A DNA stretch of 64,000 nucleotides, from assembly GCF_021347895.1 (NCBI RefSeq), contig NC_067134.1, positions 28,472,407 through 28,536,406 of the forward strand, given 5' to 3'. The notes beneath the pieces are model-generated. The model had not been told where the DNA came from and ran no database searches. It was given only the letters and a program-made list of their open reading frames with translations. Positions 1 to 64,000 of this stretch are shown in pieces; positions within the stretch are counted from its first letter, which is position 1; each line of letters opens with the position of its first letter. The position numbers and the translations under genes were made by a program. Origin of the DNA: Acanthochromis polyacanthus. Its lineage: Eukaryota > Chordata > Actinopteri > Pomacentridae.

Positions 1-1080
1 AGAAACAGTCAGCTTTAAGTAGAAATAAATAATACTAAGAGTTGTAGCACCACAAACACAACAAGAGTGCTGCAATGGTACAACTGCAGCAAACTATAAG
101 GAGTTTTGCTGCTTTTCTGAGAAGATTTAATAAAAGAAAATGAACTTTATCATGTTAGAATATGAAAACAATCTTTGACTAAGGAATGTTAATTAAAGTC
201 AGGGTGTAAGATGTCATGAAAAGAACTTCATGTATCGCGTGTCGCTGTAAAAACGTAGTGGTGTAGTTTAGCCTAAAGACTATGAGACAGTATAGTCAAG
301 AGTCGTAGTACAGCATGTCGACAAGAACACGTCAGTTCTGTCACAGATTTGTTAGTTACAGCACCTCCTAGTGGCCATTCTTGATCATTTCTCAGTGGAT
401 CAGGTGTTCATGTCATATGACTTGATTCAGAAAGTATTCTACCTCTCAGAGAGGGAACCTGGTGTTATCTATCTGCTCCAGCGTCAGGTTTGGATTTCAG
501 TGTCATCAGAATGTATGTTTTATTTACACACTGATGCTCCAATCCACAGCCTTCTCTTCTGATCATAATATTAGTGAGAATGTTCATTGTTTTTGGGATG
601 CATTTGTCCACTTCAGGCAGCTGTGGTTCTGGTGGTGAGTGGATTAATACACGGTCCAAATGAAACGTCCTCAGGCGAGACGCTGAACTGATGTGTGCAT
701 TATATTAAAGTCCTACAAGTGCAGGCCTTTCATCATTGTAAATAAAACATGTTTAGAGAGAAATAACAGCAGATATAAAGTGTAGATATATGCAGCTTAG
801 AACAAGAACCACCAGGAATGGACATTAGATGGGTGGAAATCTGGGAATCTTTGGGTTCTCAGATGTGAGGGTTTTGGGTCCAAGGACAAAATGATGCCTC
901 AGATGATGTTAATTCCACAATCACTGGCCTAAACCCAGCTGAGATGGTTTAAGATGAGTTGAAGCACAGCGTGAAGGAAAATGAGCCAGCAGATGGTCAC
1001 CATGCAGACTGCTGGAAGAACATTGTAGGTGACGAAGCTGGTTGAGAAAATGGTGAGCACACGAATCAAGATATTTGTCT
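1..1080. other. Non-coding flank, nothing recognised
   Basis: This stretch lies downstream of the midkine stop codon. I see no splice-bounded coding exon, no conserved protein similarity and no clear repeat family. Short open frames near 371-659 have no recognisable motif and are read as chance frames. Confidence 0.5.
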
Positions 1081-1085
1081 TTATC

Positions 1086-1760
1086 TTTTCTTTATTTTTC
1101 TCACATTCCAGTGGCTACATGTCAAGAAACCAATCAAATCAATCAGTGACAGTATGTTCTTAGAGTTTAATAAAAGGAAAGCAGTAGCATCAATCCATCT
1201 ACAGGACAAAAAAAAAATCAAGTTTCTAACTGGAAGGAAGACGGGAGAATAAATCAGATTTAGAGAAGTCCTCACAGAAAATGGTTTTACCAATATTTAA
1301 AGTAGAAGAAATCCACAAGTAACTATCGAGGTTAGAACAAGTGAAATAAACGCATTCTTGTCTGGATTGTTCAGTTTGTGTTTAGATGCTGCCGACATCC
1401 GAAGCAGAGAAATATGAGAATAATGACTCACATGTTGGATAATCAAGTTTTTATATCTATAATAATTCTATAGTTTATAACAAAGAAGTGGAGAGGCAGA
1501 TTTCTAACACAAACATAGTAATATAGCATTCATTCTCAAGTTATCAGTCCTAATCTAGAGGTTTAGTGTATTTTTATACATTTAATGTGAGGTCCAGACT
1601 TCTCATATCTGTTAAAAAATGTCGTGATGTAGGAAAGCCAGAGAACACTCAGAAACGTGTGAATGGAAATAAGCTCTAACTATCGCTGTTGGCTGAACCG
1701 TCCAGCTGCTTCAGACAATAAAGTTTGCTTCGTCGTTCTGAAGACTCCCTGGAGAGTCTT
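1086..1760 (-). other. Probable midkine 3' UTR with poly(A) signals
   Basis: Sequence directly 3' of the midkine stop codon on the minus strand. Two candidate polyadenylation hexamers are visible: ATTAAA at 1581-1586, about 175 bases after the stop, and AATAAA at 1091-1096, about 665 bases after it. Which is used cannot be told from sequence alone. No other gene is seen here. Confidence 0.45.
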
Positions 1761-1789
1761 CTAGTTCCCCTTCCCTTTCCTCTTCTTTC
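1761..1789 (-). CDS. mdk: Midkine, last coding exon (basic tail)
   Basis: Terminal coding exon of midkine. The minus strand reads acceptor TTCCAG, then 29 coding bases giving KKRKGKGN and a TAG stop. The first two bases complete a glycine codon begun in the previous exon, so the junction is phase 1, as at the other midkine junctions. A short lysine- and glycine-rich tail of the KGKG type is typical of midkine; pleiotrophin has a longer KKKK-rich tail ending differently, so midkine is preferred. The tail is thought to add to heparin binding. The exon is too short to stand alone; the call rests on phase, position and the preceding exon. Confidence 0.9.
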
Positions 1790-3311
1790 CTGGAATAAAG
1801 GCACAAAAAACACTCATCCACAAAAAGCACGTCTGCACATGAAAAATGTTCTATTCAAATGTGTGAGAGTCGAAAATAAAAACGCAGGTTAGACAGAACT
1901 CAGAGAGGCACGGTGGAGATAGAAGAATCTAAAGGCACTCCAAAGCAATAAAAATAACCTGATTAAAATGCTTTTAACCCAGCAGGAGGAATGGAGGTTC
2001 CATCTCGGCAGAATACACTCAGGTTTATGTTTTGAAATATTTGTCTTCAGGTTGGTGCAGCAGAGAATTCTCTAAACTTCCTGTGGACATCTACAGGTCT
2101 GAGGTTTAATCAAAAAACATCTGAGGGCAGTGAATATCCAGGACACCTTTCAGATCAATCTGACGGTTATTTTTAAGATATCTCCTCTCCTGAGCCAGCA
2201 TCCGTCACCTTCAGGTCCCTGCTGCCACCACAGCAGAAAGTCTATTAGAACGCTTAGAGAACAGGGTCAGTCCACGTCACACCAGCAGATGTCTAGAAAT
2301 ATGAAGCTGCACCGTGTCACATGTTGGTCAGAGTTCACTTATCTGTTATTTGGGACCCATAACTGAGTTCTGTAAAAACATTTTGAGTGAATTTTAAGAA
2401 TTTCATGTTTTCAGACCTGGGAATTTGTGTAATTTCACCCTTAAAAACATGTTACCGTTAGGTTTAATATCTCCATAAATTAACCTCCCACAGTCATGAC
2501 ATTTGAACACAGGACTGTTTCTATCAGGTCCAAATGACTGAGTAGCTCCATTAGAGTCCACATTTTTAATTAGTGACCCTTGAAAATGGAAGAAACTGCA
2601 ATGTTTTGAACAACAGTGGAAACGAGGCCTCAGAAAGTCCGTCTATATGTAGATGACTGTAGACTGTATTTTTAAGAAAAGTAAAACTAAGCCTGATTTA
2701 ACAGAGTTTTTATGATAGTAGCAGCAGATCAGGAGAGTGAGATGTCTTTAAAAATATGTGGTCAGACTGGTGTGAATCCCAGATAAGATAAGAATAAATG
2801 CTGGCACTGTCCGTGTCTTAATAACTACAAAGGACAAACTACTGTCATGAGAATGAGCCCAGACATTAATAGTCCTTAGGGATGAGTCCTAATACCTGGA
2901 GATCCACGAACATTTCATCTGGCACCACCATGAGGCTGACATTTGTGGAAATTAAATTAATCTCCACAAAACTCTGTATTCATTGAGTGTAGATGAATCT
3001 AAATGACTTTTGTGCCACCAGCAGGTCAAACTATTTTACTAATCCCAATAAACAGATCAATATCTACGAGATGAAATGACATTTCGTATGGACACTAATG
3101 ATGGAAGGAGGATGTGTCTTACTCACATGGTTCTTAGTGATATGTCTGAACATCTATTGGATGGATTATCATGACCTTTGGGACACACATCCGTGACCTC
3201 CTCAGAGTAAACTGTACAAAGTTTATGGATGCTTTGACTTTTACCACTACCAGGTTCAAAACATCTGAATATGGCTGCTAGAGCTCCAGACGGTTTGTTC
3301 TTGAGTCTAAC
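1790..3311 (-). other. Midkine last intron
   Basis: About 1.5 kb between the last two midkine coding exons. It is bounded by GTTAGA (donor side at 3307-3311) and TTCCAG (acceptor side at 1790-1795). No recognisable gene or repeat was seen inside. Confidence 0.75.
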
Positions 3312-3473
3312 CTTTGGTTTTTGTCTTGGTTGTTCCAGGACAGGGTTTGGAGACTGAAATAGTTTGTAGGCATTCTGCGTTATAAAGAGCCTTCTTCAAC
3401 GTCCCTGTTCTGGTCCGCGAGCCGGAGGTTGGATCACACTCTCCCCAGTTATCAAACCGGTACTTGCAGTCGG
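3312..3473 (-). CDS. mdk: Midkine, C-terminal domain exon
   Basis: Encodes the midkine C-domain, the main heparin/chondroitin-sulfate-binding half of this secreted growth factor. The 162-base exon starts after TTCTTCCAG and ends at AAAG/GTTAGA. It opens ADCKYRFDNWGECD, contains RTRTGTLKKALYNAEC and closes in SKPC followed by TKTKTK. Four cysteines (DCK, GEC, AEC, KPC) match the four that make the two C-domain disulfides in the family. The basic cluster around TLKKA corresponds to known heparin-contact residues. Both junctions are phase 1. The sequence resembles midkine more than pleiotrophin (TLKKALYN and the TKTK tail). A 32-bp minisatellite begins about 280 bases upstream in the intron. Confidence 0.97.
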
Positions 3474-3748
3474 CTGGAAGAAGAGAGAAACGAGGCAGAA
3501 GATAAGTCAACACCTTCAGAGCAGCTTTCATTGTATCTTGATTGGCTGGATGAGAACTGGAACCCAGAAGGTCTTTTCTCTAGTTTGGATACACCGACTC
3601 ACTCATGCGTTCTTCTTTAATTTTGTGTTTTTCTGCAGTGTAGAACAACACTGGAGACTTTCAAACTGAAACAATACAAATATGGTTCATATTTTAGATT
3701 CCTGAGTGCATTCCCTGTTTGCCTTGACGACAGTTCTGCCTGAGTTCT

Positions 3749-5372
3749 GCTAACATCTCAGCCATCTTCAGGAGGCCATCTCTAACATCTCAACCATCTT
3801 CAGGAGGTCATCTCTAACATCTCAGCCATCTTCAGGAGGCCATCTCTAACATCTCAACCATCTTCAGGAGGCCATCTCTAACATCTCAACCATCTTCAGG
3901 AGGTCATCTCTAACATCTCAACCAGCTTCAGGAGGTCATCTCTAACATCTCAACCAGCTTCAGGAGGTCATCTCTAACATCTCAACCAGCTTCAGGAGGC
4001 CATCTCTAACATCTCAGCCATCTTCAGGAGGTCATCTCTAACATCTCAACCATCTTCAGGAGGTCATCTCTAACATCTCAACCAGCTTCAGGAGGTCATC
4101 TCTAACATCTCAACCAGCTTCAGGAGGTCATCTCTAACATCTCAACCAGCTTCAGGAGGCCATCTCTAACATCTCAACCAGCTTCAGGAGGCCATCTCTA
4201 ACATCTCAGCCATCTTCAGGAGGTCATCTCTAACATCTCAACCAGCTTCAGGAGGTCATCTCTAACATCTCAACCAGCTTCAGGAGGCCATCTCTAACAT
4301 CTCAGCCATCTTCAGGAGGCCATCTCTAACATCTCAACCATCTTCAGGAGGCCATCTCTAACATCTCAACCAGCTTCAGGAGGCCATCTCTAACATCTCA
4401 ACCAGCTTCAGGAGGCCATCTCTAACATCTCAACCAGCTTCAGGAGGCCATCTCTAACATCTCAACCATCTTCAGGAGGTCATCTCTAACATCTCAGCCA
4501 TCTTCAGGAGGTCATCTCTAACATCTCAACCATCTTCAGGAGGCCATCTCTAACATCTCAACCATCTTCAGGAGGCCATCTCTAACATCTCAACCAGCTT
4601 CAGGAGGCCATCTCTAACATCTCAACCAGCTTCAGGAGGCCATCTCAACCAGCTTCAGGAGGCCATCTCTAACATCTCAACCAGCTTCAGGAGGTCATCT
4701 CTAACATCTCAACCATCTTCAGGAGGCCATCTCTAACATCTCAACCAGCTTCAGGAGGCCATCTCTAACATCTCAGCCAGCTTCAGGAGGCCATCTCTAA
4801 CATCTCAACCATCTTCAGGAGGTCATCTCTAACATCTCAACCAGCTTCAGGAGGCCATCTCTAACATCTCAACCATCTTCAGGAGGCCATCTCTAACATC
4901 TCAACCATCTTCAGGAGGCCATCTCTAACATCTCAACCATCTTCAGGAGGCCATCTCTAACATCTCAACCAGCTTCAGGAGGTCATCTCTAACATCTCAA
5001 CCATCTTCAGGAGGCCATCTCTAACATCTCAACCATCTTCAGGAGGCCATCTCTAACATCTCAACCAGCTTCAGGAGGCCATCTCTAACATCTCAACCAT
5101 CTTCAGGAGGCCATCTCTAACATCTCAACCAGCTTCAGGAGGCCATCTCTAACATCTCAACCAGCTTCAGGAGGTCATCTCTAACATCTCAACCAGCTTC
5201 AGGAGGCCATCTCTAACATCTCAACCATCTTCAGGAGGCCATCTCTAACATCTCAACCAGCTTCAGGAGGCCATCTCTAACATCTCAACCAGCTTCAGGA
5301 GGCCATCTCTAACATCTCAACCAGCTTCAGGAGGCCATCTCTAACGTCTCAACCAGCTTCAGGAGGTCTTCT
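3749..5372. repeat. 32-bp minisatellite, about 50 copies, in a midkine intron
   Basis: Tandem array with a 32-base unit of the form taacatctcaaccatcttc plus aggaggccatctc. Copies differ at a few fixed sites (cca/gcca, atctt/agctt, ggcc/ggtc), and those variants alternate in runs, which suggests unequal exchange or gene-conversion-like turnover. One shortened unit occurs near 4640. The array lies wholly inside the intron between the two midkine domain exons. Confidence 0.95.
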
Positions 5373-7067
5373 CTTGGAATGATACCTAAACAATTATCAA
5401 GTTCTATTATCAGAACAGAAGCAGGTGGATCCACAAAGAACTTTTTAAAGAAGTAATCCATCACTGCCAGAAACTGTACAGTTAAAGAGAAACATCAGAT
5501 CATTAATACTTCAGCCTTTGAATCTTTAGATGATGTCTTTTTAGACATTTTTCCTTTGTAATGGTCAACACATATTCAAACTGATAATCGTAGTTTCACC
5601 AGAAACACACCAGCTTGTATTTAAAGCTTCATTCTCAGTGTTTTCTTTCAGAACAGGGCAAACTCCCATCATTTTAAATCTCACATCAACTCTACAGTTC
5701 ACACAGAATTCCATCAGAATTTTGATCCATGAATTTGTTTCTTCCAGACTCGACTATGATTAAGTTTGACTCGTTTTTCTCCTGCAGCTAAATATTCTCA
5801 CCAATCTGGATCTCCTCATTCAAACTAGACTTGATTTCAAAGAACTCATCTGACCAGTAAACTGTAGAGCTGTCATGAACTAGTTTACACTTTGCTCAGC
5901 TAGCTGGCTTTCATGTTACAGAAGATGTTTAAACACTGAAATAGGAGACATTTTAGAGCTCTGCTGGATAAATATCTGCCTACACAATGATTAGTCCACA
6001 CTGAGAGACAGTTTAACCAGCTCTGTGAATCTACTGTGCCTGTTGTTCTGTCCTCTGGTGGTTGGTGATGGACTCTCTGTGTGAGGATATGGTTTCTTAT
6101 TGATCACAGCTGGTTGAAGACTGAGCTTCAGATCCCACCTGGTAGACATCAGGACTGATTACCTGGAGCTCCATACCTTCCCAAGAACCAGGAGGTTTCT
6201 TCCATCAAAGTATCTTTCATGTAACCATCATCAACCCTAATCAAAGGGGAACTGTCTGTTCTGTATTTAGAAGCTGGTTCTTCTCATGCTGTCTGTGGTT
6301 CTTTAAAGTACCAAAGAGTCTTAATTTTTATTTGTATTATTTGGTTTGGATTATTTTCTCGATTAATTGATTATTCATTTGGTCTTTAAAGCAACAGAAA
6401 ATAATGAGAGCCCCAAATATTAAATGTGTTCTAAAAGAAGGGGCACAGAAATGCTGTAAATTCTTCCATTTGCATTTTTTTCTTGCTAAAAATGACCCAG
6501 ACACCTCTAAAGTTCTTACATCAAAACAAAAACGGGTGCGTCCCCAAACATCCATCTGGAAAATAAATCCTTAAAGAACCACTTTTTGCTAAAGTTCTTT
6601 GGATCAACATTTAGGGTACCAAAAGGAACCAGTTTTTGGTTGTCTGCAGAACCTTTGGGGGTTCTTTGATAGAACTAAAATGATTCTTCTATGGCAGCAC
6701 CTTTATTTTTCTGAGTGAGGTTGTTTCCTCTGTGTTCTCTTTCAGTGTCAGCAGTTTATCTGATGAAGGTTTTGGATGATGAAGCCAAAGTTCTGCTCAA
6801 TGAACCGATTGTAAATGATTTGAAATCCCCATAGTGTTCTTTCCCATATTTGAGGTGTCTGAGTTTGTATTATTCGTGCTAAAGAGCGTTAGTCGTTTTA
6901 TACAGTCTGATTGTGAGGACTGACTTTCTGTCTGTAAGTTCAAATACAGTGAAGTGTTAAATATCCAGGTTTAGAAGGTTAGGATGAGGTTAGCTTTAGC
7001 CAAGCAGCGCTAATGACTGCATGAGTGTCAGTCAGTGACTCTTCGTCTGTCTGTGTGAGTGTTTTAC
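5373..7067. other. Midkine intron sequence
   Basis: Remainder of the intron between the midkine N- and C-domain exons. Around 6570-6720 there is a block rich in AGAACC/GGTTCTTT words, resembling a short non-autonomous interspersed element common in fish, but its ends were not defined. No coding exon was found. Confidence 0.5.
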
Positions 7068-7235
7068 CTCCAAAGTCCTTTTTCCAGTTGCAGGGTACTT
7101 TACATTTCATCTTCTTGGTCTGCTGGTCACATGACCCCTCTCTAAAGCCGGCTCCACAGTCCCCGTTGCTAGGGACACAGTTGCCATAGCGCCAGTCGGA
7201 GCATTCTGACCCGGAATCCGAGGGTTTGTTTTTCT
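7068..7235 (-). CDS. mdk: Midkine, N-terminal domain exon
   Basis: Encodes the midkine N-domain. The 168-base exon follows acceptor GTCCTCAG and ends GGAG/GTAAAA. The peptide includes [33 protein letters not shown] and [13 protein letters not shown]. Six cysteines occupy the conserved positions that form three disulfides, and the CNWKK signature leading into the hinge is diagnostic of the midkine/pleiotrophin family. Both junctions are phase 1 and join in frame to the signal-peptide exon and the C-domain exon. Together the four coding exons give 146 residues, close to the usual vertebrate midkine length of about 143-147. Confidence 0.97.
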
Positions 7236-8480
7236 CTGAGGACAGAGATAAAGATTTATGAACTTGTTGTTTCAGACATACACTGCTCTAACATGCAGTC
7301 CGATCAATGACAGTCCTGCTGGGGAACGTTTCAGTCTGATGGGACTTCATCACTGAGAGCTGAACCAGCCAATCAGACGGACTCTAACTTCTACAAGACA
7401 CAAGGATGAAAGCTGCTGTCCATGTGAGCCTATTTAATCTATGAATCACTCCAGCTGTGATTCCTATGGACTGCTGATGTAATATTGAAATAAAAAACAT
7501 TCAGCCTCCAGCATGTTCACGCATTTCAAGGCTGACCTTATTATCAGGATGATTCAATAACTCAGTTCCTATTTCTACCATATCCTCTTCAATGACTCCC
7601 GTAAAGTCAAGAACAGAATTAAAACTCCTTTAATGAAGAAGCTCCATTGCATCTTAAACACCTGGTAGTTCCACCTGATCCCAGCAGAGATCTTTGCTGC
7701 TCTACCAGAACAGGAGGCTTTAGCTGTCAGCTGCTGTCCTGAGGGACCAGCTCCCTGTTTGCCTTCTCTTCTTTAAGATTAAGCTGAAAACTTTCCTCTT
7801 TGATAAAGCTCATAGTTAAGGCTGGTTTATGTGACCCTGAACAATCCTTAGTTCTGCTGCTGTAGTCTCAGACTGCTGGAGGACGTCTTATAAAGCTTCT
7901 CCCTTCTACACCTCCCCTCTCTTTGTTCTCCATGTTTTTATTTGAATGTCTTTAACTTTGGGGCTTTTCTCTGGTAGTTTGAGCTCTTTCCTCTCCATCT
8001 GTTACACTTACTGGCATCACCAACCTGTCTTTAGAACAGCGTTATTTTTAAACTGACATCTAAGTAAGGAAAAGACGGTTTTACCTTGATGACATGTAAC
8101 TTACTTAGTAATGCATGTTAAAGTAAGAAACGACAAAATAAACATAATCCAGCTACCAACCTGTCTGGTGTTTATGGTCTTATTGCTTGTTTATTTAATT
8201 TAACCTTTATTTAACCAGATAGAAGACCCCACTGAGATAGTACCTGGCCAAGAGAGGCAGCGGCAAACGACAAAGTAAACAAAAAACAGACAAATAACAA
8301 CAAACAATAAAATATTAAATACAGAAAGTACAGGAGTTATTTTTACAGTAGCAATTTAAGAACACAGGCACTGTTAGAAGGCTTTCTGTCATCAATATCT
8401 TTAGATAGCGCGGAAGGCTTAAAATGAAACAGTTCAGTTCAGATTGTAGGATATTCCAACCTGAGGGGACAGAGGAACTG
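7236..8480. other. Midkine intron with degenerate LINE-like 3' segment
   Basis: Intron sequence. Between about 7660 and 7900 the plus strand resembles the 3' region of a fish non-LTR element (a frame reading near KIKLKTFLFDKAHS followed by stops). Around 8185-8275 there is a tttaacctttatttaaccag motif found in another common fish repeat. Neither is intact. Confidence 0.4.
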
Positions 8481-8486
8481 AAAGCT

Positions 8487-9145
8487 TTCTTCCTGCTTGT
8501 TGTCTCTAGGTTTCATCCTATTAAATCCAGTTATTTTCCTCTCATTGTTGTTTTGTGTTGCTCAAATACAATCTCTGGGTTTGTCTTTACTTCTCTCCTC
8601 TGGTGTTCCCCAGGGCTCTGTTCTGGGTCCCATCCTCTTCATCTATCTGCTCCCCCCTGACTATTTATTCCATAAATATTACATTCAGGTTCACCGCTAT
8701 GCAGATGACACTCAGCTCTACCTTTATACCAAATCTACCTACCTGTGTGACTGCCTGGTTCTCCTCCAACTTCCTCAAACTCAACAGTGATAAAACTGAG
8801 GTTCTCCTCATTGACTCTAAATCAGTTCTGACTAAAGCTAACAGTTTCTCTGTTGACATCTCCTCCATGTCCCCTCAGGTCCAGACTCTGGATGTCATCT
8901 TTATTCCACATCCACATCAGTAACATCCCTCAGTCTGCATTATTTCTATCTCCATAACATCCACCTCCTCCTCATCACCCTGTACACTTCCACTCCTCTC
9001 ATAATTTTTATTTTGAAAAGTGATAAATTTTCTTCTTTTAAATTTTGTTTTTTAATTTTTAGGTTTTATATTGTTGATGTGTTTTAACTTTGTTTACTTT
9101 GTACGGTGTCCTTGGATGTTCTGAAAGTCATCAATAAATAAAATA
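8487..9145 (+). mobile_element. LINE fragment (L2/CR1-like reverse transcriptase), antisense to midkine
   Basis: Truncated non-LTR retrotransposon. The plus strand encodes [15 protein letters not shown] and then YADDTQLY, the reverse-transcriptase motif with catalytic aspartates, followed after a frameshift by [15 protein letters not shown]. The coding sequence is broken by frameshifts and lacks endonuclease and upstream RT motifs. The 3' end near 9095-9145 (gtgtccttggatgttctgaaag then aataaataaaat) matches the tail style of L2/Maui-type fish LINEs. It sits inside the midkine intron in the opposite orientation and is presumably inert. Confidence 0.85.
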
Positions 9146-9642
9146 TATTTGTATTTTTCTTATTATTATTACTGTTATACTGGAAGGTTTTGACCCGATG
9201 TAAAATCTACTGAGATGAATTATTTTGCAAACTGGTGCCATATTAATTAATAAAATTGAAAGAAATGTCACAAACTTTTAAATGACTGCATGAGATTAAA
9301 AAATGTGATTTAAAAAGTGATTTTGTTGAATTGATGAATAATCAATAAACAACGCATTGATAATTCTTATTGGCACTTAAATGTACGTACAGTGGAGAAA
9401 ACAAGACTATGGTCACATTATATTTTATTATACTTTACTGATATTCTGCTGTGGTAATATTATAATTATTGCATATGATTATTTGTAATTGTTGTTTTTC
9501 CAGTTATCATAAACTGTTAAACCTGGAGGTTCAGTAACACAAAGAATCACATTTTGTTCAGTTGGGGTAAAACATTTAGATAACAAGAAGACAAATAAGG
9601 ATGTAGAGAAGGATCAGCAGTGAGTCGAGCTCAGGTTCGTAC
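9146..9642. other. A+T-rich midkine intron sequence
   Basis: AT-rich intron between the LINE tail and the signal-peptide exon. No gene, RNA or defined repeat is seen. Confidence 0.5.
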
Positions 9643-9724
9643 CTTTCTTGTTTTTCCCTCCAGCTACAGTCTGGACGCTGATGACGGCGACCAGCAGCAG
9701 CAGCAGCAGCATCTCGGCCTTCAT
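9643..9724 (-). CDS. mdk: Midkine, signal-peptide exon with start codon
   Basis: First coding exon of midkine. The ATG is at 9724-9722. The 27 residues begin MKAEM, continue with six leucines and a hydrophobic run to about residue 19, then AGGKNKK. This is a classic cleavable signal peptide followed by the basic GKNKK stretch that starts mature midkine. The exon ends AAAG/GTACGA in phase 1 and joins to the N-domain exon through a glutamate codon. An acceptor-like TTTGTGTGTTTCTGCAG lies one base upstream of the ATG, so the 5' UTR must come from one or more separate upstream exons. The ATG is the only one compatible with the signal sequence and the reading frame. Confidence 0.95.
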
Positions 9725-9725
9725 C

Positions 9726-11790
9726 CTGCAGAAACACACAAAGGTTCACATCGCAGCTGGTGAAGCATTAAGAGCTGACCTGCAGCCGGAGGTTATTCCA
9801 TGTGGATCATTATCTGCTGCTCATAAAAACCCGACTGGGGACCAACGGAGCCTCTGAAACTCACTCTGTGTGGATGCAACTTTTACAGATCTGTAAATAA
9901 ATCCTGTCTGGACGGCAGCTGAACAGCCAGCCTCATCTGGTCCAGGATCTGTCTGACAATCAGTGCAGCCATCACTGGATGTTTTAGAAGACGCTGATCT
10001 TATTTTCTTTCGTGTTGTTCTTCTTGTCAGTGGATTAACAGTTGAACAGGTTGAGCTGATCAGTGCAGCGTTTGTTGTTCAGCGTTAGCCTCCAGTCATA
10101 CAGGCTCACTTTAAAGGATGAACATATCAGACATGCTGTCAGCTGCATTCTGGTCACAAGTTCAAAGAGTTCTCATTTTTAGATCTCCAAAGCTACTAGA
10201 AGTTCATTTAGAGTTTCAGACCGCTTAGACTCCTTCTAACACTGTTTGCTGGCCTGATATTACTATAAACTACATTCAGACAGAAACTACAAGCAGAAGA
10301 AATGCAGTATTCAAAAGTAAACCACTACATTTAAATATAAAACAGGGATTTCCACGGTTTTAGACCCTCAGATGAGCCACAGAAAGTGCAGTGAGCAGCA
10401 ATAAACAGACAGAGCTGGAATCTAGGTCACTCCTGTTGGCTTCTGGTTGTTGTGAAGCTTTATGTCTTTCTGAACACCACATTTAGAGACCAGTAGAATG
10501 ACAAACTCAACCCATGAATCTGTGACTGGGAGCCATCCAGACATCATTAACAGTCATTAGCTTTAGGATCCTGATCCACTGAATCACCCACAGACCTCAG
10601 AGACAGAGTGATCTAATAATAAGGACAATAATCGGCTTTATTCTGAGGAGGAATCAAACGGTTTGGAGACTATTCAACCCTCTGAACCCATAAAACCTGC
10701 CAGCAGGTTTAAAATGTGTGTTTTATTAGAGCAAATCTAAAGATCTGCAACTTCAGGGCAGTCTGTGGATGAGATATGGCTCCAAAATAAGCAAAAACTG
10801 TGATTATTTGTGTAAATAACCTCCATCTGTAACAGAACATTTGGAGCCCACATCTTTTCCCCAATCATGACAACACTAAAAAAAACGTACGTGTTGATTC
10901 CAGGGTCTTTTGATTGTGGTATCATAAATAATAAAAGAAATGCAGTATCTTTTTTAGCGTTTCTAACCGTATCATTCTGCAGTAAACTTTCTGAGTTCTC
11001 TGCTTCCATCCATGGTTCTGTTTCCACAGAGGTGCAGATTTTATATTGCAGAGAAAAATTAGAAACGGTTCAAAAGGTGAAATAAAGCAGGAACGTAAAT
11101 GATCAGTATTTTAAGATGTAAAAGCAGCAGCATAATATTTGATGTTTCTGCTGTTTCCACATCATGCATGTACCTACTGGTCATCTGTGTTCATAAACCC
11201 GTCTGACATCATCCAGACTCAGAACTCAAATAAACTCATGCAGACTGTCAGAGTACTGCTGTTTTTTCTTCTGCTCTAACAACCTGTCCAGGGACCGGAG
11301 CTGGAAAGCATCGGAGCAGATTCTCCCTGAGGAAAACCTCGGAGCTTCTCCAGGATCAGCTGGAGGAGCAGCAAGGGGAATCAAACGTTTTAGAGCAAAA
11401 AAACTTCAATCTTCATCAGGATTCCAGCTTTAAACAGATGCTGATTACTGCTGATAAAACTTCTGCTACTCTTTCTGTATCTGCATTAATATCACTATTT
11501 AATGACTAAAGCCCTGCTTAGATAAAACAAATCAGCCTGAACCTTCTCCAGCCTTCTGGATCTATGGAGCTCCTGATGAAGGTCGGAGGGCATCACTGCT
11601 GAGTTTAGATGGACGACCTGAGAACCGATCAGGTTGGAGGTTCAAAATGCTCCTCATTGTCCTCTCAGAAGAAGAAACAACTCAACTAATTAGGTAAAAA
11701 TACAGAAAAAGCAAGATATGAATTGTTAGAAGAATTACACTTATATTAGAATGATTCTACTTCTGTTGATTTGAGGTTATCATTGAGTGA
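9726..11790. other. Putative midkine intron 1, no recognised element
   Basis: About 2 kb upstream of the signal-peptide exon. Open frames near 10,737-11,085 overlap on both strands and show no known domain. I identify no gene or defined repeat here. Confidence 0.45.
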
Positions 11791-11799
11791 CTGAGGAAA

Positions 11800-12190
11800 T
11801 GAGGACTACTATCAGCATTCTAAGTTGTGACCTGCATGTTCTCTGAAGTAACAACTAAAGAACAAAGCTGACTTGTTCCTATAGTGAGCTGACTCGCTCC
11901 TATGATAAGATCATGCAAATAACACATGTTCTGTCTTTGTACTGCTCTGATATCTTATGACTGACGCATGATGACTCCTCTGTACCGTACGATTGTGTGA
12001 GAAGGAAATAAAAGGACAAGGAGAGAGGGGCAGGTTCTCCAGAGTTTGTGAGGCTGCAGTGATGCATACTGCAGAGCTGGAGTCTCAACTCTCTCCTTGT
12101 GCGCAAGTAAAAGACCGGAGCTCGTGAGTGCTGTCCTTTCTTCCTGTGCTGTTTGTGTATTCTTCAGGTTTGAACCTAACATGAATAAAG
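11800..12190 (+). other. Possible degenerate solo-LTR-like block
   Basis: The order of signals loosely resembles an LTR: an ATGCAAAT octamer near 11,914, an AATAAA at about 12,008, a stretch ending in gtaaaagaccggagctcgtg, then a T-rich segment. No target-site duplication, primer-binding site or internal retroviral sequence was found nearby, so this is a weak call and may be ordinary intron sequence. Confidence 0.2.
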
Positions 12191-12309
12191 ATCACAAAGT
12201 TAACTGTGTAGCTTAGAGACAGAGCTGTCTTCATCTGTCACTGAAGGAAAACAGGAGTTATACTTTTAGATTTCATCCCATCCACACCAGCGCTCCAACG
12301 GTTTACAAG

Positions 12310-12690
12310 TTACATTTTGAGTCTTGTTTTTGTTGTTTGTCTTTTGTTTGTCTAACGTTTCTTGTTTGTCCCATGTTTTTGTCTTTTTTTGTCGTTTTGT
12401 GTTTCCTTTTTGTGTTGCTTGTGTTTTTTCTCATTTTTTCGTTTTGTGTTTTGCATTATTTGTTGTTTTGTGTAATATTTTTGTCTCATTTGTGTTGTTT
12501 GTTTTTTGGTCATTTTGTCTCGTTTGTGTCATTTGTGTAATTTTTTTGTCTTGTTTTTCTCCATTTCTTGTCTCTTTGTAACTTTTTTGTCTAATTTTTT
12601 GTTTTGTTTCATGTTGTCTCGTTTTTGTCATTTTGTGTCTAATTTTTGTAATATTTTGTTTCGTTTTTGTTGTTTCCTGAGCCCAACTCA
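12310..12690. repeat. T/G-rich imperfect simple repeat
   Basis: Low-complexity run made of variants of ttttgtctcgtttttgtcattttgtgtc. The opposite-strand version, gacaaaaacgagacacaaaatg, recurs at 40,262-40,335, which suggests both derive from the same interspersed repeat family. Overlapping open frames on both strands here are compositional artefacts. Confidence 0.8.
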
Positions 12691-12699
12691 AACCCAAAC

Positions 12700-14315
12700 C
12701 CTAACATTAACATAAAGCACACTAACCCTGTTTATTGCTGAACCTAGCAGCCAGAATAGGAGCTGGATGAATCTCTAGATGCTGAGGAAAGGTGCCTCAC
12801 TGCTTCTTCTCTCGTCTCCTTCCGCTCAGGATGCATTGGACGGTCCTTCACAAACAGGAAGCAGATGATACCACCCACGATCCTTTGCAGCAGCAACATT
12901 CAAACTGATGCACCGTTCAGAAGCACATACTGCAGTCATTTGAACATTTACCAGATATCAGCATCATTGGGATGGTCCTAGCATCATCCTGACCAGAGCT
13001 ACAGTCAGTTCCTGTAATCCACCCTGAACTGGTCCACAGAATAGTTCCAGATGTAATCATGAGGCTTCTTATTGGATATTAGTCCAGCAAAAGCTCTTAA
13101 ACAGCGTTCAGTAACAGCAGCTGCTGTGGTGGATAAGATTGTTAGAAAGGAAATGCTAGGAGCTCATCAGGGAGGAGTTTCTGGAGAATCAGAGCTTCTG
13201 TTCATTCTGTGACTGATACCGACTAAAACTTCAGCTTCGACTCCGACACGGTGGAAAAACTGATAAGAAGAAACTATTCAACCTTTTAAACGCCGTAAAA
13301 TGACAGAAGGGATGTTCCTTTCCTTTAGCTATCTCCAGCCTCCTCCTCATTCACAGCCTGCATTTAAACTTCTCCACTGGATCTAAATCATTCACAGCTC
13401 CTCCAACATATCACACCTGGCAGACTGCTGTTCATCTACAGATTCATTCCAATATTCTGCTGCTTCTATTCACAGTCCTCAGTAATCAGGTTCCTCCATC
13501 CCTGTCACACCGTCCTATCCTCAGAAACACCATCCTCTGCCCTCCATGCTTTAAACACCAGTCAGCCGACTCAGATTCACTCTGATTTTAACTCTCTCTT
13601 TAACTATGTGGGATTTACTTCTACTCTGAGGTGTTCTTAGGTTTTTGTAGGAAATAAAATCTGTTATTAAAATGAATCTGAGTTTTCTGAGCCCACACAG
13701 AGAAGTCTTTTCACAATGTATCGCTGCAGGATAATGAAAGATTTTTAACAATCAATGCAGGAAAATGAGGGAAACTTTGAAAGAACAGCTGCTGAGCTCC
13801 TCACAGAGGAAACCCAGATGGACATGAAGACCTGCATCCTGAGGGACTTCTGGACATTTAGACGGTGAGGAGGTGAGAAGATGAGGAGGAGAGGAACCAG
13901 GTGTTTGGTGCTAAAAGTTGACAGAAAGGAACCTGCACCAGCTGCTTTGAAGCCTTAACTCAAAGCTGTGAGGAAACCTTCATCCTGACAGTCAGAAAGC
14001 TCAGAATCAACCTGCTTTCTGTAAAAACGCCACCGGCCACCATTAGAGAGCATCACTCCTCAACAGTGGTCTGATGGTACAGAGCAGGTATCAGGCTAAC
14101 GGCTAACAGAGAGCTGCTAAAGGATGGAGACGTGATAGGACATTTTATGGGATGCATTTGATCATTTCAAAAGGCCAGTCTAACAGAATACAGCTGCTGG
14201 CTGTGAACACATCTGGAACGACTGAAGGCTGGACGTGGATGTTCTGATGGAGGTAGAGATAAGCTACCAGTCAGAAGGTTAGATGTGACCTCATTGAAGA
14301 TATTTTTCAATAAGG
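12700..14315. other. Putative midkine intron 1; faint LINE-like remnant
   Basis: Mostly unassigned. Between about 13,330 and 13,560 the plus strand has a weak, frameshifted likeness to the segment after the RT domain in L2-type LINEs (FNILLLLFTVL-like words). No intact gene. Confidence 0.3.
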
Positions 14316-14317
14316 AA

Positions 14318-14762
14318 ATTATTCTAGGTGTAAATGTTTAATGGAATACCTCCATAGGGGTACAGAGGAACATTTCCAGCAACCATCACTCCTGTGTTCT
14401 AATGCTACATTGTGTTAGATAATGGCTCCACCTTAGGGGTAGAATAAGTCAGGCGGTCCAAAACCCAGCATTTATTTAGCGCTGACAAAGATAAAAAAAA
14501 AGGGGGGGGGGGGTTGGTTGGCAATTCTTCTGCAACCTTTGACTAATCGCACTTGAAGCACTTTTTGCACTTACTACAGGTTTTTCCTTATGTCTGAATT
14601 CTTGCTTGTGTTGTACGTCGCTTTGGACAAAAGCGTCTGATAAATGAAATTGTAGAATTGTAATGGTGCTGAAAGGTTCATTGATGGTTAGAAAACCCTT
14701 GTTTTCATGTTCATGTTAGCACATGGATAAAAGTGGGAGTTTATCTGGCTGAACCCAGACTT
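14318..14762 (+). mobile_element. Tc1-type MITE copy split by a 235-bp insertion
   Basis: The two halves (about 14,318-14,425 and 14,661-14,762) match a family also present at 26,879-27,224 and 33,561-33,737, which share cagcaaccatcactcctgtg and atggataaaagtgggag. Between them, 14,426-14,660 is an insert with an A9G12 homopolymer pair and a cgctttggacaaaagcgtctg tail typical of short fish retroposons. It is flanked by taatgg on both sides (14,420-14,425 and 14,661-14,666), a 6-bp target-site duplication. Confidence 0.65.
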
Positions 14763-14941
14763 TAGACTGCTTTAAGCCAACCTTATTAATGTATTCGTGA
14801 ACTTACGGAAAAACGAGTGTAGCGACCGATTAAAAAGCAGCTCAGATCTGGTTTATAGAGGATTCTCATATGTGGTCATTTATTTAGTTTGAATATCTTC
14901 TGCATTTCACACACTTGGTCTTCAATATCCCAGTTAATCAC

Positions 14942-15448
14942 AAGACCAGATACTAGACCAGACATTAAACCAGCCCAGATATTAAACCAGACCAGACGTT
15001 AAACCAGACCAGATATTAGACCAGACCAGACATTAGACCAGACCAGACATTAAACCAGCCCAGATATTAGACCAGCCCAGACATTAAACCAGCCCAGACA
15101 TTAAACCAGCCCAGACATTAAACCAGCCCAGATATTAGACCAGCCCAGATATTAGACCAGACCAGACATTAAACCAGACCAGATATTAGACCAGCCCAGA
15201 TATTAGACCAGACCAGATATTAAACCAGACCAGATATTAAACCAGACCAGATATTAAACCAGACCAGACATTGAACCAGCCCAGATATTAGACCAGCCCA
15301 GATATTAAACCAGACCAGACATTAAACCAGCCCAGATATTAGACCAGCCCAGATATTAAACCAGACCAGACATTAAACCAGCCCAGATATTAGACCAGAC
15401 CAGACATTAAACCAGACCAGATATTAGACCAGATACTAAACCAGACCT
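14942..15448. repeat. 17-bp minisatellite, about 30 copies
   Basis: Tandem array of aaccagaccagatatta with variants at four positions (a/g start, gacc/gccc, tat/cat). It is in the presumed first intron of midkine. Unit length equals that of the unrelated array at 41.2-44.4 kb, which appears coincidental. Confidence 0.95.
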
Positions 15449-15449
15449 T

Positions 15450-18400
15450 AGCACATTATCCTGTCTGGTTAAAATACGTGGATTTTTTAGTGACGGGGAT
15501 AAAACCAGCTGCTTATTTCTATAGAACTTCCTGCATTTGAGCATTCAAGTGCAGAGATCATCCCAAAAGCAGCGCTGCTCATGTCCTCCTGATGGATAAC
15601 CTGCTGATTTATTCAGTGTTAATCTGTTATCAGGAACACTTCAAGGTAATTGTTCTGAAATCTAATGTGGAACGGAAAAGTAACAGCTGATACCAGTCAT
15701 TTAGGGAAATCCAAAAGGTAAGGAAATATATGAAATCTGTCAGTGTCTGAAGCAGACAGAAGGAAAGGAAAACCTGGTGAACAAACAGTCTAAACTCCCT
15801 GGAGTGATCTTCTCTCTGCTCTGATTCTCTCTGTCAGAGCCCAGAGGTCCATCTGCCATAAGACAGACAGAAAAACAGAGCAGCAGCGTAGTAAGATCAG
15901 TCCTAAAAGCAGTAAAATCAGTCCTAAAGCACATTCTGGGACATTAAAGCAGACCAGGGAGGGTTTCTGTGGGGTTTTGGTGGTAGGAGATGTTATTTCC
16001 AGTGGAATGAGTGAACAAATGCTTTCCTTCTCCTTCACTGACTGGAGTGTTTTATTGATGGACGTGTTCCTCCATGACCAAGATTACATTAGGATGTAGC
16101 CAATGGCATTTAATATTCCTTTATTCTGTCATCTCAGAGTCAGTTCATCCTTCAGCTTTAATGTGACCCCAGACGACCCATTAGGACCCAAAGCGATGTA
16201 AGAAAGATCCAATAAATCTAGAGACTGGATTGGATCAGAAACCAGCTGCTTGAAGTCAGAGATTGTTACAGCTTTAAGTGCTGCTGAGACCATTTAGAGA
16301 CACTAAACCATCTTCTGACTGCACTCAGGTATCTACCAGTCCATCAGGTGACTGCAGCTCATAGACCAAGCAGGATGGAGATTTTACCTGAACAGACTCA
16401 CTGCTGACGACCGGACCACGAAACAAGCCCAACACACCCAGGATATCTTTTAATGATCAAACCTTTAGGTCATCCACATGTTTCTGACTCTCGATATTTA
16501 CATAAAGGGGTCAGTGTTGGCATCAAAATGACCACAGTATTCTAACAACAAGGACAAACTGTATTAGGGAATAAATATACTGAATATATCCCTTTGCTCC
16601 TCACAAGTCATGTCCTTTTCTGCATCATATAATAATAATCTGATCCTTTACAACCCCACAGTGTTTGGAAAAACGTTCCATCCTCCTGGTATAATATCCT
16701 GATTTTCCTAACTGGAATTTTGAATGGATGCTGGATTTATTGTTTGGGAATCAAGAGACAGGAGGACCTGACTGGATCTACAAGCAGCCAGAAAAGACTC
16801 TTCAATGTTAACGCCTGTAATAAATAAATAGGTTTATTAATATCAGTCCCCGTCATTAGTGCATAATCTGACTGTTATCAGTGTTATTCTATTAAATGTG
16901 TGCTTTAGATGTGAATTATTCTGGTGTCTCAGTCAGTTTGAGCTTCATTCCAACAGTCTTAAAGGAATGAGTAAAGAACAAATAAAAGCATCATTCAGAC
17001 CAGTGAGCAGGCTTACTGCAGATCTTCTGTTAACAAGTAGAAGGCTTTAGTGCTTTATCAGTCTGTGTTTTAGGATTACATCTCAGTACAATAAGATGGC
17101 TCTCAAATCACTTTCTGTTAACAGGAGAAAATAAAGCCAGAAACATGGGAGTTCTTCCACTGAGGATCTTACTTCATCTCATCTAGTCTTGGCACAGAAG
17201 CAAACTCAAAAATCTCCCACCGTCCCAAGAGAAGTATGAGTTTCTGTTATCTGGAACATCTTCTGCTCCACAGCTGGTTAAATGAGCAGCTCCACCATGA
17301 ACCACAATCAGAGCAGAATAAAAACAGATTTACACCTGGAGGTACCTCACTGACCCCTGACCCTGCTTCATAGCACAAATATGTAAAGGAAAACCCTTTA
17401 GATGACATCTATGGGACTAAAACTGGATCAGTCTGCATGACAGGTGAAATCTGAACTACAGATCCACATCACAACCTAGAAGACCAACCATCGGTGTGTG
17501 GACCGCTGCTGTGAAGACTCAGGTCTACTGTTTGGTCATCAGTCAGCTTCTTGGCGTTTTAAAAGCAGATATAACAAATGAAGGCAGCAACCTGTCAATC
17601 ACCAGCCAGCCCTGCCCTAAATCATATCCTCTTATCTGTTTTAACCTAAATACCACCATAATTTACTCAATGAGAGTCCTTCTGTATTAAAGTAGACTAA
17701 ACTAGCTGTTGAGACCATAAAGTCATCAGCAAAATGTTTACTTCAGTTAGAACAGTCATTATCTGATAGACTTTAATCCAACCAGAGGAGTCGCCCCCTC
17801 CTGGCTGCTAGAAAGAATGCAGGTTTAAGAAACGTCCACATTAAATTCTGAAAAGTGAAGCAGACCCAGAACTTTTGAATTTATAATTAATGTTCAGTCT
17901 ACAATTACAGCCCAAAACCTAAAGAATCCTTTTCCACTCATTTACTCTAGTTTTCCAGTGGCTGAGGTACTAAAATATTGTTAGTTTTAGGAAAATATTA
18001 CACTTTGGTTGACATTTTATGCCTAAAATGACTTCTGTGTTTAGTGGTAAAATTTGACCTTTTCAAACCATCTTGAGTCAGTAAAGCAATGAAATGGATG
18101 TAAAAACAGCAATTACAAAGAATTCATGAAACATCACCATCTAATATAATGTGGCAGGATGGATTTCCCTGAAAACTGAGTGCAGTTTAGTTCTACAGGA
18201 ACAGAATTTTCAGGAGACAAAGTTCAGCAACATACTTCTAAGACCACTAAAATGACCTCTTTACCAGTGGTGAAGTACAGCAAAGTATTCAGTCAGGTGT
18301 GTTTATGGTTGACTTTTAGCGTTTCTGCAGGAGGAACTGAGGTTTGAACCTGGAGCTCTGATTTATTAGCAGCCAGTTCAACCATCTGACATTTTAAAAA

Positions 18401-18450
18401 TGCTTGCAGTTTTACAGCTGGGCTCAAAAACTGGAACAGAACAGGAAGAC
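15450..18450. other. Putative midkine intron 1, mostly unassigned
   Basis: Three kb without a supportable gene. At 17,791-17,807 a tcgccccctcctggctg word belongs to a dispersed repeat also seen near 55,976. Otherwise I see no defined element. Confidence 0.4.
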
Positions 18451-18452
18451 TA

Positions 18453-19074
18453 GGGGGCCGTTTACACGAGGACGCTTGCAGGTAAAAACGTCAAAATACT
18501 TCAACAAAACACCCTATCGTTTATACGAGGACGGCGTTTTGGGGGCTTAAAAACGCAAAAATTTGAAACCGGCCTCCAGAGTGGAAAAGTAGAAAACGCT
18601 CCGCCGTTACGTTTCCGTCTAAACAGCAAAACGCAAAACTTTACTGAGATCTGACCACGTCACGTACGTGATTACGTCACATACGTGCGCCGGTGCTTTG
18701 GTTTGCCGGCCGGTACAAGGACGTAAACAAAGATGTGTGATTATTTCCATCCTTCGTACCTTCAAGCAGCTCTGGCAGCTCTATGTACACTACAGGAGTC
18801 GTACCAACAAACGTACAGAATCTGTACAGATTCCATTCATGAACATTTACCGCGGCGGAGATCCGAAAAGGGAGATAGTACGCATGCGCGTAGACATGGC
18901 AGAGTTTTATCACAGCGCCACCCAGCTGCCTGGCATGCATATCCAATCGAATTCCACACACTATAGAGTCACCGTATATACGCAGATTTCCTTCAAAACC
19001 GCTCGTCTAAACGTGAAATGACAAGACGCCACTTTTGCGTTTTCTGTTAAGATGGTCCTCGTGTAAACGACCCC
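18453..19074. mobile_element. TA-flanked, CpG-rich terminal-inverted-repeat element (622 bp)
   Basis: Starts GGGGGCCGTTTACACGAGG and ends with the inverse complement of GGGGTCGTTTACACGAGG, with TA on both sides (18,451-18,452 and 19,075-19,076). The interior is strikingly CpG-rich (acgtacgtgattacgtcac and similar) compared with the AT-rich surroundings. Overlapping open frames on both strands have no transposase motifs, so it looks like a non-autonomous DNA transposon. The class is not certain; a TA duplication fits Tc1/mariner or ISL2EU-type elements. Confidence 0.75.
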
Positions 19075-19076
19075 TA

Positions 19077-19815
19077 GAACTGCATGGCTACTAAAAAAAC
19101 AAAAAAACAAACAAAAAAAACAACTATTCACGCCTAAAAGCCGACCACAACCACAGAGCTGCAGAAGAAACAGAACTCATACAATCAGCAGCACCAAAGA
19201 CAAACTGTTCCTCTGAGAAAACCACAGAATTATTTTACTGACCAAAAGCAGCTTTTAACTCCAGAAACACTCACCACACGTCGTCTCCTAACAACCAGAC
19301 TGCTGTAAACCCTGAGTAAACAGACCACACACCAACAGCACCTGTCTTCATTCACAAAATTATCACCAGTCTGCTACACCAGTTTAAACTGGTTCTACTC
19401 AGGTGTGGATGAGCCTCTGTTTGTTACAGCTGGGCTCTAAACCTGTAGCCAAGCAGAGAAACTAATGGATTTATTTGAACCAAATCAACCCAAACTGAAG
19501 CCACAAAGCAGCTCCTGTCAGAGAGCTGGATGGAGAATGAGGGAGGTTTAATCAGCTGAGCCTCTGGATCCCAGGTGTGGATCAATCAGCTGATGACCCT
19601 CCCTCAGCTCTGCACACCTGGTGGACAGGTGGAGGGTGGTCAGGTTCCTCTAGATCCTCCTCCTCTATGAAGATGCATCTTCATCTTCACTCCTCGTTAC
19701 GTCCACAGAGTTTAAGTCCTGCTGGATGCTAAATGTTCTGACTGTTCTTCACAGAGCTGGAGCACCAGGATTACAACAAAATGTGACTTTAATTTAAACT
19801 TCTGCAGAGCTGGCA
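19077..19815. other. Unassigned sequence before a (CA)n tract
   Basis: No gene or defined repeat is recognised. A short A-rich tract lies at about 19,094-19,122. Confidence 0.4.
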
Positions 19816-19822
19816 TTAAGTA

Positions 19823-19928
<106 letters not shown>

Positions 19929-20562
19929 GAGAAGAGCTTTCCTTGCAGTATTTTACAGCAGAGATGAGGGGAAAGTGCAGGAAATGGGACAATTACATGA
20001 AGACTAATAAAAGCAGCAGGCTGAGATAAGGACTAAAGGAAGCAGAAGGAAGAGAGGAGCTCTGGAGAAACGTGGAATTATTATTTATGTTCTACATGTA
20101 GGATCACAGAAAACTCCTTCCTGACCAGAGACTGAATCCAAACCACTTTCTGTAGGATTTAATGAGGAAATTTGTATTTAAATCTACAACCAACAGTTAT
20201 CTGTCTTTAGCTGATTATCCACAATCAGACATTATTAATAAACTGGTGTTGGTTTGTTCATTTCAGGAACAGTTTTTATCCACGAAATAAACCCAACAGA
20301 GCAGAATGAACCAATGAAGCGTCTGATGGAGTTTATTTAAAGTATTTAGAGCAGAATAAAACAAAAAGGAAGTTATTCAAACAATAGAGCTACAGAATAA
20401 ATCTCCCTGTAAAGGATGAAACACAGAGAACACTTACATGTTCACCGCTCAGTTTATACCATTTAGAGTAGAATAAAAGATAAAAGATGAGCTCAAATAT
20501 CACATGTTTAATGGAAGTATTTACACCTACGGGATAAAAGATAAAGGACGAGCTAAACTTAC

Positions 20563-20645
20563 TTGTTCAGCGGTCGTTGGAGAGTTGAGGGAAACTTGTG
20601 TCTCTTGTTGCTTCTGTCTCCTCTGCTCCTCCCCAACCCCAGCTT
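20563..20645 (-). other. mdk: Tentative midkine 5' UTR exon 1
   Basis: On the minus strand, a purine-rich segment (gcagaggagacagaagcaac) runs into CGCTGAACAA/GTAAGT, a strong donor. It has no long open frame, as expected for a UTR exon, and the first coding exon of midkine does carry an acceptor immediately before its ATG. A similar but diverged donor (GTGAACAT/GTAAGT) is repeated at about 20,430-20,450. The upstream end is a guess; no TATA box is seen. This assignment would make intron 1 about 10.8 kb. Confidence 0.35.
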
Positions 20646-20691
20646 TGTCTCCAAACCAGTTCATTCTGGTTGCATTAGCCCCATTCACCCC

Positions 20692-20998
20692 ACGCCCTCA
20701 AACACACCGACACACACACACTGAACACACACACCAGCCATCAAACACACCGACACACACACACTGAACACACACACCAGCCCTCAAACACACAGACACA
20801 CACACACTGAACACACACACCAGCCCTCAAACACACAGACACACACACACTGAACACACACACCAGCCCTCAAACACACAGACACACACACACTGAACAC
20901 ACACACCAGCCCTCAAACACACAGACATGCACACACTAAACACACACACACTGAACACACACACCAGCCCTCAAACACACCGACACACACACACACAC
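20692..20998. repeat. 43-bp CA-rich minisatellite, about 7 copies
   Basis: Unit built from ccagccctcaaacacacaga followed by a CA run and ctgaacacacaca, period 43. It would lie just upstream of the tentative midkine first exon. Confidence 0.9.
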
Positions 20999-21051
20999 AT
21001 TCCCAGTTAGGCCTGACTGCATGAAGGTGTCCATGAAGCTGTGAACACCAG

Positions 21052-22341
21052 GGGCCTCATTTATAAAGCTTGCGTACGCACAAAACAGGGCTAGAAAGTT
21101 ACGTACGCCACTTTCTACGCAAAGGTTGTGATTTATAAAAACAAACTTGGCGTGAGAATGTGCGCATCAGTGAGCCAACCTTGATTCTTGATGCTTCTTT
21201 ACGCACAAAACAGGGCGTAAATCACAAACTTTGCGTAGAAAGTGGCGTACGCTGTGTTCGTTGTGATTTCTAAAACAAACTTGGCGTGAGAATGTGCGCA
21301 CCGGTACGCCAACTTTGATGCTTGCTTAAGCACATTTTGGAGACAGAGGGAACGGCAGTGCCGGAGGATGAAGTGGTGAATTGAAACCAGATTGATCTCA
21401 AACCTTTATTGTTATCACATATTAGACTTGTAGAGCCAGATAATCATAAACCCTCATTGTTGTAGATGTTCATAGTGCGCCATTCGGCCGACGACTGTAT
21501 TTGCAGAACTATGTTCATATATTAACAGGAGCGGATTGAACGTTATTTCATTCGGTCGTTTGACCGAAGGGCCGGTATCTGGGGCCGGTGCAGTGATCTT
21601 TATTAAATAATTTTGTTTACTGATCACCTGGCGCCTGTATGGCTCATCCATTTGTAGGGGTGGTCTCTGACGTAGTGGCTCAGGTTTGGTTCCTGCCCGC
21701 GGCACTTTTATGCATGTCTTCCCCCTACTCTTCTCCCCATTTCCTGTCACTCTTCACTGCAACTATCACAATAAAAAGGCAAAAAAAAAGTAAATAATGT
21801 TGTTTATTTATCCATATGCGGCCGAATGGGATGAGCGTCCAACCATTAATCAGCCCTGTATAGGCACACATGCTTCACACCACAACCCCCGAGTGAAGAT
21901 GAATTTCTCTATGTGAACCGAAAAAATGTACATTCAATCAGTTTACAAATTATTTGTACATCGGACATGATCATAACAAATTTAGTGTCAGGGTGGCCTG
22001 GGTCAACACATGATTCATTAATCCTGACGCACAGCAGTGAAAAGACTGCAGGGGGCGCTGTGTAAAATGCCGTGGATCAGCAGCTTATTTATATACAGAT
22101 ACATTCATGAGTTACTTTGCATTGACCATTCATGGTAAAATGTGGGTGTGTTGTGGGCGGAATGTGAGGTGGATCCACCTGTGCAATCTTCCAGCTGGTG
22201 TGTGATTTATCAAGAAATTGCATGCAGCTGTGCTTACGCACAGTTTTATAAATCAGGGGCAAGGGGCATATGCCCTTTTCGTATTTTCAGCGTACGCAAA
22301 CTTTAGTATGGATCCTACGCAATGTTTTATAAATGAGGTCC
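21052..22341. mobile_element. Harbinger-like terminal-inverted-repeat element (about 1.29 kb)
   Basis: Ends are GGGCCTCATTTATAAA and, inverted, GGACCTCATTTATAAA, with a CAG repeated at both flanks as a likely 3-bp duplication. These ends are typical of fish PIF/Harbinger-type non-autonomous elements. Internally it carries inverted and direct copies of a tacgccactttctacgca segment near 21,100-21,310. A SINE-like tail (tttcctgtcactcttcactg then aataaaaaggc) at about 21,640-21,790 appears to be a nested insertion. No intact transposase. Confidence 0.7.
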
Positions 22342-22688
22342 CAGGACTCTCTGAGTTTAGACCCACGTCTGTCTGAATGTCTGCATCATGGATCCACCTG
22401 GAACAGATGAAAAATTCTGGGATTCTGGGACAGAGAAGGATCCAGGAACATTACACTAAAAATCAGCTGCAGCAGTAATCTGGAAAAACAGACTGAGCCA
22501 TAACACCACCAGTCAGAGCTGCTTTAGCCTCAGCACAGGATTCATCAACGCCAAGAGAAAAACAACCTCACTGACTGTCCACTTCAAAACACTAAAAATA
22601 CCAAATGACATGAGAAGAGTCCTGATGAATGTTGGGATGCTCTGATCAGATGAGTTAAATATCCAGCCTGAATGAGCAGGAACAGTCC

Positions 22689-23632
22689 TGGTAGGCTGCA
22701 CAGTGAGTAGTGGTTAGCACGTTCGCCTTGCAGCAAGAAGATCCCCGGTTCAAATCCTGGCCTTCCTGGGATCTTTCTGCATGGAGTTTGCATGTTCTCC
22801 CTGTGCATGCGTGGGTTTTCTCCGGGTACTCCGGCTTCCTCCCACAGTCCAAAAACATGCTGAGGTTAATTGGTTACTCTAAATTGTCCGTAGGTGTGAT
22901 TGTGTGTCTGTATATGTAGCCCTGTGACAGACCAACCCGGTCTCACGGGGATTCGTGAAACTGTCACTTTAGTTTCGGTTTCGTGCACACCAACACGATT
23001 TCGTCATGTTTTTCGTGCCGCTCACCACGAAATGTTTTTCGCTGTGGTAATCACATCTGAAAGTGGTTTATACCGGCGGATTCATGATGATCTAAGCTGT
23101 CCATCGGCGTATACTGCTTGTGTGATCGCGTTTGCGGCCGCCGGCCGCCGGACATTCTTGAAATTCCTATGCAAATTGGTAAGTGTACCACCGGCTTATG
23201 GTTAGGTTATGGTTAGGTTATGGTTAGGTTATGGTTAGGGTTATGTTTAGGAACGATGTCATGCAAAATATAGCGTTGGATTCGCCACGGTTTTACATTA
23301 AAAATATAATATACACATTCTTTTGAAATACGTTCTGAGTGGCACGAAAAGTCCGCCGTTTAAAATACATTGGTGCGCATTTCGTGGTGAGCGGCACGAA
23401 AAACATGACGAAATCGTGTTGGTGCGCACGAAACCGAAACAAAAATTTACGTGACAGTTTCACGAATCCTCGTGAGATCGGCCTGGACAGACTGGTGACC
23501 TGTCCAGGGTGTCCCCTGCCTTCACCCGAGTCAGCTGGGATAGACTCCAGCACCCCCCATGACCCTAGCGGTGTATAGAGAATGGATGGATGGATGGATG
23601 GATGGATGGATGGATGGATGGATGGATAGTCC
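22689..23632 (+). mobile_element. tRNA-derived SINE, split by a foldback insertion
   Basis: The halves 22,689-22,932 and 23,486-23,632 together read as a common fish SINE: gtggttagcacgttcgcc head, ggttcaaatcc B-box, cggcttcctcccacagtcc, ggttaattggttactctaaa, cctgtccagggtgtcccc and an expanded (GATG)n tail at 23,582-23,627. The interruption is a separate element. Short open frames overlapping the SINE are artefacts. Confidence 0.85.
22933..23485. mobile_element. Foldback (long inverted repeat) element, 553 bp
   Basis: Inserted into the SINE with GACAGAC duplicated on each side (22,926-22,932 and 23,486-23,492). The two ends are inverted copies for roughly 100 bp, sharing gattcgtgaaactgtcac, ccaacacgatttcgtcatg and ttttcgtgccgctcacca. 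The middle has four copies of ggttatggttag. No protein-coding capacity. Class unknown; a 7-8 bp duplication would be compatible with hAT-like integration. Confidence 0.8.
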
Positions 23633-23699
23633 TGGTAGTGAAGCTCAGAAGAGGGAAAGTGAAAATAAGAGGCTGGATGAGTGGAAAAGGTGTTGGGAG

Positions 23700-24890
23700 A
23701 GGATATCTATAGATGGAAAAATGAACGCCTGTGGATCTACACTACCCATCAGAAGTCTGCAGTCACTTAGAAATGTCCTTACTGTTGAAAGAAAATGAAG
23801 ATGACAATAAATGAAGGATAAATCCATCCTAGTATTTAAACTGTTCTTATTTCCATCTCAGAAACGTGCAGCAGAACAAACCTGTTAAACCAAGTTTCTA
23901 TAAAATCATCAGGTCCTCAGACTGAATCTTTATCTGCTGCTCTGATCATCAGACTGAACCCTTCAGTGGACATTTACAGGAAATCACTGAAGTTTTCGGC
24001 TTTAACTGATGAACCAACGTTCTCCTCACTCAGAGTAAAAGCTCTTCTAATAATTCCTCTTTATTTTACTGTATTCATGTGTTTAAGAAGAGGTGGACAG
24101 AACCAGACTTTACAGAGCCGTGTTTAAAGAACATCTAAAGCCCACTAAAGGACTAATTTACCTCCGTGTGTCTGGACCATCTGGACTAAACCCAGCAGAT
24201 CAGTTGTGGATCTATGAGCAGTAAAGGAGCTTGAATGTTTGCTGCTACTCTCACTCCTGTGGATCTCTTTTCATTTTCCCATTGACGAGTTCAGCTGATT
24301 CCTCATGAATAATTAAAGCTTTAGTTCCAGTTTTATTTCTGTATCTTTGATCAGGAGTGTGACACGCTGCCAGCCTCTCTTATGCTCATTTAGAAGCTTA
24401 ATCAAACTTTATTATCTCCTGTAGCACCGAGACGCTGGATAACAACAGGAACTTGTTGTGAAGCCACTTTTCCACTCATTCTGCTGATGGTTGGTCTTAC
24501 CTCTGAGGAACATTAAATCAGGAGTCAAGTGATGCTTTCATTCTTATCTGTCCAGTATTTCCCCACATCTCTGCTTGAAAACTGGTGTTTTCTGTCTTCT
24601 TTTGTCTTTGCTCTCCTGATGCAGATCAACTCCACATTCTGTCTGCCAGATGAAAGCAGAGACAGGAATGGATTCAGTCTCGTCTGATAAGATTTGAAAT
24701 GATCAAAGCAGGATTCTCCTCACTACAGCAAGCTGCTTTATCTTCTGCTGATGGAGATCTAGACGCTAAAACCAAACAGTAAATCAAAGTGGAGCTGTGA
24801 ATGTGATTTGGTTGAACATTTTACCAGCGTTTAGTTCAAGCTGTAATGAAATGAAGACCTGTGACCTCCTGGAGCTACAGACAGAAGATG
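23700..24890. other. Intergenic, mostly unassigned
   Basis: A short end of the Tc1-type MITE family (ctacactacccatcagaag to aatgtccttactgttgaaag) lies at about 23,736-23,795. The remaining kilobase has no recognisable gene or repeat. Confidence 0.4.
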
Positions 24891-25091
24891 ATCTTCAGCC
24901 AGTGGAGTGTAAAAAACCACCTTCATTGACCCCCGTAAATCCAAATCTCGCCCCCTGCCTGTTAACATAGATGGTGCTGACATTGAGGTGGTGTCCAGTT
25001 ATAGGTACCTGGGTGTCCACCTGGATGAAAAGCTGGACTGGTCCTTCAACACAACTGCCATCTACAAGAAGGGACAGAGTCGGCTTCACTT

Positions 25092-25879
25092 AGCTTGGAA
25101 AATCCAAACTGAATCTCCATGTAATCTCCTATCTCCATGTTAGGAGATACAGGAGAGTCGGTTTGGCATTGTGTGAATTGAATCGCGTTTCCTTCCTGGT
25201 ACAGTTTGGTACGACCAATCATAGCACAGGAGGTGGGAGTTAATGCTGCGTCATCTTCAGTGCCTGGATTACCCATAAAGATGATGCTGGATGAGGAGGA
25301 GGGGGGCCAAAGCGAATGTTTTTGTGGTCTCTTGGCGTTTTGGATGGCGTTAGTCGTTGCCTCTTTTCACTTGACGTTTCCGACGATGAGGAGGCAGTGG
25401 ATGGCTCGTTATTTTCGGCTTCTTGCCATTGTTTGTACAGAGGAAAATCCCGTTCCAAACGTGTGAGTAAATTTAAGCAACTTTTACACATACGCTCCGA
25501 CTTGGTTTGGCTCCGATTTAAAGTTATTCCTAACACCGCTAATCGTTCGGAAGGAGTCTTTTGTTGCGTAGCCTTTTCAAAAATAAGTGTTGTACTTGAG
25601 AGTACCCCATGTATTCGCAGATTTTTGTGACAAAAACGGCAGTAATGATTCACCGCGACGCTTTCTCGGCTGCATGCCATTGTTGTTTGGACTACATGGA
25701 CTTCAAGGTCGATTTGTTTGTGCGTCACATCCGTGTTACGCTGATTGGTTCTTTCTCGTTCAAGCTGCATTCGTTAGCCCCTCCTTTTTGAAATCGTCTC
25801 CTGTCATCACAATGCCAGACTGCCTTTATTTGTATTTATATTAATACATAAATAAAGTCAGTCTGGATTTTCCAGGCAA
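25092..25879 (-). mobile_element. Small DNA transposon with 10-bp TSD and subterminal hairpins
   Basis: Inserted into the LINE with a perfect GGCTTCACTT duplication (25,082-25,091 and 25,880-25,889). Terminal inverted repeats align as GCTTGGAAAATCCAAACTG and GCCTGGAAAATCCAGACTG. Just inside each end lies a near-perfect palindrome, at 25,104-25,166 and 25,815-25,866, each beginning with a CCARACTG-type word shared with the terminal repeat. It carries one open frame on the minus strand, preceded by a TATTAATATAAATA stretch. A 9-10 bp duplication is most like Mutator-type elements, but the class is not established. Confidence 0.85.
25240..25770 (-). CDS. Transposon-borne two-CxxC (ZAD-like) zinc-binding protein
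   Basis: Intact frame of 176 residues inside the nested transposon. A more likely start is Met31 (codon at 25,680-25,678), just before MACSRESVAV. Residues about 43-115 form a compact unit: YCRFC at 43-47, then a 47-residue spacer, then MCKSC at 94-98 and an amphipathic LNLLTRLERDFPLYKQW helix. This spacing resembles the ZAD zinc-binding fold, a protein-interaction and dimerisation module, though I cannot confirm membership. Residues 117-160 are low-complexity (serine-rich, then proline-rich). There is no DDE catalytic domain, so the protein would be the N-terminal, probably DNA-end or dimerisation part of a larger transposase, left in a deletion derivative. Intactness suggests recent insertion. 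Confidence 0.55.
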   Translation of the reverse strand: MQLERERTNQRNTDVTHKQIDLEVHVVQTTMACSRESVAVNHYCRFCHKNLRIHGVLSSTTLIFEKATQQKTPSERLAVLGITLNRSQTKSERMCKSCLNLLTRLERDFPLYKQWQEAENNEPSTASSSSETSSEKRQRLTPSKTPRDHKNIRFGPPPPHPASSLWVIQALKMTQH

Positions 25880-26429
25880 GGCTTCACTTCATCCGCAGGC
25901 TGCGCTCGTTCAATGTGTGCAGTGACATGCTGCACATGTTCTACACATCAGTGGTGGAGAGGCCCTGCTGTATGCTGCTGTCTGCTGGGGTGGCAACCAG
26001 ATGGACAAGGACAGGAGGCGGCTGGACAAGCTTATTAAGAGAGCTGGTTCAGTGGTCGGGAGAGGTCTGGACGATGTGGGGACAGTAGCTGAGAGATGCA
26101 TGAGGAGCAAGGTGCAGAGCATCCTGACAAATCCCACCCATCCTTTGTACAGTACTGTCTCCGGACAAAACAGCAGCCACAGCCACCGTTTGCTTTCAAT
26201 GTGCTGCAGGACGGAGCGCTTCAGGCGATCCTTCATCCCTTCAGCCATCAGAATACAGAACTCCGCATAGCTCCCTGACTTGCACATGCACACTTGCACT
26301 TATTAATTTGCACTTTATGTTTTTATGTTTTATGTTTTTACATGGGATGATGTTTTTTTATGTGTTTTTTAAGTGTTTCATTTGAGCTGCTGGATATAAC
26401 AATTTCTCTATGGGGATAAATAAAGTATC

Positions 26430-26590
26430 TATCTATCCATCTATCCATCTATCTATCCATCTATCCATCTATCCATCTATCTATCCATCTATCCATCTAT
26501 CTATCCATCTATCCATCTATCCATCTATCCATCTATCTATCTATCCATCTATCCATCTATCTATCCATCTATCCATCTATCCATCTATCC

Positions 26591-26646
<56 letters not shown>
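26430..26646. repeat. (ATCT)n/(ATCC)n array on a LINE tail
   Basis: About 217 bp of mixed atct and atcc tetranucleotides directly continuing the LINE 3' end; the last 60 bp are pure atct. The serine/isoleucine/tyrosine frame across it is an artefact. Confidence 0.97.
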
Positions 26647-26878
26647 CCTCAAACTGCATCTGGGACAGGACTCAGGTCTTCTACCAGAGGTCTGGGCTGA
26701 AGGTTAGGAGAACTCTCAAAATACCTCAAAAGTGTTCTGCTGGATTCAATTCAGACAACGTACCTCCAGGTAATGGTTTCCACTTTCCCTTCTTCAGGGT
26801 TGGTGTAGATGGTTATCATGCTGGAATAGTCCTCTTCCTCAAGCTTCTGTAGACTGGGAAGCAGTCAGGATTTTCTTA

Positions 26879-27224
26879 CACTACCATTCAACAGTTGGGG
26901 TTCATCCAGATAATTCCATGTTCTCCATTAAACTCCCACTTTTATCCATGTGCTAACATAACTGAACAAGGGTTTTCTAACCATCAATGAGCCTTTCAGC
27001 ACCATTAGCTAACACAATGTAGCATTAGAACACAGGAGTGATGGTTGCTGGAAATGTTCCTCTGTACCCCTATGGAGATATTCCATTAAACATTTACAGC
27101 TAGAACAGTCATTTACCACATTAACTATGTCTACACTGGATTTGTCATTCATTTAATGTGATCTCCACTGATAAAAACTGCTTTTCCTTCAACAACAGTG
27201 ACCCCAAACTATTAAACCCTGGTG
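26879..27224. mobile_element. Tc1/mariner-type MITE, near full length
   Basis: Bounded by TA (26,877-26,878; 27,225-27,226). Left end cactaccattcaacagttgg and the inverse of the right end (accagggtttaatagtttgg) are the two diverged terminal repeats. The body shares long stretches with the copies at 14.3, 33.6 and 48.2 kb. No coding capacity. Confidence 0.75.
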
Positions 27225-27226
27225 TA

Positions 27227-27990
27227 TATCTGTATTATAGTTTGTGATCCATCCATTAATTTCAGTCAGACATATCTGTAAAGTCCTGCTGGTTGTCATG
27301 TCCTCAGAGGTCCTGACATCTCATCTGGTAAACCTGGTCAGGGCACAGAAAAGCGATACTGTGAGCAGAGACTGTAATAGTGCATATTTAATTGTAGTTT
27401 AACTGTGATGATGCCACAGATAATTAGAGAAAGACCACAACAGGCTGCTGGAACATCACTTAGAGCTGGAATAAATCTTCAGCATCTCCTCCACCTGACT
27501 CCACCTCTGGATGATCCTCCGTATGTCTGACAGAAACACAGCCTCCACCAGCAGCGTCGACTGTCACCACCTCTCAGACGTGTGGCTCTACGCCATGCTG
27601 AGGGTTGATTCTCCATCTGTCCGTCATCATTCCATTCTGTTCTGGAATAACAAACAGCTCTGATGCTGCATTTATGTCTCTGTTTAGTGTTTAAAAGGAA
27701 CCAGACACCATCTGCCACTGCTAGAGTCTAATTAGTATTATTCTGAAAATGATTGTGTTTTTAGCTGCAGCATGTCAACACTGGTTCTGGTTCTGCAGGA
27801 CAGACGTTACCACAGAGGAAGAGGCTTTTCTCTGCATCAGATGAAATCGTGTGAAGGATTTCCATCAACCAGAACAATCTGAGCTTCACAGTTAACACGG
27901 ATATAAAGACTTTAGTGTGATTACTGGAGACACAACCTGTTTTAGATTTAGTTCTTATTCTCTCCCAGAATCAGCCTGAAAGGGTCTCTA
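27227..27990. other. Intergenic, unassigned
   Basis: No gene or repeat identified. The minus frame at 27,479-27,718 is arginine- and tryptophan-rich without a known motif. Confidence 0.4.
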
Positions 27991-27993
27991 AAC

Positions 27994-28110
27994 CAGGGGT
28001 GTCAAACATGAGGCCCGCGGGCCTAAAGCGGTCCTCCAGAGGGTCCAATCTGGCCCTCAAAGAGAAGACATTAACTGCAGATTGTAAATATATAGGAAAA
28101 CCTTACCTTT
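27994..28110 (+). mobile_element. hAT-like terminal fragment
   Basis: Begins caggggtgtcaaacatgagg then cccgcgggcc, the end sequence of a widespread hAT (Charlie-like) family. The matching opposite terminus was not found, so only one end remains; the right boundary is approximate. Confidence 0.55.
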
Positions 28111-29875
28111 GACCACCCAGTTCATACCCTTCCTCTGCTCAAACTGAAAAAGTTCTGCCGTCCCTGTAAAACATCACCAGAGGCTTTCAGTTCCCAGAGT
28201 TTGTGATTTTCAGAGGATGAAAGAACAGAGCATTAGTTGTATAACTGTAATGGAAGCATGCTCATTTACTACGACCTCTGTTAAAAATACGTGAGTTATT
28301 TTCGTTTCTCGTTGTTTCTGTGAATCAGCCTCAGTCTTCCCTAATTGCAGAAGGAGTTTGGTAAACAAGAAAGCTCTGCTAATTGGATCCTGACTGTGTC
28401 TCTTTGCAACCAGATCCACAGAATCAATCCCAGGATCAATACACATCCACCTGGTTGGAGACATAAATTATTGTACACCAGCAAACTGTTTGAGTTTCCT
28501 GATGACAGAAGTCCTGTTCTTCACAGACTTTGACTTCAAATGTTACCTGACTTCCCTTTAGTTTGAACCTAGCACAGTTTAAATCCTAAAAAATCAGAGA
28601 GTCTGCAGCTAATCCAGAGGTTTGAAATCAGGATAAAAAAGGTGTTTGTTGAATAAAATCTTAATGATTGCAGCAGAATGATGCCGTGTTTGTTTGTGTA
28701 GCAGAATAAAGAACATAACAACATTCAGTAACTAACTAAAGCTGCTGTTCTGCAGAATGCTTTGATGACCACACTGTGGAGGTTATTAAATGGACAGAGC
28801 TGTATAGCGTTGTTATGGAGGCAGCGATGCACGTTTTACAATAATTAAAACGTTGAATTAAATAGAAGACATGATGTGGTGAGAGGAGACTCTGCTGGCT
28901 GACAGAGAACCAGAGATGGAGGAAGAACATTTCAAAACCTCGTCTATGATGGGATGTCAGTGAGCAGCAGATTGAACCAGAGCTGGCAGGAACACAAATA
29001 CATGCTGCAATTATGCTCATGAAATAAATACACATCACAGATAAACACATACATCATGCTGGAGGACTCTACTGGAGCAGATTTCTGTTATCCATGCTCC
29101 ATAAAATGTTTATTCTCTGAGCTTTTTAAGCCCCGCCTCCCTCAACGCCCACTTTCTTCTGATTGGCCACATTCTGGAAGCATAAACACCCACTGCTTGT
29201 GAGCATCGTCTCAGGTTCCCAAATCTGTCCTAATCAGCACAGCTGACTGGAAGCTTCTCAGATCCATCCATGAACAAACCTGAATGTGATCCGGAATAAA
29301 AAGAGAGTTAACAAACGGATTTACAGCAGCAAAGATCCCACCAGGAAAACATCTACTGTCAGAAAATAAAAGTTAGCCTAGCTAGAAAGGTCATCCAGAC
29401 GAGAGAAGACTTCAGAAGAACATATTGTTTGTCCGGTTTATTCTGTGGGGTAGAGGAGCTCTGTTTACCATCAACAGGAGATTTTTATGATTTTATTTCA
29501 CTTTTTAAATAATTTTTAATAATCTCATCTGAGCCCAATTTAACATCGAAACATATTTTTATTCTCTTTCTCTGCACTGATGTGTCTGAAATAATCAGAC
29601 AGCTGGGCTGGTTAGAAATGAGGCGGTTCAACATCAGATTATAGTTTCAGAATCATCTTACCTCTGAGCGCGACAGATTGGTTTAGTCACTTTTTCTATA
29701 TTTCTGCATTAAATGTGAGTTAAAACATCCAACGTGCACCTCTAAAGGAAACCAGTCAAACAAATGAGACACATTACAGCCGAACACTTATTTATGGAGG
29801 ATATCTGGTATTAACTGGAGCTAAATGTTTGCAGTAATCAGCTGGTTTTATCTCACCACCCCACCGAACAGAACA
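28110..29875. other. Intergenic, unassigned
   Basis: No coding exon, RNA gene or clear repeat is seen in this 1.8 kb between dgkz and mdk. Confidence 0.4.
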
Positions 29876-29879
29876 GCCT

Positions 29880-30325
29880 CATCTCTGGGATGTTGGTTTC
29901 CTGACATGAACTGCTCCCTTCACGGACTTCTCAACATTTCTCCTGGATTAAGGTCAGGACTTTGACTTGGCCATCCCTAAACATTAACTTTATTCTTCTT
30001 TAACCGTTCTGTGGTTAAAGAAGAGCGACTTATGAGCTCAGACTTGTCTTCCTCTGTGACCCACTTTCCCTCCAGACTGGGCTCATGGACAGATGTTCTG
30101 ACAGTTCTGTTTAGATTCACTGCAGTAATTCAGGACTCATTGTTCCGTCAATGATGGCGAGACGTTCTGGGACAGATGGAGCAAAACAGGCTCCGACCAT
30201 GATGCCGCCACCACCGTGCTTAGGATGGGAGAGCAAACACTTCATATTTAAACTGAAAAGCTCTGTTTTCTTCTCATCTGTCAAACGTCGTTCCAACAAA
30301 ATGACACACAAACCACTAAAGCCTC
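29880..30325 (-). pseudogene. Degenerate Tc1-like transposase
   Basis: On the minus strand, PKHGGGGIMVGACFAPSVPE (near 30,230) followed by LAIIDGTMS resembles the core of Tc1 transposases, where KHGGGSIMVWGCF is conserved. Further along, near 29,970, WPSQSPDLNPGEM corresponds to the region of the second-half DDE motif, where a catalytic aspartate sits in PDLNP. Frameshifts and stops separate the pieces and the N-terminal paired-like DNA-binding region is not seen. This is an inactive Tc1/mariner relic in the intergenic region. Confidence 0.75.
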
Positions 30326-30329
30326 GTCA

Positions 30330-31760
30330 TCGTCCCATCCACTGAAAACTCTCACCTTAAATCAACTCCTAATTCTACAGACTCATCTCTTTGCCTATAA
30401 ATACATCATTATTCCTCAATAAATAAATGACCAAATCTAACATTTTCCTCTCATTTTGTTAACTGGGTTTCTTCATCTAGTTTTGGGATGATGTTTCACG
30501 TCATATTTATGCAGAAGTACAGAAAACTGTAGAAGTTTAACAAACCTAGACTGATCTGGTGAGGAATAAAACGTCTCTAAAAACAGGAAAGCAACAAGAG
30601 AAAACATGAGCCCTCATCAAACAAACGGCCTTCTTTTATTATCTTCATATCCGTCTCAAAAACAAATCGTACAAAGAACTGAAAACAGCTTAACAAACGC
30701 AGATAGAAAGATGGACAAAAATAGAAAACTTAAAACTGTTTTTACTATTTCACACCAACGTTCCAACAAAAACAGTGTTAAACATGAGAGAATAAAAACC
30801 GTATTGGCAACAGAAGTAATAAAAAAGAGAAGCTGTAACTGTGGTACATCACTGTGATGCAGAACATGCAGAACCAAAGCAAAGCCAACCCGAAGAAGAA
30901 GCTCAAAACCACAAAAACTACAGGAGTGCAATCAGCTCCACACTTTGAGTTGCTCAGCGTTAAACAGCTGATTTGTCCTCTTAAAGTCATCTAATGTTCT
31001 AATAATTTACTGTACAGAGTCTAGACTGACATCATGAAACTCCCAGAAACCTCTACCGTGATTCAGACGGAGATCGTTTGATCTGCAGCCCAGAGGTCCA
31101 GTTCTACTCCAGATCTTTGTGTTTTCTATCATTAAAGCCCACTACCATGTGATGAGAGCTGACATGTTCCTGCTGAGATGATGTTTTCGTGCACGTTAGC
31201 GTCCCAGAGTCTGATTCTGATCCATTAGTTGGCAGAATAAACCTGATTCACCCCCTCCCTGCAGACGTGATGGAACAGAGCTCTGATCAGATGCTGCATT
31301 ATTCTGGAGATGCAGCTTTGATTTTCTCTCCGTTTGAAAGCAGGAATTTGTTGATTTGGCCTCAGAGTGGCCTGCAGCTCTTCCTCTCTGAGCAGGTGAA
31401 GACGGCGGCTTTGATTTGACAGTAAAGTTCCTCCTCATGGTCCTGGTGTCACATCAGACTGATCCAGGAGCTAACGTGAACACAAACATCTTCAGAAGCG
31501 TCTGTCCTGCTCAGTTTGTTAGTCTGAGTACCAAAGAAAGCAGTTTCATCTTTAGGAGGGCCTTCACTCATTTATCTGGAACTAATCTGGAGTTTTTACA
31601 GATTTACACGATTAACTGAAGCGCAGTTTCATCTCTGATTTTAACAGAACGTTCAAAAATGTCCCTGACTTCTGTTTTTGATCTTTTTACTGTTCTGACT
31701 TTTTTTTTTAATGATTTCATAAATGTTTTCTTTTGTTTTTCTTTTAATAATCATCATCCT
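30330..31760. other. Intergenic, unassigned
   Basis: No supported gene. The open frames at 30,606-30,990 lie on both strands and lack motifs. Confidence 0.4.
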
Positions 31761-31764
31761 CTGT

Positions 31765-31851
31765 TCTTAATGTCCTTGTAAAGCACTTTGAATCGCCTGG
31801 TTGTTGAAATGTGCTATATAAATAAATTTGCCTTGCCTTGCCTGAAAATCT
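31765..31851 (+). mobile_element. LINE/SINE 3' tail with (TGCCT)n
   Basis: gtaaagcactttgaatcgcc, then gaaatgtgctatataaataa and a short ttgccttgccttgcctg run: the 3' end of a common fish retroposon. Only the tail is recognisable. Confidence 0.65.
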
Positions 31852-33005
31852 ACATGAGCCTCATGGTTTTTACTGAACTCATTGTTTTACAGCTTCACTG
31901 AGTTTAGAAAGAAACTGGGCTTTTGTTGCTTTGAGGCTGATTTGTGAATAAATCTTATAACAAAACATCCCAATCATCCATGAACTGGATGACTGACTTT
32001 AACAACACGTTTAATAAAATATGAACCATTTTTTGTCTCTTATTGATCTAAAACACACACGATCATCTGATCTAATCTGACGCTTCTGGACTGTAATCCA
32101 CACAGTCACTGAAAGAAGAATCACGTTGATTTCTCAGTTCATGGTCGTTTTTTAAAAAAAGCAAATAAAAAGAAAAAAGAAGCGGTAATCGACTGTTCAA
32201 TGTGTCGATTCAACTGTTTGTATCATGATCACATGTCGGTTAAATCAAGTCCTCTGAGCCCAAAAGTTCAGCTCAGACCTTCAGTCCTCCGATTGTTTTC
32301 ACATAGGAACACGAATTATCTGCAGAAGAACACGTTAAATTACAGCATGAATGATAAAGACCAACCAGTAAATACAGCATCAGTACTAATGTTCAGAACC
32401 AACGATGGCGTTCAGCCAATTAATCATTAATTAACAGCTCCTAGAAACGTCTTTAGCTGCTGATCTGTACAACAGTTTGGTCAAAAAACAATCGAAAGAA
32501 ACACCAAACCACAAACTGATGAATCCTGGGGATTTCAGGATGCTTTGATTCATGAGAGTAATGGTCTGATTATTATGGTCTGATTTCCATACAGTCAGCT
32601 GTGGCTGTTTGTGGTCGTCAGAGGATGAACCTGCTGCTTTCACCATCCAGTCTTCTCTCACCACAGTCAAGATTTTCCTCGTCGGACGTTTGATAAGCTT
32701 TCATCTGGAGCCATTTCCAACCTGCACAAAACACATTTATCTATAATGTCACCCAGAAGAAACCCTTTGGAACGGTGAGTGAAGCTCATTCAGATGGAAA
32801 ACGGCTCTAACAGCTGTAACCTCGTTCACGGTCACAATTAAAACCAAATTAAAGTTTTTTCAGCCACATTAAAATTGAAATCTGCAGAAAAACACACTGA
32901 AGTTCAGCTCCAGTGAACATCAGCAGATGACGGCAGTTTGTGAGTGGACCTCTGTTTGCTGATATGGAAGTTCTCCTCTGGTTGATCTTCTGAGTCACAA
33001 ACAAG
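31852..33005. other. dgkz downstream flank, unassigned
   Basis: Sequence beyond the likely dgkz polyadenylation site. No gene or repeat identified. Confidence 0.4.
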
Positions 33006-33008
33006 AGT

Positions 33009-33174
33009 TTTATTACCAAGCAGTGATCTAATGAAGCCTCATCATTAATGCTTGTTGGATGAGATTTGGCACAGCTTCAGTCTGCTGTAGAGGAATGTCA
33101 GCAGAAATCTGGAATGTGAGTCCAGTCCTGACGTCACTCTGCTGGGTCCAGATGAGGAAGAACACGGAGCTTCT
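33009..33174 (-). other. dgkz: Probable dgkz 3' UTR with AATAAA
   Basis: Minus-strand sequence after the dgkz stop codon. An AATAAA hexamer occurs at 33,014-33,009, about 160 bases past the stop, giving a short 3' UTR. Use of this site is an inference. Confidence 0.5.
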
Positions 33175-33291
33175 TCAGACTGCCGTCTCCTGATCCTCTC
33201 TCTGGATCATCTGGTAATGCTGCCTGTTCTCCAGATAGGCGGCCAGTTCAGCGTCCTGAGCCTTCTCAGCTCTGTTCTTAGGAGTATCACC
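33175..33291 (-). CDS. dgkz: Diacylglycerol kinase zeta, last coding exon (PDZ ligand)
   Basis: Final coding exon of DGKZ, the type IV kinase that converts diacylglycerol to phosphatidic acid. After acceptor TTTAACAG, 38 residues read [20 protein letters not shown], then [18 protein letters not shown] and TGA. The end is essentially that of mammalian DGKZ, including the C-terminal ETAV that binds PDZ domains such as those of syntrophins and sorting nexin 27. The start completes the last ankyrin repeat. Phase 0 entry matches the preceding exon. DGK-iota, the closest paralogue, ends differently before its own TAV, so zeta is preferred. The downstream neighbour on the same strand is midkine, as in human. 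Confidence 0.97.
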
Positions 33292-33560
33292 CTGTTAAAG
33301 AAACACAGCAACACACAGACAGAGATTATTTCAACTCCTTGGGGTCTGGTCTTTCTTCTCTTCCACTGCCACCCACATTTAGCTCACAGCACTAACAGGC
33401 AGAATCAAACTTTTAGGTTCAGGCATGAAAACACAAACATTTACATGAAAGAGCTTGGATGTGATGGGAGAAGTTCTAGAAGACGGGATCAGCTATCTCT
33501 GCTGTAGATCTAAACCAGTCTGAAGTGGTGAACAGGTACAACAAGTGTTAACTATCACCC

Positions 33561-33737
33561 ATTTCCAGCAACCATCACTCCTGTGTTCTAATGCTACATT
33601 GTGTTAGCTAATGGTGCTGAAAGGCTCACTGATGGTTAGAAAACCCTTGTTCAGTTATGTTAGCACATGGATAAAAGTGGGAGTTTTACTGGAAAACATG
33701 GAATTGTCTGGATGAACCCCAAACTGTAGAACGGTAA
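33561..33737 (+). mobile_element. Truncated Tc1-type MITE
   Basis: Right-hand half of the MITE family: cagcaaccatcactcctgtg to ggatgaaccccaaactgtag. The left half is missing. Confidence 0.65.
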
Positions 33738-33949
33738 AAGAAGCCACCAACTGAAGACCCATTGTGCGAAACTCTTCAACCGTTTTACCAAATACTCTAC
33801 GATCCAGTTGATCCAAATCTGGATCTCATCATCTAAAAGGTCATTTCACATCAAACTGAGAACTTTTTGGTCCTTAAAATATGTCATTTGGATTGAGATT
33901 GGCTCAGCAAAAGTCCATGGTGACCCCTCCATGGATGTGGCAACTGCAC

Positions 33950-34340
33950 CGTCCATCCATTTATCCATCCATCCATCTATCCCTCTATCTATCCATTTAT
34001 CCATCCATCCATCCATTTATCCATCCATCCATCCCTCTATCTATCCATTTATCCATCCGTCCATTTATCCATCCATCCATCCATTTATCCATCCATCCAT
34101 CCCTCTATCTATCCATTTATCCATCCGTCCATTTATCCATCCATCCATCCATTCATCCATTTATCCATTCATCCATTTATCCATCCATCCATTTATCCAT
34201 CCATCCATTTATCCATCCATTTATCCATCCATCCATTTATCCATCCATCCATCCATTTATCCATCCATCCATTTATCCATCCATCCATTTATCCATCCAT
34301 TTATCCATCCATCCGTCCATTTATTTATCTATCCATCCAT
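33950..34340. repeat. CCAT/TTATCCAT array, the expanded tail of an antisense SINE
   Basis: About 390 bp of ccatccatttatccatccat-type repeats with occasional cct, cgt and att variants. It abuts the 3' end of the minus-strand SINE at 34,344, whose normal tail is (ATGG)n. The long proline/serine/isoleucine frame spanning it is an artefact. Confidence 0.95.
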
Positions 34341-34343
34341 GCT

Positions 34344-34605
34344 AATCCTCATTAGAGTCATGAGGGATGGGGAGGCTGCACATAGAGACAAACATTCACA
34401 CCTACAGACAGTTTAGAATCACCAGTTAACCTCAGCATGTTTGTGGACTGTGGGAGGAAGCTGGAGAACCTGGAGAAAAGCCACACATGTACAGGAGAAC
34501 ATGGAGAATCCATGCAGAAAGATCCCAGGAAGGCCGGGACACAAACCAGGGATCTTCTAGCTGTGAGGTGACAGAACTAACCACTGATCCACTGCAACTG
34601 CATTA
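34344..34605 (-). mobile_element. tRNA-derived SINE, antisense
   Basis: Same family as the SINE at 22.7 kb, here inverted: the minus strand gives catggattctccatgttctc, cttcctcccacagtccacaa and ggttaactggtgattctaaa. It is diverged but nearly full length and in sense orientation relative to dgkz. Confidence 0.8.
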
Positions 34606-36772
34606 CAACAACCTTAAATGGTAAATTACTAATAAACACTGCATATATGGAATGAAATCCACAGATCAGTTGGAATAAACCAAACATCTTCAGGTCTTTA
34701 GTGTCTGTAACTGTCTGAGTGTACGTCCACTATCTATCCATACCTTCCCTGTTGGCACACCTACAAGGTAAGGTTCAAACACATTGCCATCCATCAGTGG
34801 TCTGAATGAAGCTCTCTGTCAGCGTGAACCCCAGAATATCTGGACTGCATGAGACTCATCTACACCTTTAGAATTGATTAATAACAGAGTTTGAACTAAA
34901 ATAGTCACTGCCAGACTTTGGGTCTTCCTTCAACGGTCTCCAGACACAGCAGGAAGTGCTACTTTCTCCAGAATCCTGAGCTGTTTGTCCACAGTTTAAT
35001 CACTGACATGGTGCTGGATCCTGGAAACCTTCACAGCAGCTCCATGTGGGCTGATGCAGTCTGATTTCCAAGTTCTCATTGGTGATATGGACCTCATGAA
35101 TTAGCCACTAATGTTCCTCTGGTTTGGTAAACAGCCAATCAGCAGCATGTTGTTCATTCAGTCCAGCGTCCTGATCGTCTAAAAGAACCACGTCTAACAG
35201 GCTTTTATTCCACTCTTACTCCCACTTCCCTCCCCCTCTTGGTGCTGGACGCTGTGTTTTTTTTCTCATTAGGCTCCGGCTGGTGTGTCTAAATGTGTGT
35301 GATGGAGAGTTTACAGGACAGATGATGCTTCTGTTGATGACTTCCTCCATTTTTCCATTTCCCTGTAATTGAAAAGTGCTTGCATTGTTTCCGACTGATA
35401 AAAATGAGATAATGAGAAAAAGCTGAATTTGAAATGAAATAAACAACACGTGTCCTTGAGAGGACGAACACAGAAACAGAAACATCCTGAATGGTTGTTT
35501 ATGGAGGGGATTCACACCCAAACGCTGATTACTGGATCCATCTTCTGACTGTGACAGTTTCCTCGTGTTAAACATAAATCTGTTTAAGCTTGTTGTGGTT
35601 ATTATCTGCAGTGCATTTGTCTTTCGGGCTCGACCAGATTTGGGGAAAAAGAGAAAAAAAGGAGACGAGCTTCATTTGAATCGCAGAGAGTCACCACAGC
35701 TCTATGTGAAGGTTTCTATGAACCATCAGGAGGAGAGTCTGAGAGCTGAGAGCAGAGATTCAGAGACCAAACAAAGCCGTTTACGCTGAATGTCAGAATC
35801 AGTCTTTGCTTCTCCAGTCATCTTTCCACTCGCTGCGCTCTGTTTTCTGTCTGCATCCTCCTTCCTCTGAATCTGGGTCACTGCTGAGTCCAGCCAGTTA
35901 AGAGCTTTTCTACACAGTTCAAACCTCCGTGGAAAACTAAACAAGATGCATATTTGACACACACATACACACACAGAGTTTATATATTTATATAAATGCA
36001 CCAGGAGACGGTAACAATGGTGGTGTTATTTTGTTATATTCTGAGCTGTGATTGTGTCGAGCAGCCGTCATTGTGAAGCCAAAAGCAGCTTCAGAGGAAA
36101 ATGGTTGTAGTTGGAAGACAAACGCCAGGCTGAGGTCTATTCACAGAGCTAAACATCTCACGTTTATCTCCAGACCACTCCTACATGTAGGGTCTGATGG
36201 TTCCACACCCACATGGTGCCTGATCTTTCAACCCTTCAACAAGAGGTTTCTCATTGAAATGTATTTTCAAGGATAATTCCAGTTTATTTCAACATGTTTC
36301 TCATTAATGAGGCGACTGAGCCTCTATGGGCTGCTGGAGAGATTCAAGGAAATTAAAACTCACACAGAACAGCGTCCATCAAGGTTAGCTCTCCACAGCT
36401 TTACAAGTGAACTCATTTTAACGTGATTCCAAAAGCTTTTCTCTGACCGGCACTGAAAAAAGAACGTAGAACTACCTATTTAAGCTAACGGCATCGGGGC
36501 AACAAACATGACTACACCTGTAGCCACGGACGCTGGAGGTAGAAAAGCTGCCATCACTGAAACAAAACTGAGTACATCTGTGATTTCCAACCAGCCTAAC
36601 AGCAGAAATAGATTATAAACTGAGCTGTGATCACCACAACCTGCCTTGTTCTGAAGATATCTGTAGATCTGCATGTTTGCATCACGGACAAACTGATAGA
36701 TCTGAGACTGAACCAAGATGGAAAGAAATACAGGAGGAATCAGTAGAAACAGTTCTAGCAGTCATTATGATG

Positions 36773-37739
36773 TACAGAAGGAGTCATAGTTCCACTAATC
36801 AGGAGGTCTAGAAGGAGTCATAGTACCACTAATCAGGAGGTCCAGAAGGAGTCATAGTTCCACTAATCAGGAGGTCTAGAAGGAGTCATAGTACCACTAA
36901 TCAGGAGGTCCAGAAGGAGTCATAGTTCCACTAATCAGGAGGTCTAGAAGGAGTCATAGTTCCACTAATTAGGAGGTCTAGAAGGAGTCATAGTACCACT
37001 AATTAGGAGGTCTAGAAGGAGTCATAGTACCACTAATCAGGAGGTCCAGAAGGAGTCATAGTTCCACTAATCAGGAGGTCCAGAAGGAGTCATAGTTCCA
37101 CTAATCAGGAGGTCCAGAAGGAGTCATAGTTCCACTAATCAGGAGGTCCAGAAGGAGTCATAGTACCACTAATCAGGAGGTCCAGAAGGAGTCATAGTTC
37201 CACTAATCAGGAGGTCTAGAAGGAGTCATAGTACCACTAATTAGGAGGTCTAGAAGGAGTCATAGTTCCACTAATCAGGAGGTCCAGAAGGAGTCATAGT
37301 TCCACTAATCAGGAGGTCCAGAAGGAGTCATAGTTCCACTAATCAGGAGGTCTAGAAGGAGTCATAGTACCACTAATCAGGAGGTCCAGAAGGAGTCATA
37401 GTTCCACTAATCAGGAGGTCTAGAAGGAGTCATAGTTCCACTAATCAGGAGGTCCAGAAGGAGTCATAGTTCCACTAATCAGGAGGTCCAGAAGGAGTCA
37501 TAGAACCACTAATCAGGAGGTCCAGAAGGAGTCATAGTTCCACTAATCAGGAGGTCCAGAAGGAGTCATAGAACCACTAATCAGGAGGTCCAGAAGGAGT
37601 CATAGTTCCACTAATCAGGAGGTCCAGAAGGAGTCATAGTTCCACTAATCAGGAGGTCCAGAAGGAGTCATAGTTCCACTAATCAGGAGGTCCAGAAGGA
37701 GTCATAGTTCCACTAATCAGGAGGTCCAGAAGGAGTCTT
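36773..37739. repeat. 34-bp minisatellite, about 28 copies
   Basis: Unit gaaggagtcatagttccact plus aatcaggaggtcca, with variants tag/cca, ttcc/tacc/aacc and atc/att. Located in the last dgkz intron. Confidence 0.95.
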
Positions 37740-38647
37740 AGTAGCTTAGTGACTTCCAGCACCCACTGGCTGACCTTATATTGTGTAAATAATAATGCAA
37801 TCATTACCTTTATATTTCCTGTGTTATTTAATTGACATTACCTGGCAGAAATTAGTTTTTACTTTGACAAAGAGGAATCTTTTTTGTAAATTCTTGCCAA
37901 AAAAAGCCAAATTAAATTTGAATGTTGAAAAAGAATAAAAGTGGAAAACTTCCACAGTCTGTGAGTATTTCTTCTAGACTCTACATGAAGAATTAAAGTG
38001 TTCATAACCTCAGTGGAGGACGTGAGGAGCTACACCAGAATGAAACCTTGCAGACAGAAATGTCATTAAGATGCCAGAGTGTAGAGAATTGTTGATTTGC
38101 ACATTATAAGGATAATACTAATATACCATTAGCTAAACCTGCTTATCCTTCAGAGACTAGGATGCATGTTTGGACTGTCGGTGGAGGAAACCCAAGAAGG
38201 AACCTTAAGGATCCCCCAAGGACAAAACTAGACGAGCCAACAGATTATTTAAACGGGATGAACACCAGAGTGAGCTACGGATAACGGAAAATATGGTCTG
38301 TGAGGATGGAAATGATCTCTATGTCCTGATCCTTTATCTGAAAACCTGACTCATACAGAGAGTTAGTGTCCCATAAATTAAATATTCTGGGAACATGAGA
38401 TCTGGAACAAACCAAGGTTGCCTAATTATTCTAATATTGCATTTGATTTGAAAAGAGTCAGCGTTGCAGAACAAAGTCTGGACTCTCTGGGGTCTGATCC
38501 GGGAAAACAGGAACATAATGTTTATTTTTAAACTTTCTTTTCAGTTGGAAAACATATAAATAGCAGCTAGAAAATGGGACTTTTACACACAAATCATGCC
38601 AGGAAACAAAAACTGTAACTGTGTGTTGAGTATCTGATGTTGGTTTG

Positions 38648-38985
38648 TATTATGGGTGGCTGTGGATCAGGTGGTAGAGTGGGTCATCCAATGATCGAAG
38701 GGTCGGCGGTTCGATTCCCGCTCTCGCCTAGTCATGTGCTGTTGTGTCCTTGGGCAAGACACTTAACCCAACTTGCCTCCAGTGCTCTTCACTGGTGTAT
38801 GAATGCGTGTGAATGTTGGTGGTGGTCGGAGGGGCCGTAGGCGCGGATTGGCAGCCACGCTTCCGTCCGCCCCAGAGTGAGAATGTGTGAGCGTATGGTT
38901 GAATGGAAGCAATTGTTGTATAAGCGCTTTGAGTACTCTGATGAGTAGTAAAGCGCTATATAAGAGCGAGTCCATTCATATTCTG
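38648..38985 (+). mobile_element. tRNA-derived SINE (second family)
   Basis: Head resembles a tRNA: an A-box-like tggatcaggtggtagag near 38,661 and a B-box ggttcgattcc at 38,707-38,717. The body has ccttgggcaagacacttaac and the tail gtaaagcgctatataagagc. It is not a functional tRNA gene because the clover-leaf does not close after the B box and the similarity continues into a SINE body. Confidence 0.85.
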
Positions 38986-39050
38986 AACTGGTCCAGCTGG
39001 TTTCTGGTCGTCTACTCAGGTAAATGTTCTTCTGTGTTTCCAGAACCTAC

Positions 39051-39150
39051 CTGTAGGTCTGTCTTCATGAGCGATGCTCCAGCTTCCACCAGGTAATGAC
39101 AGATGGTTCTGAGACACAGAGACGCAGCTCGATGAAGAACCGTCTCCCCG
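39051..39150 (-). CDS. dgkz: DGKZ ankyrin-repeat exon
   Basis: A 100-base exon between acceptor TCTCCACCAG and donor CTACAG/GTAGGT. After one base that completes a histidine codon it encodes [20 protein letters not shown] and [13 protein letters not shown], an ankyrin repeat (the TVLHRAA helix motif and the GAS turn) that corresponds closely to the [20 protein letters not shown] segment of mammalian DGKZ. It exits in phase 0 to the GDTP exon. Ankyrin repeats of this kinase class mediate protein contacts. Confidence 0.97.
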
Positions 39151-39476
39151 CTGGTGGAGAGACAGAAGGACAGACAGAGTGATTGAGCTGCAGATTTATT
39201 TCATGTCTTCTGGGAGTCCAGCATCATTTAGGATCAGCACCCCGCTGCTCGAGCTGGTTTCTTATGTTTATTCTCTTTAAACTCTGGCAGAACATACAGA
39301 ACATCATCAAAGCCGCCTACAGTCACAGAACTAACATTAGAGGGTTATCAGCTGTATTCTACAGAATGCTCATCAAAAAATGTGATCATCAGAATAATGC
39401 TGAAACACAAAGATTAGATATTTAAATGCCTCCTAGTTCCTGTATTTCTGCTTTAACGTGTGATTTGCTGACTTAC

Positions 39477-39513
39477 TGCTGCTTCTCTGTGGCGTCCAGC
39501 AGGTCACTGGGAG
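39477..39513 (-). CDS. dgkz: DGKZ small linker exon between ankyrin repeats
   Basis: A 37-base exon, acceptor TTTTTTCAG and donor GCA/GTAAGT. It encodes APSDLLDATEKQ plus two bases of the next codon, matching the APPEILDAVEEN segment of mammalian DGKZ. Phases on both sides (1 in, 2 out) join the flanking exons without a break. It is too short for length-filtered gene finding; the call rests on phase and family alignment. Confidence 0.93.
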
Positions 39514-39717
39514 CTGAAAAAAGATGAAAGGAGGTTAGAGAGGACCGTCCAGTATCAGATATTCACCCTACCAGCCATGTTTGCTGCTTTTCTGAGGACT
39601 CAGATGGAGCCGGGTCTGTTTTAGCTGTGAACTACATCATTAATTCTCCTTATCCCTGTGTCTGTGTCGAGTCTCAGTCATCCAGGTCACTATAAACTTT
39701 TACTTTTTTGGTTTTGA

Positions 39718-40782
39718 AGATGTTTCACCTCTTATCCAAGAGTTCTGTGGGTTTATTCTCACCTCCTGATCACACGAATCGCAACCCACTAACAACACAA
39801 GACTAACATGAGTGAAGGTCTGAGAAACTACCTGGGGAGGCAATTAGATATTAAACAAGAAAAGCACTCAGAGAGCAGTCCTCCAAGGACGTTCAGTCGG
39901 TTCCGACAGATGAAATATTCAAAAACTTTGTGGCAGAAATCACTACAGAATGTCTCCATTTAATATAGATGTACCCACAAACAGTACAGATGTGTGTTCT
40001 GTGTGTGTACGTTATGAACGGATACCAGATCACATGACATAAATATGCGGCGGGCGGCTCAGAAACACCCCCACAGTTCAATCAGTTGTTCCTTGGATCA
40101 TTTCTGATGGATAAGTCCTGATAAGTCCTCAGAGGGGGATTTGTAGTAGGATCACAATCAGCTGATGTAGTGTTCACTGGTTGCCATGGTTACAGTGACA
40201 CCGTGCTGCTATCTGACAATGATACAGAAATCTGTAACCAATCCGTGGATCCAGACTATAATGACAAAAACGAGACACAAAATGACAAAAAAAGACACAA
40301 AATGACAAAAACGAGACACAAAGTGACAAAAGTGGGATCACAATCACGTGTCAAATGATCACTGCCAGAATCTAATCACTTGGTCCTTGTGTCATTTCTT
40401 ATCTTCCCTGAAGATTTCATCCAAATCCACTGGCCTGTTTTTGAGTAATGTTGCTGACGGACGGACGGACGGACACCGATCGTCACATAACTCCACCGTT
40501 CTTTGGCAGACTAATGAGCATGATGTGAATGGTGGATAAACTGCTTGGGGAGGGATCTCAGGACTGCATTATAGGTACCTGATAAGTGGGGGAGGTTGAA
40601 ATGGAACATTCATGGTCTAACAGCCATCAGTCACTTCTAATCAGTCCTCAGATCCCTCCCCAGTAAGTTTATCCTTTACTACCTGGAGTCATGGGAGTCC
40701 TGGACGGTGAGATGAAGTAACTGGGACTCCTGACCAGTTAGAACCAGAGAAACCTCTTGGATGAGTGGTGAAACATGTTTAA
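39718..40782. mobile_element. Repeat nest bounded by inverted copies
   Basis: TGTTTCACCTCTTATCCAAGAG at 39,720-39,741 has an inverted, slightly diverged partner near 40,757-40,778 (ctcttggatgagtggtgaaa). Between them lies an element starting gaaaagcactcagagagcag (about 39,862), sharing its 3' half with the element at 53.2-53.4 kb, and containing gacaaaaacgagacac repeats and a (GGAC)n run at 40,458-40,474. The class of the outer pair is not known to me. Confidence 0.5.
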
Positions 40783-40983
40783 ACAAAAGAAGAGGCTCAG
40801 TTTCCTTTTACTGAAACACTTCCTGACCAAAGTCTAATCAAGAATTCTTCATCTTAAACAACTTCCTGTTGTGTTTTTAGATGCTACCAGGTGGTTTATA
40901 ACAACAGATTGTTTCAGAATAAAATCCTCTGATACTGGTATGAATGCTATAATTCTCAGTCGATGCTAGCCTGCTGTCGTTAC

Positions 40984-41104
40984 CGTTGTCCAGGATGTAG
41001 CGAACCGTCTCTTTGCTTCCTGTAGTGACCGCATGGTGTAGCAAGCTGCACCCTGATTGGTCCAGCACTGCGAGATCCGCCCCCTTCTGGTGCAGCTCCT
41101 GCAG
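40984..41104 (-). CDS. dgkz: DGKZ ankyrin-repeat exon
   Basis: A 121-base exon between acceptor TTTTTACTGACAG and donor AACG/GTAACG. It reads LQELHQKGADLAVLDQSGCS then LLHHAVTTGSKETVRYILDN. This matches the LQELH...LLHHAVSTGSKDVVRYLLD ankyrin repeat of mammalian DGKZ. It enters in phase 0 and leaves in phase 1. The donor is weak at position +5 (C rather than G). A 3.2-kb tandem array starts only about 110 bases upstream of its acceptor. Confidence 0.97.
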
Positions 41105-41214
41105 CTGTCAGTAAAAACAGGGTTTCAGTCAACTTTAAACGACAACAAGACACAACTTGTGGCAAAGTTTCCATCGAATTTCACAAATATCATCATAAAA
41201 GTTCTTCCTCCTGA

Positions 41215-44200
41215 CAGAAGACCTGATGGAGCTGAAGACCTGATGGAGCTGAAGACCTGATGGAGCTGAAGACATGACGGAGCTGAAGACCTGAAGAAGC
41301 TAAAGAACTGAAGGAGCTGAAGACCTGATGGAGCTGAAGACCTGACGGAGCTGAAGACCTGACAGAGCTAAAGACCTGACACAGCTAAAGACATGCCGGA
41401 GCTGAAGACCTGACGGAGCTGAAGACCTGACAGAGCTAAAGACCTGACAGAGCTAAAGACCTGACAGAGCTGAAGACATGCCGGAGCTGAAGACCTGACG
41501 GAGCTGAAGACCTGACGGAGCTGAAGACCTGAAGAAGCTAAAGAACTGAAGGAGCTGAAGACCTGATGGAGCTGAAGACCTGACGGAGCTGAAGACCTGA
41601 CAGAGCTAAAGACCTGACAGAGCTAAAGACATGCCGGAGCTGAAGACCTGACGGAGCTGAAGACCTGACAGAGCTAAAGACCTGACAGAGCTAAAGGCCT
41701 GACAGAGCTAAAGACATGCCGGAGCTGAAGACCTGACGGAGCTGAAGACCTGAAGAAGCTAAAGAACTGAAGGAGCTGAAGACCTGATGGAGCTGAAGAC
41801 CTGACAGAGCTAAAGACATGCCGGAGCTGAAGACCTGACGGAGCTGAAGACCTGAAGAAGCTAAAGAACTGAAGGAGCTGAAGACCTGACAGAGCTAAAG
41901 ACCTGACAGAGCTAAAGACATGCCGGAGCTGAAGACCTGACGGAGCTGAAGACCTGACAGAGCTAAAGACCTGACAGAGCTAAAGACCTGACAGAGCTGA
42001 AGACATGCCGGAGCTGAAGACCTGACGGAGCTGAAGACCTGAAGAAGCTAAAGAACTGAAGGAGCTGAAGACCTGATGGAGCTGAAGACCTGACAGAGCT
42101 AAAGACCTGACACAGCTAAAGACATGCCGGAGCTGAAGACCTGACGGAGCTGAAGACCTGAAGAAGCTAAAGAACTGAAGGAGCTGAAGACCTGATGGAG
42201 CTGAAGACCTGACGGAGCTGAAGACCTGACAGAGCTAAAGACCTGACAGAGCTAAAGACATGCCGGAGCTGAAGACCTGACGGAGCTGAAGACCTGACAG
42301 AGCTAAAGACCTGACAGAGCTAAAGGCCTGACAGAGCTAAAGACATGCCGGAGCTGAAGACCTGACGGAGCTGAAGACCTGAAGAAGCTAAAGAACTGAA
42401 GGAGCTGAAGACCTGATGGAGCTGAAGACCTGACAGAGCTAAAGACATGCCGGAGCTGAAGACCTGACGGAGCTGAAGACCTGAAGAAGCTAAAGAACTG
42501 AAGGAGCTGAAGACCTGACAGAGCTAAAGACCTGACAGAGCTAAAGACATGCCGGAGCTGAAGACCTGACGGAGCTGAAGACCTGACAGAGCTAAAGACC
42601 TGACAGAGCTAAAGACCTGACAGAGCTGAAGACATGCCGGAGCTGAAGACCTGACGGAGCTGAAGACCTGAAGAAGCTAAAGAACTGAAGGAGCTGAAGA
42701 CCTGATGGAGCTGAAGACCTGACAGAGCTAAAGACCTGACACAGCTAAAGACATGCCGGAGCTGAAGACCTGACGGAGCTGAAGACCTGACAGAGCTAAA
42801 GACCTGACAGAGCTAAAGACCTGACAGAGCTGAAGACATGCCGGAGCTGAAGACCTGACGGAGCTGAAGACCTGACGGAGCTGAAGACCTGAAGAAGCTA
42901 AAGAACTGAAGGAGCTGAAGACCTGATGGAGCTGAAGACCTGACGGAGCTGAAGACCTGACAGAGCTAAAGACCTGACAGAGCTAAAGACATGCCGGAGC
43001 TGAAGACCTGACGGAGCTGAAGACCTGACAGAGCTAAAGACCTGACAGAGCTAAAGACCTGACAGAGCTGAAGACATGCCGGAGCTGAAGACCTGACGGA
43101 GCTGAAGACCTGACGGAGCTGAAGACCTGAAGAAGCTAAAGAACTGAAGGAGCTGAAGACCTGATGGAGCTGAAGACCTGACGGAGCTGAAGACCTGACA
43201 GAGCTAAAGACCTGACAGAGCTAAAGACATGCCGGAGCTGAAGACCTGACGGAGCTGAAGACCTGACAGAGCTAAAGACCTGACAGAGCTAAAGACCTGA
43301 CAGAGCTAAAGACATGCCGGAGCTGAAGACCTGACGGAGCTGAAGACCTGAAGAAGCTAAAGAACTGAAGGAGCTGAAGACCTGATGGAGCTGAAGACCT
43401 GACAGAGCTAAAGACATGCCGGAGCTGAAGACCTGACGGAGCTGAAGACCTGAAGAAGCTAAAGAACTGAAGGAGCTGAAGACCTGATGGAGCTGAAGAC
43501 CTGACAGAGCTAAAGACATGACGGAGCTGAAGACCTGACGGAGCTGAAGACCTGAAGAAGCTAAAGAACTGAAGGAGCTGAAGACCTGATGGAGCTGAAG
43601 ACCTGACAGAGCTAAAGACATGCCGGAGCTGAAGACCTGACGGAGCTGAAGACCTGACGGAGCTGAAGACCTGACAGAGCTAAAGACCTGACAGAGCTAA
43701 AGACCTGACAGAGCTAAAGACATGCCGTAGCTGAAGACCTGACGGAGCTGAAGACCTGAAGAAGCTAAAGAACTGAAGGAGCTGAAGACCTGATGGAGCT
43801 GAAGACCTGACAGAGCTAAAGACATGCCGGAGCTGAAGACCTGACGGAGCTGAAGACCTGAAGAAGCTAAAGAACTGAAGGAGCTGAAGACCTGATGGAG
43901 CTGAAGACCTGATGGAGCTGAAGACCTGACAGAGCTAAAGACATGACGGAGCTGAAGACCTGACGGAGCTGAAGACCTGAAGAAGCTAAAGAACTGAAGG
44001 AGCTGAAGACCTGATGGAGCTGAAGACCTGACAGAGCTAAAGACATGCCGGAGCTGAAGACCTGACGGAGCTGAAGACCTGAAGAAGCTAAAGAACTGAA
44101 GGAGCTGAAGACCTGACGGAGCTGAAGACCTGACAGAGCTAAAGACATGCCGGAGCTGAAGACCTGACGGAGCTGAAGACCTGACAGAGCTAAAGACCTG

Positions 44201-44437
44201 ACAGAGCTAAAGACATGCCGGAGCTGAAGACCTGACGGAGCTGAAGACCTGAAGAAGCTAAAGAACTGAAGGAGCTGAAGACCTGATGGAGCTGAAGACC
44301 TGACAGAGCTAAAGACATGACGGAGCTGAAGACCTGACGGAGCTGAAGACCTGACAGAGCTAAAGACCTGACAGAGCTAAAGACATGCCGGAGCTGAAGA
44401 CCTGACGGAGCTGAAGACCTGACGGAGCCGAAGACTT
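41215..44437. repeat. 17-bp minisatellite, about 190 copies, with higher-order structure
   Basis: Tandem array of agctgaagacctgacgg with variants (gaag/taaag, gacct/gacat/gaact, acgg/acag/atgg/agaa/ccgg). The variants recur in the same order over blocks of 6 to about 17 units, giving a higher-order repeat. It sits in the dgkz intron directly 5' of the ankyrin exon at 41,104. Open frames on the minus strand with a 17-residue period are by-products of three 17-base units. Confidence 0.97.
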
Positions 44438-44439
44438 GG

Positions 44440-45235
44440 ACGTTTGGTTGTTTTTATCTTTTTTAGATCATCCCCAGCATTTGGTCCACTCTGCTATTAC
44501 TGGAATAAACCTTAATCTGCATCTTTAAAGCAGCTTTACTCAGTGTAATAACGGGTCACTTCCTGAAGGTTATACTGCCAGTTTGAGGTGTTTCCATGGT
44601 AACCCAGCAGCATCATTTCCTCTTCCTGACACCAGACAGACCCGTCAGCTCATCAGACTCCGTTTCCATCTCTAAACCTCAGACTGAAGAGGAACAGATG
44701 CTGAGCTGCTCTGGGCGCCGTCCACCATTGTTTATTATCAGCAGCACATAATGAACAATGTATTATGGGATGTTCACGCTGGCGTAATGTGCAGTCTAGC
44801 ATAGAGTCGTATTTCCCAGGTGCCGGGTTCAGACTAAGGTTTAAGACAATCTAAAAACATCTCACATCCTCTTCTGTTGTTCTAAACATCATGATTGTGT
44901 GTTTGTTTGAAAATCACCAAACACTCTAAACTATAAAATATAAAAACAGCTGAAACTAAAGTCTTGCTCCTCTGTGGAAACACAATAATAACGGCTACAC
45001 AACTCAAACATGTCTTTGGTGTCGTGGAACAAAGTTATAAACTAAACAGAAAACTAAATTCAGATTTTCTTGCTTATTTAATTTACAGATATTTCTCCAG
45101 TGCCCTCAGTCATTACTAGAAAGAATATTATCTCTCCATACCAAAGGCTCCTTACTGCTAACGTTTTAATGACCTCCATAAATGCTGGGTTTTTCACTAC
45201 TTTACACATAGAGCTGTTTCACCATGCTGAATGGA
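44440..45235. other. dgkz intron, unassigned
   Basis: No gene or defined element is recognised between the minisatellite and the next repeat. Confidence 0.4.
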
Positions 45236-45241
45236 TCTTCA

Positions 45242-45335
45242 ACACATTTATTTATATTTATTTATTTAACCTTTATTTTACCAGGTGAGTTAGTTGAGAA
45301 CAAGTTCTCATTTTCGATAACGACCTGGATTCCTG
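45242..45335. repeat. Fragment of a common fish repeat
   Basis: tttatttaacctttatttta followed by ccaggtgagttagttgagaa and cgacctgg; similar to the block at 8185-8275. Only a fragment. Confidence 0.5.
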
Positions 45336-45820
45336 GATTCATCTAAGGTTCCTGCTCCTCTGTCTAAATTTTCCAGCCAAGCAGCAGAAACGTTCCTGTA
45401 TATCTGTCACTAGAGTGTTTGTGTCAGTCGAGTCTATCTCAACTTCACGCTTCTACCGAAGAGTTCAACATTTCTAGTTTTTCACAGAATCTGTTGATTG
45501 TTTTTGGTAAACTTTTGAATAACACATGAAGTAATTTTGATGAAACTACATGAGTTTAAGCTGAGGTTTGGGTAATTTTCTCGACAGAACCACATAAATG
45601 AGTGGAAATGACAGTCAGAGACCTGGAAGTCAATCAGTTCTCTGTTTTTACGGTTTCTAGCTCTGATAAATGGTGTAATTTTAGTTAAAAAAAAGTCAAC
45701 ATGCTTTATGCTGGAGTTCAGAGGTGATGATTTAAATTGTCCAATGGAGCCTCAAGCCTTGAAACCAAACTCCATCTGTAGATGAAGATTCACACATTAG
45801 TTTCAGAAACCATCTCTTAC

Positions 45821-45861
45821 CTTCTTCAGGTCCTTGTTCTTCACGCATTCGATCAACATTT
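45821..45861 (-). CDS. dgkz: DGKZ exon preceding the ankyrin repeats
   Basis: A 41-base exon, acceptor CTCCTGACAG, donor GAAG/GTAAGA. The first two bases complete a codon (phase 1), then MLIECVKNKDLKK leads in phase 0 into LQELHQKG. It corresponds to the ELIEAAKRNDFCK segment at the start of the DGKZ ankyrin region. Splice sites are strong. Confidence 0.9.
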
Positions 45862-46020
45862 CTGTCAGGAGGAAGAAACAGGAAGTGGAGAGATTAAAAC
45901 AGACAGTCTCAGAACTCCAATAACTGAAGAATAAAAACAGGGATTCAACAGTAGTTTGTTTGTTTTGGATCTAGATGTGTCTGATCTGTGGTTTCTGGCC
46001 TCACTGGCTGGATTCTGTCT

Positions 46021-46255
46021 GTCCTCACCCTGACTGGGCGAGGCAGATGGTCGTCCTCCCTGAGCCTGGTTCTGCTGCTGGTTTCTAACTGCTAAAAGGG
46101 AGGTTTTTTTTCTTCTGTCACCACAGAGTCATTCAAAGGGAATCTGTTGAGGTATGTTGGGTTTTTCTCAATAAAATATTGTAATATTGTCAGAAGAACC
46201 CTGAGATGATTGATGATGTGAACTGGCACGATATGAATAAAACTGAAGTAAACTG
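46021..46255 (+). mobile_element. LINE-like repeat 3' end in a dgkz intron
   Basis: gaggcagatggtcgtcctcc, ctgagcctggttctgctgct and ctaaaagggaggtttttttt followed by gggtttttctcaataaaat are the 3' part of a very common fish repeat (the same family as 7660-7900). On the minus strand it contains a splice-bounded 63-base segment (46,029-46,091) discussed under findings. Confidence 0.7.
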
Positions 46256-46461
46256 ACCTCAGTGCACCAACAGAAGTGTTTTATATCTACTGCATTTTAC
46301 CAGCTGAGTTATATTTGCAGCCATTCTCAGGTATTGTCATGTTTTCAAATGGAAAACATGGAACTGAAACAGACATTTTTGGATTTCAACCACTAAGAGC
46401 AGTTAGTTAGAACGTCAAGTCGAGAAAAGCAAAAAGCATCATCATTCCCATGTAAATCCCC

Positions 46462-46598
<137 letters not shown>

Positions 46599-46750
46599 TT
46601 CCTGTGGTGTGTTATGGGTGAAACACATGGCGAGTGCACGGCTGAGGCTGAGATATGAGATGAATGTTTATTAGGTTGACCTCAATACTCGCTCTCACTC
46701 CTCTCCACACAGCCCAGTCCTAATCCAGTTATGTTTGGCTTAGTGTGTGT

Positions 46751-46803
<53 letters not shown>

Positions 46804-46809
46804 GCGAGA

Positions 46810-48165
46810 GAGAGAGCAGACTTCAAAACCCTGTAAGAGCTTTTGTGGCTGTAAGACAAATCAGAAACAACACACAGCACAGAAAGCCAACACACACTGG
46901 AATTAAATGAATTTAGCCCTGGGAGGGAATTAAGTAAAGCAGAGAAACCAACGCCGTCTCAGGACATGAGAGGAAGACGAACACAAACGTCACTTGCTCC
47001 ATTGAACTCTTCAGTTTGAAGCCTTCAACCTGTCTGACCCTGTGGGAGATATCTGTCTCTGGACGGAAATATGAGCTGCATGTTAGGAAGAAACTAAGTC
47101 TGACTGTCCTCAAAGAAACCACCAATCACTGGCAGGAATTAAACAGACAGGTGACTAATTAGAGGTCCAACCAGAATAAAGTGTATCCAGGTGGTTCCTA
47201 CTTCCAGGAACCTGCAGGTTATCTGAGGTCTGACTGAATGTTTGGATGTTTAGAACCTCATCCAGGACCAGCTCTGTTCCTGATCCTGTGGAAAATCTTT
47301 ATACTGATTGGCTAAACATGGACAAGACAAATGCTATCAGATTAAAAATAATCAACTCTTGCTGCTCTCTCAGTGTCCTGATCAGGTCTAAACTTCTCCA
47401 TCTAAGCTACCCTCACAGACTTCTATCCTTCTGTTTGCTCATAGAACTGGAGTTACGTCCGCTAGCTGCTACTAGCTGTTGGCTTACTGGACTCAAAGTT
47501 AACGTTAAAGTTGTATGATCCAACAATGCAATGGAAACAGAGAGGCTGAAAGCGAACGGTCCTGCAGTTTAAAGCTCCATAACATGCTGTTCTATTGATT
47601 CTCCAAGTCTCTAGATCTCTGCTGGGTGTTTAGAAGATGTTGTCCAAGGTCACATCACATTATTTTCAGACTGAGAAAGCCTTCACTGACCCCATGTGCC
47701 CTGTGGATGGAAGAGCCAATATACATGTTTCATCACAGGATAAAGGTGATTCCTCATTACTATGTATTGATATGGAGTGAACTTCTCCTGTAAAGGGACC
47801 AGTGGGTCCAAACCATGGCAGCAAACTGCCTTCCACCACACAGAACCACTAAAGACACAAGTACTAAGGATATGTTGAAGGATGGTTTCTGCATCACTGA
47901 ACTCTCAATTATCTTCATATTTTTAGGTTTATATTGCTGTAAACTCACTAAATTTCCCTCTGGATGTAGCTGTGGATGCTGACAGTCTCATCAGATGCCA
48001 AACCTCTGAGCCTAGTTTCTACTGTCTTTGCCATAAGTCTAAATGCAGATGCTGCTGTTGAGTGTTCTTTATGACAGAGGCTCCTGCCATCTGTGCCCCA
48101 ACAATGAATCCTCTTTAAAAGATATTTTTCCTCTTCACATCTTCATCAAGTAGCTGGTCAGCATC
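46810..48165. other. dgkz intron, unassigned
   Basis: No supported exon or defined repeat. Open frames here lack motifs. Confidence 0.4.
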
Positions 48166-48182
48166 TTTATAGAAGATATGTC

Positions 48183-48334
48183 AGGTATTCCATTAAAGAT
48201 AGTCATTTACCACATTAACACTGTCTACACTGGATTGATCATTCATTTCATGTTGTCTTCACTGATAAAAAACTGCTTTTCTCTCATAAATAAGGACATT
48301 TCTCAGTGAAACCAGACGGTTGAACACTGTAAAC
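48183..48334. mobile_element. Truncated Tc1-type MITE
   Basis: gtcatttaccacattaacac and ctgataaaaaactgcttttc match the right half of the MITE at 26,879-27,224. The left half is absent. Confidence 0.65.
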
Positions 48335-48335
48335 A

Positions 48336-49276
48336 CCTCTCAGTAAGTCTACCTCCACTCCAGCAGCAAACACCATCTGCTTCAGTTTCATGATAACTTC
48401 ACCTGAACTTTCGAAGACATTTTTACTTAAAACAAAGGCTGTGCACGTTGTTTTCCTCCATGTCTTCCAGTATAATTGCCCTAAGCAGCGCAGCTTTCAC
48501 CACCAGAGCAGAGAAAGGATCACAACAAGCAGATCTTTTTCTATAAACCTCTGGTGTTTGAATACTGTAGAAGGATAGACTTTAAACCTGCTCCTGTCCT
48601 TTATTCCTGGTGTAGCGATGCTTCAGCGTGCTGTGTGTTGACAGAAACACTCAGTAAACCGCTCTGAAAGACTAACTGGATCAACATGTTGAGTCTTCTA
48701 TTGTATCCTGAATGCAGAATGAAATGTTTATGTGATGCAGCGGTACGGAGGTTCACATCCATTTCAACTCTTCTGTTCCAGAAGATGAACTGAATTCCAT
48801 CTGAGGCTGAATTCAAACGAGCAGCGATCACCCTCCAGGTTCCACGTTCACAGAGCTGCAATTAGTTTGCACTACTTCCATTCATAATTCACCTGATGAT
48901 GCTGGACGCTCCACTAAAGGACCATAGAACCTGAAAGAAAAGAGACCTAAGGGGACGCTTTAATCATTTCCTAATATTAAATCCCCTCCAGATTCAGTAA
49001 TATTGCAGTCTAAGGCATCCCAGAGCTAGAATCCAGCCTGAAGGTTCATTTTGTGCTTCGACTCCGAACAGAGAGAGCCCCGATTCCAGACGAACAACAG
49101 CAGCCATGATGCTCAGGTTTGGGGTTTGTGGATGTCGATAGTGGCCTGCAGCCCTAAACGCCCTGCAGAGGATCCAACCAGACCAGACTTCTAACACTGG
49201 ACACTGTTTTAATCACGCAACCTGACAAACAAAGTTCCAGACGGTGTGGACGTCTCCAGCAGCACAAAGTGAAGAG
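48336..49276. other. dgkz intron, unassigned
   Basis: Nothing recognisable beyond unremarkable intron sequence. Confidence 0.4.
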
Positions 49277-49277
49277 A

Positions 49278-49817
49278 TTAACCCTCGTGTCGTCCTGTGG
49301 TTCAAACTGACCCGTTTTAAAGTTTGAAAATGTGGAAAAAAATATATTTTCACAGTCAAACTTCTGATGTCCACATTTTCAGCATTTTTGGGACATCTTT
49401 GAACATTTTTATTGGAAAAAAGAAATGTTAAAAATGTTTCTTAAGAACATTCAGAAAAAAATCAACCAAAATCCAGCAAAATTTGCTGGTTTTTGGTTGA
49501 TTTTTTTGTGAATGTTCTTCAAGAAAATATTAAAAGTTTTGCTGATATATATGGAATCACTTTAGATACTTTTAGGATTTTTGGAAGATTTTTACTCATT
49601 TTTTGAAAATATTTACAAGAATTTTCTTGCCAAATTCGGGGGATTTTTTTAAAATAAAACTTCTAAGGGAATTTTTTTAAGGAATTATTTGAATTTTCTT
49701 CCTGAAGATTTTGCAAATTTTCATAAATTTGTGGATTTTTTGCTGAATTTTTGGATTTTTTTCAGACAAGAAAACAACATTTTTGGTGCCTGTAAATGAG
49801 GACAACAGGAGGGTTAA
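49278..49817. mobile_element. piggyBac-type MITE (540 bp, TTAA ends)
   Basis: TTAA at both ends (49,278-49,281 and 49,814-49,817). Terminal repeats CCCTCGTGTCGTCCT and, inverted, CCCTCCTGTTGTCCT. The interior is AT-rich with internal inverted segments (aaaaatcaaccaaaatccag against ctggtttttggttgattttt) that would form a hairpin at about 49,455-49,510. No coding capacity. TTAA duplication and these ends are characteristic of piggyBac-derived MITEs. Confidence 0.8.
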
Positions 49818-49819
49818 TA

Positions 49820-51245
49820 AATCCACTCTGTCCTGGACTCAGCTCCACTAATGAAGCCTCTTTGTGAAACCATCTTCTCATCTGTGAGGCCGTTAACGTG
49901 ATCGTATCAATCTGAAGCTATTTCAGTCACATTTCCAGCAGACTTCTGGTTGCAAACGGTTACATCAGTCCTGAAAACAGCGTTTGCTTTGTGATGCATT
50001 TTAAGAATAAAACATGAAACTCTGATCCTTTTCCAGATTTTTTTAAATAAGGCTGCGACGCATGAGAGGAGAACCAGTTAATACCCACCAGTGTGAGCAG
50101 AGGTCTGGTTATTATGGGCTGTTCTTAATAAGTCCAGTGGACAGCTGAATGTACTTCTCTACTGGAGCTGCAGATTTATGAACATCTGCATTCTGCTGCC
50201 TTCAGACGCTGCAGGGATTTAATGAAGTGAAGCTAAAGCTCTGCTCAGGAAAAGCAGCTGTGGAGAATCCGTCATATTTATTAATGGTCAGAGCAGGCTC
50301 ATTTACTGAATTCTAACCACATTAAAAGTTCATTTTCTTGCAGCAGAGGAAGTTTTAATTAAATCTGTTTATTCCTTTTAAGCGTTATTGTGTGTACAGC
50401 AGCAGAGTTTTGTGCTTCTGCTGCTTCACTGACTTTTAATGCAACTTCTATGACAGATTTCCACTAAAACCAACAACTGGCTCATCTGAATAAACTTTCC
50501 TCCTCTTCCTTCCAGTCTGTGCCGGCAACCAAATGAGCCCACAGTCGGACAGAGCTGATGTCAGGGAAAGATCTGCAGGAGCTGCTAGCGGTGTTCCGTC
50601 CTAATAAACCTGTCTGATTTCTTGTGTTTGTCGCCTCGTCAGGACTGTTTTTAGCATTTCTACCTTTCAGCTACTAATGTGATGAGTACGATGGATGAAA
50701 CTACACAAACAGAACCCAGAATGTCAGAAGGTTTTCCTCCGAGGCAGCTGACTCAAACTTCTCTTTCAGAAATAACAGCATGACTGTACGAGCTGCTGCA
50801 GCAGCAGAACGGACTCATTTCCATCACGACTTTAATCACTGACAGCAGAACTGGGTTGAACTGAGCTCAAAATACAAAACACCAAAACCCCAATCAAACA
50901 CAAACCCGCTGGCAAACTCACCACAATGACAGAAACACAACAGAAACACAACAGAAAGCAAGACGAAGTGAAAACAGGCTCGCTCCCACAGAGGATGAAA
51001 CCACAGAGAAGCTGACAGAACAGAAAGCTGAGGCTCCGACACTCAACTCCCAGCATGCAGAGTGACAGAGGTTGAGAAAATATGTGTCAGAGAAGAAAAG
51101 AAGCCGTCTGGAGACACAGAAGATGCTTCACTTCTGTTTCTGAAGCTCAGACTCACACATGTAGACGTCAGGTTAAAAGTTAAGGAGGAGAAATCTACAC
51201 GAGTCCGTCAAACTGAACGAGCAGCTGAAGGCGACGGACAGGAAG
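49820..51245. other. dgkz intron, unassigned
   Basis: No gene, RNA or repeat identified. Confidence 0.4.

Positions 51246-51247
<2 letters not shown>

Positions 51248-51331
<84 letters not shown>
51248..51331. repeat. (GT)42 microsatellite abutting a dgkz splice donor
   Basis: Pure GT on the plus strand, hence CA in the dgkz transcript. It begins at intron position +5 of the donor at 51,334. Confidence 0.97.
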
Positions 51332-51334
<3 letters not shown>

Positions 51335-51384
51335 CTTTTTCTTTGTCTTTGTCTGCTTCACTCGACTTCTGGTTCTTTTCCTGT
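51335..51384 (-). CDS. dgkz: Probable DGKZ linker exon (charged)
   Basis: A 50-base segment with acceptor TTCTGTCTCCAG and donor AAAAAG/GTAACA. It reads QEKNQKSSEADKDKEK in the only frame whose phase (2 in, 1 out) fits the next exon; the junction gives a glutamate before MLIEC. A charged, low-complexity linker is expected between the kinase and ankyrin regions. The composition is not diagnostic, so this rests on splice signals, phase and position. The donor departs from consensus at +5 because a CA repeat starts there. Confidence 0.7.
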
Positions 51385-51544
51385 CTGGAGACAGAACCAC
51401 AGAAAAGCTGTTTGAACGTTTATAGTTTGTGTTGAGCCTCAACTCTCCATCAGACACACAAACATTCACGTGCACACTCCTCATCTTCTGTTCTGGATAC
51501 TTTATGGTGTTGGTTTTCCAGTAAGTGAGGGAGAACTACTGCGT

Positions 51545-51925
51545 GCGCGTCCATTCATCCGTTGACTTTTCTCCACTTCTTCAGCGTTGGGTCATGGTGG
51601 CAGCAGGCTAACAGGTCTTTACAGAAGTCCCTCTCTGGAGCAATGTTCTCCAGGTCCTCCTCGGGGATCCTAAGGTGTTCCCAGGCCAGATGAGATATAT
51701 AATTCCTCCAGTGAGTTCTGAATCTACCTTGTTGTCTTCTCAGAGTTGGACATGCCTGGAAAACCTCCAAAGGAGTCAGTGTCCTGTAAGTCCACAGAAA
51801 GTCCAGGAAAGTGGTATAAACTCTGGTATATTCTCCTTTCCAACACCACAGATGTGCAGTAGTTGCTCTTCTACTACCTTTGTAGTCCACCAGGGCTAGG
51901 AGGAGTTTGTTCCATCCTTGCACAG
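51545..51925 (-). pseudogene. Retrotransposon ORF fragment
   Basis: A 122-residue minus-strand frame. The part QGRFRTHWRNYISHLAWEHL followed by RIPEEDLENIAPERDFCKDL resembles the C-terminal end of fish LINE ORF2 proteins (the RPRTRWRDYISRLAWERLGIP type). The N-terminal RT motifs are absent and the LINE clade cannot be assigned. It lies in a dgkz intron in the sense orientation. It could be non-functional remains. Confidence 0.5.
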
Positions 51926-51929
51926 TATT

Positions 51930-52990
51930 TTCTATCTACATATCTTGTGAACACACACTGTTTCTGAGCATGTACTGTCGTGCTACTGGAACCTCAGACA
52001 ACCAAAGGGGGTCGATGCAGATTTAAGGAGATAATAGATCTTCCTCTGTGTCATTTGGCTTTGTTGTTGTTCAAAAACCATCAGTTTATCTCTTAAAAAC
52101 ACACCTCAGAGCCACACTGTTGCTCTGACTGATATGTTCTGTGCTTCCGGCTGTCACTAAAGTGTATCCCTCCACCGCTGAAATAGTCCCCAACACAGTG
52201 TGTTTCAGTACTTCAGTAGAAAATAAGATTCTGCACGGCTAAAAAAAAACTCCTCAGCTCAAGGGCAGCACATTTCCAGAATACAAAAGAGAGCTGGAGC
52301 ACAGTTAAAGTCAGCTTTTCATTGTGTTTCAGCACTTCTTTATCTTCATCACAGTCAAAAGACTTCAGCAGTAAGCTCCAAACCTCATCTGTACTTTTTC
52401 TGTTTGAGCCATATTTTCTTAAAATTAGCCTGATAAGCCTCATAATGATGACCACTCCTGCCCAGTATGCCAGCGGTGCTTTCCAAGCTGCCAGAACATC
52501 TGATCCACAGATACATGAACTCCTCCAGACCTCTGGAGTTGCCCTGTGGTATCTGGCAGTGAGACGTTATCAGCAGATCCTTTAAGTCCTGGAAGCTTTG
52601 GATCAGAGTTTCACATCCCATAACTGCCTGCTGCTACTTGACAATGTCACTGCTAGTGACGGGAAGCTCCTGGAGATGCTGTAACTCAGCTGTCGAGGAC
52701 ATCACTCCCACACAACAAGAAACTTATTCCTCTCATGCCGACAAAACTGAAACCTGGATGCAGAAACATGTAAAAGAGGCGGTTAGTGGGACGGTCCATG
52801 CTGCCTCAGGCTGGTGTTAGGGTGGGACAAATCCTCTCATTAAGTCTAGCAGATCCCTTTAAACATGTTTTCATCCAGCCCATTAATCCTGTCCATGTGG
52901 TGACTGCAGTGTAAATGTGTGGAATACAGCAGAAATAAGGTGTCTGAACCAGTCCAGTGACGTCTGCAGGGCTTTAAGGTGAACCTAAAC
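51930..52990. other. dgkz intron, probable old repeat
   Basis: Contains ctggagttgccctgtggtat and cagcagatcctttaagtcct near 52,530-52,590, words I associate with a dispersed fish repeat, but no boundaries or protein could be defined. Confidence 0.35.
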
Positions 52991-52994
52991 GTAA

Positions 52995-53412
52995 AACTAG
53001 AAAAGCACTCAGAGAGTGCAGACCTCCGCCAAGCATAGAGAGGAAAACAGGAAACCCATGCAGTAAAGGATCAGGAGCTGGAATCAAACCTGCGTCTCTG
53101 ACACTGTTCTGTTTATGAAGCACCTTCTTAATCAGTTGAGCTATCTGGACACCTTGCTCCAATTTGTTGGATGACATACTTACCTATGATGTTTTTGTCC
53201 TATTTTGGACCACATACTAAAAAATTCAAAGTGATCCAGAATCCAGGATCCTTTCCGGATTGCCACCAAAATTAAATCAGCTCTTCCTCTTACCATAGTC
53301 TACATCCCCTCAGAATTTCATGTGAATCTGCCCAGGCGGTTTTTGAGTTATCTTGCTAACAGACAGACGGACAAACGCCGGGTGTCACATAACCTCCTGG
53401 CGGAGGTAACCA
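52995..53412. mobile_element. DNA element with gcagacctccgccaag ends, carrying a nested SINE
   Basis: Left end gagagtgcagacctccgcca and right end tcctggcggaggtaacc are inverted relatives. The right part (tttttgagttatcttgctaa then agacagacggac) matches the element at 40.4-40.5 kb. Between 53,033 and 53,160 the minus strand looks like a tRNA-derived SINE, with agctcaactgattaagaagg as A box and ggtttgattcc as B box. Confidence 0.6.
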
Positions 53413-53413
53413 A

Positions 53414-55520
53414 ACTAAACGTAACATAAACTTTAGCTAACCCTAACAAACTGGTTCTCAAACTGGGAGACTGCCTCTTGTTTCCCTTCAGGGACGAATA
53501 AAGTGATTCTATTCTATTGCATAGAGGGTTAAGAGTCACTACGTAGGGTTGTAGATGACCCAGAAATATGGCTCAGCTAAATGAATACGATTTATGTAGA
53601 GAATAAAAAAACAAATAAAAAAGTGTTTGCTGATGCTACTGTGCTAATCTTGGATCATTTTACTAGTTTCCTGCTCTATCATTTTAACCATTTAATGCAC
53701 AACATGGGTCAAAAGTGACCCAAACCAAAGGAAAATGAGTTCTCCTGACCTACACTGCTCATCAAAGGGTTAAATGATTGATCTGATTTGTGGAATGAGG
53801 CAGAAAGACTTTGACAATCCCGACCTGAACCTGACACGTTCCTAAATTTCTGAACCAAGCAGGATCCCTTCAGCTGCTTCTGCTCTACAGATCCTCACAT
53901 CTGAACATGAAGCTTCTATATATTGTAAAACCCTGATGTGTTCCTGACATGATGAGCAGACTAACCCGGCTCTGCAGCATCATTAAAGTCCTCCCAGAGG
54001 TGTCGACATCACAAACTGATCACGGTGCAGAGAGGCATGTTGGAGCCACACTTTAAACTCAATGGAGCCCTGTGGCATTAATGAAGAGCTGGATCTGTCA
54101 TGTTTCCTCTCAGCTGTCAGACTTGACAGATATTCATAGCGGTACTTTTGTACTTTAACAGAAGGCGTGTTTCATCTCTGACAGGATGCTCGTCTGCTGA
54201 CATGAAGGAGTTGTTGGATTCGTCATGTTTCCTCTGGTTTGTCACCTGACAGATGTTTGTTCTGATCTTATTTCTGTTTGTACCTTATCTTTAGGACAGA
54301 TGTGTGTTTGTTTGTTTCTGACATGCTGGATGTGGCATTTGGACTCAGACTACAGAATCTCTGTGTTTGTATTTATGGTTTGAAATCTCTGCTCACCAAT
54401 CAGCCAACGTAGTGAATATGTGTTTGATTCACGTCTTTGTCCACTTGGACTCCCTTTATTCCTTCTTCATTCTAAAATTCTCTTTGTGTCTAAAAATGAG
54501 GTTTCTGACAACGTAAGCAGAAGTCCTAGAGAAGAGCAGTGAAAGCATTCAGACAAACACACTGACCTGTTTAAAGCTCAGAAAGGAACTACTTGTACTC
54601 GTTTGTCGGAGCCAAAGTGTTTTAATGAGCTGAGCGCCGTTGCGCTTTAATGACTTCTGTTATGTTTTAAATGAGCAGAGACATGTCACAAAGCTCGACT
54701 TAACTGACAATATCACTTTGTGTTCGGCTCATTACTGAAGGAGAACTCCAGACAGCAATCAAACCTCCTCACCCCCTGCTGGTGACAGTTCCTCACACGA
54801 GGTTTCTTTCCGTCTCCTACTGGGTTCATGTCGTCGCTTCAGGCCGACTCCAAGCTCCTGCTCCACTCAGATGGACTTCAAACAGCCAGCAGCAAACAAT
54901 TCTAATCATTCCACAACAGGAACACGTCGCTCTGCTCATTTACCTTCATATCCAACAGAAAACACACAGGGCTGCTGTGGAAGCTCCTGAAAGGCTGACA
55001 CTTCTTACAGGATATCGTAGTTCCAGATGGGACTGTAGCGGCGAGCCGGGGGGCTGAGTGGAGCTCAGTGGACATCGTGAAGGATTCCTGAAGAGCTGAG
55101 AACTTTCTGTTCAGTTTGGGTTTCATGGATGGAAAGCATGAAAAAGCCAACGCATTCTGAAAGTCTGGCAGTGCCCGCTTCAGTTAGCAGTGAGGACATC
55201 CACAGGGTCTGGCTCGACTAGATGACCACATTTATGGACCCATCCAGAGACACTGGTGTGGGAACGGTGTCGGGTTTCACAGCATGTAGGAACTGAAGGT
55301 CCATTGCTTTACCCTCTGTGCATGAATACATGTAGGAGAAGCTGGCATTGCTGCTAAATACACTGAAATAGATGGTAGTGCTCAATGTTAGACTGTAGAA
55401 GAGGACCCCACTCCTAACAGGCAAACTCCATTTTCATTTCTAGATAATTATACCCCCATAAAAACACAATAAACATAATTACCAATAAAATAACAATACA
55501 AATGGTCGTTTAGGTGCACT
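53414..55520. other. dgkz intron, mostly unassigned
   Basis: A LINE tail (gggacgaataaagtgattct then attctattg) is at 53,489-53,520. The frame at 55,218-55,424 has no known motif. No exon was supported. Confidence 0.4.
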
Positions 55521-55523
55521 TAC

Positions 55524-55580
55524 CGGTGTCTTAGGTTAAAATCAGCAGCAGTGGTGTTGGATCGATGGATGCAACCCGCC
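55524..55580 (-). CDS. dgkz: Tentative further DGKZ linker exon
   Basis: A 57-base segment with acceptor TGTTCTCCAG and strong donor CACCG/GTAAGT. Only one frame is open; it reads AGCIHRSNTTAADFNLRH and ends in phase 2, which joins the 51.3-kb exon through an arginine. The combined linker loosely resembles the DSDLKDL...SSED region that precedes the ankyrin repeats in the paralogue DGK-iota. It could instead be an alternative first exon or a chance match. No catalytic-domain exon was found further upstream in the window. Confidence 0.4.
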
Positions 55581-58000
55581 CTGGAGAACAGAAACAATGA
55601 ATGAAAAGCAAGAAACGGTTTTCTATTATACCACACATTAATAAAAGCATGAATTAAATTACATTAAATAAGCATGAATGGACAATCAATCTAATCCTGT
55701 TAAAGCCATAAGGTACTACAAGTATCTGTAAATTTGAGCTTAAAGTGTGTTTATTATGGATGATAAATAAATTAAACTGAACTGGAATCTCCTGCAGCAC
55801 TGCTCAACTAAAAAACTACGAGGACTTGGTCTGAGGTCATTTTACCACCTGATGTTGATTTAGTTTTAGTTTCAGTCTTTAAATGAAAACATGTTCTGTT
55901 TATTTGACTGTAAAACTGGATGTAGCCTCCAGGTCTGAAAAGCGAAGCACCTTAAACCTGTATTCTTTCTAACAGCCAGCAGGGGGCGACTAATCTGGCT
56001 ACAAAAAGGATTCTGGTTGTATAGAAATTTATATGAAAATAAACCAACGATTTGCTTGATTTGTCACCTCAGTAAACATGTTTCTTAAGAGTTTATGGTT
56101 TCAATCACTAACTTCAACACTAATTAAATCCAAAATAACGTTTATTTCGTAGATTATGGTCCCATTTAGAGTAAATAGACCGTAAAGCAGGGTGGGGCTA
56201 CCTAGTGACTGACAGGTTCTACTATATCACCATATACACTCATTCAGGGTTCTCCAGTAAGATCACTGCTTGTAACATCCAAAAACAACCGAACGCCAAA
56301 CTTAAGATGTCACAGCAGAAGTCCACAGACCAATAGATGGCTTACATCTTTTCTGCTCAGTCCGTGGTATCTACCTGCTGTCTCTACTCACAGCTTTATA
56401 TCACAATAAATGCAGCATCAGCTTCTCTAAAGCCTCATGGAGTAGTTTGTTTCAACAAAAACAGGCTAAAACTGTAAGTAAACAGAAAGCAACAACAGCG
56501 ACTCAAAGAAAACATGAAAACAAATGACAAATGAGTATAAAAAGAACGGCTGGGAACACGAGTCTGGTGGGTTTCAGACGAAATCTGGAACTTTTGTTCT
56601 TGCTTTGTGGGTGTAAAATCACCATCAAATGAGGTGATAAAGGCCGATTGAATCTATTAGCAGGAGGAGGAGGGTCCTAATAACAGCTATTAAACAAACG
56701 GATAACATTTAAAACCATGATGCTAGTGATGTGTTCAGCCTTTCCCGTTGTTTCCTAAAGAATCCAAACAGTACAATATCTAATATTTGGACAGCTTTTA
56801 CAAATTTGAACATTTACTTTTTTAACTTCAGTACCAACAGGCTCACAAACTAAACAACACAGTCTTTGTATGAAATTTATTACATTTTCTGTTAGTGCTG
56901 CAGTACTTGTGTCTTATCTTAGAGGTAAAAACAGACTCCATCGGCTTCATGGCAGTGTGAGGATGTACTAAACCGGGTGAGTTTGCTGGCCACAGGGGTT
57001 GTGTTGTGCGTTAAAGCTTCAGCTGCAGAGCTGTCACTGTTGACTCGCTGCTCTGGGAAGAACTACAACCCAACAGAGAAAGAAACAAAGTCATTGAAGG
57101 AACTGCAGGTCAGCCAGAAAGCCTGCAGCGACGACCGGATGTTTCCTGAACTGAGGAGGAGTCAGAGGTCTTCAGCTGCAGAGGAGATGTTCTGTAGCAG
57201 GTAGGAAAAACCTCACAGCTCCAAAAGTCAAAGAGGTTTTTACCACATGAACATGTTTTAAATCAAATTTACTGTACCTAAACAAGGAATATTCAATGAA
57301 TCAGGAGCTGATGTTCTCACAATCGTTCATTTTATTGACTTCATCCTTGAACTGATTTGTGTTTTTAAACCTTTTATTGTCTTTAAATGTCAAAGCGATG
57401 AGCCGCTGAACGCTCTAACTCTTTGTGTTCAGTATTGTGATTCTGGGTCCCTCAATAGATCCAGTTAAAGCTGAGCTGAGAGATAATGAGTGAGATAAAG
57501 AAAGAAGAAGGACAGTAAAGCTTTCTGAAGGATGCTAAAGTAGGACAGGCTCAGGGCGACGCAAGAAGAAGAGAAATCCTCTGAATTTTAAAAACACAAG
57601 AAACTGGCAGCAGCTGAGAGAGTCCAAGTCCCAAAACTACAGAAAAGCAGCTGGATGGAAACATCTGGTCTCTCTAGCAGGTTCAGAAGGTCTTATGATC
57701 TTTAACCCAGAGATGGAACTCCTCTGAGTGGTTCTACTGAGAACATATATGACATCTACATATGTTCATGTTTACCTCACAGACAGCCTCAGGTGTTCAG
57801 CTGCTTAATAACTACCCCTCTGGTAGAAGAGAGAGTAGGTGAAGTTTGTTATAAATGTAAAACCTCTAAGGGAGGAGGTCAGGGTGGACAGCACTCTGAA
57901 CAGGAATTCAAAGACCTACGTATTCCCTACTACTTAATTAAATCCACAGCTGCAAGACAAACAAAAGGAAATTTCCTGATTTAGATTAAACCTTTCATCA
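55581..58000. other. Unassigned, probable dgkz intron
   Basis: A dispersed-repeat word ccagcagggggcgact lies at 55,976-55,991. The plus-strand frame at 56,977-57,204 ends at a donor-like CAG/GTAGGA but has no family resemblance. No exon is supported. Confidence 0.4.
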
Positions 58001-58009
58001 TTATTTCAA

Positions 58010-58326
58010 GGTTGTTGCTAGAGGTACGGACCCGTACCCGTAGCCTGTGGACTACGGATACGGCACTTTCCATTTGCCCAATCAGATACGCGAGATCTGG
58101 TCACGTGACTCCCGGTAGACGCTAGCGGTACGGACCCGTAGCATCGGTACTACAGGTACGGACCCTAAACCTGACCCTAACACTAACCCTAACCTTAACC
58201 TTTGCTTACCTTTCAACAGTTTGCAGTGGTTAGTAGCTTCTTGACTCGCGAGACTCGCGTACGGGTCCGTATCTGTCTGGCAAATGGACAGGCTATGGAT
58301 ACGGACCCGTATCCGTAGACACTACC
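58010..58326. mobile_element. CpG-rich foldback element with 9-bp TSD (317 bp)
   Basis: Flanked by TTATTTCAA on both sides (58,001-58,009 and 58,327-58,335). The ends are imperfect inverted repeats rich in tacggacccgta words. The middle contains aaccctaaccttaacc, telomere-like but degenerate. A 9-bp duplication fits Mutator-type elements. No coding capacity. Confidence 0.8.
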
Positions 58327-58572
58327 TTATTTCAAAGTGTTCAGTTGACATAAGAATGTTGGAAATCTTAATATTCTGTTTAACTGCACTCAAACTTCTA
58401 AATTTCTTGCTTTAAAACTAACTTCAGATTGATGTAATTTCATGGACTTGGTTTGATAACTTCATTTTTGTTCACGTTGACTTCAGGATTTCACAGACGA
58501 AACAATTTCAGTGACACTTAAAGCCACCATCGATTGTAGAGGATAGCTAATTCTTTTCACTCATTATAGTTT

Positions 58573-58662
58573 GTTGGTTGAACTTAATCATTAGAAGTCA
58601 CCATGAATTTAAACAGGACAAGTTGGTTGAACTTAATCATTAGAAGTCACCATGAATTTAAA
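58573..58662. repeat. 49-bp tandem duplication
   Basis: Two near-identical copies of gttggttgaacttaatcatt continuing agaagtcaccatgaattta, offset by 49 bases. Confidence 0.9.
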
Positions 58663-58679
58663 AAGACTGACACATAGTG

Positions 58680-59850
58680 TTGCAATAATGTTTGTTGAGT
58701 CTGAATATTATTTTTTAGAGTGTAACAGACAACATCCTGTTTACTGAACCACCAAAAGGAAATCTTAATGTGAAAACCTGAAATGTAACGGTGGGTTGAA
58801 AATCACTGAATTTACACTACTATTCAGATAACTGCTGTCTATACTTCTTTCATTGCCTGTCACCTGCAGTATCTTCCGCTTTACTTGGTGAGGATGAAGT
58901 TCTCCAGATGGTTTCCTCGGTGTGTCTGTGGATTATGGTTCAGGTGTGACCACAGTGAATGTTAATGATGATGATGATGACGATGTTCTAATGTTCATTC
59001 ACTCATCAAACAGCCCAGAAACATCAACATGTCCCATCTTCAGTTTTAGTTAGTCATGCATAAACGTCTATGGGATGGAATCTGCAGCCATCAGCTTCTT
59101 TACTGTGACATAAAAATGCAACGTGGAACTTTTGTCTCCCCCTTCTGGCAGCGAGACTAACTACTGCTGATACATGCTGATGGTGTAAACCTTCTTCTAC
59201 TTCCATCCTTCCTGCCTGTTTAGGGCTTTCCTCTCTACTAACAGCTGGCTGATGCATTCTGACAGGTTGAAACGTCGCTACAGAATCTAGATCTAAAAGT
59301 CCAGTAAACTGTGAAATACAAGGTTGTTCATTAAAATGTAAAAGTCCTGAACTCTAGATTTAAGTGGAACAAACATGGAGTTGCTGCAGCTGAACCTCCT
59401 GATGGAAGAATAAGGCAGATATCTGACCACTGGTTGCTTCCCGTCTATAACAAACAGCTTCTTTGACCTCATGGATTCCATCGTTACTCAGCCTTCAATG
59501 AAAGCTTTAGATTTAATGCAGACATTCTAATTTATATTCCTGCATTCAGAGGTTCTGACTTATAGACAGCAGCTGCGTGAACACCGTAAACACTAAAACT
59601 AGACGTGATGTTGAAACAAGTCAGAACCTACAGTGAAGCTTCCTGATAACAGAAACCACATGGACAAATGACCTGTTTCTAAAATCGATCCCTCAAGACC
59701 CACTTAGGTTCTGGAGCTCTCCACTGTATCACAGACTGGTTGCCATGGAAACGTAGATGTCCAGCGGCCACATAAAAATATGTACGTGAGCTTTATGTGT
59801 CATTTAGGACTCGCTGGTTCCAGCTCATGGTCAAGCATTGTCATGATCCT
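58680..59850. other. Unassigned
   Basis: No supported exon. A (GAT)n run occurs near 58,966-58,985. The frames at 59,054-59,481 have no motif I recognise. Confidence 0.4.
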
Positions 59851-59879
59851 GGCTGGTGACCGTCGAAAAATTAGATAGT

Positions 59880-60605
59880 TTATGGACTTATGTAGTTGTG
59901 ACCCAAAGGCTCCATAGCGCCACCTGGATAATTTCAAACAGGCTCTATGACCAAGACGTGTCACCAACAGCTATGAAGTTTGATAGGGATAAGCAACTCA
60001 CCAAGACGCACAAAGATGTACTGACACCCATGCCTAAAACACAACAGGAAGTCGGCCATTTTGAATTATGCGACATATTTTGGAAAATTTTGGACCAATT
60101 TTTGCACATTTTTGAAAGCTAAAAACTCAAAGAGGGTAACTCCAACAGAGCCAGGATGAACACCAGGTATGGATGATTAAAAGCTACCAAACTGCTCCAC
60201 AAAAGTCTGATGAGGGGAAATGGCGACTGGTGGAATTTTAATAATTCGCCATGAAACAGGAAGTGCTGTCTAACTGGCCTGAACATGCTTCAATCTGTCT
60301 CAAACTTTACATGTATGATCAGAGTCCAGCCCTGATTAATTCTATAGACCAAAATACAGCCGCAGAGAGAGCGCCACCTGGTGGATGGGTCACCATGAAA
60401 CAGGAAGTGCTGTCTAACTGGCCTGAACATGCTCCGATCTGCCTCAGACTTCACATTTATGATCACAGTCCAGCCTTGATAACATACCTAGACCAACTTA
60501 TAGTCAGCATGATAGCGCCACCTGGTGGACAGTTTTGATAGGTCGCCATCAAAAAGCCCATAGGTCAAAATACAGTCTCAGTCACAGCGCCACCTGATGG
60601 ATGCT
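59880..60605 (+). repeat. Diverged tandem repeat with CTCF-like words
   Basis: Units of about 140 bp share catgaaacaggaagtgctgt, ctaactggcctgaacatgct and agcgccacctggtgga. Two adjacent copies (60,250-60,385 and 60,393-60,529) are clear; flanking ones are partial. It looks like part of a dispersed repeat family. Confidence 0.75.
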
Positions 60606-60609
60606 GACC

Positions 60610-63600
60610 AGTAGGGATGTGAGGACCAGACCAAACGTTCTACACCGTTTTCCTTCTTCTCTGAAAAACACCTCATTATTTTCTCAGACGTTGCCGACAT
60701 GTGAGACCCTGAGTGTGTCAGAAGACTGTCGCTGGAAGCCCACGGTGTAAACCGACGGGATCCAGCGAAGCAGTCGGGTCAGAAATCAGCTTTAAAAAAA
60801 CAAAATGTTTGGTGTGTAGGTGTCTTTCAGTGTGTTTGTCAGAGAGACACAGGGATGGAGAGAAACAGAAGAGAGGGAAGTAATTATGGTGGGAGGAATA
60901 ACACTAACCTCTGGCCCTGCGTGGGCTAGCCGCTACGCTGTGTACGGCCGTGTGTTTGTACACTGTGTGTTTGTACGACTGTGTGTTTGTACGACTGTGT
61001 GTTTGTGCAGTTGTGTTTGTACGGTTGTATGAGTGTGGTTGTGTGTGCGTCTAAGTGCGGTAGATTGTGTGACTCTGGAGTGCTCCGACATGCATTACAC
61101 TCCTCTCCATCCACGGCTTTCTGACTAGCTTCCTCCCAAACCCGTCGCTCTGCCCCTGCCTCTCGGTCTCATCTCCTCCTCATCCTCCCACTCGGTGCAC
61201 TCAGCATTGCAATCAGCCCGCCAACACACACACGTGCACACACACACACACACACACGCATAGCCACAGGGAGTGTTGTCAGGATCAGCAGGTTGTGTTG
61301 CTCTGCTATACTCACACTGTACCTGCTACTTAATTTATTCCCTCTTTCTGTTCTGCATGCTAATCTTTATGTTCACATTCTGTATCAGACGCCTGCAGAA
61401 ATCTGACATCCTAGGACTCTTTTTTCTTCTCTGTATGTTGATGTTTGGATAAGTGGAAGCGATGACAGCTGAGATCCATCCGGATAATTCTCCTACCAAA
61501 TCCAGTTTCACGCTCCAAAACCCAACCACTCTGCTAGCCAGGGTCAATTAGCTCCTATCGGTGGCTGGATCCACTGGTGTTAGCGCTAATAGCTAACATT
61601 CATTACTGGAATGGGGCTGATGGGTAAACATCTCACACCGTCAGGAAATAAGAACGGCCTTAACATGTCAGAGCAAAACATGACGCAGTTAGCTGCTTTT
61701 ATTAACCGCAGTAATCACATCTCTCATATTTATGCTACAATAATGCCGAAAATACTAAGAAAAAACACCAGCCGCTTTATTAAAAACACTCATTTTCAAT
61801 TTATCCAGCTGCTGATTTGATCGTTTCTTCATACCTCTTATTAAAGCCATTTATACATTATTTATTTTGCTCTCCCAAGCAACATACTTGTAATTTCTAG
61901 CATGCTGCAAAAAGTTTCCCCAGTTAATTACTGACTTATTCAGCTTGTTTTGTTTGTTTGAATGCTGTAATTACACGTGCAAACGAGGTGTTATCTCAGA
62001 TGCAAATTTTCATCAGTTTCAGACACAGATCTAAACGTTGGACAAAGTCGTGTTCAAATGATTCTTTCATTCTGTTGGCGTTCTACAGCCAGAGGTTGAT
62101 CCCTTTATTTGACTCCATAAATCAGAAAATACTGAGAAAAAATGGTCTTTTTAGGAGTAAAACTTTTCATAAATCAGGCCATGAATCATAAATGAAGAAC
62201 ACCTGTTTTGTAAAAACCTTCAGAATACAGAGAGGAATGAAATGGGGCATTCTGGTTTATGTAAGTTGCTGCTGAAGAGCAGAAAAAATAAGAATTTTCT
62301 AAATGTCAAACATTTCTATTGGAGACTTCTATTAATAAGTCAGAACTCTGCTCTCTGTTCTGCAGGTTTCTGTTGAATGAAAGGTTTTAACAGATATTTA
62401 GCAGCTGACAGAACATCATTTTAGATTTTGTGATGCATTTTTTCGAGGAAACAAATATAAATAAAGACAGTGATCACACAGAATCACACAGATTTGACAG
62501 ATTGTTCTCTGCTTTTTTGGAGGAATTATTCCAAATAATGTGGTTTTTCAGAATCAGAATCAAGAATTTATTCATCCCCGAAGGGAAATTCAGTTGTCAG
62601 GTTCTTATCTGTTTAATTAGTTAATTATAAATTAATTAATTTTGGTTAAACTTCTAGAACTTTCCACTGTAGTAGATGTGTGTAAGGGTTAAAAAATAAA
62701 CAATAATGTAATTTTCTAACTATAATATGATGAAGAAACAGTAAAAGGCAGAACGTACATTTTTAATTTGCTTATGTTTATTGTGAAAATCTGCCACCGT
62801 TGAAACTGCATCAGCTGCTTCCTTCGTAATAATATTTTAATACTAATAAAATCCTGTAACTATGAGGCAAAGGGTGCAGTGATGCCTTGTTTTCTGTTAT
62901 TCCTCAGTCCGAGAATATAGTGGATCAGAAATAGCAGAAAAACTGGAAAAAGCACTAAAACTGAGGAACCAAGCTGCTGCTAAAACCCTTAAACATGCTA
63001 CTTTCTCTCAGATCCTGTTTTTTCTGACGATTCTGGACCAGACGTTCTTTGTGAACCGGTTCAGTGTTCTGCTGACGTCTCCAGGTCTGCAGAACTTTGG
63101 AGTGTTTTTAGTGATTCATTCAGTGTTTGATTAGTCCGACGGCTTTTCTGAAGGCTCCTCCTGGGATTTTTCTGCCACAGAGGAAAACCAGTTCACAATA
63201 TTTCTACTGCAGAGGAAATCTGTCACACAGTCGTGTTCTGCAGCCGTCAGACTCCGAGCTGCTTAAAGAAAACCTTGAATGCACTTGAAAGAAATAATCC
63301 CAGAGTTTCTCAGTCTTTCAGGTATCACAGGAACATTTATTTCACCGACACTGAATGCCATGGAGCTCCACTGTGGTCTAAAGACTGTTAAACCCACCAG
63401 AGATTCACATCCAGTCTGAAACTGTTCTGTGAATCCACGGCATAGAAGATCAGATGAAAGTTTCTTCAAGTGAAGCTAGAAAACCCATCAAAAGCTCTGA
63501 TGAAACTGTCCGTCTTGAAAACCATCTCAGCAAAGAAGGAAGTTCTCCCTCAGCAGCAAGAGGACGAACTTCTTTAGAGTCAGCAGCCTCAGAAGTCACC

Positions 63601-64000
63601 ACATGAGCAGCTCAGACTCGAGCCAACGTCCACGTCTCCATCTCTGAACACTGAACACTACTGAGGATAGAACTGTGAGGACCAAGAAACACAAAGGAAG
63701 AGACTTTTGACCAGCAGAAACCTGGATCTGGTCTGAAGAGTCCAAATGTGAGATTTGTGATCCACAGAGAAGATGAAGAGATGTCTGCAGGTGTGGTTTC
63801 TGCTGCTGTGAAGGTGATACTGCTGGTGATTATTTAGAATTCAAGGCAACACCTAACCAGGATAGGATTACTGAGATGGTTTAAAGAGGAGGAAAAGCAG
63901 CCAATAAGGATATGAGGGAACTGCTTTAGGACGGATGGAGAACCTTCAGGTGATGATCTCATGACGCTGGTTGGAGGATGATGAATGTGCAAAGGAGGAG
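60610..64000. other. Unassigned, possibly dgkz intron or upstream region
   Basis: Contains a short tandem of tgtgtgtttgtacgac (60,950-61,030), a (CA)n run near 61,230-61,256 and, on the minus strand, a LINE tail at 62,548-62,600 (the plus strand reads agaatttattcatccccgaa). No exon of dgkz or any other gene could be supported. Confidence 0.45.

Follow-up and report, generated by a model that had tools for sequence, protein, structure and literature searches.

The window, the whole stretch of 64,000 nucleotides of Acanthochromis polyacanthus analysed here, carries at 25091-25879 a DNA transposon of 789 bp (TAGC...GGCAA, start T included) inserted into a LINE-like coding frame (Table 1). With the element taken out and the flanks fused at their duplicated bases, the frame runs through (...AIYKKGQSRLHFIRRLRSFNVCSDMLHMFYTSVV...), in agreement with the original prediction of a nested insertion, and the interrupted host is presumed to be a LINE. 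The inverted terminal repeats reported earlier match at 19 of 22 positions counted from T25091, a degree of agreement reached by one in 200,000 random pairs of 22-mers drawn from the window, and the hairpin ends that reuse the word CCARACTG fold far better than 200 dinucleotide shuffles (z of -6.5 and -6.8). A PDB search by sequence and scans for Rfam families and tRNAs returned nothing useful; viral contigs, prokaryote genomes, phages, and plasmids gave no lead, and the three stretches of viral contigs with the terminal repeat pattern are about as many as estimated by chance. Elsewhere, the window contains long minisatellites at 41217-44435 (17 bp, 189 units), 3750-5374 (32 bp, 51 units), 36775-37742 (34 bp, 28.5 units), and 14955-15433 (17 bp, 28 units).

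Table 1. The short element and its flanks, in window coordinates
Feature	Position	Strand	Basis or remark
Interrupted host frame, left part (LINE-like; LINE label presumed)	24918..25081	+	Frame continuous after joining flanks
Left target-site duplication, GGCTTCACT, 9 bp	25082..25090		T is the next base in 30/30 copies
Whole non-autonomous element, 789 bp	25091..25879		Own-genome copies and copy ends
Helicase-side end: first 189 bp of the 10.1-kb element, upstream of the helicase frame	25091..25279	+	94.7% to B:3692-3880
Left end, arm 1, GCTTGG	25093..25098	+	Arm comparison
Left end, arm 2, CCAAAC	25104..25109	+	Hairpin fold and arm comparison
Left end, arm 3, GTTTGG; partner of arm 2 across a palindromic loop	25161..25166	+	Hairpin fold, arm and loop tests
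ORF, 176 aa; translation probably begins at residue 31 (25680), judged against P0001	25240..25770	-	From about residue 165, encoded beyond the junction
Internal deletion junction, 2-bp microhomology, about 9.3 kb missing	25278..25279		Alignment to the long element
Transposase-side end: final 603 bp of the 10.1-kb element, with 5' region and first coding exon	25278..25879	-	96.5% to B:13208-13810
ZAD-like domain, CxxC-x47-CxxC, residues 43-106	25453..25644	-	zf-AD match at E 0.001, under the gathering cut-off; CxxC spacing similar to that in Grauzone 1pzw
Right end, arm 3, GTCTGG; partner of arm 2 across a palindromic loop	25815..25820	-	Hairpin fold, arm and loop tests
TATAAATA, possible TATA box in the right-end loop, upstream of the ORF	25833..25840	-	Putative function
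Right end, arm 2, CCAGAC	25861..25866	-	Hairpin fold and arm comparison
Right end, arm 1, GCCTGG	25872..25877	-	Arm comparison
Right target-site duplication, GGCTTCACT, 9 bp	25880..25888		Comparison with genome copies
Interrupted host frame, right part (LINE-like)	25889..26000	+	Frame continuous after joining flanks

When the fish's own genome (957 Mb, 81 contigs) was searched with the element as query, 939 first-look candidates were obtained, 40 of which, the window copy among them, were scored. Query positions 1-788 were covered by 39 of these matches and 3-788 by the remaining one, and the other scored copies were 95-97% identical to the window copy. Thirty copies were analysed further; they are the best-scoring of the 939 candidates, so that their mean pairwise divergence of 2.7%, like their intactness, is biased toward young copies. 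Their least diverged part is the left end (0.5%, versus 1.4% for the exon and 1.1% for the right end), a regional comparison that, like the omega given below for these copies, may be biased by repeated counting of inherited changes and by CpG transitions (101 of 345 changes).

These copies, cut out as loci and including the window copy, fix the true ends. All 30 begin with T, and all 30 have a TA start and an AA end once T25091 is counted. Their target-site duplications (TSDs) are exactly 9 bp long in 26 cases and 10 bp in one (L018), the other three having one or two mismatches; G is favoured at the first TSD position (16/30) and C at the ninth (14/30). Since the start T is common to all 30 copies and the TSD is 9 bp in 26, the window element is 789 bp long and flanked by a 9-bp TSD. 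The bounds first proposed for it, 25092..25879 (788 bp), are therefore correct on the right and one base out on the left. A 10-base direct repeat does flank those bounds; however, its tenth base is the element's own T set by coincidence against a host T, and the 10-bp TSD proposed for the window copy was rejected.

A search of the same genome for the Pfam family DUF6589, prompted by the occurrence of such proteins in fish, gave 13 matches, and none was found in 14 control genomes. Eight stretches of 9.9 kb were read around these matches and fell into five families: A (L047, L048, L051), B (L052, L054), C (L050), D (L049), and E (L053). They contain the full-length relatives that the original prediction had proposed to look for, namely, elements of 7.2-10.1 kb with DUF6589 and a helicase. 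An exon related to the window ORF, and thus ZAD-like, is present in seven of the eight stretches (best matches 38-93% identical; absent from L054), and RecQ-like helicase frames lie on the strand opposite to DUF6589 in seven of eight; L051 has no listed helicase frame, but its helicase region aligns with that of L047. In the long elements, DUF6589 and the ZAD-like exon thus share a strand, with the RecQ-family helicase encoded opposite them. Pfam matches to pieces of them reach E-values of 1e-17 (Helicase_C), 2e-15 (DEAD), and 2.6e-24 (DUF6589). For all five helicase pieces, the best NCBIfam model is the RecQ family, with scores below the whole-protein cut-off because the queries are pieces, and the best matches by sequence among solved structures (PDB) are the RecQ4 and WRN helicases. 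The DUF6589 exon has C and H residues at a spacing like that of C2H2 fingers, invariant in all four aligned sequences. Judging from order and strand, the ZAD-like exon is probably spliced to DUF6589 into one gene.

The long elements measure 8840 bp (A), 10,119 bp (B), 8455 bp (C), and 7193 bp (D). Perfect 9-bp TSDs flank those of families B, C, and D (one copy read each) and five of seven family-A copies; for the A length, the right boundary was shifted a single base to bring the TSD GTACCAATC into register, and the D ends were located by a scan in which a 9-bp repeat was obligatory, so that D is not independent evidence for TSD length. A scan for 9-bp repeats around family E found no convincing ends in the stretch read (L053). 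Six DUF6589 matches of equal score (85.4 bits; L034-L039) represent the family-A long element in several near-identical copies, and L047 and L048 are 99.8% identical over 8.7 kb, suggesting that this element moved or was duplicated recently. The remaining two of the seven family-A copies, C4 and C9, are flanked by the same bases as each other and show no matching TSD; one of the pair therefore probably arose by duplication of a larger segment or by recombination. Four ZAD-exon matches spaced about 8.25 kb apart, in the manner of a tandem array, were also observed (C5:18261813, 18270058, 18278325, and 18286582).

The closest long element (C10, L052, family B) has the same ends as the window element and the perfect 9-bp TSD CATCATCGC on both sides. 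One of its ends is 94.7% identical to positions 1-189 of the window element and the other 96.5% identical to positions 188-789, and 9.3 kb of the long element separates the two matches; the helicase frame of the long element lies just inside the helicase-side end. The window element is thus almost certainly an internally deleted derivative of a long transposon. The deletion junction is identical in 29 of the 30 short copies, so that a single founder deletion was multiplied. Four further copies (L055-L058) have the common junction too, three of them with about 50 bp of extra purine-rich sequence nearby. The exception, L028, was deleted separately: its own junction, with short microhomology, lies no more than about 16 bp from the common one. 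Deletion at this place has therefore happened at least twice and may be favoured. The ZAD exon of L052 contains an in-frame stop and a frameshift, marking this copy as a decayed relative rather than a proven source. About 0.6 kb to the left of the 10.1-kb element (L060 and L052) lie open frames whose motifs resemble those of a Tc1/mariner transposase.

The TSD length and the helicase can be compared with the published description of AcademH. In PMC10045372, AcademH elements are given TSDs of 9 or 10 bp and AcademX elements TSDs of 3 or 4 bp, a difference tied to the encoded helicase and nuclease, respectively. In this fish, 27 of the 30 short copies have TSDs of exactly 9 or 10 bp, as do the long elements with the perfect 9-bp TSDs listed above; neither short copies nor long elements have the 3-4 bp of AcademX. 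A helicase is encoded beside the presumed transposase in the long relatives, not in the window copy. Where the original prediction could name no family with confidence, the RecQ-family helicase and the 9-bp TSD match the AcademH description (PMC10045372). An AcademH-type name is accordingly held with good confidence, and the window element is very likely a non-autonomous, internally deleted derivative of such a transposon.

It is less probable by far that the long elements form a lineage of their own, separate from AcademH and defined by a ZAD-DUF6589 transposase with a RecQ helicase, of which the short element would be the derivative. In favour of this reading, kinship of DUF6589 with the Academ transposase is putative; no mention of DUF6589 was found in the literature searched; and RecQ helicases are reported from more than one superfamily, being carried by KolobokH (PMC9587614) and said to be carried by Academ (PMC3627910), as far as the excerpts of these papers go. 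Against a separate lineage, a 9- or 10-bp TSD together with a helicase is the very pair given for AcademH (excerpt of PMC10045372), and the title of the AcademH report (Kojima 2020), as it appears in the reference lists of later papers, names animals and fungi. With a RecQ helicase also found in KolobokH, the helicase alone cannot decide the family. Kolobok TSDs are of the TTAA type, and those found here are 9 bp long and of varied sequence. Literature searches on ZAD domains with transposons, 10-bp TSDs, hairpin ends, and RecQ, covering sources other than the original AcademH report, gave no instance of the combination among the matches listed.

The protein encoded by the AcademH-type short copy has the predicted CxxC-x47-CxxC arrangement, with CxxC pairs at residues 44 and 95; a CRxC start and two CxxC pairs about 45-50 residues apart are also features of ZAD (PF07776). 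In a Pfam search, the ZAD reading of the original prediction received a zf-AD match (E 0.001, 19.7 bits) that stays under the curated cut-off of 28, the window protein being the only match of that profile among 22 proteins scanned together. Weaker zf-AD matches came from the exons of L049 (E 0.032) and L053 (E 0.017), while those of L047 and L050 gave no zf-AD match and weak others instead (HECT_2, 0.0093; Furin-like_2, 0.022). Two structure predictions were both too poor to judge the fold or a four-cysteine zinc site (mean pLDDT 53.7 for one of them); Foldseek and VIA-align listed no ZAD chain and no clear fold match, a result that does not speak against a ZAD fold. ZAD-like identity is plausible but weak by sequence. 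A single-sequence search gave one close relative of the window ORF (P0001, 40% identity), and a profile search gave 22 relatives at E up to 1, P0001 included, of 70-186 aa; a search with a padded query, aimed at longer proteins, had 400 candidates, none of which passed. Both CxxC pairs are present in five (P0001, P0003, P0007, P0009, and P0011) and the rest have one or none, many of those without both pairs being truncated or mutated.

The gene had been described as the element's only one, intact and with a disordered tail. Its frame is indeed open, but roughly the last twelve residues are encoded beyond the junction at 25278/25279, and the remainder is the first coding exon of the gene presumed to encode the transposase of a 7-10-kb element, truncated here by the deletion. 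An idea of our own, drawn from P0001, P0009, and the window ORF, placed a splice donor at 25272 as the end of the ORF; it was discarded, the sequence there being part of the other element end, across the deletion. Among the 30 short copies, 130 amino-acid and 40 silent changes were counted (omega about 1.28, each copy being compared with the majority base so that inherited changes count more than once), and 14 of the 130 amino-acid changes are stops, versus 6.4% expected without selection; purifying selection is thus not seen among them. Between the exons of the window and L050, by contrast, omega is 0.30 over 87 codons in a single comparison. The difference suggests that the exon is constrained in the long elements, where this one comparison makes it look so, and is a passenger in the short ones. 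The ORF of the short copy would then be a remnant left by the deletion, not a maintained gene.

A role for that remnant, compatible with the deletion origin, would make the short element a functional unit whose ZAD-like product represses the transposase or competes with it, by analogy with the short P-element products that act as repressors. The ORF is open over residues 31-166 in 14 of 30 copies (one of the 14 ending in a last-codon stop), a TATA-like box lies in the right end, and the exon of the window family, compared with that of the L050 family, shows purifying selection; the omega and the share of stops among the 30 copies speak against such a role, which appears quite improbable. Assignment to MuDR by the 9-bp TSD is very improbable: MuDR and related groups make TSDs of 4-10 bp (excerpts of PMC3706591 and PMC10045372), but Pfam at E up to 1 on ten pieces found DUF6589, DEAD, and Helicase_C and no MuDR domain. 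Hardly credible, finally, and rejected, is the stand-alone, previously unseen two-CxxC gene element with its own transposition system that the original prediction suggested: within the window alone the element appears complete, but its two halves match the two ends of the 10.1-kb transposon, with a deletion between them.

The ends shared by the AcademH-type short and long forms have a common architecture. In all eight ends of families A-D, arm 1 begins at position 3 and is followed by a spacer of 3-6 bases, arm 2, a loop of 20-51 bases, and arm 3. Pairing of arm 2 with arm 3 is complete in every end (48/48 pairs), and four sequence versions occur (GGCTGG, GTCTGG, GTTTGG, and GTCTAG). Only 36 of 40,320 reassignments of arms among ends are as good, which by our count equals the number of swaps among ends with identical arms; the arms were picked by eye after viewing the ends, so that this test was not blind, and arm 3 of the left B end was taken from the 30-copy family, the long copy differing at its last base. 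When the arms are excluded, four of the eight loops fold beyond chance at p 0.003 or less and a fifth reaches p 0.051, whereas the loops of A_L, A_R, and D_R are not significant (p 0.20, 0.38, and 1.0); the combined p is 1e-7, or 2.6e-4 without family B. The D_R end as a whole has a z of -0.94. The loop pairs A_L/C_L, B_L/C_L, and B_R/C_R are more alike than 95% of shuffles, and thus the eight ends are not independent observations. In 24 of the 30 copies, the 13-mer around the TATA-like TATAAATA shows no change. The arms could be explained by inverted sites for protein binding or by hairpin extrusion; because loops of differing sequence fold, the evidence leans toward hairpins.

A working model can be proposed from these features. 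The ZAD-like exon and DUF6589 would be joined in one protein, the presumed transposase, supplied by long copies and acting in trans on any DNA with such ends. It may bind the repeated YTGG/CCAR arms, the ZAD-like domain being a candidate for end recognition or pairing, while the helicase may help to open or process the ends; the transposase would then excise the element and insert it across a 9-bp stagger, generating the TSD. The short form probably multiplied because it kept its ends. A more specific and distinctly tentative version holds that the ends are recognised by way of a hairpin-forming structure of three co-evolving arms, that the ZAD-like domain reads the arms, and that the RecQ helicase extrudes or resolves the hairpins; if true, it would amount to a structure-guided, helicase-coupled form of cut-and-paste transposition. 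The analysis links a numerous short repeat to long elements that may move it, suggests that DUF6589, a Pfam family without an assigned function and here preceded by a ZAD-like exon, acts as a transposase, and offers the covarying end arms as concrete candidate binding sites. With both the long and the short form, their precise ends, and their TSDs known, the role of a RecQ helicase in a cut-and-paste transposon becomes testable.

A parallel for the short form is found in P elements, whose short derivatives are likewise internally deleted and retain their ends together with an N-terminal stretch of coding sequence; they differ in belonging to another superfamily and in having no helicase. ZAD (zf-AD) proteins such as Grauzone share with the window protein the CRxC...IF...CxxC pattern and its spacing (CxxC at 3 and 52 in 1pzw, at 44 and 95 here), although the window protein has no C2H2 finger array directly after the domain and scores below the Pfam cut-off. 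In mammals, Zfp276 is called the only ZAD-domain zinc finger protein (excerpt of PMC8887482). Among transposons, Kolobok-1_CCri also has a RecQ helicase on the complementary strand, but KolobokH belongs to a different superfamily and, in the excerpt of PMC9587614, is reported from fungi only. AcademX shares the superfamily of AcademH and differs in encoding a nuclease and making the shorter TSD (excerpt of PMC10045372). AcademH itself, likened here by description only, is a helicase-encoding DNA transposon with the same TSD length, from which the window copy differs in lacking both genes save one exon. The window element belongs to a known, little-studied transposon lineage, with unusual hairpin-forming ends.
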